DNA from: Streptomyces macrolidinus
GTDB taxonomy: Bacteria > Actinomycetota > Actinomycetes > Streptomycetales > Streptomycetaceae
Direction of reading: 5' to 3'
Length of the DNA: 64,000 nucleotides
Assembly (NCBI RefSeq): GCF_023887685.1
Contig: NZ_JAMWMR010000005.1
Coordinates: 124,001-188,000, forward strand
Position numbers and translations under genes: made by a program. The notes beneath the pieces are model-generated. The model was not told the DNA's origin. It made no database searches and was given only the letters and a program-made list of their open reading frames with translations. Below, piece by piece: positions 1-64,000 of this stretch (its first letter is position 1; the number at the start of each line of letters is the position of its first letter).

Positions 1-1062
1 GCCCGCCGCGTAGTCGCGGGCGTCGGCGGGCAGGCCGAGCGCCAGGTTGGCGTCCAGCGTGTCGTGGCCGCGTTCCTGGAGTTCGTACGCCCGCAGCTTG
101 GACAGCAGCCCGATGCCGCGGCCCTCGTGGCCGCGCAGATAGACGACCGCGCCCCGGCCCTCGGCCTGGATCCGCCGCAGGGAGGCCTCCAGTTGGGGGC
201 CGCAGTCGCAGCGCAGGGAGTGGAAGACATCGCCGGTGAGGCATTCGGAGTGGACGCGGACCAGGAGGTCCTCGCCGTCGCCGATCTCCCCGTGGACGAG
301 GGCGATGTGCTCGACTCCGTCGCGGGTGGAGCGATAGCCGTACGCCGTGAACTCACCGAAGGCGGTGGGGAGTCGGACCTCCGCCTCGCGGCGCACGAGA
401 GGCTCGGTGGCCCGGCGGTGGGCGATCAGGTCCGCGATGGAGATGATCGTCAGGCCGTGCTCGCGGGCGAAGGGGATCAGCTCGGGCAGGCGCAGCATGC
501 GGCCGTCGGCGCCCGCGATCTCCACGATCGCTCCGGCCGGGCGCAGTCCGGCGAGCCGCGCGAGGTCGACGGCGGCCTCGGTGTGGCCGTCGCGGACGAG
601 GACGCCGCCGGGCCGGGCGCGCAGCGGGAAGACGTGGCCGGGGCGGACGAAGTCGCCGGGACCCGCCGTCCCTCCGGCGAGCAGCCGCAGGGTGGTGGCG
701 CGGTCGGCCGCGGAGATACCGGTGCTCACGCCGTGGGCGCCGGTCGCGTCGACGGACACGGTGAACGCGGTGCGCATCGACTCGGTGTTGTGCTCGACCA
801 TCTGCGGGAGCTGGAGGCGGTCGAGTTCGTCGCCCTCCATGGGGGCGCAGATCAGGCCGCGGCACTCGCTCATCATGAAGGCGACGATCTCGGGGGTCGC
901 CTTCTCGGCGGCGATGACGAGGTCGCCCTCGTTCTCGCGGTCCTCGTCGTCGACGACCACGACCGGTCGGCCGGCCGCGATGTCGGCGACGGCCTGCTCG
1001 ACGGGGTCGAGTGCGTAGTCGTCGAGGGGGTCGGTGCGGTACAGAACCGGCGCCGTTGTCAT
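1..1062 (-). CDS. ribBA: Bifunctional DHBP synthase / GTP cyclohydrolase II (3' end beyond window)
   Basis: Catalyses the two entry steps of riboflavin synthesis: ribulose 5-phosphate to dihydroxybutanone phosphate, and GTP to the diaminopyrimidine. The first 354 residues are visible and the C-terminus runs off the left edge. The N-terminal RibB domain carries the acidic motif [11 protein letters not shown] near residues 39-49. The RibA domain shows the zinc site [17 protein letters not shown] and the downstream [10 protein letters not shown] segment. The ATG overlaps the stop codon of ribM by 4 bases (ATGA), so the genes are probably translationally coupled. It is the third gene of the FMN-riboswitch operon; ribH would be expected just outside the window. 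Family assignment is secure. Confidence 0.97.
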
Positions 1063-1706
1063 GCCGGGACTCCTTCCAGGGCGGGCTGCTGCTCCGCCGT
1101 GCGCGAGCGCAGCCACCAGTCGCGCATGCCCCACAGGACGAGTGCGCCGTAGACGATGTAGACGAAGCCGGAGAAGGCGAAGCCGTTGGCGAAGTTGAGG
1201 GGGACGCCGACGGCGTCGACCAGGAGCCAGGCGACCCAGAACTCGACCATGCCGCGCGCCTGGGCGTACATGGCGACGATGGTGCCGACGAATATGTACG
1301 CGTCGGGCCAGGGGTCCCAGGACAGGGTGGGGATCGCGGTGAACAGGCCCGCGACGGCGAGCGTGCCGAGGGCCGCGGCGCCCGCGAGGATGCCGCGCTC
1401 GCGCCAGGTGGCGAACCGTACGGCGATCTGGCCGTCCTTCGCGCGCCCCGTGCCGCGGCTCCACTGCCACCAGCCGTAGACGGCCACGGCCATGACGACG
1501 ACCTGCTTGCCGGCGCTGCCGGAGAGGTGGGCCGAGGCGAAGGCGGTGAAGAGGACGACACCGGACAGGAACTGCACCGGCCAGCTCCACAGGGAGCGGC
1601 GCCAGCCGAACGCGAGGCCGGCCAGTCCGATCACGTTGCCGATCATGTCCGACCACTTGATGTGCTGGCCGAACAGAGTGAAGGCTTCGGAGTCGAGCCA
1701 GCTCAC
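1059..1706 (-). CDS. ribM: PnuC-family transporter, probable riboflavin importer RibM
   Basis: A 215-residue membrane protein of the PnuC family. Several hydrophobic segments are visible, including [15 protein letters not shown] near the N-terminus and a [17 protein letters not shown] stretch with a Q/W-rich binding-site character. PnuC proteins usually move nicotinamide riboside. Members inside riboflavin operons of actinomycetes (RibM/PnuX) move riboflavin and its analogue roseoflavin, and the position between ribE and ribBA under an FMN riboswitch favours that role here (inference). The chosen GTG start overlaps the ribE stop as GTGA. Longer open frames in this region read through ribE out of frame and are not real. 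Confidence 0.88.
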
Positions 1707-2305
1707 CGGGTGGCTCCCTCGCTGGTCAGCAGCCGCTCGACGTACTTGGCGATGATGTCGACCTCGAGGTTGACCGGGTCGCCGGGCTGTTTGACGCCGA
1801 GTGTGGTCAGCGCGAGGGTCGTGGGGATGAGGCTGATGGTGAAGCGGTCGGCTGCGGCTTCCACGACGGTGAGGCTGACGCCGTCGACGGTGATGGAGCC
1901 CTTCTCGACCACATAGCGCGAGAGGTCCGCGGGGAGCGAGACGGTGACGAGGTCCCAGTGCTCGGAGGGCTCGCGCGCGAGGATCGTGCCGGTGCCGTCG
2001 ACATGGCCCTGCACGATGTGTCCGCCGAGGCGCGCGCCGACGGCCGTGGGGCGTTCGAGGTTGACCCGGGAGCCGACGGCGAGCGCGCCGAGGCTGGAGC
2101 GGTTCAGGGTCTCCGCCATGACGTCGGCGGTGAACTCGTCGCCCTCGTGCTCCACGACCGTGAGACACACGCCGTTGACGGCGATGGAGTCACCGTGGCG
2201 CGCGCCTTCGGTGACGACGGGTCCGCGGAGTCGGAAGCGGAAGGAGTCGCCGAGGTTCTCGGCGGCGGTGATCTCACCCAGCTCTTCGACGATTCCGGTG
2301 AACAC
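1703..2305 (-). CDS. ribE: Riboflavin synthase alpha chain
   Basis: Converts two molecules of dimethylribityllumazine to riboflavin plus a pyrimidine. The 200-residue protein has the usual two lumazine-binding repeats. The first begins with the family signature [10 protein letters not shown]. The second begins around residue 97 with [11 protein letters not shown]. The length matches the family. It is the first gene of the rib operon. Its ATG lies about 150 bases downstream of the FMN riboswitch P1 stem, and the downstream genes are coupled by 4-base overlaps. Confidence 0.97.
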
Positions 2306-2399
2306 TTCCCGGGTCCTCCTGCCTCTTCGGGCACGACTCCGGGGCCTGTCGATGACGACAGATCAGAGCAAGCGAGGACACCGGGCGACGCCGAACAGA

Positions 2400-2419
2400 G
2401 CCCGTCCGAACGGACGGGC
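2400..2419 (-). terminator. Hairpin between FMN riboswitch and ribE
   Basis: A perfect 8-bp stem (GCCCGTCC/GGACGGGC) with a 4-base loop lies between the riboswitch and the ribE start. No U-tract follows on the minus strand. It could be a factor-independent terminator of the kind common in high-GC genomes, or part of the riboswitch expression platform. Which alternative holds cannot be read from the sequence. Confidence 0.5.
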
Positions 2420-2452
2420 CGATACGGCGGCGCGCACGAATGCCCGCCCGCC

Positions 2453-2579
2453 GCGCACTGCCTCCCATCCGGACTTTAACCGTCGGTCCAGGAATTTCAC
2501 CTGGTCAACCGGTCGCTGGAGGCGACCGGGTCGCGGACTGTAACCGCCGGTTCGGACTTTCACCGACCCCGGAGTGCGC
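2453..2579 (-). promoter_or_regulatory. FMN riboswitch (RFN element)
   Basis: Read on the minus strand, the element begins with GCGCACTCC and ends with GGAGGCAGTGCGC, which pair to close the P1 helix. Between them lie the conserved RFN blocks: GGTCGGTGAAAGTCCG, CCGGCGGTTACAGTCCG, CAGGTGAAATTCCTG and CGACGGTTAAAGTCCGGATG. FMN binding to this RNA class reduces expression of downstream riboflavin genes, here ribE-ribM-ribBA. All six helices can be traced, so the assignment is firm. Confidence 0.97.
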
Positions 2580-2851
2580 TGCTTCTGGTACACGGTCAGT
2601 GTGCCACGCCGCCAGACGGCCATGCGAGTGAGGGGGTGTGGCGTACCTCACGCGTACGGGCACTGGACATCACCGGCCTCATCTGTCCAGCAGCTCTCGC
2701 CGACGGGTCCGACTCCCGCTCCTCGCAGGGCAGATGACACCCGGTCCGGGTGCCGCGCGGAACTCGACCGGCAGCGGTCCTCCCCTGTCCGGCACCACGC
2801 CGTAGTCTGCGTGCGCGGAGCGGGGTGGACATCGAGGGGAGGAGCCCGAGG

Positions 2852-4066
2852 ATGAGCGAGAGGGGCACACAGGGCCGCGGAGTGCGCGAGGTGAGGCGCG
2901 CCCGGTACGCCGTGGCCGCGGTGTTCGCCGTGCACGGCTCCGTCACCGGCTCGTTCGCGACCCGCGTCCCGTGGATCCAGGACCATGCGCAGCTCGGCGC
3001 CGGGCAGTTGGGCATCGCCCTCGCCTTCCCCGCGTTCGGCGCGTCCCTCGCCATGCCGCTCGCGGGCCGGATCAGCCACCGCCTGGGCGCGCGCACGGCG
3101 CTGCGCCTCCTGCTCTCGCTGTGGACGCTGTCCCTGGTCCTGCCGTCCCTCGCGCCGAACCTGCCGACGCTGTGCCTGGCGCTGTTCGCGTTCGGCGCCG
3201 CGTCCGGCATGTCGGACGTGGCGATGAACGCGCTGGGCGTGGAGATCGAGAACCGGCTGGGCCGGTCGATCATGTCCGGGCTGCACGGCATGTGGAGCAC
3301 GGGCGCGGTGGTGGGCTCGGCGGCGGGCACGCTCGCCGCCCATCTGGGCTCGGACGCCCGGCTGCACCACGCGCTGGCGGCCGGGGCCCTGACCCTGCTC
3401 GGCCTCGTGGCCTGCACCTGGGTCCTCGACCGCCGGGCCACCGAGGACGCGGAGCCGCCGCCCCGGTTCGCACTGCCGCCGAGGTCCGCGCTGCTCATCG
3501 GCGCGGTCGGCTTCTGCGCGGTGTTCGCGGAGGGCGCGAGTCTGGACTGGTCGGCGGTCTATCTACGGGACCGGGTGGGCAGTTCGGCCGGTCTCGCCGC
3601 CGCGTGCACCACGGGCTTCACGCTCACCATGGCGGTCGTACGGCTCGCGGGCGACCGGGCGGTGGACCTCTACGGCGCCGTGCGCACCGTCCGCGTGGGC
3701 GGGGTGCTCGCCGCGCTCGGCGGTCTGCTCATCGTCGTCGCGAGCGCCCCGGCGGTGGCCATCGCCGGATTCGCCCTGATGGGGCTCGGTATCGCCGTCG
3801 TCGTACCGCTGTGCTTCGCGGCGGCGGGGCACAGCGGCCCGAACCCCGGTCAGGCCATCGCGGGCGTCGCGACGATCACGTACACCTCGGGGCTGATCGC
3901 GCCGAGCGCGGTCGGCGGGCTGGCCCAGATGACCGACCTGACGGTGTCGTTCGGTCTGGTGACGGTGCTGGCGTGCGGGCTCGCGGTGTTCGCGGGGGTG
4001 CTGCGCGCGGGCGACCGTGCCAAGGTCGCTCCGCCGAGCACGGTGGTGCCCGATCCGCGGACCTGA
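2852..4066 (+). CDS. MFS transporter
   Basis: A 404-residue major facilitator with about twelve hydrophobic segments, similar in layout to the YbjJ-like branch. The N-terminal half carries the loop motif GRISHRLGARTALRL, equivalent to the MFS signature between helices 2 and 3. The start was chosen at the ATG preceded by GAGGGGAGGAG rather than upstream in-frame codons. It is transcribed divergently from the rib operon. Substrate is unknown. A flavin or flavin-analogue cargo would be only a guess from position. Confidence 0.85.
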   Translation: MSERGTQGRGVREVRRARYAVAAVFAVHGSVTGSFATRVPWIQDHAQLGAGQLGIALAFPAFGASLAMPLAGRISHRLGARTALRLLLSLWTLSLVLPSLAPNLPTLCLALFAFGAASGMSDVAMNALGVEIENRLGRSIMSGLHGMWSTGAVVGSAAGTLAAHLGSDARLHHALAAGALTLLGLVACTWVLDRRATEDAEPPPRFALPPRSALLIGAVGFCAVFAEGASLDWSAVYLRDRVGSSAGLAAACTTGFTLTMAVVRLAGDRAVDLYGAVRTVRVGGVLAALGGLLIVVASAPAVAIAGFALMGLGIAVVVPLCFAAAGHSGPNPGQAIAGVATITYTSGLIAPSAVGGLAQMTDLTVSFGLVTVLACGLAVFAGVLRAGDRAKVAPPSTVVPDPRT

Positions 4067-4181
4067 GACGAACGGGACGTGAACGACGAACAGGACGTGA
4101 ACATGGTCACAGCCGCGAGGACATGACCGGACGCGGGCGGGCGCCGTCCGACGCTTCGTACCTGTTGAGACCCAGCTCACG

Positions 4182-4208
4182 AGGGGTCTTGGGTACAGAG
4201 GACCCCCT
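4182..4208 (+). promoter_or_regulatory. Hairpin in leader of the uracil permease gene
   Basis: AGGGGTC and GACCCCCT can pair around a 12-base loop about 60 bases upstream of the permease start. No PyrR-binding consensus like the one before pyrR is evident. It could be a terminator for the MFS gene or a leader structure. Confidence 0.35.
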
Positions 4209-4265
4209 GGTGACCGCGACAATGGGCGGGACAGTTGTTCGGGTAAGAGAAAGCGAAGCCTCACC

Positions 4266-5723
4266 ATGGACCTCGGCGTGCGCTGGAAGCTGCACGGTGA
4301 CGGGCGCACGCCCGCGCCGGGGGCGGTCGTCCGCCCCGATGAACGGCTCTCCTGGCCCCGCACGGTAGGACTCGGCGCCCAGCACGTGGTGGCCATGTTC
4401 GGGGCGAGCTTCGTGGCTCCCGTGCTGATGGGGCTCGACCCCAACCTCGCGATCATGATGTCCGGTGTCGCGACCGTGATCTTCCTGCTGGCGACCCGCG
4501 GCCGGGTGCCCAGCTACCTCGGCTGCTCGCTCTCCTTCGTGGGCGTCGCCGCGGTGATCCGGGCGCAGGGCGGCACCAGCGCCACGGTGACCGGCGCGGT
4601 GTTCGTCGTGGGTGTGGTGCTGTTCCTCGTGGGCCTCGCGGTCCAGCGGTTCGGGGCGCGGATCATCCACGCGGCGATGCCGCCGATCGTGACCGGCGCG
4701 GTCGTCATGCTGATCGGGTTCAACCTCGCGCCCGTGACCGCGTCGACCTACTGGCCGCAGGACCAGTGGACCGCGCTGCTGGTCATGCTCTTCACGGGGC
4801 TGGCCGTGGTGTGTCTGCGCGGCTTCTGGTCCAGGGTCGCGATCTTCCTCGGGCTGATCTTCGGCTACGGGATCTCCTGGGCGTTCGACCGCGTCTTCGG
4901 CAAGATCCACTCGGTGGACGGGAGCGGCAAGGTCACCGATCACTGGCGGCTGGACCTCTCGGGCGTCGGCCACGCGGACTGGATCGGTCTGCCCTCCTTC
5001 CACGGCCCGTCCTTCCAGTGGTCCGCGATCCTGGTCGCGCTGCCCGTGGTGATCGCGCTGGTCGCGGAGAACGCGGGGCACGTCAAGGCCGTCGGTGAGA
5101 TGACCGGCGACACCCTGGACGACAAGCTGGGTACGGCGATCTCCGCTGACGGTGTCGCCTCCATGCTCTCGACCGCGGTCGGCGGCCCGCCCAACACGAC
5201 GTACTCCGAGAACATCGGCGTGATGGCCGCCACCCGTGTCTACTCGACCGCCGCGTACTGGGCGGCGGCCGGGTTCGCGCTTCTCTTCGGCATCTGCCCG
5301 AAGTTCGGCGCGGTCGTGGCCGCGATCCCCGGCGGTGTGCTCGGCGGTATCACCGTCATCCTGTACGGCATGATCGGCCTGCTCGGCGCGCAGATCTGGA
5401 TCAAGTCCAAGGTGGATCTGCGGAATCCGCTGAACCTGGTGCCGGCCGCGGCGGGCATCATCATCGGCGTCGGCAACGTCACGATGAAGTTCACCGACAC
5501 GTTCACCCTGAGCGGTATCGCGCTGGGCACGCTGGTCGTCATCACCGGGTACCACGCGCTGCGGGCGATGGCCCCCGCGCATCTGAAGGCGCAGGAGCCG
5601 CTGCTGGACTCGGGCACGTCCTCGTACAACGAGGACGCCGAGGGCACTGAGGACGCCGAGTACGCCGCAGTCGGCAAGAGCGCGGAGGGCGCTCGCGACA
5701 CGGACCGGCGCGCCGACGCGTAG
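4266..5723 (+). CDS. Uracil/xanthine permease, NCS2 family
   Basis: Membrane symporter for a nucleobase, most probably uracil. The 485-residue protein starts with the family pattern W..T..LGAQHVVAMFGA. It carries the substrate-site helix VALVAENAGHVKAVGE and the QxxP-like segment GGPPNTTYSENIGVMAATRV near residues 300-320, as in UraA. About fourteen transmembrane segments are present. The C-terminal tail after residue 445 is hydrophilic and acidic. It is a monocistronic unit bounded by the hairpin at 5737-5770. It probably serves pyrimidine salvage alongside pyrR located 31 kb away (inference). Confidence 0.9.
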   Translation: MDLGVRWKLHGDGRTPAPGAVVRPDERLSWPRTVGLGAQHVVAMFGASFVAPVLMGLDPNLAIMMSGVATVIFLLATRGRVPSYLGCSLSFVGVAAVIRAQGGTSATVTGAVFVVGVVLFLVGLAVQRFGARIIHAAMPPIVTGAVVMLIGFNLAPVTASTYWPQDQWTALLVMLFTGLAVVCLRGFWSRVAIFLGLIFGYGISWAFDRVFGKIHSVDGSGKVTDHWRLDLSGVGHADWIGLPSFHGPSFQWSAILVALPVVIALVAENAGHVKAVGEMTGDTLDDKLGTAISADGVASMLSTAVGGPPNTTYSENIGVMAATRVYSTAAYWAAAGFALLFGICPKFGAVVAAIPGGVLGGITVILYGMIGLLGAQIWIKSKVDLRNPLNLVPAAAGIIIGVGNVTMKFTDTFTLSGIALGTLVVITGYHALRAMAPAHLKAQEPLLDSGTSSYNEDAEGTEDAEYAAVGKSAEGARDTDRRADA

Positions 5724-5736
5724 GCATGTGCCCCGT

Positions 5737-5770
5737 GGGGAGCGCCCGCCCGTGAGGGCTGACGCTCCCC
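5737..5770 (+). terminator. Terminator of the uracil permease gene
   Basis: GGGGAGCG pairs with CGCTCCCC, and GCCC/GGGC pair inside the loop. It begins 13 bases after the stop codon. Confidence 0.7.
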
Positions 5771-5858
5771 CGTCCGGCCCAGCGCCGTGTTCCCCCGTTC
5801 CGGGGAAGCCTTCGGGCTGGAGCCCTCCCGCCCGGCCCAGGGCTGCCACCCTTCCCGC

Positions 5859-6560
5859 ATGGCGCGGTCGGAGCAGGTGGAACACGTAGACCAAGTGGCA
5901 CGGTTCACCACCGGAGTGGACACGGTCGTCTCACGGATGCGCGCGCTCGACGCCGCATGGCCGCCCGGTGACGGTGTCGCGGTGTTCAACCGTGTCTACC
6001 TCGCCGTCACCGAGGAGGTCAGGCGCGCTCCGGACGCCGGACGCTTCCCGGACCGGCGGGCCGGGACCACGCTGGACGTGCGGTTCGCCGAGCTGTATCT
6101 GACGGTGGCCGAGCGGGCCGAACCGCCCGCCTGCTGGCGCCCGTTGTTCCGGTCACGGCACCATCCCGGCGTTCTCCCGGTGCAGTTCGCGCTCGCCGGT
6201 GTCAACGCGCACATCGGGCACGATCTCGCGCTGGCCGTCGTGGCCACCTGTCGCTCCCTCGGCTGTCAACCGGCCGATCTGCAGGACGAGTTCGACGACG
6301 TGGGCGACATCCTCGACTCGCTGGGGGAACGCATCCTCGACGAGCTGACGCCCTCCCCCGATCTGCTCCATGTCGCCGATCCGCTCACTCATCTGATCAG
6401 CGCGTGGAGCCTGGAGCGGGCGCGCGAGGCCGCCTGGGCCGCGGCGCGTGCCCTGTGGGCGCTCAGCGAACTGCCGGAGATCGCCGAGGAGTTCACCCGG
6501 CGCCTGAACTGGACCGTCGGCTTCGCGAGCCGGATGCTGCTCACGCCCCTTCGCCGTTGA
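5859..6560 (+). CDS. DUF5995 family protein
   Basis: A soluble, mostly helical 233-residue protein recognisable as DUF5995 by its layout: an N-terminal FNRVYLAVTEEV helix, the FAELYLTVAER segment, and the histidine-bearing block FALAGVNAHIGHDLALAV. It ends in LNWTVGFASRMLL. Function is not known for the family. The conserved N..H..HD arrangement suggests a metal or ligand site (inference). Start assigned to the ATG giving MARSEQVEH. No convincing Shine-Dalgarno is seen, so a start further upstream is possible. Confidence 0.75.
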   Translation: MARSEQVEHVDQVARFTTGVDTVVSRMRALDAAWPPGDGVAVFNRVYLAVTEEVRRAPDAGRFPDRRAGTTLDVRFAELYLTVAERAEPPACWRPLFRSRHHPGVLPVQFALAGVNAHIGHDLALAVVATCRSLGCQPADLQDEFDDVGDILDSLGERILDELTPSPDLLHVADPLTHLISAWSLERAREAAWAAARALWALSELPEIAEEFTRRLNWTVGFASRMLLTPLRR

Positions 6561-6702
6561 CCCGTTACCACGCCTCGCCGTCGACCCGGTACCACGCCGG
6601 AACCGTACGCGCCGAAACCGCCACGATCGCCCGAGGTTCTCGTAACTGCCTTGCCGTCCCGGTACGTTGACCACCGACCCGCGATCACGAAGGAGCAGCA
6701 CC

Positions 6703-7632
6703 ATGACGATCCGTCTGGGACTCGGCCTCCCGCAGATGCGGCAGTACGACCTCGGCAAGGACGTGCCCGACGTGGCACGCGACCTGGAGCGCGTCGGCTA
6801 CGACAGCCTGTGGGTGTTCGAGCGGGCCCTGTTCCCCGAACCGGCCACGCAGGGGCTGTACGGCATCGAGGGACTGCCCTGGCCGGACTCCTACCGCCAT
6901 GTCGCGGACCCACTGGTGACGCTCACCCTCGCGGCGGCGGCCACCGAGCGGGTCGAACTGGGCAGCAGCGTGCTCGTGGCGCCGCTGCACCTTCCGTTCC
7001 AGCTCGCCAAGGCCCTCGCGTCGCTGGACGCGGCCAGCGGCGGGCGAGTGATCGCGGGCTTCGGCACGGGCTGGTCGCTGGACGAGTACGCGGCCACGGG
7101 CGTGCGGCCGATCAAGGAGCGCGGCCGGGTCCTGGACGAGGTGATCGACGTCTGCCGGGCCGTGTGGGGTCCGGACCCGGTGCGCTACACCGGGCGGATC
7201 ACGACCGTCGAGTCGGCCGCGGTCGGCCCCAAACCGGCCCGGCCGATCCCGATCATGCTGGCCGCCACCTCGCGCCGGGCGCAGGAGCGACTGGTCGATC
7301 GTGCCGACGGCTGGCTGCCGGTGGGCGCGGGCGTGGAGCAGATCGCGAGCCAGTGGCGGGCGGTGCGGGAGCTGGCCGCCGAGCGCGGCCGTACGGAGCC
7401 GATCCGGACGGTGCTGCGGGCCAACGCCCGGCTCACGACGAAGCCGGTCGAGGACACCGGCCGGGCCGCGTTCCACGGCAGCACCGACCAGCTCGTCGAG
7501 GACCTGCTCGCCCACGCGGAGATCGGCATGGAGGAGATCTGCGTGGACCTCCAGTCGAGCGCGCGGAACGCCCAGGAACTGAAGGACATCGCCGCGGAGC
7601 TGTACGAGAAGGCGCGGGCGGCCGGGGTCTGA
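6703..7632 (+). CDS. LLM-class F420-dependent oxidoreductase
   Basis: A 309-residue TIM-barrel protein of the luciferase-like monooxygenase family, whose actinobacterial members mostly use coenzyme F420. It opens with a LGLGLPQM strand and contains ERVELGSSVLVAPLHLPFQLAKALASLD and GRVIAGFGTGWSLDEY, the typical nonprolyl-cis and loop regions. AAGGAGCAG lies 6 bases before the ATG. It stands alone, convergent with the amine oxidase gene. The hairpin at its stop codon probably serves both. Substrate unknown. Confidence 0.88.
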   Translation: MTIRLGLGLPQMRQYDLGKDVPDVARDLERVGYDSLWVFERALFPEPATQGLYGIEGLPWPDSYRHVADPLVTLTLAAAATERVELGSSVLVAPLHLPFQLAKALASLDAASGGRVIAGFGTGWSLDEYAATGVRPIKERGRVLDEVIDVCRAVWGPDPVRYTGRITTVESAAVGPKPARPIPIMLAATSRRAQERLVDRADGWLPVGAGVEQIASQWRAVRELAAERGRTEPIRTVLRANARLTTKPVEDTGRAAFHGSTDQLVEDLLAHAEIGMEEICVDLQSSARNAQELKDIAAELYEKARAAGV

Positions 7633-7643
7633 CCCGCCCGCGC
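7612..7643. terminator. Bidirectional hairpin between convergent genes
   Basis: A perfect 10-bp stem (GCGCGGGCGG/CCGCCCGCGC) spans the stop codon of the LLM gene and lies 9 bases past the end of the amine oxidase gene. Confidence 0.55.
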
Positions 7644-7651
7644 GGTCGGTC

Positions 7652-9349
7652 TCAGTCCTCGGGCAGCTCGACCGGTGCGAGTTCGTCGTAGAGGTCGCCG
7701 GGGCCGGGGTTGGTCGGGTCGGTCGTGCCGCCGAAGTAGTGCATGACGCCCCACACGGCGTTGAGCGCGGTCTGTACGGCGCCCTCGGCCCAGCCGGCCG
7801 TCCAGGAGATGTCGTCGCCCGCGAGGAAGATCCCTCGCTGGTCGGCGGGCAGCCGGTCCTGCATGAAGTGGGTGAACAGGCGCCGCTGGTAGCGGTAGTG
7901 GCCGGGCAGGTTCGCCTTGAACGCGCCCATGAAGCAGGGCTCGTTCTCCCAGGAGACCGTCACCGGGCTGCCGATGATGTGCTTCCTGATGTCGACGTCC
8001 GGGTAGATCTCGCCGAGCGAGGTCAGCATGACCTCCATCCGCTCGTTCGCGGACAGCGGCAGCCACTTCAGGCTGTCGTCGCACCAGGTGTACGACAGGC
8101 AGATCACGGCGGGCTTGTCCGGGCCGTCGTCCAGCAGATAGGTGCCGCGGGTCATCCGGTCGGTGAGCGTCATCGACATGACGTCACGGCCCGTGCGCGC
8201 GTCCTTGTCCCGCCAGAACGGCCGGTCCACGGGCACGAAGAGCTTGCTCGACTCCATGTAGTGCGTGCGCTCGATCGCCGTCCAGTGGTCGATCGGGAAG
8301 AGCGCTTCGTCGCAGGCGATCTTGGAGAGCAGCATCCAGGACTGGGCGGTGAAGACGGCCGCCTGGTACGTACGGATGTCGCCGCTCGCGTCGGTGACGG
8401 TGATCCGGTTGCCCGCGGTGCGGTGCAGCCGGGTCACCGCGGGGCGCGGTGCGCCGTGCGCGTGCAGGGACTTCAGCGACGTGCCGTACGCCCAGTGCAC
8501 GATCTTCTCCGGCTCCCGCTCCCACAGCCGCAGCGGCAGTTGCTGGGAGCCGCCCACGATGCCGCGGTGGTGGTCGTCCGCCTCGGTGTAGACGACGCGC
8601 AGGATCTCCAGGATGGAGTTCGGGAAGTCGGTGTCCCAGCCGCCGGTGCCGAAGCCGACCTGGCCGAAGATCTCGCGGTGCCGGAAGGAGCGGAAGGCCT
8701 CGGAGTCGCAGAGGAAGCCGTAGAACGTCTGGTTGTCGAGCTTCTCGACCAGCCTCGACCAGATCGCGCGGATGCGCGGCACGTCCCGCTCGCGCAGGGC
8801 GCGGTTCATCGCGGAGAAGTCGGCGCCCTCCTCCAGGCAGGCGTTCCAGGCGGCTGCCACATCGCGGTAGACCTGCGGCAGATCGTCGAGGGTCTCGGCG
8901 TAGTGGGTCTCGCCCTTGAGGTCGACGACGGTCGACGGGGTCGCCTCGGCCAGCGGGTTGGGGAACGGCCTGGTCTCAAGGCCGACCAGGTCGATGTAGT
9001 GCTGGAGGGCCGTGGAGGACGGCGGGAAGCGCATGGCGCCCATCTCGGCGGTCAGCGAGGGGTCGCAGCCCTCGAAGCCGACGGTCCGCAGTCGGCCACC
9101 GATCTGGTCGGCCTCGTACACGACGGGCTTCAGGCCCATCTTCATCAGCTCGTACGCGGCCACGATGCCGGACAGGCCACCGCCGATGACCGCGACCTCG
9201 GAGCCGTGCGCGGTCGCGGGTATCTGCCCGAGGCCCGCCGGGTGGGCGAGGTAGTCGTCGTAGGCGTAGGGGAAGTCCGGCCCGAACATGGTGATCGGCG
9301 GCTGCTGCCCGTCGGTGTGCGGGACGGCGGTGGGCACCGTGGAGGTCAT
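7652..9349 (-). CDS. Flavin monoamine oxidase, tryptophan 2-monooxygenase-like
   Basis: A 565-residue FAD enzyme. The dinucleotide fold GGGLSG is at residues 56-61, followed by the acidic ribose-binding YEA and by IGGRLR at 83-88. The C-terminal FAD motif reads FLAGDDISWTAGWAEGAV. The 50-residue extension before the Rossmann fold (with YAYDDYLAHP) and the overall length resemble bacterial IaaM tryptophan monooxygenases and related L-amino-acid oxidases rather than 450-residue monoamine oxidases. With the nitrilase-family gene 110 bases upstream on the same strand it could make and then hydrolyse an acyl amide. AAGGAG lies 13 bases before the ATG. Confidence 0.82.
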   Translation of the reverse strand: MTSTVPTAVPHTDGQQPPITMFGPDFPYAYDDYLAHPAGLGQIPATAHGSEVAVIGGGLSGIVAAYELMKMGLKPVVYEADQIGGRLRTVGFEGCDPSLTAEMGAMRFPPSSTALQHYIDLVGLETRPFPNPLAEATPSTVVDLKGETHYAETLDDLPQVYRDVAAAWNACLEEGADFSAMNRALRERDVPRIRAIWSRLVEKLDNQTFYGFLCDSEAFRSFRHREIFGQVGFGTGGWDTDFPNSILEILRVVYTEADDHHRGIVGGSQQLPLRLWEREPEKIVHWAYGTSLKSLHAHGAPRPAVTRLHRTAGNRITVTDASGDIRTYQAAVFTAQSWMLLSKIACDEALFPIDHWTAIERTHYMESSKLFVPVDRPFWRDKDARTGRDVMSMTLTDRMTRGTYLLDDGPDKPAVICLSYTWCDDSLKWLPLSANERMEVMLTSLGEIYPDVDIRKHIIGSPVTVSWENEPCFMGAFKANLPGHYRYQRRLFTHFMQDRLPADQRGIFLAGDDISWTAGWAEGAVQTALNAVWGVMHYFGGTTDPTNPGPGDLYDELAPVELPED

Positions 9350-9397
9350 GAGGGTGCGAACTCCTTGCGGGAAACGAACTCTTGGAACGAGCCGAAG

Positions 9398-9448
9398 GGC
9401 CGGGCTCGATCGAGGGATCGGGCTCGACAGGCCGGGCTCGAGGGATCG
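9398..9448. repeat. Short imperfect direct repeat
   Basis: GGCCGGGCTCGA followed by GAGGGATCG or GGGATCG occurs twice with a 32-base period between the nitrilase-family and amine oxidase genes. No hairpin with a clear terminator form is seen here. Confidence 0.6.
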
Positions 9449-9459
9449 TGCTTGCGGGA

Positions 9460-10248
9460 TCAGACGAGGGCGGCGTAGAAGCCGGGGCGGCGGTCCGCCA
9501 GATACGGGTTCGCCGCGCGGGAGGCGGCGAGACGGCCGGGGTCGACGTCGGCGACGACGAGTTCCTCGGCGCGGCCCGCGCGTGCCCGGACGACTCCGTC
9601 GGGCCCGGCGAGGGCGGACAGCCCGGTGAACTCGAACTCCCCTTCACGGCCGACCCGGTTGGCGTACGCGACGTACATCTGGTTCTCGAAGGCGCGCACC
9701 GGGACGACGGATTCGGCGACGAACTGGTACGGGTGCATCAGGGCCGTCGGCACCACGAGGAGGTCGGTCCCGGCCAGGGCGTGGGCGCGGGCGTTCTCCG
9801 GGAACTCGACGTCGTAGCAGATCATCAGCCCGACCCGCAGGCCGTTCAACTCGGCCTGGGCGACCGGCTGTTCACCGGGCGTGAAGTGGTCGCGTTCGAA
9901 GCCGCCGTAGAGATGGGTCTTGCGGTAGCCGAGGAGGCGGGCGCCGTCGGCGGAGATCAACTGGGCGGAGTTGAAGACGCGTTCGCCGTCCCGCTCCGGG
10001 TAGCCGTAGGCGATCGCGAGCCCCCGCCGCGAGGCGATCTCGGCGACCGCGTCGGCCTGTTCGCCGTCGGCCGCGTCGGCGAGCCGTCCGACGGCATCAC
10101 CGATCGCGTACCCGGTGAGGAACATCTCCGGCGCGATGAGCAGCCCGGCGCCGAGGGCGGCGGCACGGCCCGCGGCCTCGTCGAGCACCGCGAGGTTCTC
10201 GGCGACGGAACCGGGCGTGCCGGAGCTCTGGAGCAGGGCGGTGCGCAT
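9460..10248 (-). CDS. Carbon-nitrogen hydrolase, nitrilase superfamily
   Basis: A 262-residue cytoplasmic hydrolase with the full catalytic triad of the superfamily: Glu41 in APEMF, Lys110 in YRKTHL and Cys144 in MICYDVEFPE. The length and the PYQFVAE and AYANRVG blocks fit aliphatic amidase-like members that cleave an amide rather than a nitrile. It lies between an Lrp-type regulator and a flavin amine oxidase on one strand. If the oxidase makes indole-3-acetamide or a similar amide, this enzyme would release the acid (inference). A role in general amide or omega-amide turnover is the alternative. Confidence 0.88.
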   Translation of the reverse strand: MRTALLQSSGTPGSVAENLAVLDEAAGRAAALGAGLLIAPEMFLTGYAIGDAVGRLADAADGEQADAVAEIASRRGLAIAYGYPERDGERVFNSAQLISADGARLLGYRKTHLYGGFERDHFTPGEQPVAQAELNGLRVGLMICYDVEFPENARAHALAGTDLLVVPTALMHPYQFVAESVVPVRAFENQMYVAYANRVGREGEFEFTGLSALAGPDGVVRARAGRAEELVVADVDPGRLAASRAANPYLADRRPGFYAALV

Positions 10249-10329
10249 GCGTGTTCTCCACCGGAGGAAGGAAGTCGGGAGGTGAGGAAGACGCTACGGT
10301 CGGCGCGCCGGGCCGGACAAGCAGGACCC

Positions 10330-10388
10330 GTTGCGCGCCGACGCGCTGTTCGTTGCGTCCGTACGCGGCCCGGCGGCGATTCGTTGCG
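10330..10388. promoter_or_regulatory. Three GTTGCG boxes, candidate Lrp-type operator
   Basis: GTTGCG occurs at 10330, 10352 and 10383. The last two share TTCGTTGCGT. Spacings of 22 and 31 bases are close to two and three helical turns, as expected for wrapping by an Lrp/AsnC multimer. The boxes lie between the regulator gene and the nitrilase-family gene. Confidence 0.5.
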
Positions 10389-10405
10389 TGCCGCCCGGCG
10401 GGGCG

Positions 10406-10843
10406 TTACGAGAACCGGCGCAGCAGCGGGGAGAGGACCAGCACGGACTTGGTGCGCTCCACGAACGGCTCCCCGGCGATCCGTTCCAGTACGCGCTCGA
10501 AGTGGCGCATGTCGGAGGCGAAGACCTGGACGATCGCGTCCGCCTCGCCGGTGACGGTGGAGGCCGCCACGACCTCCTGGTAGCGCTCCAGGCCTCGCTG
10601 GATGGTCTCGGGCGAGGTGTTGCGGCGGCAGTAGATCTCGACGTACCCCTCGGTCTGCCAGCCGAGTGCTCCCGGGTCCAGCCGGACGGTGAAGCCGGTG
10701 ATGGCGCCGGTGGCGCGCAGCCGGTCCACGCGCCGCTTCACTGCGGGTGCGGACAGGCCGACCTGTTGGCCGATGTCCGCGTAGGAGCGGCGGGCGTCCT
10801 CGGCAAGGGCGTGCACGATGCGTTCGTCGAGATCGTTCAGCAA
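10406..10843 (-). CDS. Lrp/AsnC family transcriptional regulator
   Basis: A 145-residue feast/famine regulator. The N-terminal winged helix spans residues 5-50 with the recognition segment VGLSAPAVKRRVDRL. The C-terminal RAM effector domain carries the VTGEADAIVQVFASD loop typical of amino-acid-sensing members. It starts at TTG, with no clear Shine-Dalgarno. It is the first gene of a same-strand set with the nitrilase-family and amine oxidase genes, so it probably controls them in response to an amino acid (inference). Confidence 0.9.
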   Translation of the reverse strand: MLNDLDERIVHALAEDARRSYADIGQQVGLSAPAVKRRVDRLRATGAITGFTVRLDPGALGWQTEGYVEIYCRRNTSPETIQRGLERYQEVVAASTVTGEADAIVQVFASDMRHFERVLERIAGEPFVERTKSVLVLSPLLRRFS

Positions 10844-10986
10844 GGCGGGTGGTTCACTTCTCTGCGTATGTCATGCGGTGCCGTACGGTCCGCGGCGGCG
10901 GACGACGGCGGCCGACCGGGAACGCCGGTGGCCCACAGAAGTAGAACACCTGCCCCGCGGCCCTCCCCCTCCGGCCACCGCCTCAC

Positions 10987-11038
10987 CTCGTACGACGGCC
11001 CCCTCCCGTCGGTGACGAGAAGGGGACCGTCGTACGAG
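10987..11038 (-). terminator. Strong terminator of guaB1
   Basis: A perfect 12-bp stem (CTCGTACGACGG/CCGTCGTACGAG), extended by CCCC/GGGG around one bulged base, begins 14 bases after the guaB1 stop. Confidence 0.85.
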
Positions 11039-11051
11039 CGGGGAGCCCGGC

Positions 11052-12548
<1,497 letters not shown>

Positions 12549-12680
12549 AAAAGCACGTACTTCATTCTCCCATGGCGAGGGGCGAGCGATACCCGGACGG
12601 ATCGTCCAGGCAGGTCAGCGGGGTCTTCGGGGGATCCTCCAAGAGGGCACGCGCGGACCTCGCGGGAACGGCGCGGAAAC

Positions 12681-12699
12681 GGTGACGTGGACTGTCACC
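12681..12699. promoter_or_regulatory. Inverted repeat GGTGAC-N7-GTCACC, candidate operator
   Basis: A perfect 6-bp inverted repeat ends 22 bases upstream of the SDR start, the position of a promoter or operator. The binding protein is unknown. The WYL regulator that converges on the SDR gene is one candidate. Confidence 0.4.
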
Positions 12700-12721
12700 T
12701 TTGGCGTGCACCGTGAGGGGC

Positions 12722-13705
12722 ATGGAGAACTTCACCGACACCCGCACCCCGTCCCCCTCCCCCTCCCCCTCCCCCTCCGAGGACAGTCCGCTCACCGGCC
12801 GGATCGCACTCGTCGCCGGGGCCACCCGCGGCGCCGGGCGCGCCCTCGCCGTCGAACTCGGCCGCGCGGGCGCCACCGTCTACGTCACCGGCCGCACCAC
12901 CCGCGAGCACACCAGCGAGGTCGGCCGGGCCACGGAGACCATCGAGGAGACCGGGGAGCTGGTCACGGCGGCGGGCGGTACCGGCATCGCCGTCCCGACC
13001 GACCATCTGGACCCGGACCGGGTGACCGCCCTGGTCGAGCGGATCGACCGCGAGCGGGGGCGGCTCGACATCCTCGTCAACGACCTCTGGGGCGGCGAGC
13101 AGTTGCTCGTCGACTCCGTCTTCGGCAAGAAGAGCTGGCAGACGCCGCTCGCCGCGGGCCTGCGCATCCTGGAGCTCGGGGTGCGCTCGCACGTCATCAC
13201 CGCGGCGCTCGCCCTGCCGCTCCTCATCCGCTCGGACGCACCACTGCATGTGGAGGTCACCGACGGCACCGCGTCGTTCAACCGCCGCTACCGCGAGAAC
13301 ATGTACTACGACCTCGCCAAGAACGCCCCGATCCGGATGGCCTTCGGGCTGGGCGAGGAGCTGGCGGAGTACGGGGGCACGGCCCTCGCCGTCACGCCGG
13401 GCTTCCTGCGCTCGGAGCAGATGCTCGCCCATTTCGGCGTGACGGAGGAGAACTGGCGCGACGCCATCGCCCAGGAGCCGTACTTCGCCATCGCCGAGTC
13501 GCCGTACTACCTCGCCCGCGGGGTCGCCGCGCTCGCCGCCGACCCGGACCGGGCCGCGCGCTGGAACGGCAGGTCCGTCTCCAGCGCGGACCTCGCCCGG
13601 GCCTACGACGTACGGGACGTGGACGGCAGCCGGCCGGACTCCTTCGCGTACATCGAGGACGCCCGGTACGCCGGGAAGGACTGCTCGGTGGACGACTACC
13701 GCTGA
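12722..13705 (+). CDS. Short-chain dehydrogenase/reductase
   Basis: A 327-residue SDR. After a 20-residue Ser-Pro repeat tail, the Rossmann motif reads GATRGAGRALA. The catalytic YxxxK appears as YYDLAKNA near residue 190, and the active-site region VTDGTASFNRRY precedes it. It is about 70 residues longer than classical SDRs, with a C-terminal extension after residue 250. The start was chosen at the second ATG, which follows GAGGGG. Its last 10 bases overlap the end of the convergent WYL regulator gene. Substrate unknown. Confidence 0.87.
   Translation: MENFTDTRTPSPSPSPSPSEDSPLTGRIALVAGATRGAGRALAVELGRAGATVYVTGRTTREHTSEVGRATETIEETGELVTAAGGTGIAVPTDHLDPDRVTALVERIDRERGRLDILVNDLWGGEQLLVDSVFGKKSWQTPLAAGLRILELGVRSHVITAALALPLLIRSDAPLHVEVTDGTASFNRRYRENMYYDLAKNAPIRMAFGLGEELAEYGGTALAVTPGFLRSEQMLAHFGVTEENWRDAIAQEPYFAIAESPYYLARGVAALAADPDRAARWNGRSVSSADLARAYDVRDVDGSRPDSFAYIEDARYAGKDCSVDDYR
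12752..12778 (+). repeat. Hexanucleotide repeat (TCCCCC)n within the SDR gene
   Basis: Four and a half copies of TCCCCC encode alternating Ser and Pro near the SDR N-terminus. Gain or loss of a unit keeps the frame. Confidence 0.9.
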
Positions 13706-14754
13706 CGCTCCGGCTCCGCGCCGTACAGGGCGGCCAGGGCCCGCGCGTGCGCGCGGAAGCGAGCGCGCAGGCCCGCCGGGGCCAGCACCTCCACGTCCGC
13801 GCCCAGCCCGGTCAACTGGGCGAAGGCGATGTCCTCCGACTCCACCGGCAGGTCGAGCGTGACCTGCCCGGTGGCGTCCGGCGCGGTCGTGGCGGCCGGG
13901 GTCGCGCCGCTGACACTGGCGGACTCCAGCACGTCGGGCAGGCGGCGCAGGCCGCGCTCGGTCAGGCGCACGGTGACGGTCGTCCGCAGCAGCGCCCGCG
14001 CGAAGGCGTCGGCCCGGTCCCGCCAGTGTGCGGCCAGGTCGAAGGACGGGTCGCGCACGAAGGGGTCCTCGGCGCCGGGCGCGGGGCCGAGGGCGGTGAC
14101 GCGGTCGACGCGGTAGGTGCGCCAGGCGTCCCGGCCCGTGCGTTCCCCGGGAACACGGCCCGTCGGCTCCCCCGGGACGCGGCCCACCAGGTACCAGACC
14201 CCCGCCTTGAGCACGAGCCCGTACGGCTCCAGGACGCGGCTGACCACGCGGTGCGGCGCGCCGTCCCGGCCCGGTCGCGCGTAGGACAGCTCGACGGTGC
14301 GGTCGGACCAGACGGCGCGGGCCAGGTCCGGCAGCAGCTCCGGGGCCGACGGCTCGCGGAACCAGGCCGGGGCGTCGAGGTGGAAGCGGCGTACGGACGA
14401 CTCGGCCGCCGCGCGCAGCGAGGGGAGCAGGGTGGCCGACAGCTTCAGCCGGGCCGTGTCCGCCGCGTCCGAGAGCCCGAGGTCCCGCAGGGCGGTGGGC
14501 AGTCCGGAGAGGTAGAGCGTCTCGGCCTCGGTGGGGTGCAGCGTGGTGAGCCGGGTGCGGTGGCCGGGCGCCAGGTGGTAGCCGCCCGCCCGGCCGCGCT
14601 CGGCCCGGATGGGCACGCCCGCCTCTTGGAGCGCCTGGGCGTCGCGGATCACCGTGCGCCGGGAGATGTCCAGCTCACGGGCGAGGGCCTCGGCGGTCAG
14701 GCCGGGGCTCGACTGGACGAGGAGCGCCATGCGGAGCAGGCGGGCGGCACGCAT
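13696..14754 (-). CDS. WYL-domain transcriptional regulator (YafY type)
   Basis: A 352-residue DNA-binding regulator. Residues 1-60 form a DeoR-like helix-turn-helix (LARELDISRRTVIRDAQAL). A WYL domain follows from about residue 145, with the signature stretch AGVWYLVGRV near 185-195, and then the WCX extension. Directly after the WYL core a nine-residue unit is duplicated (GRVPGEPT then GRVPGERT), a small in-frame duplication inside a surface loop. The ligand is unknown. WYL regulators often bind nucleotides or nucleic acid. It overlaps the SDR gene tail-to-tail. Confidence 0.9.
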   Translation of the reverse strand: MRAARLLRMALLVQSSPGLTAEALARELDISRRTVIRDAQALQEAGVPIRAERGRAGGYHLAPGHRTRLTTLHPTEAETLYLSGLPTALRDLGLSDAADTARLKLSATLLPSLRAAAESSVRRFHLDAPAWFREPSAPELLPDLARAVWSDRTVELSYARPGRDGAPHRVVSRVLEPYGLVLKAGVWYLVGRVPGEPTGRVPGERTGRDAWRTYRVDRVTALGPAPGAEDPFVRDPSFDLAAHWRDRADAFARALLRTTVTVRLTERGLRRLPDVLESASVSGATPAATTAPDATGQVTLDLPVESEDIAFAQLTGLGADVEVLAPAGLRARFRAHARALAALYGAEPERQR

Positions 14755-14833
14755 GGCTCAAGGATCGTGGACCCGGTGTCCCGGTCGCGCCACGGGGGTC
14801 GGGTTTCGGCCGTGGCCCGGGAGCGCGGCCACC

Positions 14834-14892
14834 GAGAACGGGGACGGCCGCGGCGGCATGTGTCGATGCCGCCGCGGCCAGTCCCCGTTCTC
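14834..14892. terminator. Long bidirectional terminator
   Basis: GAGAACGGGGAC, then GGCCGCGGCGGCAT, pair with their complements around a 6-base loop; one unpaired A is the only flaw in about 26 bp. It follows the SorC-type regulator gene (minus strand) and lies upstream of the WYL gene. Confidence 0.85.
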
Positions 14893-14945
14893 CGATGATC
14901 GGACTTCTCCGATGCCCTGGCTTCTCCGATGACCAGGCTTCTCCT
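14887..14945. repeat. 17-bp tandem repeat, three and a half copies
   Basis: The unit CTTCTCCGATGNYCNGG occurs at 14887, 14904 and 14921, with a partial fourth at 14938. It begins inside the right arm of the terminator and ends 13 bases before the regulator gene's stop codon. Confidence 0.85.
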
Positions 14946-14958
14946 GCGAGCCGGGCGA

Positions 14959-16011
14959 TCAGGAACCGTCGGGGTCCGCGCGGTTCAGGGCCGGCTTCGG
15001 CGGCTGCCCCGCCGTCATCAGATAGTCGGCCGCCGCCGTGTCCGTGACCAGGCTGGTGACGAGCCCGGACCGCAGCACCGCGTCGATGGCCGCCGCCTTG
15101 CGCTGGCCGCCCGCGATCGCGACGACCTCGGGGACGCGGCGGAGCTGGTCCGCCTTGACGGTGATGCACCGCTCCCCCAGGTCCCGTCCGATCCGGCGCC
15201 CCTCGGCGTCGAAGAGGTGCGCGGACATCTCGGCGGCGACACCGAGCGAGGCGTAGTGGGCGCGCTCCTCCTCGCTGAGCATGTCGTGCACCGTCGAGAT
15301 GCCCGGCGCCCAGGAGCCGATGGAGACGCAGGCGACCGTCACCTTGTCGAAGTACTCGTAGGCGCGGGCGATCCCCGTCTGGTTGCGCAGCGCCGCCGCG
15401 GTCGCCTCGTCCGGCAGCAGCATCGGCGCGTAGATCGGGTGGGCGTCCCCGCCCGAGACCTGTGCGGCACGGCGGACGGCCTCCACCGATCCGCGCTCGG
15501 CGGTCCCGGCGTCGTACACGCCCGTGAGCTGCACCACCGTGCACGGGGGCAGCCGGTTCAAGGCGGCTGCCATGTTGATGGTGGAGCGGCCCCAGGCCAG
15601 TCCCAGCACATCGCCCTCGGTCACCAGTTCGCCGAGCAGATCGGCGGCGACCTCACCGAGGTTCTCGGGGTCGGGCGACTCCTCGGCCTCGGCCGGGGAC
15701 TCGACCACCACGGCGTGCCTGAGGCCGTAGCGGGCGCGCAGGGCGTCGGAGCGCTCGGCGTCCAGTTCGGCCGGCACCCGGATCTCGATCCGCACGAGAT
15801 CCCGTTCGAGGGCGGTCTCCAGGACCCGGGCCACCTTGAAGCGGCTGACGCCGAACTCCTCCGCGATCTGGATCTTGGACTTGCCCTCGAGGTAGAAGCG
15901 ACGGGCCATGGCCGCCGCCTGCACCAGCTCAGCGGGTCCCATCCGCATGGCTGACCGGCCCGCCGTCATACCCGACACAGCCATCTCCTCACTGCTCTTC
16001 ACACTGTGCAT
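14959..16011 (-). CDS. SorC/DeoR-type sugar-binding transcriptional regulator
   Basis: A 350-residue regulator. Near residues 45-65 is a helix-turn-helix (KIQIAEEFGVSRFKVARVL). It is followed by a phosphosugar-isomerase-like effector domain with the LAWGRSTINMAAAL and ISTVHDMLSEEE segments typical of SorC family members such as CggR and DeoR of Bacillus. The start codon is the most upstream ATG, with AAGGA 10 bases before it. Methionines 10, 15 and 22 are alternatives. It lies directly downstream of rpe on the same strand, so control of pentose phosphate or a linked sugar is plausible (inference). Confidence 0.87.
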   Translation of the reverse strand: MHSVKSSEEMAVSGMTAGRSAMRMGPAELVQAAAMARRFYLEGKSKIQIAEEFGVSRFKVARVLETALERDLVRIEIRVPAELDAERSDALRARYGLRHAVVVESPAEAEESPDPENLGEVAADLLGELVTEGDVLGLAWGRSTINMAAALNRLPPCTVVQLTGVYDAGTAERGSVEAVRRAAQVSGGDAHPIYAPMLLPDEATAAALRNQTGIARAYEYFDKVTVACVSIGSWAPGISTVHDMLSEEERAHYASLGVAAEMSAHLFDAEGRRIGRDLGERCITVKADQLRRVPEVVAIAGGQRKAAAIDAVLRSGLVTSLVTDTAAADYLMTAGQPPKPALNRADPDGS

Positions 16012-16080
16012 ACGCTGTTCATCCTTGCAGATTCGGCGGGACCGATCTGCCCGGACGTTCGGCGTTCAGGTTCTGTTGGC

Positions 16081-16767
16081 TCAGTGGTCGCATGCCCAGG
16101 AGGCCTGGGCCGTCGCCCGCTGTGCCTGGTCACGCAGGGCGTGGACCGCCGCGGAGGGGTCGGCCGCGCCGTACACCGCGGAACCGGCGACGAAGACATC
16201 CGCGCCCGCCTCGGCGCACCGCTCGATGGTGGAAGCCGAGACTCCGCCGTCGACCTGGAGCCAGAGTTCGAGGCCGTGCTTGCTGATCAGCTCACGGGTG
16301 CGGCGGATCTTCGGGAGCATGATGTCGAGGAACGCCTGCCCGCCGAAGCCGGGCTCCACCGTCATGATGAGCAGCATGTCCAGCTCGGGCAGCAGGTCCT
16401 CGTACGGCTCGATGGGGGTCGCGGGCTTGAGGGCCATGGAGGCGCGGGCACCCTTGGCGCGGATCTCGCGGGCGAGCCGGACCGGCGCGGCGGCGGCCTC
16501 CGCATGGAAGGTGACCGATCCGGCGCCCGCCTCGACGTACTGCGGCGCCCACCGGTCGGCGTCCTCGATCATCAGATGGCAGTCCAGCGGGGTGTCCGTG
16601 GCGCGGGCCAGGGACTCCACGATCGGCACGCCGAGCGTCAGGTTCGGGACGAAGTGGTTGTCCATGACATCGACGTGGAGCCAGTCGGCGCCGTCGACGG
16701 CCTTCGCCTCCTCGGCGAGGCGCGCGAAGTCGGCGGACAGGATGCTGGGGTTGATCTGCACGGCCAT
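16081..16767 (-). CDS. rpe: Ribulose-phosphate 3-epimerase
   Basis: Interconverts ribulose 5-phosphate and xylulose 5-phosphate. The 228-residue TIM barrel has the family landmarks [10 protein letters not shown] at the N-terminus, the metal ligands in [13 protein letters not shown] and DCHLMI, the GFGGQAF phosphate loop and the QVDGGV aspartate strand. Length is normal. It is transcribed after rsmB, from which a hairpin at 16851-16888 separates it. Confidence 0.97.
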
Positions 16768-16850
16768 GACCCAAGCCTGCCATGCCCAGGACGCGTCGCT
16801 CGCGCCGGTCCCGGCGGGTCCCGGCCGGAACCCGCCGCTCCGGACCGGGC

Positions 16851-16888
16851 CGGTCCCCGGGAGCCGTCACGAGCGTCCCCGGGGACCG
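16851..16888 (-). terminator. Hairpin downstream of rsmB
   Basis: An 11-bp perfect stem (CGGTCCCCGGG/CCCGGGGACCG) with a 16-base loop follows the rsmB stop after 10 bases. Confidence 0.7.
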
Positions 16889-16898
16889 TCGAGCGGCG

Positions 16899-18317
16899 TC
16901 AGCCCGTGCGCCGGATGATCGCCAGGTACATCGCGTCGGTGCCGTGCAGATGCGGCCACAACTGGACGTCGGGGCCGTCACCGAGCGCCGGTACGCCGGG
17001 CAGCAGCGGCCGGGCGTCGATCAGCTCGGCGTCCCCGTACTGCCGCAGCACGTCGTCGACGACGGCGCGGGTCTCGGCGAGATGGGGCGAGCAGGTGGCG
17101 TAGCCGACGACGCCTCCCACGCGTACGGACTCCAGGGCCGTGCGCAGCAGGCCGCGCTGGAGCGGCGCGAACCCGTCGAGATCCTCCGGCCTGCGCCGCC
17201 AGCGGGCCTCGGGGCGGCGGCGCAGCGCGCCGAGTCCGGTGCAGGGCACGTCCATCAGGACGCGGTCGAAGGAGCCGGGGCGCCACGGCGGCCGGGTCCC
17301 GTCGGCGGCGATGACCTGGTACGGGCCGGGGTTCCCGGCGAGCGCCTTGGCCACGAGTCCGGCGCGGTGCGGCTGCTTCTCGGAGGCGAGCAGGACGGCT
17401 CCGCGCTCGGCGGCCAGGGCGGCGAGCAGGGCGGCCTTGCCGCCGGGGCCCGCGCAGCCGTCGAGCCAGGCGCGGTCGGGTCCGCCGAGGGGGGCGTTCG
17501 CGAGGGCGAGCGCGACGAGCTGGCTGCCCTCGTCCTGCACGCCCGCGCGGCCTTCCCGCACCGCCTCCACGGCACCGGGCTCGCCGCCCTCGGTGAGCCG
17601 GACGGCGTACGGCGACCAGCGGCCCGGCACCGCGGCCTCCTCGCGCAGCAGCTCGTCGGGGGTGGAGCGGCCGGGACGGGCGACGAGCGTGACCTCGGGC
17701 CGCTCGTTGTCGGCCTCCAGCAGGTCCTCGATCCCGGCGCGCGGTCCGCCGAGGGAGTCCCACAGGGCGGAGACGATCCAGCGGGGGTGGGAGTGCACGA
17801 CGGCCAGGTGGTCCTCGGGGTCCTCGTCGTACGGCGGGGCGACCCGCTCCAGCCAGCCGTCGAGGTCGTGCTGGGTGACCTTGCGCAGCACGGCGTTGAC
17901 GAACTTGGCCCGCCCGTCGCCGAGCACGACCCGGGCCAGCTCGACCGTGGCGGACACGGCGGCGTGGCTGGGGATGCGCGTCCCGAGCAATTGGTGCACC
18001 CCGAGGCTCAGCACGTCGAGCACGGGCGGGTCGACCTCGCGCAGCGGCCGGTCCACGCAGGCCGCGATGATCGCGTCGTACGTCCCCTGGCGGCGCAGCG
18101 TCCCGTACACCAGCTCGGTGGCCAGCGCCGCGTCCCGGCCGTCGAAGCCGTCTTTCTCGCGCGCCTTGCGCAGCAGCGGCGGCAGGACGAGGTTCGCGTA
18201 CGCGTCCCGCTCGTCGACGGCCCTGAGCGCGTCGAAGGCGAGGATGCGGACGGGGTCCTTCTGGGGCCGGCGGTAGGGCTTGCCCGGCTTGCGGGGACGA
18301 CGGGACTGGTCGCTCAC
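16899..18317 (-). CDS. rsmB: 16S rRNA m5C967 methyltransferase RsmB-like
   Basis: A 472-residue SAM-dependent RNA cytosine methyltransferase. Residues 20-165 form a NusB-like RNA-binding domain, and the C-terminal half is the catalytic Rossmann domain. Both cysteines of the mechanism are visible: PCTGLG and ATCSPHLAE. The SAM site reads DGCAGPGGKAALLA. The basic N-terminal tail is typical of actinobacteria. It starts at GTG. The next gene upstream is fmt, as in many bacteria, 99 bases away. Confidence 0.95.
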   Translation of the reverse strand: MSDQSRRPRKPGKPYRRPQKDPVRILAFDALRAVDERDAYANLVLPPLLRKAREKDGFDGRDAALATELVYGTLRRQGTYDAIIAACVDRPLREVDPPVLDVLSLGVHQLLGTRIPSHAAVSATVELARVVLGDGRAKFVNAVLRKVTQHDLDGWLERVAPPYDEDPEDHLAVVHSHPRWIVSALWDSLGGPRAGIEDLLEADNERPEVTLVARPGRSTPDELLREEAAVPGRWSPYAVRLTEGGEPGAVEAVREGRAGVQDEGSQLVALALANAPLGGPDRAWLDGCAGPGGKAALLAALAAERGAVLLASEKQPHRAGLVAKALAGNPGPYQVIAADGTRPPWRPGSFDRVLMDVPCTGLGALRRRPEARWRRRPEDLDGFAPLQRGLLRTALESVRVGGVVGYATCSPHLAETRAVVDDVLRQYGDAELIDARPLLPGVPALGDGPDVQLWPHLHGTDAMYLAIIRRTG

Positions 18318-18416
18318 GAAAAGGTGCTCCGGATGTGGGGTGGGATGCGGCTCCCAGCCTACGTCCGCCGGGGGCGGGAAGGCCGGGAGGGTCCACGGGG
18401 GTCCGCGGGCGGACGG

Positions 18417-19349
18417 TCAGCCGCCGAGCGTCTCCGTGTCGGCGATCCGCGCCCCGCGCGCCCAGTCCGCGGCCCGCATCGGCTTCTTGCCCTGGGCCTG
18501 CACCCACAGCAGCTCGACGGCGTACGATCCGGTGCCCACGTGCACGCTGTTCTTGCCGACGGCGAGCTGCCCCGGCGCGAGGTCCGTCCGCTCGGGCACG
18601 GGTGTGACCTGGATCAGCTTGAGCCGCTCGCCGCGGAAGGTGGTCCAGGCGCCGGGCGCGGGCGTGCAGGCGCGCACCACGCGGTCGGCGCGGAGCGCGG
18701 GGACGGACCAGTCGACGTGCGCGTCCTCGACGGTGATCTTCGGTGCGAGCGTGATGCCCTCGGCGGGCTGCGGTACGGCCTTGAGGGTGCCGTCCTCGAT
18801 GCCGTCCATGGTGGCGGCGAGCAGTCCGGAACCGGCGAAGGCGAGCCGGGTGAGCAGGTCGCCGCTGGTGTCGGTGCGGCGGATCTCCTCGGTCACGGTG
18901 CCGTAGACGGGCCCGGAGTCGAGCCCTTCCTCGATGAGGAAGGTGGTGGCGCCGGTGATCTCGTCGCCCGCCAGCAGGGAGTGCTGCACGGGGGCGGCGC
19001 CGCGCCAGGCGGGGAGCAGGGAGAAGTGCAGGTTGACCCAGCCGTGGACGGGGATGTCGAGGGCGACGCGCGGCAGGAGCGCACCGTAGGCGACGACGGG
19101 GCAGCAGTCGGGCGCGATCTCGCGCAGCCGGGCGAGGAAGTCCTCGTCGCGGGGCCGCTCGGGCTTGAGGATCTCGATCCCGGCCTCCTCGGCGCGCTGG
19201 GCCACGGGGCTGGCGACGAGCCTGCGCCCGCGCCCGGCCGGTGCGTCGGGCCGGGTGACGACGGCCACCACCTCGTGCCGCTCGGACGCGATCAGCGCGT
19301 CCAGTGCGGGAACGGCGACCTCGGGGGTACCTGCGAACACAAGCCTCAT
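18417..19349 (-). CDS. fmt: Methionyl-tRNA formyltransferase
   Basis: Formylates initiator Met-tRNA. The 310-residue protein begins [19 protein letters not shown] and carries the catalytic region [13 protein letters not shown] (Asn, His and the later Asp of the GART fold) and the C-terminal OB-like domain from about residue 205. The start was set at this ATG because earlier in-frame codons encode a non-conserved Arg/Pro-rich stretch. It is divergent from the hypothetical gene at 19648. Confidence 0.96.
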
Positions 19350-19593
19350 GGGTGAAGGACGGCCTCTCGGGCGGGAGTGTGACGGGCCCTCACGCCTGCG
19401 GCTGCGCCAAGGCGTACGGGCAGCGCACCAGTGTATGGGGGCGGGCGACCCGGCGGTGCGACGGCCGTCCCGGCCCGGCGGACCGTGCGCTGCGCGGCGC
19501 GCATCGCCACCCAGGGGCGTGGGCATATGCCCTTGCGCCCCCGCACCGTGACCACAAGCCCGGATACGCGTTGTCAAGAGAGAGTTGACCTAA

Positions 19594-20181
<588 letters not shown>

Positions 20182-20262
20182 CCACCCTCCTGCCCGCCTC
20201 CCGGACGCCGAACCGGGAGGCGGTCGCCCGTCCACCCCAGGGCACACGTCCCCTACCCTGCA

Positions 20263-22422
20263 TCACCCGATGTCCAGCGGATCGATCCGGATCCGTACCG
20301 TCTCCCCGCCCCCGCTGCCGCCGCGTGCCGTTCGGGTCGCCAGCGCGGTCTTCAGCGCCGCGGCCAGTGCCGCCCCACTGCCGGGTGGTACTCGGACGAG
20401 TGCCCGTTCCCAGGGTTCACCCGGCGGCGGCCCACCGGGCCGTCGGGGGCGCCCGGCCTCGCTCGACGGTGCCGGGATCGGTCCCAACACCTCGGCGTCC
20501 GGCGGCAGTTCGACAGCGCGGAGGAAGCTCGCCAGCGCGTCGGCCGGTCCGGTCACGGCGGCCATGCGCGACACCGGCGGGAACCCCAGCTCGGCCCGCT
20601 CGGACAGTTCCCGCACCGCGTGCCCGACGGGATCCCAACGGACCAGCGCCTGCACGGGCCGCAGCGTCGCCTCGGCCACGATCACGACCGTGCCCCCCGC
20701 CGACTGCGGCCGGACGAGCGCGCTCGCACCGATCCACCGCCGCAGCGCCTCCTCGCCCGCCCTGAGGTCGGGCCGCCCGAGCATGGCCCAGCCGTCGAGG
20801 AGCAGCGCCGCCGCGTAGCCGCCCTCGGCGACGGGCTCGGCGCCCGGGGTGCTCACCACGAGCGCGGGCGCCGCGGGCACCGTGTCCAGCACCTGCTCGC
20901 GCCCCGACGTCCGCACAGGGACGGCCGGGAACGCGCGCCCCAGCTCCTCGGCCGTGCGCCGCGCCCCCACGATCTGCGCCCGCAGCCGGAACCCGCCGCA
21001 CTCCGGGCAGTGCCAGGAGGCCTCCTCCCGCCCGCACCAGCCGCAGCGCAGCTCCCCCGCGTCCTGCGCGGCCAGCGGCCCGGCGCAGTGGCGGCACCGC
21101 GCGGGCGCCCGGCAGCGCGCGCAGGCCAGCTTGGGCACATAGCCGCGTCGAGGCACCTGCACCAGCACGGGGCCGTGCCGCAGCCCCTCCCGCGCCACCT
21201 GCCAGGCGAGCGACGGCAGCCGTGCCGCGCGCGCCGCCTCGTCCCGCGCGAGATCCCCGTCCCCCACGGTCCGTACGAGGGGCGCCGCGGCCCGTACCCG
21301 CTCGCGGTCGGCGACGAGCGGCGCGGCCCAGCCGCTCTCCACGAGCTGGGCGGCCTCCACGGTGCAGCTCCGACTCCCCAGCAGGAAGGCGCACTTGTCG
21401 CGGGTGGCCCGCAACTCCAGCACCTCGCGGACATGCGGGTACGGGGCGTTGTCGGCGCTGTGCCCGGCGTCCCCGTCGTCCCAGACGACGACGAGCCCCA
21501 GATCACGGACCGGCGCGAACATGGCGGCCCGGGTCCCGACGACGGCCCGTACGGCCCCGCGCCGTACGGCGAGCCACTCCCGGTAGCGCCGCTCCTGACC
21601 GGCGTCGGCCGTCAGCAGGGCATGCTGCCCCTCCCCGATCAGCTCCCGCAGCGCCGCGTCGACCCGGGCGGCGGGCCGCCCCGCGGGCAGGACGACCAGC
21701 GCCCCCCGGCCGGAGGCGAGGGTGGCCTGCACGGCCCGAGCGATCTCCTCGGCCCACTCGGGTCCGGGCAGAGCGGTCCACACGGCTCGCGGCGCGCCGC
21801 CACGGGCCAGCGACCGCAGGAAGTCCACCCCGTGCCCGTACCGCAGCCAGGACCCTGGAGCGGGCGCCGCGGGCGGAGCGGGCGGCGGGCCCGTCGTCGC
21901 GGCCTCGGCGCGCGCATGCCGTGGCGGCACGGCGAGTTGGAGCACATCGGCGAGGCTGCCCGCGTACCGGTCGGCGACGGCGCGGGCGAGGTCCAGCAGT
22001 TCGGGCGAGAGCACCGGCTCGGGCGACACGACCTGGGCGAGCGCGGCGAGGGGTCCGCGGTAGTCCGACTCGGCCACGCGCTCGACGAGGAACCCGTCGA
22101 TGAGCCCGCCGCCCTCGCGCCGCCCCTCGCGCACCGTGCGCCCACCGGCCCCGAACCGCACCCGCACCCGCACCCCGGGCTGCGCCACGGCGTCGAGTTC
22201 CTCCGGGACCGCGTAGTCGAAGTACCGGTCCAGATGCAGCACGCCCTTGTCGACCACGACCCGCGCGACGGGCCGGTCCTTGGCCAGCGCGGCCCCGCGC
22301 CAGGTCCGCGGCTTGGCCTTGGGTGTCTTGGCCTTCCGTACGGCGTCGCGTATCAGCGCAAGCTGCTCGGGCGGCGCGGCCTCTCCCCCGCCCGCCGACT
22401 GCTGCCCGTTCCCGCTGCTCAC
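20263..22422 (-). CDS. priA: PriA-like primosomal protein N', helicase motifs missing
   Basis: A 719-residue homologue of the replication-restart protein PriA. The N-terminal 3'-DNA-binding domain (HLDRYFDYAVPEEL onward) and the zinc region (CARC, CRHC, CGWC, CPEC, eight cysteines) are intact. Where PriA has the Walker A loop the sequence reads WTALPGPEW (residues 215-223), with no GKT, and the DEEH box is replaced by WDDGDAGH (314-321). ATP hydrolysis is therefore unlikely, as recognised for actinobacterial PriA in general. It probably acts as a structural loader. GTG start; upstream in-frame sequence is metK leader and terminator. Confidence 0.92.
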   Translation of the reverse strand: MSSGNGQQSAGGGEAAPPEQLALIRDAVRKAKTPKAKPRTWRGAALAKDRPVARVVVDKGVLHLDRYFDYAVPEELDAVAQPGVRVRVRFGAGGRTVREGRREGGGLIDGFLVERVAESDYRGPLAALAQVVSPEPVLSPELLDLARAVADRYAGSLADVLQLAVPPRHARAEAATTGPPPAPPAAPAPGSWLRYGHGVDFLRSLARGGAPRAVWTALPGPEWAEEIARAVQATLASGRGALVVLPAGRPAARVDAALRELIGEGQHALLTADAGQERRYREWLAVRRGAVRAVVGTRAAMFAPVRDLGLVVVWDDGDAGHSADNAPYPHVREVLELRATRDKCAFLLGSRSCTVEAAQLVESGWAAPLVADRERVRAAAPLVRTVGDGDLARDEAARAARLPSLAWQVAREGLRHGPVLVQVPRRGYVPKLACARCRAPARCRHCAGPLAAQDAGELRCGWCGREEASWHCPECGGFRLRAQIVGARRTAEELGRAFPAVPVRTSGREQVLDTVPAAPALVVSTPGAEPVAEGGYAAALLLDGWAMLGRPDLRAGEEALRRWIGASALVRPQSAGGTVVIVAEATLRPVQALVRWDPVGHAVRELSERAELGFPPVSRMAAVTGPADALASFLRAVELPPDAEVLGPIPAPSSEAGRPRRPGGPPPGEPWERALVRVPPGSGAALAAALKTALATRTARGGSGGGETVRIRIDPLDIG

Positions 22423-22481
22423 GCTTGCATTCTTACCAAACGCCACTGACACCGCCGCCCGCTCGCCGACGGCGCTCACGC

Positions 22482-22523
22482 CGAAGCCCGGCGCCCCGCG
22501 TCGAGCGGGGGCGCCGGGCTTCG
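22482..22523 (-). terminator. Terminator of metK
   Basis: A perfect 16-bp stem (CGAAGCCCGGCGCCCC and its complement) with a 10-base loop follows metK after 17 bases. Confidence 0.88.
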
Positions 22524-22540
22524 CCGACGACAGAGCGGTC

Positions 22541-23749
22541 CTACAGGCCCGCGGCCTTGCGCAGCGCCTCCACCCGGTCGGTGCGCTCCCAGGTGAAGTC
22601 GGGCAGCTCGCGGCCGAAGTGGCCGTAGGCCGCCGTCTGGGCGTAGATCGGGCGGAGCAGGTCGAGGTCGCGGATGATCGCGGCCGGGCGCAGGTCGAAG
22701 ACCTCGCTGATCGCGGCCTCGATCTTGTCGGTGTCGACCTTGGCCGTGCCGAAGGTCTCGACGAACAGGCCCACCGGCTCGGCCTTGCCGATCGCGTACG
22801 CCACCTGGACCTCGCAGCGGGAGGCCAGGCCCGCGGCGACCACGTTCTTGGCGACCCAGCGCATCGCGTACGCCGCCGAGCGGTCGACCTTGGACGGGTC
22901 CTTGCCGGAGAAGGCGCCGCCACCGTGGCGGGCCATACCGCCGTAGGTGTCGATGATGATCTTGCGGCCGGTCAGGCCCGCGTCACCCATCGGGCCGCCG
23001 ATCTCGAAGCGGCCGGTGGGGTTGACGAGCAGCCGGTAGCCGTCCGTCTCCAGCTTGATGCCCTCGTCCAGGAGCGCCTTCAGCTCGGGCTCCACGACGA
23101 ACTCGCGGATGTCGGGGGCGAGCAGGGACTCCAGGTCGATGTCGCTCGCGTGCTGCGAGGAGATGACCACCGTGTCCAGGCGGACCGCCTTGTCGCCGTC
23201 GTACTCGATGGTGACCTGGGTCTTGCCGTCCGGGCGCAGGTAGGGGATCGTGCCGTTCTTGCGGACGTCGGACAGCCGCTTGGACAGGCGGTGCGCCAGG
23301 AAGATCGGCAGCGGCATCAGCGTCGGGGTCTCGTCCGAGGCGTAGCCGAACATCAGGCCCTGGTCGCCCGCGCCCTGCCGGTCCAGCTCGTCCTCATCGC
23401 CTTCGACGCGGGTCTCGTACGCCGTGTCCACACCCTGCGCGATGTCCGGGGACTGCGCGCCGATCGAGACCGAGACACCGCAGGAGGCGCCGTCGAAGCC
23501 CTTCTTCGACGAGTCGTAGCCGATGCCGAGGATCGTGTTGCGGACCAGCGTCGCGATGTCCGCGTAGGCCTTGGTCGTGACCTCACCGGCCACATGCACC
23601 AGGCCGGTCGTGATCAGCGTCTCCACGGCGACCCGGGACGTCGGGTCCTCCCGCAGAAGCGCGTCGAGAATGGCGTCGCTGATCTGGTCAGCGATCTTGT
23701 CGGGGTGGCCCTCGGTCACGGACTCCGAGGTGAACAGGCGACGGGACAC
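22541..23749 (-). CDS. metK: S-adenosylmethionine synthetase
   Basis: Makes SAM from methionine and ATP. The 402-residue protein has the N-terminal [20 protein letters not shown] region (written here in part as GHPDK), the methionine-loop [12 protein letters not shown], and the phosphate-binding [16 protein letters not shown]. The GTG start follows AGGGAG. Upstream frames are not conserved. No SAM riboswitch could be recognised in the 242-base gap 23750-23991, where a TAAACT hexamer is the only promoter-like hint. Confidence 0.97.
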
Positions 23750-23991
23750 AACGCTCCCTGTGGTTGCAGCGGCTGCTGGCTGATCATTGACCGGACGGAC
23801 AGGGGCTGCGCCCAGGCGTCGTCCGAGGGACAGTTTATCGGTCGCGCTCGGCCACCGGCCCACCTGTCTCGCCTCTCGGGAACCCTGTGACCTGCGGCAC
23901 GGGCATTCTGCCCAATGCCAGGCGCTGTTTACCAGGGTCGCCACGCGTGAATGTCCGGGGATCGGCCGGGCCGCGAAGTGAAATGAATCAT

Positions 23992-25194
23992 TCAGGCCAG
24001 GCGGCGCACGACGAGATCCCAGACCGTCTCGGCCAGCGCTTCCTTGGGCCCGTACGGCACAGGAGTCTCACTGCCGTCGGCGCCCAGCACGACCGCCTCG
24101 TTCTCCTCGGTGCCGAAGGTCTTCGCCTCCCCCACCTCGTTCACCACGAGCAGGTCACAGCCCTTGCGGGCCAGCTTCGCGCGGCCGTTGACCAGCACGT
24201 CGTCGGTCTCCGCGGCGAAGCCGACGACCACCTGGCCCGGCCGGGCGCGATCGGCGGACAGCTCCGCGAGAATGTCCGGATTCCTGACCAGGGTGATCGG
24301 CTCCGGCTCCTGCCCGTCCTTCTTCTTGATCTTCCCCAGCGCGTACACGGCGGGCCGGAAGTCCGCGACGGCCGCCGCCATCACGACGACGTCCGCGTCG
24401 GCGGCGGCCTTCAGGGCCGCCTCGCGCAACTGGACCGCGGTGCCCACCGGTATGACGTCCACGCCCGCCGGATCGGGCAGGCCGGTGTTCGCGGCGATCA
24501 GGGTGACGCGGGCGCCGCGGGCCGCCGCCGTGCGCGCGAGGGCGTAGCCCTGCTTGCCGGAGGAGCGGTTGCCGAGGAAGCGGACGGGGTCGAGGGGCTC
24601 ACGGGTGCCGCCCGCGCTGACGACGACATGACGGCCCGCGAGGTCCGGCTCGCGGACGCCTCGCGCGAGCACGCGTCGGCAGATCTCGAAGATCTCGGTG
24701 GGGTCGGGCAGTCGGCCCTTGCCCGTGTCGACACCGGTCAGCCGGCCCACCGCGGGCTCGATCACCACGGCGCCGCGCCGCCGCAGCGTCGCCACGTTCT
24801 CCTGGGTGGCCGGGTGCTCCCACATCTCGGTGTGCATGGCCGGGGCGAAGACGACCGGACAGCGGGCCGTGAGCAGCGTGTTCGTCAGCAGGTCGTCGGC
24901 GAGGCCGTGGGCCGCCTTGGCGAGCATGTCGGCCGTCGCGGGGGCCACGACCACCAGATCGGCGTGCTGTCCGATCCGGACGTGGGGCACCTCGTGGACG
25001 TCGTCCCAGACCTCGGTCGAGACCGGCTTGCCGGACAGCGCGGACCAGGTGGCGGCGCCGACGAAGTGCAGGGCGGAGGCGGTGGGGACGACCCGTACGT
25101 CGTGGCCCGACTCCGTCAGCCGGCGCAGCAGCTCGCACGCCTTGTACGCGGCGATGCCACCGCTGACCCCCAGAACGACCTTCGGCTTGCCCAC
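23992..25194 (-). CDS. coaBC: Bifunctional phosphopantothenoylcysteine decarboxylase/phosphopantothenate-cysteine ligase
   Basis: Carries out steps two and three of coenzyme A synthesis. The N-terminal flavoprotein CoaC domain (about 1-185) opens with [20 protein letters not shown] and contains the [12 protein letters not shown] substrate loop. The CoaB ligase domain begins near [20 protein letters not shown] and carries the KIKK segment that binds the acyl-CTP intermediate. The start was set at the GTG preceded by GGGGAGG. The order rpoZ, coaBC, metK is standard for actinobacteria. Confidence 0.95.
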
Positions 25195-25293
25195 CGGGCC
25201 TCCCCGCACTCGTGAATCCGTGACACCGCGGCTTGCCGGGCGTACGCGCCCGTCTCAGGCGTACGCGTCTATGACGCACCCGTCTATGACACA

Positions 25294-25355
25294 CCGCAGG
25301 CCCGGCAGTCGCTCCCCCAGCCGATGCTGGAAGTGCCCCTCTGCCGGGCCTGCGG
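25294..25355 (-). terminator. Nested hairpin between rpoZ and coaBC
   Basis: A perfect 15-bp outer stem (CCGCAGGCCCGGCAG and its complement) encloses a 32-base loop that itself contains a CCAGC-CGAT-GCTGG hairpin (25317-25330). It lies 64 bases after rpoZ. A terminator is the simple reading, but the gap (25195-25418) also holds two GCGTACGC palindromes (25240, 25259) and a CGTCTATGACNCACC duplication. Confidence 0.65.
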
Positions 25356-25418
25356 AAGGCCTGTTGCAAGCCGCGGATCTGACATGTCGCTCGCCGCGTG
25401 CTGACGCCGCGCGCGTTG

Positions 25419-25691
25419 TTACTGCGCCGGGCCCTCGATGGCCTCGGACGTGAGCAGACCCGCGTTGATCTCGCGCAGGGCGATCGACAGCGGCTTCTCG
25501 TGGACGTGGGTGTCCACGAGCGGACCGACGTACTCGAGGAGGCCCTCACCGAGCTGCGAGTAGTACGCGTTGATCTGGCGGGCCCGCTTGGCCGCGTAGA
25601 TCACGAGGCTGTACTTCGAGTCGGTAGCCTCGAGGAGCTCGTCGATCGGCGGGTTGATGATGCCCTCGGGCGTGGTGATGGAAGAGGACAC
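25419..25691 (-). CDS. rpoZ: RNA polymerase omega subunit
   Basis: A 90-residue protein with the actinobacterial omega layout: [28 protein letters not shown], a core helix and the C-terminal [16 protein letters not shown]. It assists folding and assembly of the beta-prime subunit. It lies between gmk and coaBC. The gmk-rpoZ spacing is only about 50 bases, so the two are likely co-transcribed. Confidence 0.97.
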
Positions 25692-25723
25692 GCTCTACCT
25701 TCCGAAGATGGGGAAAGATCAGA

Positions 25724-25751
25724 CCTGATCACACAACCCTGATCACACAAC
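25724..25751. repeat. 14-bp perfect tandem duplication at the gmk 3' end
   Basis: CCTGATCACACAAC occurs twice head to tail. The second copy contains the gmk stop codon, and both lie between gmk and rpoZ. Confidence 0.9.
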
Positions 25752-26300
25752 GTTCATCAAGGCTAGCAGCTCGCGCGCCACGTCCTCGACGGAGGTGTTG
25801 ACCAGGGTGACGTCGAACTCCGGCTCGGCCGCCAGCTCGACCCGGGCCGCCGCCAGCCGACGCTCGATGACCTCGGGCGACTCGGTGCCGCGGCCGGTGA
25901 GCCTGCGCACCAGCTCCTCCCAGGAGGGGGGAGCCAGGAACACGAGCTGGGCCTCGGGCATCGACTCGCGCACCTGCCGGGCGCCCTGGAGGTCGATCTC
26001 CAGCAGCACCGGTACACCGGCCTCCAGATGCTCCAGCACGGCGGCCCGTGGTGTGCCGTAGCGGTTGCCGGCGAACTCGGCCCACTCCAGCAGCTCGCCG
26101 TTGGCGATCAGCTTGTCCATCTCCTCGTCGCTGACGAAGAAGTAGTGGACTCCGTGCTGCTCCCCGGGACGGGGGCTGCGGGTCGTCGCCGACACCGAGA
26201 GCCAGACCCCGGGGTATTCCTTGCGCATATGGGCGACGACCGTGCTCTTGCCGACCCCGGAGGGGCCGGAGAGCACGGTCAGCCGCGGACGTTCACTCAT
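25743..26300 (-). CDS. gmk: Guanylate kinase
   Basis: Phosphorylates GMP to GDP. The 185-residue protein has the P-loop GPSGVGKST at residues 12-20, the GMP-binding [13 protein letters not shown] and VHYFF segments, and [10 protein letters not shown]. The start was set at the ATG giving [10 protein letters not shown]. No strong Shine-Dalgarno is visible. The gap to mihF upstream is 37 bases, so co-transcription is likely. Confidence 0.96.
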
Positions 26301-26337
26301 GCAGCGATTATTCCAGCAAATCCGGGGTGCCCCGGAC

Positions 26338-26661
26338 TCAGCTGGCGGCACCGCCGAACTCGCGCTCCAGGGAGGCGATCTGGTTGGAACCAAGGCCACG
26401 CACACGACGGCTCTCGGAGATCCCGAGTCGCTCCATGATCTGCTTGGCGCGGACCTTGCCCACGCCGGGCAGGGACTCGAGCAGGGCGGAGACCTTCATC
26501 TTGCCGATGACGTCGTTCTCCTGGCCCTGCTTGATGACCTCGTGAAGAGAGGCGCCGGAGTGCTTGAGTCGATTCTTGACCTCGGCCCGCTCCCGGCGAG
26601 CCGCGGCGGCCTTTTCGAGCGCGGCTGCGCGCTGTTCGGGGGTAAGGGGCGGAAGAGCCAC
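26338..26661 (-). CDS. mihF: Actinobacterial integration host factor (mIHF/sIHF)
   Basis: A 107-residue basic nucleoid-associated protein, the same length as the S. coelicolor sIHF. The N-terminal helix ([21 protein letters not shown]) and the helix-two-turn-helix [18 protein letters not shown], followed by the [10 protein letters not shown] tail, mark the family. It binds DNA without sequence specificity and shapes the nucleoid; in Streptomyces it affects sporulation and antibiotic output. The start is GTG, since longer in-frame extensions are leader sequence. Confidence 0.96.
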
Positions 26662-26971
26662 GCCTACGTCACCTCGGATGTTGAACTGTCGGATACGGAC
26701 CGGTGAGGAACCTAGTCGCCCCACACCTGGGGGGCCACGAGCAACACGCTTGCCCGTTCTCCCCCACTGCCTCAAGGGCGTGGGAGGTGCCCCCACTCGT
26801 CGGAGACTAGCGGGCAAGTCCGCCGGAGTCAGCGAGAACAGCGGAAAAGTCCTGGTCAGCCTCTGTCGAGACGGACTTTTGGGACATACTGCCCCGGATT
26901 CGCGGGTGGATCCACCCTCCAGCCCGCCCCGAAGCACCCGGCGCGGGGGCCTCGCGTGACTCCTGCGCGGG
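26662..26971. other. Gene-free stretch upstream of mihF and downstream of pyrF
   Basis: This 310-base gap must hold the mihF promoter. The visible structure is an inverted repeat CTTGCCCG (26749-26756) and CGGGCAAG (26811-26818) that encloses the 37-base dispersed repeat. CTAG tetramers occur at 26711 and 26807 but without matching terminal repeats. No gene is evident. Confidence 0.7.
26759..26795. repeat. 37-base dispersed intergenic repeat, copy A
   Basis: It matches the reverse complement of 57452-57488 at 36 of 37 positions. Internal CCCAC/GTGGG complementarity makes it palindromic. It is noncoding. Confidence 0.85.
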
Positions 26972-27829
26972 CTAGGCCGCCGCCACCGCCGCCCGGATCT
27001 CCTCGGCGAAACGGTCCGCCGCCTCGCGCAGCGCGAGGACGTCGGGGCCGTACCGCAGCACCCCCCGGCTCACGTTCGGCACCACGTTGCGGACCGCCGA
27101 GCCGAAGACCGCGGGAAGGTCGGCCGCGGTGGCTCCCTGGGCGCCGATGCCGGGCGCGAGGAGGGGGCCGTTGATGTCGAGGTCGTACGAGGACAGGTCG
27201 CCGAGGGTGGCGCCGACCACCGCGCCGAAGGAGCCGAGGGGCGCCTCGCCCGCGTTCTCGGCGGCGAGATGGGCGAGCATCGTCGCCGCGACGCTGCGGC
27301 CGTCGGCGCGCACCGCGTGCTGCACCTCGCCGCCCTCCGGGTTGGAGGTCAGCGCGAGGACGAAGAGCCCGGCGCCGTTCTCGCGCGCCAGCTCCACGGC
27401 CGGGGCCAGCGAGCCGTAGCCGAGGTAGGGCGAGACGGTCAGCGCGTCGGAGAACAGCGGGGCGTCCCGGTGCAGGAAGGACTCGGCGTACGCGGCCATG
27501 GTCGAGCCGATGTCACCGCGCTTGGCGTCCATGACGACCAGCGCCCCGGCCTCCCGCGCCTCCTGCACGGCCGTCTCCAGGACCGCGAGGCCGCGTGACC
27601 CGAAGCGCTCGAAGAACGCGCTCTGCGGCTTGAGGACGGCGACCCGCTCGGCCACGGCCTCGACGACCGTGCGGCTGAACCGCTCCAGGCCCGCCACGTC
27701 GTCGTCCAGCCCCCACTCGGCGAGCAGGGAGGCGTGCGGGTCGATGCCGACGCACAGGGGGCCGCGCTCGTCCATGGCCCGGCGCAGGCGCGCGCCGAAG
27801 GGTTCCGGAGCCGTGCGGTCTTCCGTCAT
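26972..27829 (-). CDS. pyrF: Orotidine 5'-phosphate decarboxylase, type 2
   Basis: Last step of UMP synthesis. The 285-residue length and the catalytic block [19 protein letters not shown] are those of the type 2 subfamily found in actinobacteria, not the short type 1. The phosphate-binding end ALTSNPEG and GPGIGAQG-like loop ([10 protein letters not shown]) are present. Its ATG overlaps the pyrD stop by 4 bases, so it is the last gene of the pyr operon. Confidence 0.96.
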
Positions 27830-28932
27830 GCGGTCTTCCTCACATCGGCGCCGACCGCGTCGGCGAGGGTGGCGTACGGGCTCGTGCGCAGGCGCGCGGC
27901 GAGCCCCTTGTGGAGGGCACGGGCCCAACAGGGTCCCTCGTAGATGAAGGCGCTGTAGCCCTGGACCAGCGTGGCGCCGGCCAGGATGCGCTGCCAGGCG
28001 TCCTCGGCGTTCTCGATGCCGCCGACGCCCACGAGGGTGATGCGGTCGCCCACGCGCGCGTAGAGGCGGCGCAGCACCTCCAGGGAGCGTGCCTTCAGCG
28101 GCGCGCCCGACAGACCGCCGGTCTCCTTCACCAGGGCGGGGTCGGAGGTCAGGCCGAGGCCGTCGCGCGCGATGGTGGTGTTCGTGGCGATGATCCCGTC
28201 CAGGCCCAGCTCCACGGCGAGGTCGGCGACGGCGTCGATGTCCTCGTCGGCCAGGTCGGGGGCGATCTTCACGAGGAGCGGGACGCGCCGTGCGGTGACC
28301 GCGCGGTCGGCGGCCTCGCGGACGGCGCTCAGCAGCGGTCGCAGCGCCTCGGTGGCCTGGAGGTCGCGCAGCCCCGGGGTGTTCGGCGAGGAGACGTTGA
28401 CGACCAGGTAGTCGGCGTACGGCGCGAGGCGCGCGGCGGACTTCACGTAGTCCGCGACGGCCTCGGCCTCCGGGACGACCTTGGTCTTGCCGATGTTGAC
28501 GCCGACGACGGTCTTGAAGACGGGCCTGCGGGACGCCAGACGCGCGGCGACCGCCTGCGAGCCCTCGTTGTTGAAGCCCATCCGGTTGATCAGCGCCCGG
28601 TCCGGGACGAGCCGGAACAACCGCTTCTTCGGATTGCCCGGCTGCGGCTCTCCGGTCACCGTGCCGATCTCGACATGGTCGAAGCCGAGCATCGACATGC
28701 CGTCGACAGCGACCGCGTTCTTGTCGAAGCCGGCCGCGAGCCCGAAGGGGCCGTGCATCCGCAGCCCGAAGGCCTCGGTGCGCAACTCCTTGTGGCGGGG
28801 CGCCAGGAAGGCGGCGGCGAAGGTGCGCAGGACCGGAACGCGGGCGGCCAGGCGGATCCAGCGGAAGGCCAGGTGGTGGGCGTTCTCCGGGTCCATCCGG
28901 GTGAAGACGAGACGGAAGAAGAGTCTGTACAT
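27826..28932 (-). CDS. pyrD: Dihydroorotate dehydrogenase (quinone), class 2
   Basis: Oxidises dihydroorotate to orotate with FMN, passing electrons to the membrane quinone pool. The 368-residue protein starts with the class 2 membrane-associating helix ([19 protein letters not shown]) and contains the serine-loop [18 protein letters not shown]-binding [12 protein letters not shown] lies near the C-terminus. A hairpin at 28951-28978 separates it from carB by 55 bases. pyrF follows with an ATGA overlap. Confidence 0.96.
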
Positions 28933-28950
28933 GGAGGTGTCCTCACGACG

Positions 28951-28978
28951 AGGGGGACACCGTTTCCGATGTCCCCCT
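28951..28978 (-). terminator. Hairpin between carB and pyrD
   Basis: AGGGGGACA pairs perfectly with TGTCCCCCT around a 10-base loop, starting 9 bases after the carB stop. It may partly terminate the pyr transcript or set a processing point, since pyrD and pyrF still belong to the same pathway. Confidence 0.55.
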
Positions 28979-28987
28979 GGTCGGCTG

Positions 28988-32288
<3,301 letters not shown>

Positions 32289-32296
<8 letters not shown>

Positions 32297-33431
32297 GCTG
32301 GCCCTCCATCAGGGATACGAAGCGGTCGAACAGGTAGGCGGCGTCGTGGGGGCCCGCTGCCGCTTCGGGGTGGTACTGGACGCTGAAGGCCGGGCGGTCG
32401 AGCAGGTGGAGGCCCTCCACCACGTTGTCGTTGAGGCAGACGTGGGAGACCTCGGCGCGGCCGTAGGGGGTGTCGGACACCTGGTCGAGAGGGGCGTCGA
32501 CGGCGAAGCCGTGGTTGTGCGCGGTGACCTCGACCTTGCCGGTCGTACGGTCCTGCACCGGCTGGTTGATGCCGCGGTGGCCGTACTTCAGCTTGTAGGT
32601 GCCGAAGCCGAGCGCGCGGCCGAGGATCTGGTTGCCGAAGCAGATGCCGAACAGGGGCGTGCGGCGCTCTAGGACGGCCCGCATCACGGCGACGGGGTGG
32701 TCGGCGGTGGCCGGGTCGCCGGGGCCGTTGGAGAAGAACACCCCGTCCGGGTTGACGGCGTAGACGTCCTCGGCGGTCGCGGTCGCGGGCAGGACGTGCA
32801 CCTCGATGCCGCGCTCGGCCATGCGGTGCGGGGTCATGCCCTTGATGCCGAGGTCGACGGCGGCGACGGTGAACTTCTTCTCGCCGATCGCCGCGACGAC
32901 GTACGGCTCCTGGGTGGCGACCTCGGCGGAGAGGTCGGCGCCCGTCATCTCGGGGGCCTGGCGCACCTCGGCGAGCATGGTGCCCTCGTCGGGCAGCGCG
33001 TTGCCGGAGAAGATGCCGACGCGCATGGCGCCGCGCTCGCGCAGATGGCGGGTGAGCGCCCGGGTGTCGATGCCGCTGATGCCGACGACGCCCTGGTGGC
33101 GCAGCTCGTCCTCCAGCGACCGCCGGGCGCGCCAGTTGGAGGGCACGCGCGCGGGGTCGCGCACCACGTAACCGGCGACCCAGATCCGCTGCGACTCGGG
33201 GTCCTCGTCGTTGACGCCGGTGTTGCCGACGTGCGGGGCGGTCATCACCACGACCTGGCGGTGGTACGACGGGTCGGTGAGGGTCTCCTGGTAGCCGGTC
33301 ATGCCGGTGGAGAACACGGCTTCGCCGAAGGTCACCCCCACGGCCCCGTAGGCACGGCCGCGGAAGATCCGGCCGTCCTCCAGGACGAGTACGGCGGGAA
33401 CCTTGGAAGTTCCCCGGGTGGAGGTCGTCAT
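32289..33431 (-). CDS. carA: Carbamoyl phosphate synthase small (glutaminase) subunit
   Basis: Releases ammonia from glutamine for CarB. The 380-residue protein carries the class I amidotransferase nucleophile in [11 protein letters not shown] and the His/Glu pair in [13 protein letters not shown]. The N-terminal domain begins with [12 protein letters not shown]. The ATG overlaps the upstream membrane-protein gene by 4 bases. Longer in-frame extension merges with that gene out of frame and is not real. Confidence 0.97.
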
Positions 33432-33988
33432 CGTGCGCCTTCCGTCTTGTTGATCATCTGGTTCAGGGTGTCGACCCATGCGGGGTGCTCGGCCGCGTGG
33501 TCGGAGCGGAAGCCGGAGTCGATCAGCTTGCCGCCGTGCTCCCAGGTCACGATCAGCAGGCCGCCCTCGGTGAGGACCTTGCCCGCGATGCCCTTGTCGA
33601 GCCGGGCCTCGCGCAGTCGCTCGGCGGGGACGAAGAAGTCGCTCGCGCCGGGGCGTACGACGTCCAGGCCCGCGTCCGTCAGCGTCAGCTCGACCCGGCT
33701 GCGGGTGCCGAGGCCATGGGCCACGATGCGGTCCAGCCACTGCCCGGCCGTGGTGGAGCCGTGGTAGCGGCCCCTCATGGTCAGTCTGGCCTCGCCGGGG
33801 CTGTCGGGCGCGCCGGGCAGTTCCGGCAGGTCGCTCTGGAGCGTGCCGCGCCACTTCCAGCCTTCGCGCATCAGCCAGTAGACGAGGGCGACGAACAGGG
33901 CGAGGCCGACGAGCCAGCCGATACGGGCGGGCCAGTTGGTCACGTCCGCCGAGGTCTTCTCGGCGGCCAGCAGGTAGAGAGATGTCAC
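33428..33988 (-). CDS. Conserved membrane protein of the pyr operon, function unknown
   Basis: A 186-residue protein with one membrane helix at about residues 22-42 ([20 protein letters not shown]) and a soluble beta-rich domain (residues 65-170) that looks like a PH-type fold. From memory, an equivalent gene sits between pyrC and carA in mycobacteria (Rv1382), so the position is conserved across actinobacteria. It overlaps both pyrC and carA by 4 bases (ATGA), implying tight co-translation. It has no catalytic motif I can name. A membrane scaffold or regulator for pyrimidine enzymes is a guess. Confidence 0.85.
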
Positions 33989-35271
33989 GCGAGCTTCCCG
34001 TCGACGAGGGTGGCCTTGCCCCGGAGCCAGGTGTGCGTGACACGGCCCGGCAGCTCACGGCCCTCGTAGGGGGTGTTGCGGCTGCGCGAGGCGAAGCCCG
34101 CGGGGTCCACCTGCCCACGGTATGCCGTGTCGACGAGGGTGAGGTTCGCGGGCTCGCCTGCCGAGACGGGGCGGCCGTGGCCCGCGGCCCTGCCGATCCG
34201 CGCGGGGGTGAAGGACATCCGGTCGGCGACGCCCGCCCAGTCGAGCAGCCCGGTGTCGACCATCGTCTGCTGGACCACGGACAGCGCGGTCTCCAGGCCG
34301 ACCATGCCCATGGCCGCGGCGGCCCACTCGCAGTCCTTGTCCTCGTGCGGGTGCGGGGCGTGGTCGGTGGCGACGATGTCGATCGTGCCGTCGGCGAGGG
34401 CCTCGCGCAGCGCCGTCACATCGCGCTCGGTGCGCAGCGGCGGGTTGACCTTGTAGACCGGGTTGTAGGTGCGCACCAGTTCGTCGGTGAGCAGGAGGTG
34501 GTGCGGGGTGACCTCGGCGGTGACGTCGATGCCGCGGGACTTGGCCCAGCGCACGATCTCGACCGAGCCGGCGGTGGAGAGATGGCAGATGTGGACGCGG
34601 GAGCCGACGTGCTCGGCGAGCAGGACGTCGCGGGCGATGATCGACTCCTCGGCGACCGCCGGCCAGCCCCCGAGGCCCAGCTCGGCGGAGACGACGCCCT
34701 CGTTCATCTGGGCGCCCTCGGTCAGCCGCGGCTCCTGGGCGTGCTGGGCGACGACGCCGCCGAAGGCCTTCACGTACTCCAGCGCCCGGCGCATGATCAC
34801 CGCGTCGTGCACGCACTTGCCGTCGTCGGAGAAGACCGTGACGCCCGCCGCGGACTCGTGCATGGCGCCCAGCTCGGCGAGGTTACGGCCTTCCAGGCCC
34901 ACGGTGACGGCGCCGATGGGCTGCACGTCGCAGTAGCCGTGCTCGCGGCCCAGGCGCCAGACCTGCTCGACGACTCCGGCGGTGTCGGCGACCGGGAAGG
35001 TGTTGGCCATGGCGAACACGGCCGTGAAGCCGCCGGACGCCGCCGCGCGCGTGCCGGTGAGGACCGTCTCGGAGTCCTCGCGGCCGGGCTCGCGCAGATG
35101 GGTGTGCAGGTCGACCAGGCCCGGCAGGAGCACCTTGCCGTCGGCCTCGACGATCTCGGCGCCCTCGGCCGCGAGGCCGTTGCCGACGGCCTCGATGGTC
35201 TCTCCGTCGATCAGGACGTCCTGCGGCGCGCCGCCGAGCACCTTCGCACCACGGATCAGGGTCTTGCTCAT
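33985..35271 (-). CDS. pyrC: Dihydroorotase
   Basis: Cyclises carbamoyl aspartate. The 428-residue amidohydrolase has the metal motif [10 protein letters not shown], the carboxylysine-region strand, [10 protein letters not shown] and the catalytic Asp in VATDHAPH. Two starts compete: GTG at 35280 overlaps the pyrB stop, while ATG at 35271 gives [16 protein letters not shown] sits only 3-4 bases from the GTG but 11 from the ATG, so the ATG is preferred. Confidence 0.95.
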
Positions 35272-35276
35272 GGGGG

Positions 35277-36290
35277 TCACTTCTCCTCGGTACGGGGGTG
35301 GGCGGCGGCGGGCGCGGTGGTGGCGTCGGGGGCGGTCTTCGGGTCGAACACGGCGCCGCCGAGCAGCAGGTAGAGGACCGCCATCCGGATGGAGACGCCG
35401 TTGGCGACCTGCTCGACGGCGGTGCAGCGCGGCGAGTCGGCGACCTCGGCGGTGATCTCCATGCCGCGGACCATCGGGCCGGGGTGCATCACGATCGCGT
35501 GCTCGGGCATCTTCGCCATGCGGTCGCCGTCCAGGCCGTACCGGCGCGCGTACTCGCGCTCGGTGGGGAAGAACGCCGCGTTCATGCGCTCACGCTGGAC
35601 ACGCAGCATCATCACCGCGTCCGACTTGGGCAGCGCGGAGTCGAGGTCGTAGGCGATCTCGCAGGGCCAGGAGTGCGCGCCGACCGGCAGCAGGGTGGGC
35701 GGGGCGACGAGGGTGACCTCGGCGCCGAGGGTGTGCAGCAGGTCCACGTTGGAGCGGGCGACCCGGCTGTGCAGCACGTCGCCGACGAGCGTGATGCGCT
35801 TGCCGGCCAGGTCGCGGCCGAGCCCGGTGTCCCGGCCGACCAGGCGGCGGCGCATGGTGAAGGCGTCGAGCAGGGCCTGGGTGGGGTGCTGGTGGGTGCC
35901 GTCGCCCGCGTTGACGACGGCGGCGTCGATCCAGCCGGAGGTGGCGAGGCGGTAGGGGGCCCCGGAGGCGCCGTGCCGGATGACGACGGCGTCGACGCCC
36001 ATGGCCTCCAGCGTCTGGGCGGTGTCCTTGAGGGACTCGCCCTTGGACACGCTCGACCCCTTCGCGGAGAAGTTGATCACGTCCGCGGACAGCCGCTTCT
36101 CGGCGGCCTCGAAGGAGATCCGGGTGCGGGTGGAATCCTCGAAGAAGAGGTTGACGACGGTGCGACCGCGCAGGGTCGGCAGCTTCTTGATCGGCCGGTC
36201 GGCGACCCGGGCCATCTCCTCGGCGGTGTCGAGGATCAGGACGGCGTCGTCGCGGGTGAGGTCGGCGGCCGAGATGAGATGACGCTGCAT
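35277..36290 (-). CDS. pyrB: Aspartate carbamoyltransferase catalytic subunit
   Basis: Joins carbamoyl phosphate and aspartate. The 337-residue protein contains the carbamoyl-phosphate loop [13 protein letters not shown] (near residue 53), the second-site loop KGESLKDT and the HPTQALLD aspartate-binding helix. No regulatory pyrI gene is present. The C-terminal 25 residues are an Ala/Thr-rich tail. It lies 137 bases after pyrR, a stretch with no gene. Confidence 0.96.
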
Positions 36291-36427
36291 CTTTCAGGCT
36301 CCGTAAGGCAGTTCATGGGGAGGCGGGGGTCTTGAGGTCCCGCGGAAGGCAGGCGGAGGACAGGGCTGGGCAGACGGGCGCGCCTGGGCGCACGCACGGG
36401 GCGTGGGTCGACGGCCTGCGCCGGGTG

Positions 36428-37000
36428 CTACCGCTGTGCGCCCTGGGGGGTCTGCTTCACTCCGAGCAGGACGGTGTCGCGACCGTCCTCCTCGGCGAGG
36501 TGGACCTTGACCGTCTCCCGCAGCGACGTGGGGAGGTTCTTGCCGACGTAGTCGGCGCGGATCGGAAGTTCACGGTGGCCGCGGTCGACGAGGACCGCGA
36601 GCTGGACCGCGCGCGGACGCCCGATGTCGTTCAGGGCGTCGAGGGCGGCGCGGATGGTGCGGCCCGAGAAGAGCACGTCGTCGACGAGGACGACGAGACG
36701 GCCGTCGATGCCGTCACCGGGGATCTCCGTGCGGGCCAGCGCACGCGGCGGCTGCAGGCGCAGGTCGTCGCGGTACATGGTGATGTCGAGGGAGCCGACC
36801 GGCACGGCGCGGCCGGTCACCTGCTCCAGCTTGACGGCGAGCCGTCGGGCGAGGAATACGCCTCGGGTCGGGATGCCGAGGAGCACCACGTCGTCGGCGC
36901 CTTTGGCGCGCTCGACGATCTCATGGGCGATACGGGTCAACACCCGTGCGATGTCGGGGCCTTCGAGAACGGCCCGCGCATCGGAATGCTGCGTGTCCAT
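36428..37000 (-). CDS. pyrR: PyrR, pyrimidine mRNA-binding regulator/uracil phosphoribosyltransferase
   Basis: The 190-residue protein has the phosphoribosyltransferase signature [21 protein letters not shown]. Basic residues in [14 protein letters not shown] and [11 protein letters not shown] are those expected for RNA contact. In this family UMP-bound PyrR binds its own leader RNA. The ATG follows AAGGAGG, which lies inside the binding motif at 37009-37042, so translation-level autorepression is likely. It is first in the pyr operon and divergent from bldD. Confidence 0.95.
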
Positions 37001-37008
37001 ACGAAACG

Positions 37009-37042
37009 GACCTCCTTCTCCGCCTCACGGGACGGACCTTAA
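37009..37042 (-). promoter_or_regulatory. PyrR-binding RNA element overlapping the pyrR ribosome-binding site
   Basis: On the minus strand the leader reads TTAAGGTCC, then GTCCCGTGAGGCGGAG, then AAGGAGGTCC. The central CCCGTGAGGCGG matches the PyrR anti-antiterminator loop consensus (CC-N-GNGAGG-Y), and the Shine-Dalgarno AAGGAGG is its 3' flank, 10 bases from the ATG. Bound PyrR should therefore hide the ribosome site. Confidence 0.8.
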
Positions 37043-37177
37043 AGGACGTCGGATTTGCGCCATCTACGCTACCAGCTCGCCGAGAGCGAGCCGACTCACC
37101 CCCCTGGCTCCCCACGTCACCCCCCTGGCGTCATGGCACACCGCCTTCCGCGGAAGAGTCGGTCCGGACCATTCGGC

Positions 37178-37220
37178 TTGACGGGGGAGAGTAACGCTGC
37201 GTAACCTCACAGTGAGTTAC
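37178..37220 (+). promoter_or_regulatory. bldD promoter with candidate BldD operators
   Basis: TTGACG (37178) and TAACCT (37202) with an 18-base spacer resemble a housekeeping promoter. BldD-box-like half sites overlap it: AGTAAC (37190), and AGTGAGTTAC (37211) within CTCACAGTGAG. BldD represses its own gene in known Streptomyces, so autoregulation is the natural reading. Confidence 0.65.
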
Positions 37221-37267
37221 CAGCCGCGCGGCCGAGCCGCACGTCGACACCGTGTCCGGGGAGCTAT

Positions 37268-37768
37268 ATGTCCAGCGAATACGCCAAGCAGCTCGGGGCC
37301 AAGCTCCGGGCCATCCGCACCCAGCAGGGCCTTTCCCTCCACGGTGTGGAGGAGAAGTCCCAGGGACGCTGGAAGGCGGTCGTGGTCGGCTCGTACGAGC
37401 GTGGGGACCGCGCCGTCACCGTGCAGCGCCTCGCCGAGCTGGCGGACTTCTACGGGGTTCCGGTCCAGGAACTGCTGCCCGGTACGACGCCGGGCGGTGC
37501 CGCCGAGCCGCCGCCGAAGCTCGTCCTCGACCTGGAGCGACTGGCCACCGTGCCGGCCGAGAAGGCGGGCCCGCTCCAGCGCTACGCGGCGACGATCCAG
37601 TCGCAGCGCGGTGACTACAACGGCAAGGTGCTGTCGATCCGCCAGGACGACCTGCGCACGCTCGCGGTCATCTACGACCAGTCGCCCTCCGTCCTGACCG
37701 AGCAGCTCATCAGCTGGGGAGTCCTGGACGCGGACGCGCGCCGCGCGGTCTCCCACGAGGAGAGCTGA
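37268..37768 (+). CDS. bldD: BldD, c-di-GMP-responsive master regulator of development
   Basis: A 166-residue regulator that blocks sporulation genes during vegetative growth. Residues 8-65 are an Xre-type helix-turn-helix (LRAIRTQQGLSLHGVEEKS). The C-terminal domain holds both c-di-GMP-binding motifs at the published positions: RGD at 114-116 and RQDD at 125-128. Sequence and length match the S. coelicolor and S. venezuelae proteins closely. It is monocistronic, with a strong terminator and a convergent nusB. Identification is secure. Confidence 0.98.
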   Translation: MSSEYAKQLGAKLRAIRTQQGLSLHGVEEKSQGRWKAVVVGSYERGDRAVTVQRLAELADFYGVPVQELLPGTTPGGAAEPPPKLVLDLERLATVPAEKAGPLQRYAATIQSQRGDYNGKVLSIRQDDLRTLAVIYDQSPSVLTEQLISWGVLDADARRAVSHEES

Positions 37769-37801
37769 CCCTCAGCCCAGGCCTCAGCCCAGCAGAAACG
37801 T

Positions 37802-37847
37802 GCCGTCGGGGTGGCCGGAATCGTATGGTTCCGGCCACCCCGACGGC
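37802..37847 (+). terminator. Terminator of bldD
   Basis: A perfect 19-bp stem with an 8-base loop starts 33 bases after the bldD stop; arms begin GCCGTCGGGG and end CCCCGACGGC. Confidence 0.92.
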
Positions 37848-37894
37848 GTTCTCGCGCACCCGGCCACGCCTGGCCCACTCCCCCACCCACGAGA

Positions 37895-37936
37895 ACGCCG
37901 TGGGGCCCCAGCACGGATGCTGGGGCCCCACGGCGT
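37895..37936 (-). terminator. Terminator of nusB
   Basis: A perfect 18-bp stem (ACGCCGTGGGGCCCCAGC and its complement) with a 6-base loop lies 9 bases after nusB. Its left flank CGAGAACGCCGT is the inverse of 37841-37852 in the bldD terminator. Confidence 0.92.
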
Positions 37937-37945
37937 CGACGCGTC

Positions 37946-38380
37946 TCAGCTCTCGTCGCGGCGCAGCGACGGCTTCAGGTCCTTCAGGCGGCCGAGCAGG
38001 CCGTTGATGAACGCGGGCGACTCGTCCGTGGAGAACTCCTTGGCGAGCTGCACCATCTCGTCGAGCACCACGGCGTCCGGGGTCTCGTCGACCCAGATCA
38101 GCTCATAGGCGCCTAGGCGCAGGATGTTGCGGTCGACGACCGGCATCCGGTCGAGCGTCCAGCCGACGGCGTACTGAGCGATCAGCTCGTCGATGCGCCG
38201 CGCGTGCTCCGCGTAGCCCTCGACCAACTGCATCGTGTACTCGCTCACCGGCGGCTGCCGGGTGTCGGACCGCGAGTGCCGGACCCAGTCCGCGAGGACC
38301 GTGAGGACGTCGGCCCCGCGCTGGTCACCCTCGAAGAGGATCTGGAAGGCGCGCTTACGGGCCGTGTTACGGGCAGCCAC
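37946..38380 (-). CDS. nusB: Transcription antitermination factor NusB
   Basis: A 144-residue all-helical protein that joins NusE on boxA RNA during rRNA transcription. The N-terminal ARKRAFQILFEGDQRG and the core VDRNILRLGAYELIW plus VVLDEMVQLAKEFSTDESPAFINGLL (in parts) mark the family. GTG start. The efp stop codon ends 2 bases before it, so the pepQ-like, efp and nusB genes form one unit. Confidence 0.97.
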   Translation of the reverse strand: MAARNTARKRAFQILFEGDQRGADVLTVLADWVRHSRSDTRQPPVSEYTMQLVEGYAEHARRIDELIAQYAVGWTLDRMPVVDRNILRLGAYELIWVDETPDAVVLDEMVQLAKEFSTDESPAFINGLLGRLKDLKPSLRRDES

Positions 38381-38382
38381 GG

Positions 38383-38949
38383 TTAGCTGTTCACCCGGCC
38401 GAGGTAGTCGCTCGTGCGGGTGTCGACCTTGATCTTCTCACCGGTGGTGATGAAGAGCGGGACCTGGATCTGGTGGCCGGTCTCCAGCTTGGCGGGCTTG
38501 GTGCCACCGGTGGAGCGGTCGCCCTGGACGCCCGGCTCGGTCTCGGCGACCACCAGCTCGACGGCGGCCGGGAGCTCGACGAAGAGCACCTCGCCCTCGT
38601 GCTGCGCGACGGTGGCCTCGAAGCCCTCGATCAGGAAGTTGGCGGCGTTGCCCACGGCCTTGCGGTCCACGTGGAGCTGGTCGTAGGTCTCCATGTCCAT
38701 GAAGACGAAGTAGTCGCCGTCCATGTACGAGAACTGCATGTCGCGCTTGTCGACAGTGGCCGTCTCGACCTTGACGCCGGCGTTGAAGGTCTTGTCGACG
38801 ACCTTGCCGGAGAGCACGTTCTTGAGCTTGGTGCGCACGAAAGCCGGGCCCTTGCCGGGCTTGACGTGCTGGAACTCGACGACGGACCAGAGCTGGCCGC
38901 CTTCGAGCTTGAGCACCATGCCGTTCTTGAGGTCGTTCGTGGAAGCCAC
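38383..38949 (-). CDS. efp: Elongation factor P
   Basis: Relieves ribosome stalling at polyproline. The 188-residue protein has the KOW-like domain I and two OB domains, ending in the TSDYLGRVN signature. The tip of the P-site loop reads PGKGP (residues 31-35, Lys33), the proline-flanked palindrome of actinobacterial EF-P that works without lysine modification. No EpmA- or EarP-type gene is nearby. GTG start, 44 bases after the upstream peptidase gene. Confidence 0.97.
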
Positions 38950-38993
38950 GGTTGCGGAATCTCCTGGACAGACGTACGACCCCGGGGCACGCG

Positions 38994-40100
38994 CTACAGC
39001 GCGAGCAGCTCCTTGGTCGTGATGGTGAGTAGCTCGGGTCCGCCGTCCGCCTCGGGGCGTACGACGAGCGTGTCATCGATCCGGACACCACCCCGGCCGG
39101 GGAGGTGGACCCCCGGTTCGACAGTGACCGGCACGCAAGCGTCCAGTTTACCCATGGCGGAGGGGGCCAGCCGAGGGTCCTCGTCGATTTCGAGTCCCAC
39201 TCCGTGCCCGGTCGTCGGCGCAAGCCCCTCACTGTACCCCGCGGAGTCCAGCACCTGACGGGCGGCCCGGTCCACCTCGCGGCAGGCGGCGCCGGGCACC
39301 AGGGCCTGCCGTCCGGCGCGCTGGGCCGCGAAGACGAGGTCGTACAGCTCGACCTGCCAGTCGGCGGGCGAGGTGCCGATGACGAAGGTACGGCCGATCT
39401 CGCAGCGGTAGCCGCGGTAGGCGGCGCCCAGGCAGACGGAGAGGAAGTCGCCCTCCTCCACCCGCCGGTCCGTGGGGCGGTGGCCGCGACGGCCCGCGTT
39501 CGGGCCGGTGGCGACCGAGGTGGTGAAGGCGGGCCCGTCGGCGCCGTGGTCGACGAGGCGGCGCTCCAGTTCGAGGGCGAGATGGCGCTCGGTGCGGCCC
39601 ACGAGGATGGATTCGAGCAGCTCGCTCAGGGCCTGGTCCGCGATCTCCGCGCCGATCCTCAGCAGGGAGATCTCCTCCTCGTCCTTGATCAGGCGCAACT
39701 GCTCGACCGCGGTGCCGAGGTCGCCGAGTCGCAGTCGGGGCGCGACCGAGCCCAGGGCGCGGTGCCGGGCGACCGTGAGGTGGTGTTCCTCCACCGCGAG
39801 CGACTCGGCGCCCTGCGCGGCGGCGAGTCCGGCTGCCGCGACGGCGCAGTCGCCGCCGGGCGCGGGCAGCGTCTGCACACGCAGCGCCTGGTCGGGCCGC
39901 GCGTCGGCGGACTGTTCGTCCAGTGGGTCGGCGCACACCAGTACGTCCTCGTCCATGCCCAGCAGCAGCACGGCGCCGTGGGGCACGGCGCCCGCGAGAT
40001 AGCGGACATTGGCGGGGCGGGAGACCAGCGCCGTCGCACTGCCGCCCGCGCTGGAGCGTTCCCTCAGCCGCTCGCGGCGGGCCGCGTACACCTCTGACAT
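38994..40100 (-). CDS. M24-family peptidase homologue (PepQ-like) with altered metal ligands
   Basis: A 368-residue pita-bread-fold protein in the place of pepQ, upstream of efp. The five metal-ligand positions can be aligned by spacing (11, 65, 29 and 14 residues, almost as in archaeal prolidase, which has 11, 64, 29, 14). They are Cys223, Glu234, His299, Glu328 and Asp342, instead of Asp, Asp, His, Glu, Glu. His in [11 protein letters not shown] is intact. Two-metal catalysis may therefore be weakened or changed. The N-terminal domain (1-135) is the usual creatinase-like lobe. ATG start. Confidence 0.88.
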
Positions 40101-40236
40101 GACCCGAGCCTACGAGGCGTGGCCGAATATCGCCGTTCCAGCGGGGCCGGACGGGCGGCGGGTCGCCCTGGCGCCGGGAGCGTGCGCCGCCCCGGCTCCG
40201 GGCGTGTGCGGTGGGTCCCCGGGGCGTCCCCGGGGC

Positions 40237-41094
40237 TCACCACTGCGGCGGGCTCGCGATCGCGCGGGTCAGGATCTCGTCGAGGACCTGGGCCGTCCCC
40301 GCCACATCGAGCTGGGAGTTGTCGATGATCGGCAGCCCGGCGCCGTACCATCCGGCCATCCGGCCGTGGATACGGGCGACCTCCTCGTCGGACAGTCGGC
40401 GGTTGCCCGTGCGCTGCGCGTTGCGCTCCAGCACGATCTCCAGTCCGGGCAGGAGGACGACCGGGAGCAGTCCTGGGCCCACATGCCTCTTCCAGCCACC
40501 GAGGCCGACGACCGGGCGGTCCGGGAAGACGGCGTCGTCGAGGATGCACGAGATGCCGTTGGCCAGGAAGTTACGGGCCGCGAAGCCGCAGGTGCGGCGG
40601 GCGAGGCGGTACTGCGCCTCCGAGTTGTCGTTCCACCCCGACTGGGGGTCGGCGAAGCCGGAGCGCACCCATTCGCGGACGTCGTCGAGGCTGATGTGGG
40701 CGGTCGGGACCCGGCGGTGGTCGGCCCAGTACTTGGCGACGCTGGTCTTGCCCGCGCCCGCGGGGCCGATGAGCAGCACCGCCAGCGTGATCGACGTGGG
40801 GTCGGGCGCGCCCGCGGCCGACGGCGCGCTCGGCATCCCGACCAGGTTGCCCGCCGGGAGCCGCATATGGCCCGTGATGTCCGACGTGGGTGGAGCGGGG
40901 GCGTGCTGCTGCGGGGCCTGGGGCTGCGGCGCTCCGGGCGGCACCGGGGGTCCCGCGAAGCCCGGCGCCTTCAGGGGCAGGGTCGGGGTGGGGTCCGCGT
41001 GTCCCGGGTGTGGTGCGGCCGATGACCAGGCGACAGCCGGGCCGTGCCCCGGCTGATGGGGCGGCGGCAGCGGGGCTCCCACTGCATGCTGCAT
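40237..41094 (-). CDS. Orphan P-loop ATPase/kinase-like protein with Pro-rich N-terminus
   Basis: A 285-residue protein. Residues 1-95 are Pro/Ala/His-rich and probably disordered. Residues 104-285 are a P-loop domain with Walker A GPAGAGKTS (110-118), LDDAVFP as a likely Walker B or substrate loop, and an ERNAQRTGNRR lid region, like small-molecule kinases of the AAA_33 group. The end returns to a hydrophilic tail. An in-frame GTG at 41148 would add 18 residues. ATG 41094 has GGAG 9 bases upstream. It is a single gene after the aroB terminator. Substrate unknown. Confidence 0.8.
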   Translation of the reverse strand: MQHAVGAPLPPPHQPGHGPAVAWSSAAPHPGHADPTPTLPLKAPGFAGPPVPPGAPQPQAPQQHAPAPPTSDITGHMRLPAGNLVGMPSAPSAAGAPDPTSITLAVLLIGPAGAGKTSVAKYWADHRRVPTAHISLDDVREWVRSGFADPQSGWNDNSEAQYRLARRTCGFAARNFLANGISCILDDAVFPDRPVVGLGGWKRHVGPGLLPVVLLPGLEIVLERNAQRTGNRRLSDEEVARIHGRMAGWYGAGLPIIDNSQLDVAGTAQVLDEILTRAIASPPQW

Positions 41095-41169
41095 CCGGTG
41101 CCACTCCGTCTCGTGCAGGCGACTGACGCTGGCGGCGAGGTGGGGCACCTCGCGCCGTACCGAACGGTA

Positions 41170-41207
41170 CCGTCCCCGGCCGTTGTTGTGTGAACGGCCG
41201 GGGACGG
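41170..41207 (-). terminator. Terminator of the aro operon
   Basis: A perfect 15-bp stem (CCGTCCCCGGCCGTT/AACGGCCGGGGACGG) with an 8-base loop lies about 95 bases after aroB and just upstream of the P-loop gene. Confidence 0.88.
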
Positions 41208-41300
41208 CGCGAAGTGCCCCTTCGCACAGGCGATTTCGGTCAACCCATGGCAAGAAGGATGAGTCGACCACGGCGTGGCGGGGCCGGGATCCGGGGAGGG

Positions 41301-44085
<2,785 letters not shown>

Positions 44086-44169
44086 CGGTGCTCCTCAGTG
44101 CTCGCGCCCTGGTCCTCTCATCTGTACGCGCGTCTCGCGTACAGCGACGGCGACCGGGTGCGCGGCCCC

Positions 44170-44215
44170 GGCCCGCCACCTCCGATCCTCCCACGTCCGT
44201 GGGGGGTGGCGGGCC
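44170..44215 (-). terminator. Hairpin downstream of aroE
   Basis: An 11-bp outer stem (GGCCCGCCACC/GGTGGCGGGCC) encloses a CCCAC-GTCC-GTGGG inner hairpin. It lies 47 bases after the aroE stop, so aroC-aroK-aroB may have their own promoter. Confidence 0.8.
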
Positions 44216-44261
44216 CAAGTCCACAAGGCGGACGTCAGCGGGGTGCGCGGCGGGCCGGCGG

Positions 44262-45098
44262 CTACCGGGCGGCGAGGGCGTGCTCTCCCGCCCTGCGCAT
44301 GGCGTCCAGCGGGGCCGGGGAACGGCCCGTCATCCGCTCGACCTGGAGCACCGCCTGGTGCACCAGCAGGTCGAGGCCCCCGACGACGGCGCCCCCGTAC
44401 GCGGACCAGCGCGCCGCGAGGGCGGTGGGCCAGGGGTCGTAGAGCACGTCGAACAGGGTCGCGGGGCGCTCCGGGACGGCGGCGGCCAGCGCGTCCGTGG
44501 TCCCGGCCGGGGTGGTGGCGACGACCAGCGGGGCGCGCAGTGCCTGGTCGGCGTCCGCCCAGTCGGCCGTGCGGACGTCGACGCCGAGCCGCTCGCCCCA
44601 CTGCCGCATCTCGGCGGCCCGCGCCGCGCTGCGGACGTAGGCGACGACCTCGCCGGTGCAGATCCGGGCCAGTGCGGCGAGCGCGGAGGAGGCGGTGGCG
44701 CCGGCGCCGAGGATCGCGGCGGACTCCACCTGCTCGACACCCCGCTCACGCAGGGCGGCCACCATCCCGGGGATGTCGGTGTTGTCACCGATCCGCCGCC
44801 CGTCCTCGGTGAACAGGACGGTGTTGACCGCTTCGACCGAGGCCGCCGCGTCACTGATCGAGTCGAGCAGCGGGATGACGGCCCGCTTGAGCGGCATGGT
44901 CAGCGACAACCCGGCCCATTCCGGGCCGAGTCGGGCGAAGAACCCGGGCAGGTGCTCCTCGTCGACGTCGAACCGGTCGTAGGACCAGTCGCTCAGCCCC
45001 AACTCCGCGTAGGCGGCGCGGTGCAGCACGGGAGAGAGGGAATGCGCGATGGGCGAACCGAGCACGGCGGCCCGGCGCGTGCCGGAGGGGCCGTTCAT
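44262..45098 (-). CDS. aroE: Shikimate dehydrogenase
   Basis: Reduces 3-dehydroshikimate with NADPH. The 278-residue protein has the substrate-binding GSPIAHSLSPVLHRAAY, catalytic lysine in MPLKRAV, and NTD at the domain junction. The nucleotide-binding loop reads LGAGATASSALAAL. ATG overlaps the mltG stop by 4 bases (ATGA), so the two genes are coupled. Confidence 0.96.
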   Translation of the reverse strand: MNGPSGTRRAAVLGSPIAHSLSPVLHRAAYAELGLSDWSYDRFDVDEEHLPGFFARLGPEWAGLSLTMPLKRAVIPLLDSISDAAASVEAVNTVLFTEDGRRIGDNTDIPGMVAALRERGVEQVESAAILGAGATASSALAALARICTGEVVAYVRSAARAAEMRQWGERLGVDVRTADWADADQALRAPLVVATTPAGTTDALAAAVPERPATLFDVLYDPWPTALAARWSAYGGAVVGGLDLLVHQAVLQVERMTGRSPAPLDAMRRAGEHALAAR

Positions 45099-46855
45099 TG
45101 TCCCTGCTTCTGGTCTTCGAGGTACTTCTCGCGGTTGCGGTTCTGCTCCGCGTTGGTCTCGGCGAACACGGTCTTGCCGTTGATCGCGACGAAGTAGTAC
45201 CAGTTGCCCTTGGCCGGGTGGAGGGCGGCCTTGATCGCGACCTCCCCGGGGTTGTCGATGGGTCCGGGCGGCAGGCCCTTGACCCGGTAGGTGTTGTACG
45301 GATCGTCTATCTTCCGCAGGTCGTCGACGGAACCGGTGCCGAGTTTCGACTCTCCGCGCAGGTAGTTGACCGTCGAGTCGAAGTCGAGCAGGCCGTTGGT
45401 CTCGGTGTTGTCCGGCTTGAGCCGGTTGTAGACCACCGTCGCTACCTTCTCGAAGTCCCGCTTGGACCGGCCCTCGGCCTGGACGAGACTCGCGACCGTG
45501 AGCACCTGCAGCGGGTTCTGCAGGTCGAGGCTGTCGGCCTTCTCCTTGATGCCGTACTCGGTGTACTTCTCGTTGGCCATGCCGACCATCTGCTTGAGGA
45601 CGTCCTCGGGCTTCATGCCCTTGGAGACCGGATAGCTGGACGGATAGAGGAAGCCCTCCAGCGGGTCCTTGATGTCCTTGTCCGTGTTGGCCCAGTCGGG
45701 CAGGCCGAGGCTCTTCCACTTGCTCTCGGCGATTCCCTTGGTGGTGCCCGCCTTCAGCTTCAGCCGCTCGTCGATCGCCTCGTAGATCTTGGCGTTGCGC
45801 CAGCCCTCGGCGATGATCAGGTTGTTCTTGCTCTGCGGGCTGAGCATCAACTCGACGGCGCTGGCCGCGGACATGTGCTTGTGCAACGTGTACGTGCCCG
45901 CCTGGATGGCGTTGCCGCGCGGGTTCGCCTGCTGCGCCGCCACGAACGCGTCGACGCTCTTGACGACACCGGCCTTCTTCAGCGCCTGCCCGATGGTGGA
46001 ACCGACGGCGCCCCGTGGGATCGTGACCGTGACCAGCTCGCTCGTGCCCTGGCCCTCGTAGTCGGGCGCCGAGCCGAAGTGGCTTTGGTAGTACTGGTAA
46101 CCGACATAGCCGATCCCGCCGATACCGCCGCCGAGGATCAGGACGACGATCAGGCAGGCGGACCCGCTGCGCCCCTTCTTCTCCTTCTTCTCCTTGCCGC
46201 CGCGCCCTCGCCGAGCGGCGCGGCCCCGGCGGCCGTCCGGCTCGTCGTCGTGGCCGTCGTCCTCGTCGTCGCCCGCGAAGAAGGCGTGTTCGCCCCGGTC
46301 GGGGCCGGGATCCCAGTCGGTCTCCGGCTCCGGCTCGGCGCGTCGGCGCTGCGGCTCGGACGGCTGCGGCTCGGACGGCGGGTACGCCTCGGGCGACTGG
46401 TAGTAGTCGGACTGCCCGCCGCCGTGGGCACCGGCCTGGGGGCCGCCCTGAGTGCCGTACGGGTCGGCCGGGTCGCCGGGGTAGGGGACATCGCCCTGAC
46501 CTCCGCCGACCCAGCCGCCGTTGCCCTGGCCCTGGCCCTGCTGCATCTGGGGCGGGTACTGCTGCCCCGGCTGCTGGTAGGGCTGCCCGCCCTGCTGCTG
46601 GTAGGGGTCCTGCCCCTGTCCGGGATAGGGGCCCGGGTACTGCTGCGGGTACTGCTGCTGCCCCTGGTCGTAGCCGCCTGACTGGCCGCCTCCCCAGTCA
46701 CCGTAGTGCTGCTGCTGTTGCTGCGGCTGCTGCGGGTGGCCGCCGTACGGGGACTGAGCCCCGTGGGCCTGCTGTCCTCCCCATCCACCGTCCCCGTACA
46801 ACGGGTCCTCGGGATGCCACGGTTCGGAGCCGGGGCCCCGGCCATACTCAGTCAT
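45095..46855 (-). CDS. mltG: Endolytic transglycosylase MltG (YceG family)
   Basis: Cleaves nascent peptidoglycan outside the membrane. The 586-residue protein has a long cytoplasmic Q/G/P/Y-rich region (1-165), an acidic then basic patch, one membrane helix at about 232-254, and the YceG domain from about 275. The catalytic Glu is in LVQAEGRS (Glu461). The N-terminal low-complexity tail is far longer than in E. coli (about 340 residues in total), a feature of streptomycete proteins. Upstream ruvX and alaS lie on the same strand. Confidence 0.93.
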   Translation of the reverse strand: MTEYGRGPGSEPWHPEDPLYGDGGWGGQQAHGAQSPYGGHPQQPQQQQQHYGDWGGGQSGGYDQGQQQYPQQYPGPYPGQGQDPYQQQGGQPYQQPGQQYPPQMQQGQGQGNGGWVGGGQGDVPYPGDPADPYGTQGGPQAGAHGGGQSDYYQSPEAYPPSEPQPSEPQRRRAEPEPETDWDPGPDRGEHAFFAGDDEDDGHDDEPDGRRGRAARRGRGGKEKKEKKGRSGSACLIVVLILGGGIGGIGYVGYQYYQSHFGSAPDYEGQGTSELVTVTIPRGAVGSTIGQALKKAGVVKSVDAFVAAQQANPRGNAIQAGTYTLHKHMSAASAVELMLSPQSKNNLIIAEGWRNAKIYEAIDERLKLKAGTTKGIAESKWKSLGLPDWANTDKDIKDPLEGFLYPSSYPVSKGMKPEDVLKQMVGMANEKYTEYGIKEKADSLDLQNPLQVLTVASLVQAEGRSKRDFEKVATVVYNRLKPDNTETNGLLDFDSTVNYLRGESKLGTGSVDDLRKIDDPYNTYRVKGLPPGPIDNPGEVAIKAALHPAKGNWYYFVAINGKTVFAETNAEQNRNREKYLEDQKQGQ

Positions 46856-46965
46856 CGATCCCCTAGAGCCGCGAGGCGCCGCCGGCTCGGCCCGCGTTCC
46901 GCCTCTTTGCTGTGCGGCGGCTGTTCGAATGCCATCGCATCGCGCGGAACGTTACCGTATCGCGA

Positions 46966-47430
46966 TCAGATGACCACTTCGACGCCCTCGCCCGGGGACT
47001 TCCCTGACACCCTTTCGGATTCCAGGGCCTGTTGGAGGATGATGACGGCCGCGGCCTGGTCGATCACCGCCCGGCCCTTCTTGGACCGGACGCCGGAGGC
47101 ACGCAGTCCTTGGCTCGCCGTCACCGTGGTCATCCGCTCGTCCACGAGCCTGACCGGAATCGGCGCGATCATGCGGGCCAGTTCCTGGGCGAAGCCGCGG
47201 ACCTTGACCGCGGCCGGGCCCTCGCCCCCCTTGAGGGAGCGGGGCAGACCGACGACGACCTCGATCGGCTCGTACTCCTCGACGAGCTGCCTCAAGCGCC
47301 GCTGGGCTGCCGGGATGTCACGCCCCGGGACCGTCTCCACCGGAGTGGCGAGGATCCCGTCGGGGTCGCACGAGGCGACCCCGATCCGGGCGTCACCGAC
47401 ATCGATCGCGAGTCGGCGTCCTCTTCTCAT
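46966..47430 (-). CDS. ruvX: Holliday junction resolvase-like protein YqgF/RuvX
   Basis: A 154-residue RNase H-fold nuclease involved in 16S rRNA 5'-end maturation. Family landmarks are LAIDVGDARIGVA, VVVGLPRSLKG, LVDERMTTVTA and the C-terminal IDQAAAVIILQ, which supply the acidic catalytic residues. It lies between alaS (15 bases upstream) and mltG (110-base gap with no gene). Confidence 0.95.
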   Translation of the reverse strand: MRRGRRLAIDVGDARIGVASCDPDGILATPVETVPGRDIPAAQRRLRQLVEEYEPIEVVVGLPRSLKGGEGPAAVKVRGFAQELARMIAPIPVRLVDERMTTVTASQGLRASGVRSKKGRAVIDQAAAVIILQQALESERVSGKSPGEGVEVVI

Positions 47431-47445
47431 ACGTGTGACCGCTTC

Positions 47446-50118
47446 CTAGTCGGCGGTCTCGGCGACCAGGCGCTCGACGGCCTCGACCGCCTCGCCGACG
47501 GCGGCCGGGTTCTGGCCACCGCCCTGGGCGACGTCCGGCTTGCCGCCCCCGCCGCCACCGAGGGTCTTGGCGGCGGTCCGCACCAGTTCACCGGCCTTCA
47601 GACCGCGCTCGCGGGCGGCCTCGTTGGTCGCGATGACCGTGAGCGGCTTGCCGTTGTTGACGGTGAACAGGGCGACCACGGCGGCCCGGCCGCCCTGGAT
47701 ACGGCCGCGTACGTCCAGCACCAGCTTGCGCAGGTCGTCGGGCGTCGTGCCGTCCGGCACCTGCCCGGTGACCAGGGCGATCCCGCGGACGTCCTTGGCG
47801 GACTCGGCGAGACCGGCGGCGGCCTGGAGCACCTTCTCGGCGCGGAACTTCTCGATCTCCTTCTCGGCGTCCTTCAGCTTGCCGAGCATCCCGGCGACCT
47901 TCTCCGGCAGTTCCTCCGAGCGGCCCTTCAGCAGCTCGGTGAGCTGGTTGACGACCGTGTGCTCGCGGGCGAGGAAGCTGTAGGCGTCCACGCCGACCAG
48001 GGCCTCGATACGGCGCACACCGGAGCCGATCGAGGACTCGCCGAGCAGCTTCACCAGGCCGAGCGAGGCGGTGTTGTGCACATGCGTGCCGCCGCACAGC
48101 TCCTTGGAGAAGTCGCCGATGGTCACGACACGGACGCGCTCGCCGTACTTCTCGCCGAACTCGGCGATGGCGCCCTGCTTCTTGGCCTCGTCGATGCCCA
48201 TGACCTCGGCGTGCACGTCGAGGTCGCGGGCGAGCACCTCGTTGATCTTCTGCTCGACGTCGGTCATCACGGCCGTCGGGACGGCGGACGGCGAGCCGAA
48301 GTCGAAGCGGAAGCGGCCGGGCTGGTTCTCCGAACCGGCCTGGGCGGCCGTCGGGCCGAGGGCGTCGCGCAGGGCCTGGTGGGTGAGGTGGGTGGCCGAG
48401 TGGGCGCGGGCGATGGCCTTGCGGCGGCGGGCGTCGATCGAGGCGTGGGCCTTGGCGCCGAGGGTGACCTCGCCGACCTGGACGACGCCCTTGTGGACGT
48501 AGACACCCGGGACGGGCTTCTGGCAGTCGCGGACCTCGATGACGGCACCGGAGTCGACCTTGATGCGGCCGGTGTCACCGATCTGACCGCCGCCCTCGGC
48601 GTAGAACGGGGTGCGGTCCAGGACGATCTCGACGTCGTCGCCCTCGGAGGCGGCCGGGGAGGAGACGCCGTCGACGAGGATGCCCACGATCGTGGACTCG
48701 CCCTCGGTGTCGGAGTAGCCGATGAAGTCGGTCGCCCCGGCGGCGTCGGCGATCTCGCGGTAGGCGCCGAGGTCGGCGTGGCCCGTCTTCTTGGCCTGGG
48801 CGTCGGCCTTGGCGCGCTCCCGCTGCTCCTTCATCAGGCGGCGGAAGCCCTCCTCGTCCACGGACAGGCCCTGTTCGGCGGCCATCTCCAGGGTGAGGTC
48901 GATCGGGAAGCCCCAGGTGTCGTGGAGCAGGAACGCCTTGTCGCCGGGCAGGACCGTGGAGCCCGTGGCCTTGGTCTCGGTCACGGCGGTGTCGAGGATG
49001 TTGGTGCCGGCCTTCAGCGTCTTGAGGAAGGCGTTCTCCTCGGCGAGGGCGACCTTCTCGATGCGCTCGCGGTCGGTGACCAGCTCGGGGTACTGCTGGC
49101 CCATCATGCCGATCACGACGTCGACCAGGTCCTTGACGACCGGACCGGTGGCGCCGAGCAGACGCATGTTGCGGATGGCGCGGCGCATGATGCGGCGCAG
49201 GACATAGCCGCGGCCCTCGTTGCCCGGGGTGACGCCGTCGCCGATGAGCATGGTGGCGGTGCGCATGTGGTCGGTGACCACGCGCAGGGACACGTCCGAG
49301 GCGTGCGCGTCGCCGTAGGCCACGCCGGTCAGCTCGGTGGCCTTCTTGATCACGGCCATGGAGGTGTCGATCTCGAACATGTTCTGCACGCCCTGCAGAA
49401 TCATGGCGAGCCGCTCCAGGCCGAGACCCGTGTCGATGTTCTTGCTCGGCAGGTCGCCGAGGATCTCGAAGTCCTCCTTGCCGATGCCCTTGCCCCGCTC
49501 GTACTGCATGAAGACGAGGTTCCAGATCTCCACGTACCGCTCGTCGTTGACGGCGGGGCCGCCCTCGACGCCGAACTCGGGGCCGCGGTCGTAGTTGATC
49601 TCTGAGCAGGGTCCGCACGGGCCGGGCACGCCCATGGACCAGAAGTTGTCCTTCTTGCCCAGGCGCTGGATGCGCTCGGCCGGGATGCCCACGACGTCGC
49701 GCCAGATCTGCTCGGCCTCGTCGTCGTCCTGGTAGACGGTGACCCACAGGCGCTCGGGGTCGAGACCGTAACCGCCCTTGTCCTGGGGCGTGGTGAGCAG
49801 CTCCCAGGCGTACTTGATGGCGCCTTCCTTGAAGTAGTCACCGAAGGAGAAGTTGCCGCACATCTGGAAGAACGTGCCGTGCCGCGTGGTCTTGCCGACC
49901 TCTTCGATGTCGGGCGTGCGCACGCACTTCTGCACGCTGGTGGCGCGCGGGGCCGGCGGCTTGACCTCACCCAGGAAGTAGGGCTTGAAGGGCACCATGC
50001 CGGCCGGGACGAGGAGCAGAGTCGGGTCGTCCGCGATGAGCGACGCCGAAGGGACGACGGTGTGACCGCGCTCCTCGAAGAAGCTCAACCAGCGGCGGCG
50101 GATTTCAGCCGACTCCAT
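47446..50118 (-). CDS. alaS: Alanyl-tRNA synthetase
   Basis: An 890-residue enzyme in four parts: class II catalytic core, tRNA-recognition domain, editing domain and C-Ala domain. The catalytic start [19 protein letters not shown] and the editing-site [11 protein letters not shown] are visible. Zinc ligands sit in GCGGTH-like [11 protein letters not shown]. The C-terminal low-complexity [15 protein letters not shown] belongs to C-Ala. Its ATG overlaps the upstream DUF6167 stop by one base (TGATG). Confidence 0.97.
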
Positions 50119-50465
50119 CAGTGGTCCTCATTCCGGTTGTACGAGTACGTCGACCTCTCGACGTACTTCGGGTTGTTGTGGTTCTCGATGGCGGTGAACC
50201 GCCGGGGGGCGGGAAGTTCGTCGACCGGCGCGGTCAGGCCGAGCGCGTCGTCGAGTTCGGCCTCGCGCTGGGCCATGCCCGCCCGGATGTCGAGCGCGAA
50301 GTCCGTGGCACGGTCCTTGAGCCGGTGGCCCGCCTCGATCGCCTTGTTCGCCGCCTGCGCGGCGAGGCTCTCGGGGGTGAGCTGCCTCAGCTTGCGATTG
50401 ACCTTGGTGGTGGCCCACACACCGGCGGCGACGCCTGTGGTGAACCAGAACGAACGGCGGAACAT
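50118..50465 (-). CDS. DUF6167 small membrane-associated protein
   Basis: A 115-residue protein starting with a hydrophobic helix ([22 protein letters not shown]), then amphipathic helices rich in Ala and Glu. It is recognisable as the actinobacterial DUF6167 that precedes alaS. Function unknown. It is coupled to alaS by the TGATG overlap and lies 7 bases downstream of the DUF948 gene. Confidence 0.85.
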
Positions 50466-50472
50466 CGCTCGG

Positions 50473-50934
50473 TCAGAGCCCCTCTTCCCGGTTGCTTCCC
50501 CGGTTGTTCCGCTTCCTCCGGCGCGCGGAGGTCGGGACGGTACGGCCCACGATCACGGTACGCCGGGGCGCCTTGGCGGTCACGTTCTCCCGGCGGCCCG
50601 CGAGGGCGCTGCGGACGCCGTAGCCGAACGCCGCGACCTTCACCAGGGGGCCGCCGAAGGTGGACGCCACCGTCGACGACAGCGCCGAGGCGTTGGACGT
50701 GACCTCCTGGACGTCGGAGGCGATCGCGTCGACCCGGTCGATCTGGGTCTGTGCGGAGCGCACCGCGTCGGAGGCGTCGGCCAGCAGCGGGACGGCCTGG
50801 TCGGTCACGTCCGCGATCAGCTTGGTGGTCGTCCTGAGCGTCTGGGCCAGTCTGGCCAGCGCGACAGCCAGGAAGGAGACCAGGATCGCCCAGAAGACGG
50901 CCACGAGGATCCCGGCTACCTCTCCACCGGACAC
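50473..50934 (-). CDS. DUF948 membrane protein
   Basis: A 153-residue protein: one N-terminal membrane helix (residues 4-24, VAGILVAVFWAILVSFLAVAL) followed by a long coiled-coil-like stretch with regular heptads (TQTQIDRVDAIASDVQEV region) and a basic tail. DUF948 fits. The GTG start at 50934 was chosen for its distance from GGGAG; an in-frame GTG 9 bases upstream is too close. Part of a rpsD-DUF948-DUF6167-alaS array; function unknown. Confidence 0.82.
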   Translation of the reverse strand: MSGGEVAGILVAVFWAILVSFLAVALARLAQTLRTTTKLIADVTDQAVPLLADASDAVRSAQTQIDRVDAIASDVQEVTSNASALSSTVASTFGGPLVKVAAFGYGVRSALAGRRENVTAKAPRRTVIVGRTVPTSARRRKRNNRGSNREEGL

Positions 50935-51076
50935 CGTGCGCACCCGCTCCCTGGAACGTGTCTGAACATTGAAAAGTCGTTCTCCGAGCCTATCGCGCCG
51001 GGGCGGTGCGTCCGTACCGGATTCCGGGGCGGATCGGGGGCCGGGGCGAGGGCGCCGCGGTGCCCGCCGCGGACGC

Positions 51077-51125
51077 GGCAAGCCCGCCGTCTCGCCGCCG
51101 GGAGGCGGGAGACGACGGGCTTGCC
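51077..51125 (-). terminator. Terminator of rpsD
   Basis: GGCAAGCCCG pairs with CGGGCTTGCC, continued by CGTCTC/GAGACG and GCC/GGC pairs around a small loop, 32 bases after rpsD. Confidence 0.85.
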
Positions 51126-51156
51126 GTGCTGCGAGTGACGCGTCGCTGCTGAGTGA

Positions 51157-51771
51157 TCAGCGGGCGTAGTACTCGACGACGAGCTGCTCGTCGCAGATCA
51201 CCGGGATCTCCTTGCGGTTCGGCTCGCGGTCCAGGCGGAACGCCAGGGCCTTGAGGTTCACCTGGAGGTAGCGCGGGGTCTCGCCGTCGGGGGCGAAGCC
51301 ACCCTCGCGGGCGACCTGGAAGAGCGACTTCTCACGGCTGCGCTCGCGGACCATCACGACGTCGTCGGGACGGACGCGGAACGACGGCTTGTCGACCTTC
51401 TGGCCGTTGACCTCGATGTGGCCGTGGACGACCATCTGGCGGGCCTGGTAGATCGTGCGGGCGATGCCCGAACGCAGGACCAGCGCGTCGAGACGGCGCT
51501 CCAGCTCCACGATCAGGGCCTCACCGGTCTTGCCCTGGACCTTGGAGGCACGCTCGTAGGCGCGCACGAGCTGGCGCTCGGAGATGTCGTACTGAGCGCG
51601 CAGACGCTGCTTCTCCAGCAGACGGACCTTGTAGTCCGAGTTCTGCTTGCGGCCACGGCCGTGCTCACCCGGCGGGTAGGGGCGGGCCTCGAAGTACTTG
51701 ACGGCCTTCGGGGTCAGCGCGATACCGAGGGCACGCGACTTCTTGACCTTGGGGCGGGACTGGTTCGCCAT
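51157..51771 (-). CDS. rpsD: 30S ribosomal protein S4
   Basis: A primary 16S-rRNA-binding protein, 204 residues. The S4 RNA-binding motif is visible as [33 protein letters not shown] (written here in parts: [16 protein letters not shown]). It is monocistronic, far from the alpha operon, as usual in Streptomyces. ATG follows GAGGTG. The N-terminus lacks the zinc-binding cysteines of some S4 paralogues. Confidence 0.97.
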
Positions 51772-52161
51772 GAACCAAACACCTCGTGTTTCTGTATGAA
51801 TACGGCTTCACCAGGGTTAGGGGAGGTCGCATCCGCAGCCGGGGAAACCCTGCGGGTCCGCATGGGGCCTGCCGGGCAGCCGCTCCCTGGTCTGGGCACA
51901 TACGTGCAGCACGCGAGAGGCCCACCGACCTGTTCTCCGGGGCTTCCGGGGAGGTGGTGGGCTGCCCGCGACACCGTTCGACGGTGCGCGACGCTCCTGG
52001 ATCCCCTCGCCGTACGGCGGTGGGGTTCCGGCTGGATGTCCCGTTCTGGTGGTGCCGACCCCTCTTGATATGAGGTGCCGGACACGGGACGCAGCGCTGT
52101 AGAGCAGTCTACAGGTGCCCGCGACCGCCTTCGACCCCCGGGAACCCGGCCCCCTCGGGGG
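51772..52161. other. 390-base gene-free stretch between rarA and rpsD
   Basis: It must hold the rpsD promoter and leader. Near the gene, CATACAG on the minus strand is a possible -10. Small hairpins are present: CACCGT/ACGGTG (51974), CCCTCGCCGTACGGCGG (52006-52022) and CTGTAGA-GCAG-TCTACAG (52097-52114), the last likely ending rarA. No gene is evident. Confidence 0.6.
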
Positions 52162-53517
52162 TCAGGACCGGCGGCGGCCGAGGTGCTTGCGGGTCCACTC
52201 CACGGCGTCCGCGTACCGCGCCTCGGCGCCGTGCCGGGTCGGGGCGTAGTACTCGCGGTCCTTGAGCGCGTCCGGGGCGTACTGCTGGGCGGCGATGCCC
52301 TCCGCCAGATCGTGCGGGTACACATACCCCTGGGCGTGGCCGAGCTTGGCCGCGCCCTTGTAGTGGCCGTCGCGCAGATGCGTGGGGACGGGTCCGGCGA
52401 GCCCCTTGCGGACGTCGTCCAGGGCCGCGCCGATCGCCGTGGTCGCCGTGTTGGACTTGGGGGCCAGGGCGAGGGCGATGGTGGCGTGGCTGAGGGTGAG
52501 CGCGGCCTCCGGGAAGCCGATCATCGCGACGGCCTGGGCCGCGGCGACGGCGATCTGCAGCGCGTTGGGGTCGGCCAGGCCGATGTCCTCGCTGGCGGAG
52601 ATCATCAGACGGCGGGCGATGAAGCGGGGGTCCTCGCCCGCCTCGATCATCCGGGCCAGGTAGTGCAGCGCGGCGTCGACGTCCGAGCCGCGGATCGACT
52701 TGATCAGGGCGCTCGCGACGTCGTAGTGCTGGTCGCCGTCGCGGTCGTACTTCACCGCGGCGCGGTCGACGGTCTGCTCCAGGGTGGCGAGGCCGACCTC
52801 CGGCTCGCCCTGGTCGAGGGCGGCCCCGGCCGCGGCCTCCAGGGCCGTCAGGGCGCGCCGGGCGTCACCGCCGGCGATGCGCAGCAGATGGGCCTCGGTG
52901 TCCTCGGGGAGCGTGACGGCGCCGCCCAGACCCCGCTCGGCGGTCAGGGCCCGGCGCAGCAGGCCGCGTATGTCGTCGTCCGTGAGCGGTTCGAGGGTGA
53001 GGAGGAGGGAGCGGGAGAGCAGCGGGGAGATCACCGAGAAGTACGGGTTCTCCGTGGTGGCCGCGATCAGGGTCACCCAGCGGTTCTCCACGGCCGGGAG
53101 CAGGGAGTCCTGCTGGGCCTTGCTGAAGCGGTGGATCTCGTCCAGGAAGAGGACGGTCTCGGTGCCGAAGCCGCCGGTGGCCCGGCGGGCGCTGTCGATG
53201 ACCGCGCGGACCTCCTTCACGCCCGCCGTGATCGCCGACAGTTCGACGAAGCGCTTGTTGGTGGCCTTCGAGACGACGTACGCCAGCGTCGTCTTGCCGG
53301 TGCCGGGCGGGCCCCAGAGGATCACGGAGGAGGGTCCGGCGGGGCCGCCGTTGCCCGCGCCGACCAGTCTGCGCAGCGGGGATCCCGGCCCCAGCAGATG
53401 CTGCTGGCCCACTACCTCGTCGAGGGTGCGCGGGCGCATACGGACCGCCAGGGGGCTGCCGGTCGGGTCCTTCTCCTGGCGTTCTTCTGCGGCTGCGGTG
53501 AACAGGTCGGGCTCCAC
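52162..53517 (-). CDS. rarA: Replication-associated recombination protein A (RarA/MgsA)
   Basis: A 451-residue clamp-loader-type AAA+ ATPase that acts at stalled forks. Walker [10 protein letters not shown] (residues 70-78), Walker [10 protein letters not shown], the sensor in RFSKAQQD and [13 protein letters not shown], and the C-terminal RuvB-like lid are all present. It begins at GTG with [13 protein letters not shown]. It is the next minus-strand gene after the VKOR gene, 60 bases downstream of it. Confidence 0.95.
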
Positions 53518-53577
53518 TCTCGAAACCCTATGTCACCGGACCGACAACGAGTGCGGGGCCGGTGCCCCGGCCGGGGC

Positions 53578-54234
53578 TCAGGTCCAGAGCTGGCTGCCCC
53601 AGCGGGTCAGGATCAGCATGGCGATGACGCCCGTGTGCGTGACCGGCAGGACCCAGGTGAACTCGCTCAGGAAGTTCTTCACCGGGCGCGGGGCGGGCAG
53701 GAAGCCGTTGCGGATGTTGAACGAGGTCACGTACCAGAACATGACGAGCGTGGCGATCCAGGCCAGCGTGCACCACAGGCACAGCGCGTTGATCCGGTAC
53801 AGCGACTGGAACATCAGCCAGGTGCAGAAGCCCACGCCGAAGAGCGTTCCTGCGTTGAACGTCAGCCAGTACCAGCGCGGGAAGCGGGCGCCGACGAGCA
53901 GGGTCACGCCGACGCAGACGACGATGCCGTAGCAGACGAGGCCGAGCATCGGGTTGGGGAACCCGAAGACGCCCGCCTGCTTGCTCTCCATGACGCTGCC
54001 GCAGGAAATGATCGGGTTGATGCTGCAGCTCGGGGTGAACGTCTTGCCGCTCACCTTGCCCTCGAGGATCTTGAACTTGTCGAGGGTGATGACCCATGCG
54101 GAGAGCACTCCGGCCGCGCCGGTGATCGCCAGCAGCAGGGCGAACGCGCGGCTGCCGCCCACCGCGCCGGACGCGGCGGCGGGTTCCCGCTCGGTGGACC
54201 CCATGGAGACGTCCTTGACTGTCGTCTTGCTCAT
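53578..54234 (-). CDS. Vitamin K epoxide reductase family membrane protein
   Basis: A 218-residue four- to five-helix membrane protein that passes electrons from thiol oxidants to quinone. The loop pair Cys70 and Cys78 (CSINPIISCGSV) and the active-site CxxC (Cys152/Cys155 in ALCLWC) are present, so redox activity is expected. GGAAG lies 8 bases upstream of the ATG. No DsbA-like gene is adjacent, and it stands as a single unit after the hisS terminator. Likely helps disulfide formation. Confidence 0.9.
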   Translation of the reverse strand: MSKTTVKDVSMGSTEREPAAASGAVGGSRAFALLLAITGAAGVLSAWVITLDKFKILEGKVSGKTFTPSCSINPIISCGSVMESKQAGVFGFPNPMLGLVCYGIVVCVGVTLLVGARFPRWYWLTFNAGTLFGVGFCTWLMFQSLYRINALCLWCTLAWIATLVMFWYVTSFNIRNGFLPAPRPVKNFLSEFTWVLPVTHTGVIAMLILTRWGSQLWT

Positions 54235-54382
54235 CACGCCGCTTCCGATGCTCGAGTGGTGGGCCTGCGGACTGGGGTCATTGTGCCGCACGTACCTGTG
54301 GTGTCCACCGGGCGATGCCTCGAAAGTGGGAGCACCGGGACGGGCGAATCGGCGCTCGCCGAGTTGACGGTCCGCGGTGCGT

Positions 54383-54413
54383 CGGGCCGGGCGGCACACG
54401 GCCGCCCGGCCCG
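54383..54413 (-). terminator. Terminator of hisS
   Basis: A perfect 13-bp stem (CGGGCCGGGCGGC/GCCGCCCGGCCCG) with a 5-base loop starts 4 bases after the hisS stop. Confidence 0.85.
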
Positions 54414-54417
54414 GCCG

Positions 54418-55680
54418 TCAGCCGAGTCGCTTCACCAGTTCGGCGACGATCGTGTCCACGCCGACCGCCTGCTGCTCGCCGGACTCCATGTCCTTGAGCT
54501 GGACGACGCCCTCGGCGAGATCCCGCTCGCCGAGCACCAGGGCATAGCGCGCCCCGGACCGGTTGGCGGCCTTCATCGCGGCCTTGAGGCCCTTGTGGCC
54601 ATAGCCGAAGTCGGCGGCGACGCCCTGCTTGCGCAGTTCGGTGACCGTCGCGAACAGGACGCGGCGGGCCTCCTCCCCGAGCGGGACGGCGAACACGCTC
54701 GTGGCCGCGGGGAGCTGGAGCTCGACGCCCTCCGCCTCCAGCGCCAGCACCGTGCGGTCGACGCCGAGCGCCCAGCCCACGGACGGCAGCGCGGGGCCGC
54801 CGATCATCTCCGAGAGGCCGTCGTAGCGACCGCCGCCGCCCACCGCGGACTGCGAGCCGAGGCCGTCGTGGACGAACTCGAAGGTCGTCCGCGTGTAGTA
54901 GTCCAGGCCGCGGACCAGCTTCGGGTCGTCCTCGAAGGACACCCCGGCGGCGGTGATCAGCTCGCGGACCTCCTCGTGGTACGCCTTGCACGCGTCGCAG
55001 AGGTAGTCACGCAGCAGCGGGGCGTCGCCCAGTTGCTTCTGGACGTCCGGGCGCTTGTCGTCCAGGACGCGCAGCGGGTTCAGCTCGGCGCGGCGCAGGG
55101 TGTCCTCGTCGAGGTCCAGACCGCGCAGGAAGTCCTGGAGCGCTGCCCGGTACACCGGGCGGCACTCGCGGTCGCCCAGGCTGTTGAGCAGGATGCGGAA
55201 GTTCCTGAGGCCGAGCGAGCGGTACGCCTGGTCGGCCAGGATGATCAGTTCGGCGTCGAGCGCCGGGTCCTCGGCGCCGATCGCCTCCGCGCCGACCTGC
55301 GAGAAGTGGCGGTAGCGGCCCTTCTGCGGGCGCTCGTAGCGGTAGTACGAGCCGGAGTACCAGAGCTTGACGGGCAGATTGCCCGCCTTGTGCAGGTTCG
55401 CCTCCAGCGCGGCGCGCAGCACGGAGGCGGTGCCCTCGGGGCGCAGGGCGAGCCGGTCGCCGCCCTTGGTCTCGAAGGCGTACATCTCCTTCGTGACGAT
55501 GTCGGTGGACTCGCCGACGCCGCGCGCGAACAGCTCGACGTTCTCGAAGCCGGGCGTCTCGATGTAGCCGTAGCCGGAGTTGCGCAGCGGGGCCGCGATC
55601 GCCTCGCGCACCGCCAGGTAGGCGGCGGACGCGGGCGGGATCAGGTCGTAGGTGCCCTTGGGGGCCTTGAAGGTGCTCAC
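54418..55680 (-). CDS. hisS: Histidyl-tRNA synthetase
   Basis: A 420-residue class II enzyme beginning [16 protein letters not shown]. Motif 2 ([16 protein letters not shown]), the histidine-loop [11 protein letters not shown], and motif 3 ([13 protein letters not shown]) are all intact, with the C-terminal anticodon domain from about residue 325. GTG start. The MBL-fold gene ends 13 bases upstream, so the two are probably one operon. Confidence 0.97.
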
Positions 55681-55693
55681 GGAAGGTCTCTCG

Positions 55694-56401
55694 TCACATT
55701 CCTCGTCGGGGAGCGGTCGGGGCTCCCTGGCCGGCGGCCACCTGCCGCAGATACGGGTTGGTGGCGCGCTCCTGGCCGATGGTCGTCTGGGGACCGTGGC
55801 CCGACAGCACCACGGTCGAGTCCTCGAGCGGCAGGCACACGCGGGCCAGCGAGTCGAGCATCTCGGCCATGTCACCGCCGGGCAGGTCGGTGCGTCCGAT
55901 GGAGCCGGCGAACAACAGGTCGCCCGTGAAGAAGACCGACGGGATGTCCGCGGTCTCGGGCAGCCGGAAGGTCACCGACCCCTTGGTATGGCCGGGCGCA
56001 TGCGCGACGGACAGCTCCAGACCGGCCAGCTCCAGCTTCGTACCGTCGGACAGCTCCCTGACGTCGTCCGGCTCCCCCATGGTCAGCTCGCCCATCAGCG
56101 GCGTCCCGATGGAGCGGCCGAGCGCCTTCTCCGGGTCGCTCATCATGTACCGGTCGTCGGGGTGGATCCACGCGGGCACGTCGTGCGCGCCGCAGAGCGG
56201 GACGACCGAGGCCACATGGTCGACATGGCCATGGGTGAGGACGACCGCGACGGGCTTGAGCCGATGCTTCTTCAGCGCGTCCTCGACCCCTTGGGAGGCC
56301 CGATGGCCCGGGTCGATGATCACGCACTCCTCCCCGGCGGCGGGGGCGACCAGGTAACAATTGGTCCCCCAGGCCCCGGCGGGGAACCCGGCAATCAGCA
56401 C
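55694..56401 (-). CDS. Metallo-beta-lactamase fold hydrolase (glyoxalase II-like)
   Basis: A 235-residue protein with the zinc motif THGHVDH, a later [24 protein letters not shown] and the terminal LSGHGPQT, matching the glyoxalase II/ETHE-like branch. It has the gene order MBL, hisS seen in mycobacteria (Rv2581c, hisS). GTG start, divergent from the cyclophilin gene. Exact substrate is not settled. Hydroxyacylglutathione-type thioesters are unlikely, since this organism group uses mycothiol. Confidence 0.9.
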
Positions 56402-56571
56402 GTTCGTCCTTCTTCATCGTGTCGTACGGAAGTGGCTGGCTGTGGGGCAGAGCCTACCGGCGCTGCCGTTTCCTCAGCGAACCCATATACGGTACGGGGC
56501 ACACGCACGCGCTCGGCACATCCGACGCACGCGTACCGGTCGGCGGACGAGACGCATGAGGAGACAACCCC

Positions 56572-57393
56572 GTGGTCAGCCAGGAACAGCGGCGGCGACA
56601 GCTCGCCCGGGAGAAGTTCTTGCGGCAGCAGCAGCGGCGTACGGACGCCCGACGCAAGGCACGTGTGCGCAATTCCGTGATCGCGTCGGTGCTCGGCGTG
56701 GTCGTCGTGGGCAGCGTGGCGCTGTACGCGACCGACGCCTTCAAGGGCGACGACACCAAGGAGAACGCTGCGGCGGAGGTGACCCCGAGCGCCGAGCCCA
56801 CGCCCAGCAAGGCGCCGGACCCGTGCGAGAAGCCCGCTCCGGGCAAGGTCAAGTCGCTGAGCTGGAAGAAGGAGCCGGCGATGACCATCGACACGTCGGC
56901 GAAGTACACGATGAAGCTGGCGACCACCTGTGGTGACATCGGCATCGCGCTGAAGTCGGCGGCCCCGCACACCGTCAACTCGTTCAACTTCCTCGCGGGC
57001 GAAGGCTACTTCGACCACACCAAGTGCCACCGGCTCACCACCAACGGCATCTACGTGCTGCAGTGCGGTGACCCGAAGGGCATCGGCAACGGCGGTCCCG
57101 GCTACACGCTTCCGGACGAGAACCTCAAGGACAAGAGCCTGAAGAACAACGTGTATCCGGCGGGCACGGTCGCGATGGCGAACACGGGCCAGCCGCACAC
57201 CGGCGGCAGCCAGTTCTTCCTGGTCTACCAGGACAGTCAGTTGCCGCCCAGCTACACCCCGTTCGGGACCATCGACGAGAAGGGCCTGACGGTACTGAAG
57301 AAGATCGCCGCGGCCGGAGAGAGCACCGGAGCGGGTGACGGCGCACCGAACGCGACCGTGGTGATCGACAAGGCGACGGTGACGAAGTCCTAG
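56572..57393 (+). CDS. Membrane-anchored cyclophilin-type peptidyl-prolyl isomerase
   Basis: A 273-residue protein: a basic N-terminus (residues 1-32) and one membrane helix at 34-52 leave the catalytic domain (about 105-273) on the outside. The core QFFLVYQDSQLPPSYTPFG and GTVAMANTGQPHTGGS are the cyclophilin active-site blocks. GTG start preceded by GAGGAGAC. Its TAG stop lies within the CTAG that flanks the insertion at 57394, so element insertion left the protein intact. From memory, a ppiB-like gene sits here in mycobacteria as well. Confidence 0.93.
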   Translation: MVSQEQRRRQLAREKFLRQQQRRTDARRKARVRNSVIASVLGVVVVGSVALYATDAFKGDDTKENAAAEVTPSAEPTPSKAPDPCEKPAPGKVKSLSWKKEPAMTIDTSAKYTMKLATTCGDIGIALKSAAPHTVNSFNFLAGEGYFDHTKCHRLTTNGIYVLQCGDPKGIGNGGPGYTLPDENLKDKSLKNNVYPAGTVAMANTGQPHTGGSQFFLVYQDSQLPPSYTPFGTIDEKGLTVLKKIAAAGESTGAGDGAPNATVVIDKATVTKS

Positions 57394-57599
57394 GGCCTGT
57401 TGCGAAAGTCGCGTCGTTCGCCCGGAGGGTGGGCCTCGCGGCGTCCGGTGCTGGGGGCACCTCCCACGCCCTTCAGGCAGTGGGGGAGCATCGCAAGGCG
57501 GAGGGGCGCCCGCGCACTGGACGTACGCGGGCGATCCCGACAACGCGGCGAGGTGCCGTGCCGGGCGTCGCGAGGCAGACGGGACTTTCGCAACAGGCT
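57394..57599. mobile_element. 206-bp MITE-like element
   Basis: Both ends carry a 22-base inverted repeat, left GGCCTGTTGCGAAAGTC then GCGTC, right GACGG then GACTTTCGCAACAGGCT, matching at 20 of 22 positions. CTAG direct repeats flank both ends (57390-57393 and 57600-57603). A 4-base YTAR target duplication is typical of the IS5 group, so mobilisation by such a transposase is plausible. It has no gene; the overlapping short open frames start inside the inverted repeats. It also contains copy B of the 37-base dispersed repeat. Confidence 0.85.
57452..57488. repeat. 37-base dispersed intergenic repeat, copy B
   Basis: Reverse complement of 26759-26795 with one mismatch, placed inside the MITE-like element. 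Confidence 0.85.
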
Positions 57600-57739
57600 C
57601 TAGACCGTCAGCAGCGAAAGTTCGGTCGCGCGGGATGCGGACAGCCGCCCCGCCGGTCGCCTATGTTGGCCGTGACGAAACTGTGGACGATGCCCGGGGG
57701 CGCCAAGGCCCTCCGCAGGCATCATGTGGAGGAGGCGCT

Positions 57740-58969
57740 GTGAGCAGCGACCCGTGGGGCCGCGTCGACGAGACGGGGACCGTGTACGTGCGGACAGCCG
57801 ATGGCGAGCAGGTCGTCGGTTCGTGGCAGGCCGGCTCCCCCGAGGAGGCGTTGGCCTACTTCGAGCGCAAGTACGAGGGCCTGGTTGTGGAGATCGGCCT
57901 CCTCGAGCGGCGAGTGAAGACCACCGACCTGTCGGCGAAGGACGCCCAGGCCGCGATCGACCACCTGCGCGAGCAGGTGGACGCGCACCACGCGGTGGGC
58001 GACCTGGCCGCGCTGCGGACCCGCCTGGACAAGCTCGTGGAGACCGTCGAGGCGCGCCGCGAGGAGCGCAAGGTGCAGCGGGCCAAGCAGTCCGACGAGG
58101 CGCGCCACGCCAAGGAGGCACTGGTCACCGAGGCGGAGGAGCTGGCGCAGTCCGACCAGTGGCGGTCGGCCGGGGAGCGGCTGCGGGCGCTGGTGGACAC
58201 GTGGAAGGGTCTGCCGCGCCTGGACCGCAAGTCGGACGACGAACTGTGGCACCGCTTCTCGCACGCCCGCTCGGCGTTCTCCAAGCGCCGCAAGGCGCAC
58301 TTCGCGCAGCTCGACGCGCAGCGCGAGGACGCCCGCAAGGTCAAGGAGAAGCTGGTCGCCGAGGCCGAGGCGCTGTCGGGTTCGACGGACTGGGGTCCGA
58401 CGGCGGCGCGCTACCGCGAGCTGATGGCCGACTGGAAGGCCGCGGGCCGCGCCCAGCGCGAGCACGAGGACGATCTGTGGAACCGCTTCCGCGGCGCCCA
58501 GGACGTGTTCTTCGCCGCGCGCAGCTCGATCTTCGCCGAGCGCGACGCCGAGCAGGCCGAGAACCTCAAGCTGAAGGAGGAGTTGGCCGGGGAGGCGGAG
58601 AAGCTGCTGCCGGTCACGGACCTGAAGTCCGCGCGGTCCGCCTTCCGTTCGATCAACGAGCGCTGGGAGGCCATCGGCCATGTGCCGCGGGACGCGCGCC
58701 CGAAGGTCGAGGGCCGGATGCACACGGTCGAGCGGGCCATCCAGGAGGCCGAGGAGGCGGAGTGGCGCCGCACGAACCCGGAGGCACGCGCGCGTGCCGC
58801 GGGTCTCACCGGTCAACTCCAGGCGGCCGTGGACAAGTTGACGGGCCAGATCGAGCAGGCTCGGGCCGCGGGTAACACCGCGAAGGCCGAGAAGCTTCAG
58901 CGGGAGCTGGAGGGCCGTCAGGCGCTGCTGGACCAGGCTCTGAAGGGTCTTCAGGAGTTCGGCGGCTGA
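57740..58969 (+). CDS. DUF349 domain protein
   Basis: A 409-residue, highly charged, almost fully helical protein with three DUF349 repeats, marked by SDDELWHRFSHARSAFSKRR, HEDDLWNRFRGAQDVFFAAR and a third, weaker copy near RSAFRSINERWEAIGHVP. Predicted coiled coil, cytoplasmic. GGAGGAGG lies 6 bases before the GTG. It is divergent from nothing and ends at a shared terminator with relA. Function in Streptomyces unknown; DUF349 proteins are linked to ribosome or nucleotide stress responses. Confidence 0.85.
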   Translation: MSSDPWGRVDETGTVYVRTADGEQVVGSWQAGSPEEALAYFERKYEGLVVEIGLLERRVKTTDLSAKDAQAAIDHLREQVDAHHAVGDLAALRTRLDKLVETVEARREERKVQRAKQSDEARHAKEALVTEAEELAQSDQWRSAGERLRALVDTWKGLPRLDRKSDDELWHRFSHARSAFSKRRKAHFAQLDAQREDARKVKEKLVAEAEALSGSTDWGPTAARYRELMADWKAAGRAQREHEDDLWNRFRGAQDVFFAARSSIFAERDAEQAENLKLKEELAGEAEKLLPVTDLKSARSAFRSINERWEAIGHVPRDARPKVEGRMHTVERAIQEAEEAEWRRTNPEARARAAGLTGQLQAAVDKLTGQIEQARAAGNTAKAEKLQRELEGRQALLDQALKGLQEFGG

Positions 58970-58989
58970 CGCACACGTCAACTCGCAAG

Positions 58990-59026
58990 AAGGGGGCTCC
59001 CGTACATCGCGTACGGGAGCCCCCTT
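58990..59026. terminator. Bidirectional terminator between the DUF349 gene and relA
   Basis: A perfect 16-bp stem (AAGGGGGCTCCCGTAC and its complement) with a 5-base loop lies between the two convergent genes, 20 bases after the DUF349 stop. Confidence 0.92.
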
Positions 59027-59068
59027 CCTTGTGGCCCCAAGTCCCTTACAGGATCGGGTAGTTCGCGG

Positions 59069-61615
59069 TCACGGCCTGCGGGCCGACGTCACGCGGTACA
59101 CGTCGTACACGCCCTCCACGCCTCGTACGGCCTTCAGGACGTGACCGAGGTGCTTCGGGTCGCCCATCTCGAACGTGAAGCGGGAGGTGGCCACGCGGTC
59201 GCGGGACGTCTGGACCGCCGCCGAGAGGATGTTGACGTGCTGGTCGGACAGGACCCGGGTGACGTCCGAGAGCAGGCGCGAGCGGTCCAGCGCCTCCACC
59301 TGGATCGCCACCAGGAACACCGAGGACTGTGTCGGGGCCCACTCCACCTCGAGGATGCGCTCGGGCTCACGCGACAGGGACTCGACGTTGACGCAGTCGC
59401 TGCGGTGCACGGAGACGCCGCTGCCGCGGGTGACGAAGCCGATGATGCGGTCGCCGGGAACGGGCGTGCAGCAGCGGGCCAGTTTGACCCACACGTCGTC
59501 GACGCCCTTGACCACGACGCCGGGGTCCTCCCTGCGGCGCTGCTTGCGGCCACGGCCCCGCGCGGGCGGAACGGCCTCGTCGATCTCCTCGGTGGCGGCC
59601 TCCTCTCCGCCGAGCGCCTGCACCAGCTTCTGCACGACGTTCTGCGCGGCGACATGGCCCTCGCCGATCGCCGCGTACAGCGACGAGATGTCGGGGTAGC
59701 GCATCTCATGGGCGAGCGTCACCAGGGAGTCGCCGGTCAGGATGCGCTGGATCGGCAGGTTCTGCTTGCGCATGGCGCGCGCGATCGCGTCCTTGCCCTG
59801 CTCGATCGCCTCGTCGCGCCGCTCCTTGGAGAACCAGGCCCGGATCTTGTTGCGGGCACGCGGCGACTTCACGAAGCCGAGCCAGTCGCGGGAGGGGCCC
59901 GCGCCGGCTGCCTTGGAGGTGAAGACCTCCACCAGATCGCCGTTGTCCAGCGTGGACTCCAGCGGGACCAGTCGGCCGTTGACCCTGGCCCCGATCGTCC
60001 GGTGGCCGACCTCGGTGTGGACCGCGTACGCGAAGTCCACCGGTGTGGCACCGGCCGGCAGTGCTATGACGTCGCCCTTCGGTGTGAAGACGAAGACCTC
60101 GTTGCGGGACAGGTCGAAGCGCAGGGACTCAAGGAACTCGCTCGGGTCCTCGGTCTCCTTCTGCCAGTCGAGCAACTGGCGCAGCCACGCCATGTCGTTG
60201 ACGGCGTCCTTGTCCTTGGTCGTCGAACGCGGCGCGTCCGTACGGACCTTGGAGGCACCGGCGACGGCCTCCTGCTTGTACTTCCAGTGCGCCGCGATGC
60301 CGTACTCGGCGCGGCGGTGCATGTCGAACGTACGGATCTGGAGTTCGACGGGCTTGCCGTTGGGGCCGATCACCGTGGTGTGCAGCGACTGGTACATGTT
60401 GAACTTGGGCATCGCGATGTAGTCCTTGAACCGCCCGGGAACCGGGTTCCAGCGGGCGTGGACCGTGCCCAGCGCCGCGTAGCAGTCGCGGACCGTGTCG
60501 ACGAGGACGCGGATGCCGACCAGGTCGTAGATCTCCGCGAAGTCGCGACCGCGGACGATCATCTTCTGGTAGACGCTGTAGTAGTGCTTCGGGCGGCCGG
60601 TGACGGTCGCCTTGATGCGGGCCGCGCGCAGGTCGGCCTGGACCTCGTCGGTCACTATGGCGAGGTACTCGTCCCGCTTGGGGGCGCGTTCGGCGACCAG
60701 GCGGACGATCTCGTCGTACATCTTGGGGTAGAGGATCGCGAAGGCGAGGTCCTCCAGTTCCCACTTGATGGTGTTCATGCCCAGGCGGTGGGCGAGCGGC
60801 GCGTAGATCTCCAGGGTCTCGCGCGCCTTCTTCTCCTGCTTCTCGCGCTTGAGGTAGCGCATGGTGCGCATGTTGTGCAGGCGGTCGGCGAGCTTGATCA
60901 CCAGGACGCGGGGGTCCTTGGCCATGGCGACGACCATCTTGCGGACGGTCTCGGCCTGCGCGGCCTCGCCGAACTTGACCTTGTCCAGCTTGGTGACGCC
61001 GTCGACCAGCAGGGCCACGGTGTCGCCGAAGTCGCGGCGGAGCTGGTCGAGGCCGTACTCGGTGTCCTCGACGGTGTCGTGCAGCAGGCCCGCCATCAAG
61101 GTGGCCGGGTCCATGCCCAGCTCGGCGAGGATCGTGGTGACCGCGAGCGGGTGGGTGATGTACGGGTCGCCGCTCTTGCGCTTCTGGCCGCGATGCCAGC
61201 GCTCGGCCACCTGGTACGCGCGCTCGACCTGGCGCAGGGTCGCCGCGTCGATCTTCGGGTCGTTGCCGCGCACTATGCGCAGCAGCGGCTCCAGGACCGG
61301 GTTGTACGGGTTGGCGCGCTGCACACCGAGGCGGGCGAGGCGGGCGCGGACGCGGTTGGAGGAGCCGGAGCGGGCGGGCGCGGCCGGGGTCGGGCGGACC
61401 GCGGGGGTGCGCTCGGCCGGGGCCGGCTTGGGGCGCGACGGCTCGGCCGTCTGTTCGCCCGGCGTGCCGGAGGCGCGCTCGACCGGCCCACGCTGGGCGT
61501 TCTTCGCGCTGCGCGCGGATGTGGCCGCGGCCTGCGACGCCGACTCGGGCTTGGCGGCTGCGGATGCCCCCAGGCGTTCGGCTCTGGGAGACAGGGGCTG
61601 GGCCTCGTCTGGCAA
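59069..61615 (-). CDS. relA: Bifunctional (p)ppGpp synthetase/hydrolase RelA/SpoT
   Basis: Controls the stringent response. The 848-residue protein has a disordered N-terminus (1-85), HD hydrolase (HD pair 179-180 in [11 protein letters not shown]), synthetase from about residue 285 ([20 protein letters not shown]), TGS (about 530-590), and C-terminal ACT. Both active sites look intact. The start codon is TTG, with GAGGAG 6 bases upstream. Length equals the S. coelicolor RelA (847). Confidence 0.97.
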
Positions 61616-61768
61616 GAGGGCTCCTCATGCGCGATCCGGGTCCCCGGTCAGGCTCCGGAGATCCCATGGTAGCGATCGGGATCGGCTTCAGCCGGTGGGG
61701 GAATGCTGTTGCTGGTTGCCGTGGGCTCGCCTTCGGGGCCGAGACGGCCTCCTGAGGGAACAAACGCA

Positions 61769-61804
61769 CGAGGCGGGCACCAGATTCCTCTGGGGCCCGC
61801 CTCG
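61769..61804 (-). terminator. Terminator of apt
   Basis: CGAGGCGGGC pairs with GCCCGCCTCG, and an inner CCAGA-TTCC-TCTGG hairpin fills the loop. It lies 51 bases after apt, in the 240-base gap before relA. Confidence 0.88.
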
Positions 61805-61855
61805 CGGTGTACTGCAACCCTGCGGGGCCCTGGCGCGGGGCTGTGCCGCCGTGCC

Positions 61856-62395
61856 TCAGACCTCGAGCAGCGCCTTCAGCGGGGCGCCGTCCAGGGCGGG
61901 CGCCAGGCGGGCACGCCCGCCGAGGAAGCCCAGCTCCATGAGGACGGAGACACCGGCGACCTGGGCGCCCGCGCGGCGGATGAGCCGCAGGGAGGCCTCG
62001 GCGGTGCCGCCGGTGGCGAGGACGTCGTCCACGACCATGACGCGGTCGGCCGCGGTCAGGTCCTCGGCGTGCACCTCGATCTCGGCCGAGCCGTACTCGA
62101 GGTCGTAGGCCTGGCTGAGCGTGGCTCCGGGGAGCTTGCCCGCCTTGCGTACGGGGACGAAACCGACACCGGCGCGGACGGCGACCGGGGCGCCGAGGAT
62201 GAAGCCGCGGGCCTCCAGGCCGACGATCTTCGTCGCGCCGTGCTCCACCGCCAGCTCCGCCAGCGTGTCCGTGAGCGCGGTGAACGCCGCCGGGTCCGCG
62301 AGCAGCGGGGTGATGTCCTTGAACATCACGCCCGGTTCCGGATAGTCGGCCACGTCACGGATGCGACTGAGCAGCAGTTCCTTTATGTCGGTCAT
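61856..62395 (-). CDS. apt: Adenine phosphoribosyltransferase
   Basis: Salvages adenine to AMP. The 179-residue protein starts with LLSRIRDVADYPEPGVMFKDITPLL and includes the PRPP motif VMVVDDVLATGGTAEA. Length is normal. ATG overlaps the secF stop by 4 bases; from memory, the secD-secF-apt-relA order is also that of mycobacteria. Confidence 0.96.
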   Translation of the reverse strand: MTDIKELLLSRIRDVADYPEPGVMFKDITPLLADPAAFTALTDTLAELAVEHGATKIVGLEARGFILGAPVAVRAGVGFVPVRKAGKLPGATLSQAYDLEYGSAEIEVHAEDLTAADRVMVVDDVLATGGTAEASLRLIRRAGAQVAGVSVLMELGFLGGRARLAPALDGAPLKALLEV

Positions 62396-63510
62396 CGACG
62401 CTTTCCTGAGGGTCGGCCGCGCCCGCGGTTACGGGCGGCGGGCTGGTTGCGCTGGCCGACGACCGCGGGTGCGGCATCCTGCGGCTCGTCGTCGACGAGC
62501 GGACCGCCGACGGTCCGGGCCTCGACCAGCTCCTCCCCCGCCGCGGCCTGTGCACGCTTGGCGAGAACACGCTTCTTGAGGGCCTTCATCTGCGGCTCGC
62601 GCTCCTTGAGGTCGGCGACGAGCGGCGTGGCGATGAAGATCGACGAGTAGGCGCCGGCCGCGAGGCCGACGAACAGCGACAGGGAGATGTCGTTGAGCGT
62701 ACCCGCACCGAGGACGCCGCCGCCGATGAACAGCAGGCCGGCGACCGGCAGCAGCGCCACCACGGTGGTGTTGATCGAGCGGACCAGCGTGGCGTTGATC
62801 GAGCGGTTGGCGACATCGCTGTAGGTCCAGCGGGTCTGCTTCGTGAGGTCCTTCGTCGATTCCTTGAGGCTGTCGAACACGACGACCGTGTCGTACAGCG
62901 AGTAACCGAGGATCGTCAGCAGACCGATGACCGTGCCCGGCGTCACCTCGAAGCCGACGAGGGCGTAGATGCCGACGGTGATGGTGATGTCGTGGATCAG
63001 CGCGACCAGGGCCGCGACGGCCATGCGCCACTCGAAGGCGATCGCCAGGTAGATCACGACGAGCACCATGAAGATCGCCAGGCCCTGCCAGGCCTTGTTG
63101 GCGATCTGCTCACCCCAACTGGGGCCCACCAGGTCGGCGTTGATCTTCTCCGGGTCGACCTTCAGGTCCTTGGCGAGGTCCGCCTTGATGTGGTCCGACT
63201 TGGCGGTGTCGATCCCCGCGATCTGGATGCGCAGACCGCCCGTGCCGAGCTTCTGGACGACCGCCTCATGGCCGGAGGAGTCCTGGGCGATCTCCTCGGC
63301 CTGCGCCACGGAGACGCTGGTCTTCGGGGTGGTGAAGACGGCGCCGCCCTGGAACTCGATACCCATGTTCAGGCCCCGCACCGTCAGGCCGAGGATGGCC
63401 GTGATGGTGATCAGGATCGAGATGCCGTACCAGATCTTGCGGTTGCGGACGAAGTCGTATCCGATTTCGCCTCGGTGGAGCCTGGCGCCGAGGTTGCCGA
63501 GCTTCGACAT
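62392..63510 (-). CDS. secF: Protein translocase subunit SecF
   Basis: A 372-residue membrane protein that completes the proton-driven SecDF export complex. The six-helix fold with the FQGGAVFTT-type first loop (GIEFQGGAVFTT), the VGFEVTPGTVIGLLTILGYS block and YDTVVVFDSLKE are family landmarks. The cytoplasmic C-terminus is basic (RNRGRGRPSGKRR). ATG start 3 bases after secD stops. Confidence 0.96.
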   Translation of the reverse strand: MSKLGNLGARLHRGEIGYDFVRNRKIWYGISILITITAILGLTVRGLNMGIEFQGGAVFTTPKTSVSVAQAEEIAQDSSGHEAVVQKLGTGGLRIQIAGIDTAKSDHIKADLAKDLKVDPEKINADLVGPSWGEQIANKAWQGLAIFMVLVVIYLAIAFEWRMAVAALVALIHDITITVGIYALVGFEVTPGTVIGLLTILGYSLYDTVVVFDSLKESTKDLTKQTRWTYSDVANRSINATLVRSINTTVVALLPVAGLLFIGGGVLGAGTLNDISLSLFVGLAAGAYSSIFIATPLVADLKEREPQMKALKKRVLAKRAQAAAGEELVEARTVGGPLVDDEPQDAAPAVVGQRNQPAARNRGRGRPSGKRR

Positions 63511-63513
63511 CTC

Positions 63514-64000
63514 TCACGCCTCCTTCGGGTCGACGGGGGCGGAGGGACGACGGGTACGCCGCAGGGGCGGCTTGGCGCCGAGGCGCTTGGGGTCGAGGCC
63601 CGACCAGCTGTGTCCGTCGGCGAAGAACTTCTTGCGGGCGAGGATCGTCATCAGCGGCTTGGTGAACAGGAAGACGACCACCACGTCGAAGATCGTGGTG
63701 AGACCCAGCGTGAACGCGAAGCCCTGGACCTTGCCGACCGTGACGACGAACAGCACCGCGGCGGCCAGGAACGACACGAAGTCGGAGACCAGGATGGTGC
63801 GCCGGGCGCGCGGCCAGGCCCGCTCGACGGAGGGGCGCAGCGAGCGGCCCTCGCGGATCTCGTCCCGGATGCGCTCGAAGAACACGATGAACGAGTCCGC
63901 CGTGATGCCGATCGCGACGATGGCACCGCAGACCGCCGGGAGGTTCAGCGCGAAGCCGATGGTCGGGCCGAGCAGCGACATGATCACGTAGGTCAGGGCG
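63514..64000 (-). CDS. secD: Protein translocase subunit SecD (3' portion only)
   Basis: The last 162 residues are in the window, and the N-terminus lies beyond the right edge. Visible are the GITADSFIVFFERIRDEIREG signature of the SecD/SecF RND family, helices of the C-terminal membrane half and a basic PLRRTRRPSAPVDPKEA tail. secF begins 3 bases further on. Confidence 0.96.
   Translation of the reverse strand, partial: ALTYVIMSLLGPTIGFALNLPAVCGAIVAIGITADSFIVFFERIRDEIREGRSLRPSVERAWPRARRTILVSDFVSFLAAAVLFVVTVGKVQGFAFTLGLTTIFDVVVVFLFTKPLMTILARKKFFADGHSWSGLDPKRLGAKPPLRRTRRPSAPVDPKEA

Follow-up and report, generated by a model that had tools for sequence, protein, structure and literature searches.

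A small inverted-repeat element at a cyclophilin stop codon of Streptomyces macrolidinus and the folded body it shares with elements bearing other ends

The usual definition of a miniature inverted-repeat transposable element (MITE) rests on the ends that it shares with a single helper. MITEs of type II have the terminal inverted repeat alone in common with an autonomous element, according to the relevant sections of PMC10969869. The nearest description that we found to the elements studied here is that of the BOX elements of Streptococcus, which in the sections of PMC3049150 devoted to them are composite repeats built from end modules and optional internal ones, with a predicted RNA hairpin; in S. 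suis, the boxB modules are enclosed by either of two pairs of ends, boxA/C or boxE/F. The Correia/NEMIS elements of Neisseria have inverted-repeat ends, TA termini and a stem-loop transcript for which cleavage by RNase III has been proposed, and ERIC and RUP are likewise small, with TA termini and a stem-loop, the ends of RUP resembling those of IS630-Spn1 (PMC2229807, passages on these families). Both MITE reviews (PMC10969869, PMC2229807) describe stem-loop transcripts, and the word 'Streptomyces' is absent from their main texts.

Here we analysed an element in a stretch of 64,000 nucleotides of S. macrolidinus DNA (the window; all positions refer to it). With BOX it shares the combination of end modules, optional internal modules and a predicted hairpin. 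Compared by description, it differs in that its copies have in common a folded core whose internal loop is conserved in sequence, in that some ends are TA-flanked ends of insertion sequences (IS), and in its range over several actinobacterial families. It resembles Correia/NEMIS in its inverted-repeat ends and TA termini, and ERIC and RUP in its size, termini and stem-loop; unlike the case here, the passages of PMC2229807 on these families, which for ERIC and RUP concern other hosts, describe no exchange of ends, again as compared by description. Unlike type II MITEs in general, as portrayed in the relevant sections of PMC10969869, its interior is conserved across end types and genera and covaries in a strand-specific way. 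We regard the element as a MITE in respect of its ends and, in respect of its body, as a structured mobile module. We found no description of these elements in one open-access library, where two core strings do not occur and two shorter reverse-strand strings are listed for 11 papers about other subjects; the group is seemingly undescribed. The features of the locus are as follows.

56572-57393, + strand: cyclophilin-type peptidyl-prolyl isomerase gene (PF00160, E 2.7e-24), with its stop at the element edge
57390-57393, no strand: left CTAG (sequence, ORF list); the duplicated target TA is 57391-57392 and the TAG is the cyclophilin stop
57393-57600, + strand: MITE with forward-oriented body (inverted-repeat ends, TA/TA flanks, empty site in relatives, sibling copies)
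57393-57414, + strand: left terminal inverted repeat, end type A, its first 17 bases recurring at the ends of two IS elements (L101 exactly, L108 with one mismatch at each end)
57438-57451, + strand: 5' arm of the body stem (GCGGCGTCCGGTGC), covarying helix 1 as counted on other copies
57452-57487, + strand: internally inserted hairpin module of 36 nt, TGGGGG..GGGGGA
57490-57505, + strand: conserved core, 5' side (ATCGCAAGGCGGAGGG), from cross-copy comparison
57507-57533, + strand: central hairpin, its stem rewritten between families; helix 3 of the covariation test
57538-57552, + strand: conserved core, 3' side (CGACAACGCGGCGAG), from cross-copy comparison
57558-57571, + strand: 3' arm of the body stem (GTGCCGGGCGTCGC), covariation counted on other copies
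57579-57600, - strand: right terminal inverted repeat, pairing with the left repeat
57600-57603, no strand: right CTAG, the target copy (sequence)
57740-58969, + strand: DUF349 gene (PF03993, E 2.3e-59), start inferred from GTGAGCAGCGACCCG, which is kept in relatives

The sequence at 57390-57603 reads CTA-GGGCCTGTTGCGAAAGTC...GACTTTCGCAACAGGCTC-TAG. The string GGCCTGTTGCGAAAGTC lies at 57394-57410 on the forward strand and again, with one mismatch, at 57583-57599 on the reverse strand; allowing up to three mismatches, shuffled windows held 0.12 matches on average, and two or more matches occurred in 2 of 100 shuffles. The 22-base arms starting from 57394 and from 57599 are paired at 20 of 22 positions, with mismatches at bases 1 and 18. 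The inverted-repeat ends and CTAG flanks confirm the clean MITE insertion of the preliminary description, and its size of 206 bp holds if CTAG is the target, the element measuring 208 bp (57393-57600) if the target is TA. Its longest ORFs, of 67 codons, run through the element on both strands and are much too short to encode a transposase, and we rejected its assignment as an IS4/5-type insertion sequence. A search for a phage origin of the element gave no match. Folded as single-stranded DNA, the element stretch reached -82.4 kcal/mol versus -53.2 kcal/mol in shuffles (z -8.8).

To place the insertion among relatives, species genomes were scanned with the cyclophilin protein, and the best 80 of 462 were taken as named loci. 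The element site is empty in all 80, where a conserved downstream motif follows the cyclophilin stop after 27-95 bases versus 239 in the window; of 24 further relatives' loci, 13 have a similarly short stop-to-motif distance (12-83) and the other 11 are unoriented and uninformative. Within the sampled relatives, among which the very nearest may be missing, the insertion is confined to this lineage. As had been described, the left TAG (57391-57393) closes the cyclophilin ORF (273 aa), with which it is in frame. The further claim that insertion duplicated this stop stands only in that a stop would remain after clean excision: the cyclophilin stop is TGA in 80/80 named relatives, the CTAG target is missing from all of them, and the joined window flanks read TCCTAGACC where the relative L080, for one, has TCCTGACC. 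Because the window TAG consists of the target TA plus the first base of the element, G, and the flanks differ from those of relatives, the stop was not simply copied. The TGA of relatives implies either that the CTAG target was gained by a one-base change before insertion, which is the simplest account, or that the duplication was inexact. The element would then have inserted at a CTAG formed by the cyclophilin stop region, duplicating the TA. A promoter or terminator for the DUF349 gene, which the element had been proposed to bring in, was not found by a scan of the element (expecting 0.0 promoters and 0.2 terminators in shuffles, and covering Streptomyces promoters poorly), and the conserved motif precedes DUF349 in all 80 element-free relatives. 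The DUF349 start is placed at 57635 by the ORF list, not at 57740.

The position at a stop codon invites the reading that the element chose it, a tempting interpretation that the wider counts correct. Among 39 own-genome elements with enough flank, 14 abut a stop made of the target TA and the first base of the element, and one of these makes stops on both sides. In a null sample of 464 kb there were 65 CTAG sites, and 13 of the 47 non-coding ones were stop codons (gene calls followed a simple codon-composition rule, G+C at third positions), so that by counts there is no clear excess and we rejected stop-codon targeting. Such a location is expected because CTAG is rare in a high-GC genome and, outside coding sequence, is often a stop codon; the stop-codon position is a by-product of CTAG rarity. 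At one locus (L268, G000:C1:423500-427100) two convergent genes flank an F-type element, and each has its TAG stop at one edge of the element.

In the own genome, BLAST with the element (scoring 40 of 145 candidates) returned at least 53 matches, including near full-length relatives at 86-87% identity. Further copies thus exist, and they bear other ends: ends matching GGCCTGTTGCGAAAGT with up to two mismatches are paired solely at the window site. The own-genome table has 41 rows, of which the F-type L013 duplicates L263, leaving 40 distinct elements; 37 of these hold the folded core, which the short L212, L030 and L281 lack. They fall into seven end types, A to G, and have TA flanks on both sides in 28 cases and on one side in 4. 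The body of the window copy is 84-89% identical over 87-122 bases to that of several copies with other ends. This shared body consists of a stem (for example GGCGTCTGGTGC / GTGCCAGGCGTC), a pair of conserved sequences opposite one another, and a central hairpin whose stem varies. In form 1 (22/40 elements) the conserved sequences are GCAAGGCGGAG and GACAACGCGGCGAG; in form 2 (15/40) the core is replaced by TCTCGG.GTGCCGG.CGGAAGCCC / GTGCGGCGAGAG. Type-A-like ends (1-2 mismatches) occur on form 2 in L104 and L105 (G095, G104) and on form 1 in L061 (G041), which indicates that ends and bodies combine. Four type D copies at different sites are identical over 162 bp, which we read as a probable sign of past mobility. 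Two arrangements of the flanks were also seen. A type D and a type B element stand side by side with one TA common to both (L231, G000:C105:48900-49600), and the type B elements L004, L199 and L275 are flanked by CA/TG or TG/CA, not TA/TA, so that the palindrome continues across the target, as though the two sides had changed jointly.

The body also appears able to take up extra hairpins of ~33-36 nt at fixed internal sites. The 36-nt module of the window copy is missing at the equivalent place in L006 and L008, and elements of types B, C, E, F and G have similar modules at one of two internal positions or at both. A second module type has 22 own-genome matches, all inside these elements by coordinates, and was thereby rejected as a free genome-wide repeat; three of the 22 lie in two elements outside the own-genome table, one cut by a contig end and the other with ends read by eye. 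Another copy of the 36-nt module, at 26759-26796 on the reverse strand of the window, lies outside any recognised element, between CTAGTCGCC and GGAGACTAG, and may be what is left of an element with another end type.

IS elements with the same ends were found in other species. The pattern CTAGGGCCTGTTGCGAAAGT (up to one mismatch) is present in 34 of 150 genus genomes, own included, and some of its pairs enclose IS-sized DNA. L101 (G142) has both type A ends exact, 942 bp between the TAs and a transposase split over two frames; in L108 (G055) the TAs enclose 943 bp, each end has one mismatch to the first 17 bases of the window copy, and one open frame encodes an IS4/5-type transposase (PF13340 + PF01609). 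Neither contains the MITE core sequence, so the element, having in common with these autonomous relatives its ends alone, classifies as a type II MITE, and we rejected a simple internal-deletion origin. A core is present at L383 (G004:C1) merely because a separate element adjoins the IS there; this element has the ends GGGGGTGTCTTGTCGATCAGG and seems to bear a third kind of internal hairpin. A search of the own draft genome turned up no IS with type A ends, only a fragmented transposase relative at 66% identity and weaker ones.

For end type D, the first 15 bases (AGGGCTGTCCCGTAA) are common to three 885-bp IS copies in G010, and the one examined (L436) has a 260-residue transposase frame matching HTH_Tnp_4, DDE_Tnp_4 and DDE_Tnp_1. 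This protein could not be aligned to the type A transposase by BLASTP (E 9), and both match DDE_Tnp_1 (PF01609), which makes them distant members of one superfamily and not unrelated. Judged from the terminal sequences, the same body appears to be carried on the ends of at least two transposase subfamilies. Weaker IS-end matches were obtained for two more end types (L383, 17/20; L395, 18/20), the IS termini being assignable for just a few of 30 transposase loci. We infer that the window element was mobilised in trans, by the IS4/5-type DDE transposase of an IS that shares its ~17-bp ends, and that each kind of end would serve as the handle for another transposase.

The range of the body was estimated with a covariance model, R1, built from 15 own-genome sequences. 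Within the genus it detected the body, at E up to 1e-5, in 33 of 41 genomes (counting the own one). Across the class, matches came from 28 of 148 genomes, which represent 12 of 81 genera, the own genus among them. In the window copy the match to the model is limited to 57485-57557. Counts per genome are lower bounds, with a maximum of at least 52 in one genus genome, which illustrates the practical use of the model. At least 52 and at least 27 body matches were seen in G012 and G299, respectively. By eye, 19 of 20 body matches outside the genus have the core GCAAGGC and one has GCGAGGC, with differing stems and ends. Ends were recovered for 68 of 87 body matches in the genus set, of which 54 have TA on at least one side, 40 on both sides and 14 on neither. 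Together with own ends and 8 ends from outside the genus these gave 62 distinct 18-base ends, some of them out of frame by a few bases. Single linkage resolved them into 16 groups at 14/18 matches, 10 at 13 and 8 at 12, so the number of end types varies with the clustering threshold. The ends would accordingly form a partly discrete and partly graded series, and as far as they are continuous, gradual drift accounts for part of the variety. Changes of end type may be due to recombination or to a gradual drift in step with the helpers.

Covariation in the body was scored on an R1 alignment of 44 selected sequences, of which 23 came from the genus and 21 from beyond it. Changes on both sides were present in 33 of 39 stem pairs, with double changes in 322 alignment cells. 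In this alignment, which was fitted to the structure, 91.4% of cells were paired versus 69.5% in shuffles, and the covariation score was 0.583 versus 0.173, reached by none of 500 shuffles and by no shifted register (up to 0.144). The kind of mismatch offers an independent indication. On the body-forward strand of the 44 sequences G.U mismatches outnumbered A.C by 214 to 9 (shuffles 230:77), G.U being in excess in 43 of the 44 and A.C in none. A second count used an aligner that scores all mismatches alike. For 51 distinct genus elements (own included) it gave G.U:A.C ratios of 375:17 for the inner part and 24:4 for the outer 20 bases. The ratio was 65:6 in 20 bodies from outside the genus, and in 34 own elements oriented by the core motif alone the inner and outer ratios were 194:18 and 19:1. 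Other mismatches numbered 285 inner and 25 outer in the genus, 148 outside it, and 175 inner and 10 outer in the own elements; this large class stems in part from the internal loop. Orientation in the genus and class sets is the strand of the model, which is preferred by a wide margin (in L302, 111.8 versus 43.4 bits). Own-genome ratios under different orientation rules were 241:21 (41 rows, one duplicate), 205:38 (no strict orientation) and 213:19 (34 distinct elements, core motif).

A double-stranded palindrome is blind to this difference, because a G.T on one strand is an A.C on the other, and a single strand can distinguish the two. The excess of G.U over A.C therefore suggests that a folded single strand of the body, most likely RNA, seems to be under selection. 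The body thus combines the covariation and the one-strand wobble pairs expected of a new structured RNA, the former in an alignment fitted to the model. Rfam 15 gave no covariance-model match at E up to 1 in window positions 56500-58500, and for 12 other loci it gave two microRNA matches far below the gathering score. In tandem contexts 16 own-genome elements lie sense and 9 antisense to neighbouring genes, and among 29 genus loci with approximate element bounds the numbers are 5 and 11. We rejected a steady orientation preference, which a simple 3'-UTR role predicts. With sense and antisense about equal, a benefit to the neighbour's mRNA alone is unlikely, and the step under selection may be one of the element's own.

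Taken together, we consider it quite probable that the window element is a type II MITE belonging to a modular group, in which one strand-specific folded body sits on many ends and is moved in trans. An ordinary functionless MITE, with IS ends around neutral DNA and a hairpin that merely follows from the palindromic ends, would share the small size, inverted-repeat ends and TA flanks, and long stem-loops are common in bacterial MITEs according to portions of PMC10969869 and PMC2229807. Such an element would hardly have an interior conserved over 12 genera and under unlike ends, with covarying stems and strand-biased mismatches, that is lacking from IS elements with the same ends, and we regard this account as quite improbable. 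Slightly less improbable is retention of the element as a terminator or stabilising 3' end of the cyclophilin mRNA. Its place at the stop codon and its very stable hairpin would fit, but the scan found no T-tailed terminator, all 80 named relatives do without the element, and the rarity of CTAG accounts for the stop position.

The strand bias itself can be read in other ways. Most G.U pairs are derivable from G-C through C-to-T changes in a GC-rich element, so that the excess could be mutational, arising on one strand exposed in transposition or transcription with no selection on structure, and column make-up by itself yields 3:1. The observed 24:1 nevertheless lies above every shuffle (maximum 3.8:1), A.C is still rare outside the genus (65:6), and the 322 doubly changed cells and the central hairpin, rewritten but still paired, are poorly explained by mutation, which makes this reading very improbable. 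Folded single-stranded DNA is recognised by its structure in integron attC sites and in IS200/IS605, and the top strand of the body could similarly fold and be recognised during mobilisation. That the strand bias comes without a steady orientation bias to neighbouring genes, that it extends to the outer 20 bases (24:4) and that the asymmetric core gives the hairpin a polarity are all consistent with this; however, the TA duplication and IS ends indicate DDE transposition of double-stranded DNA, and G.T in DNA is a weaker pair than G.U in RNA. Selection on single-stranded DNA is unlikely, then, and selection on the RNA of the body-forward strand would remain our preferred account of the bias.

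A broader proposal, which we advance tentatively and with somewhat more doubt than confidence, is that of a mobile structured module of actinobacteria: a body of ~100 nt, one strand of which is selected in folded form, as RNA or single-stranded DNA, for its own spread, and which repeatedly takes the ends of different transposase subfamilies and travels between helpers and across bacterial families. As the conserved body is found under many ends, the body and not the ends would constitute the lineage, and the group would offer a case, open to testing, of helper switching by a non-coding mobile element. A role for a folded single strand in a bacterial DNA transposon, as suggested by the strand bias of the wobble pairs, would be surprising.

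Matches to the element were also present in 51 plasmid records, all from Streptomyces. In a plasmid record of Streptomyces sp. NBC_01450 (NZ_CP109481.1, a linear 2.35-Mb replicon) a near full-length relative (L429) has 87% identity. Plasmids are a possible route for the element between species.
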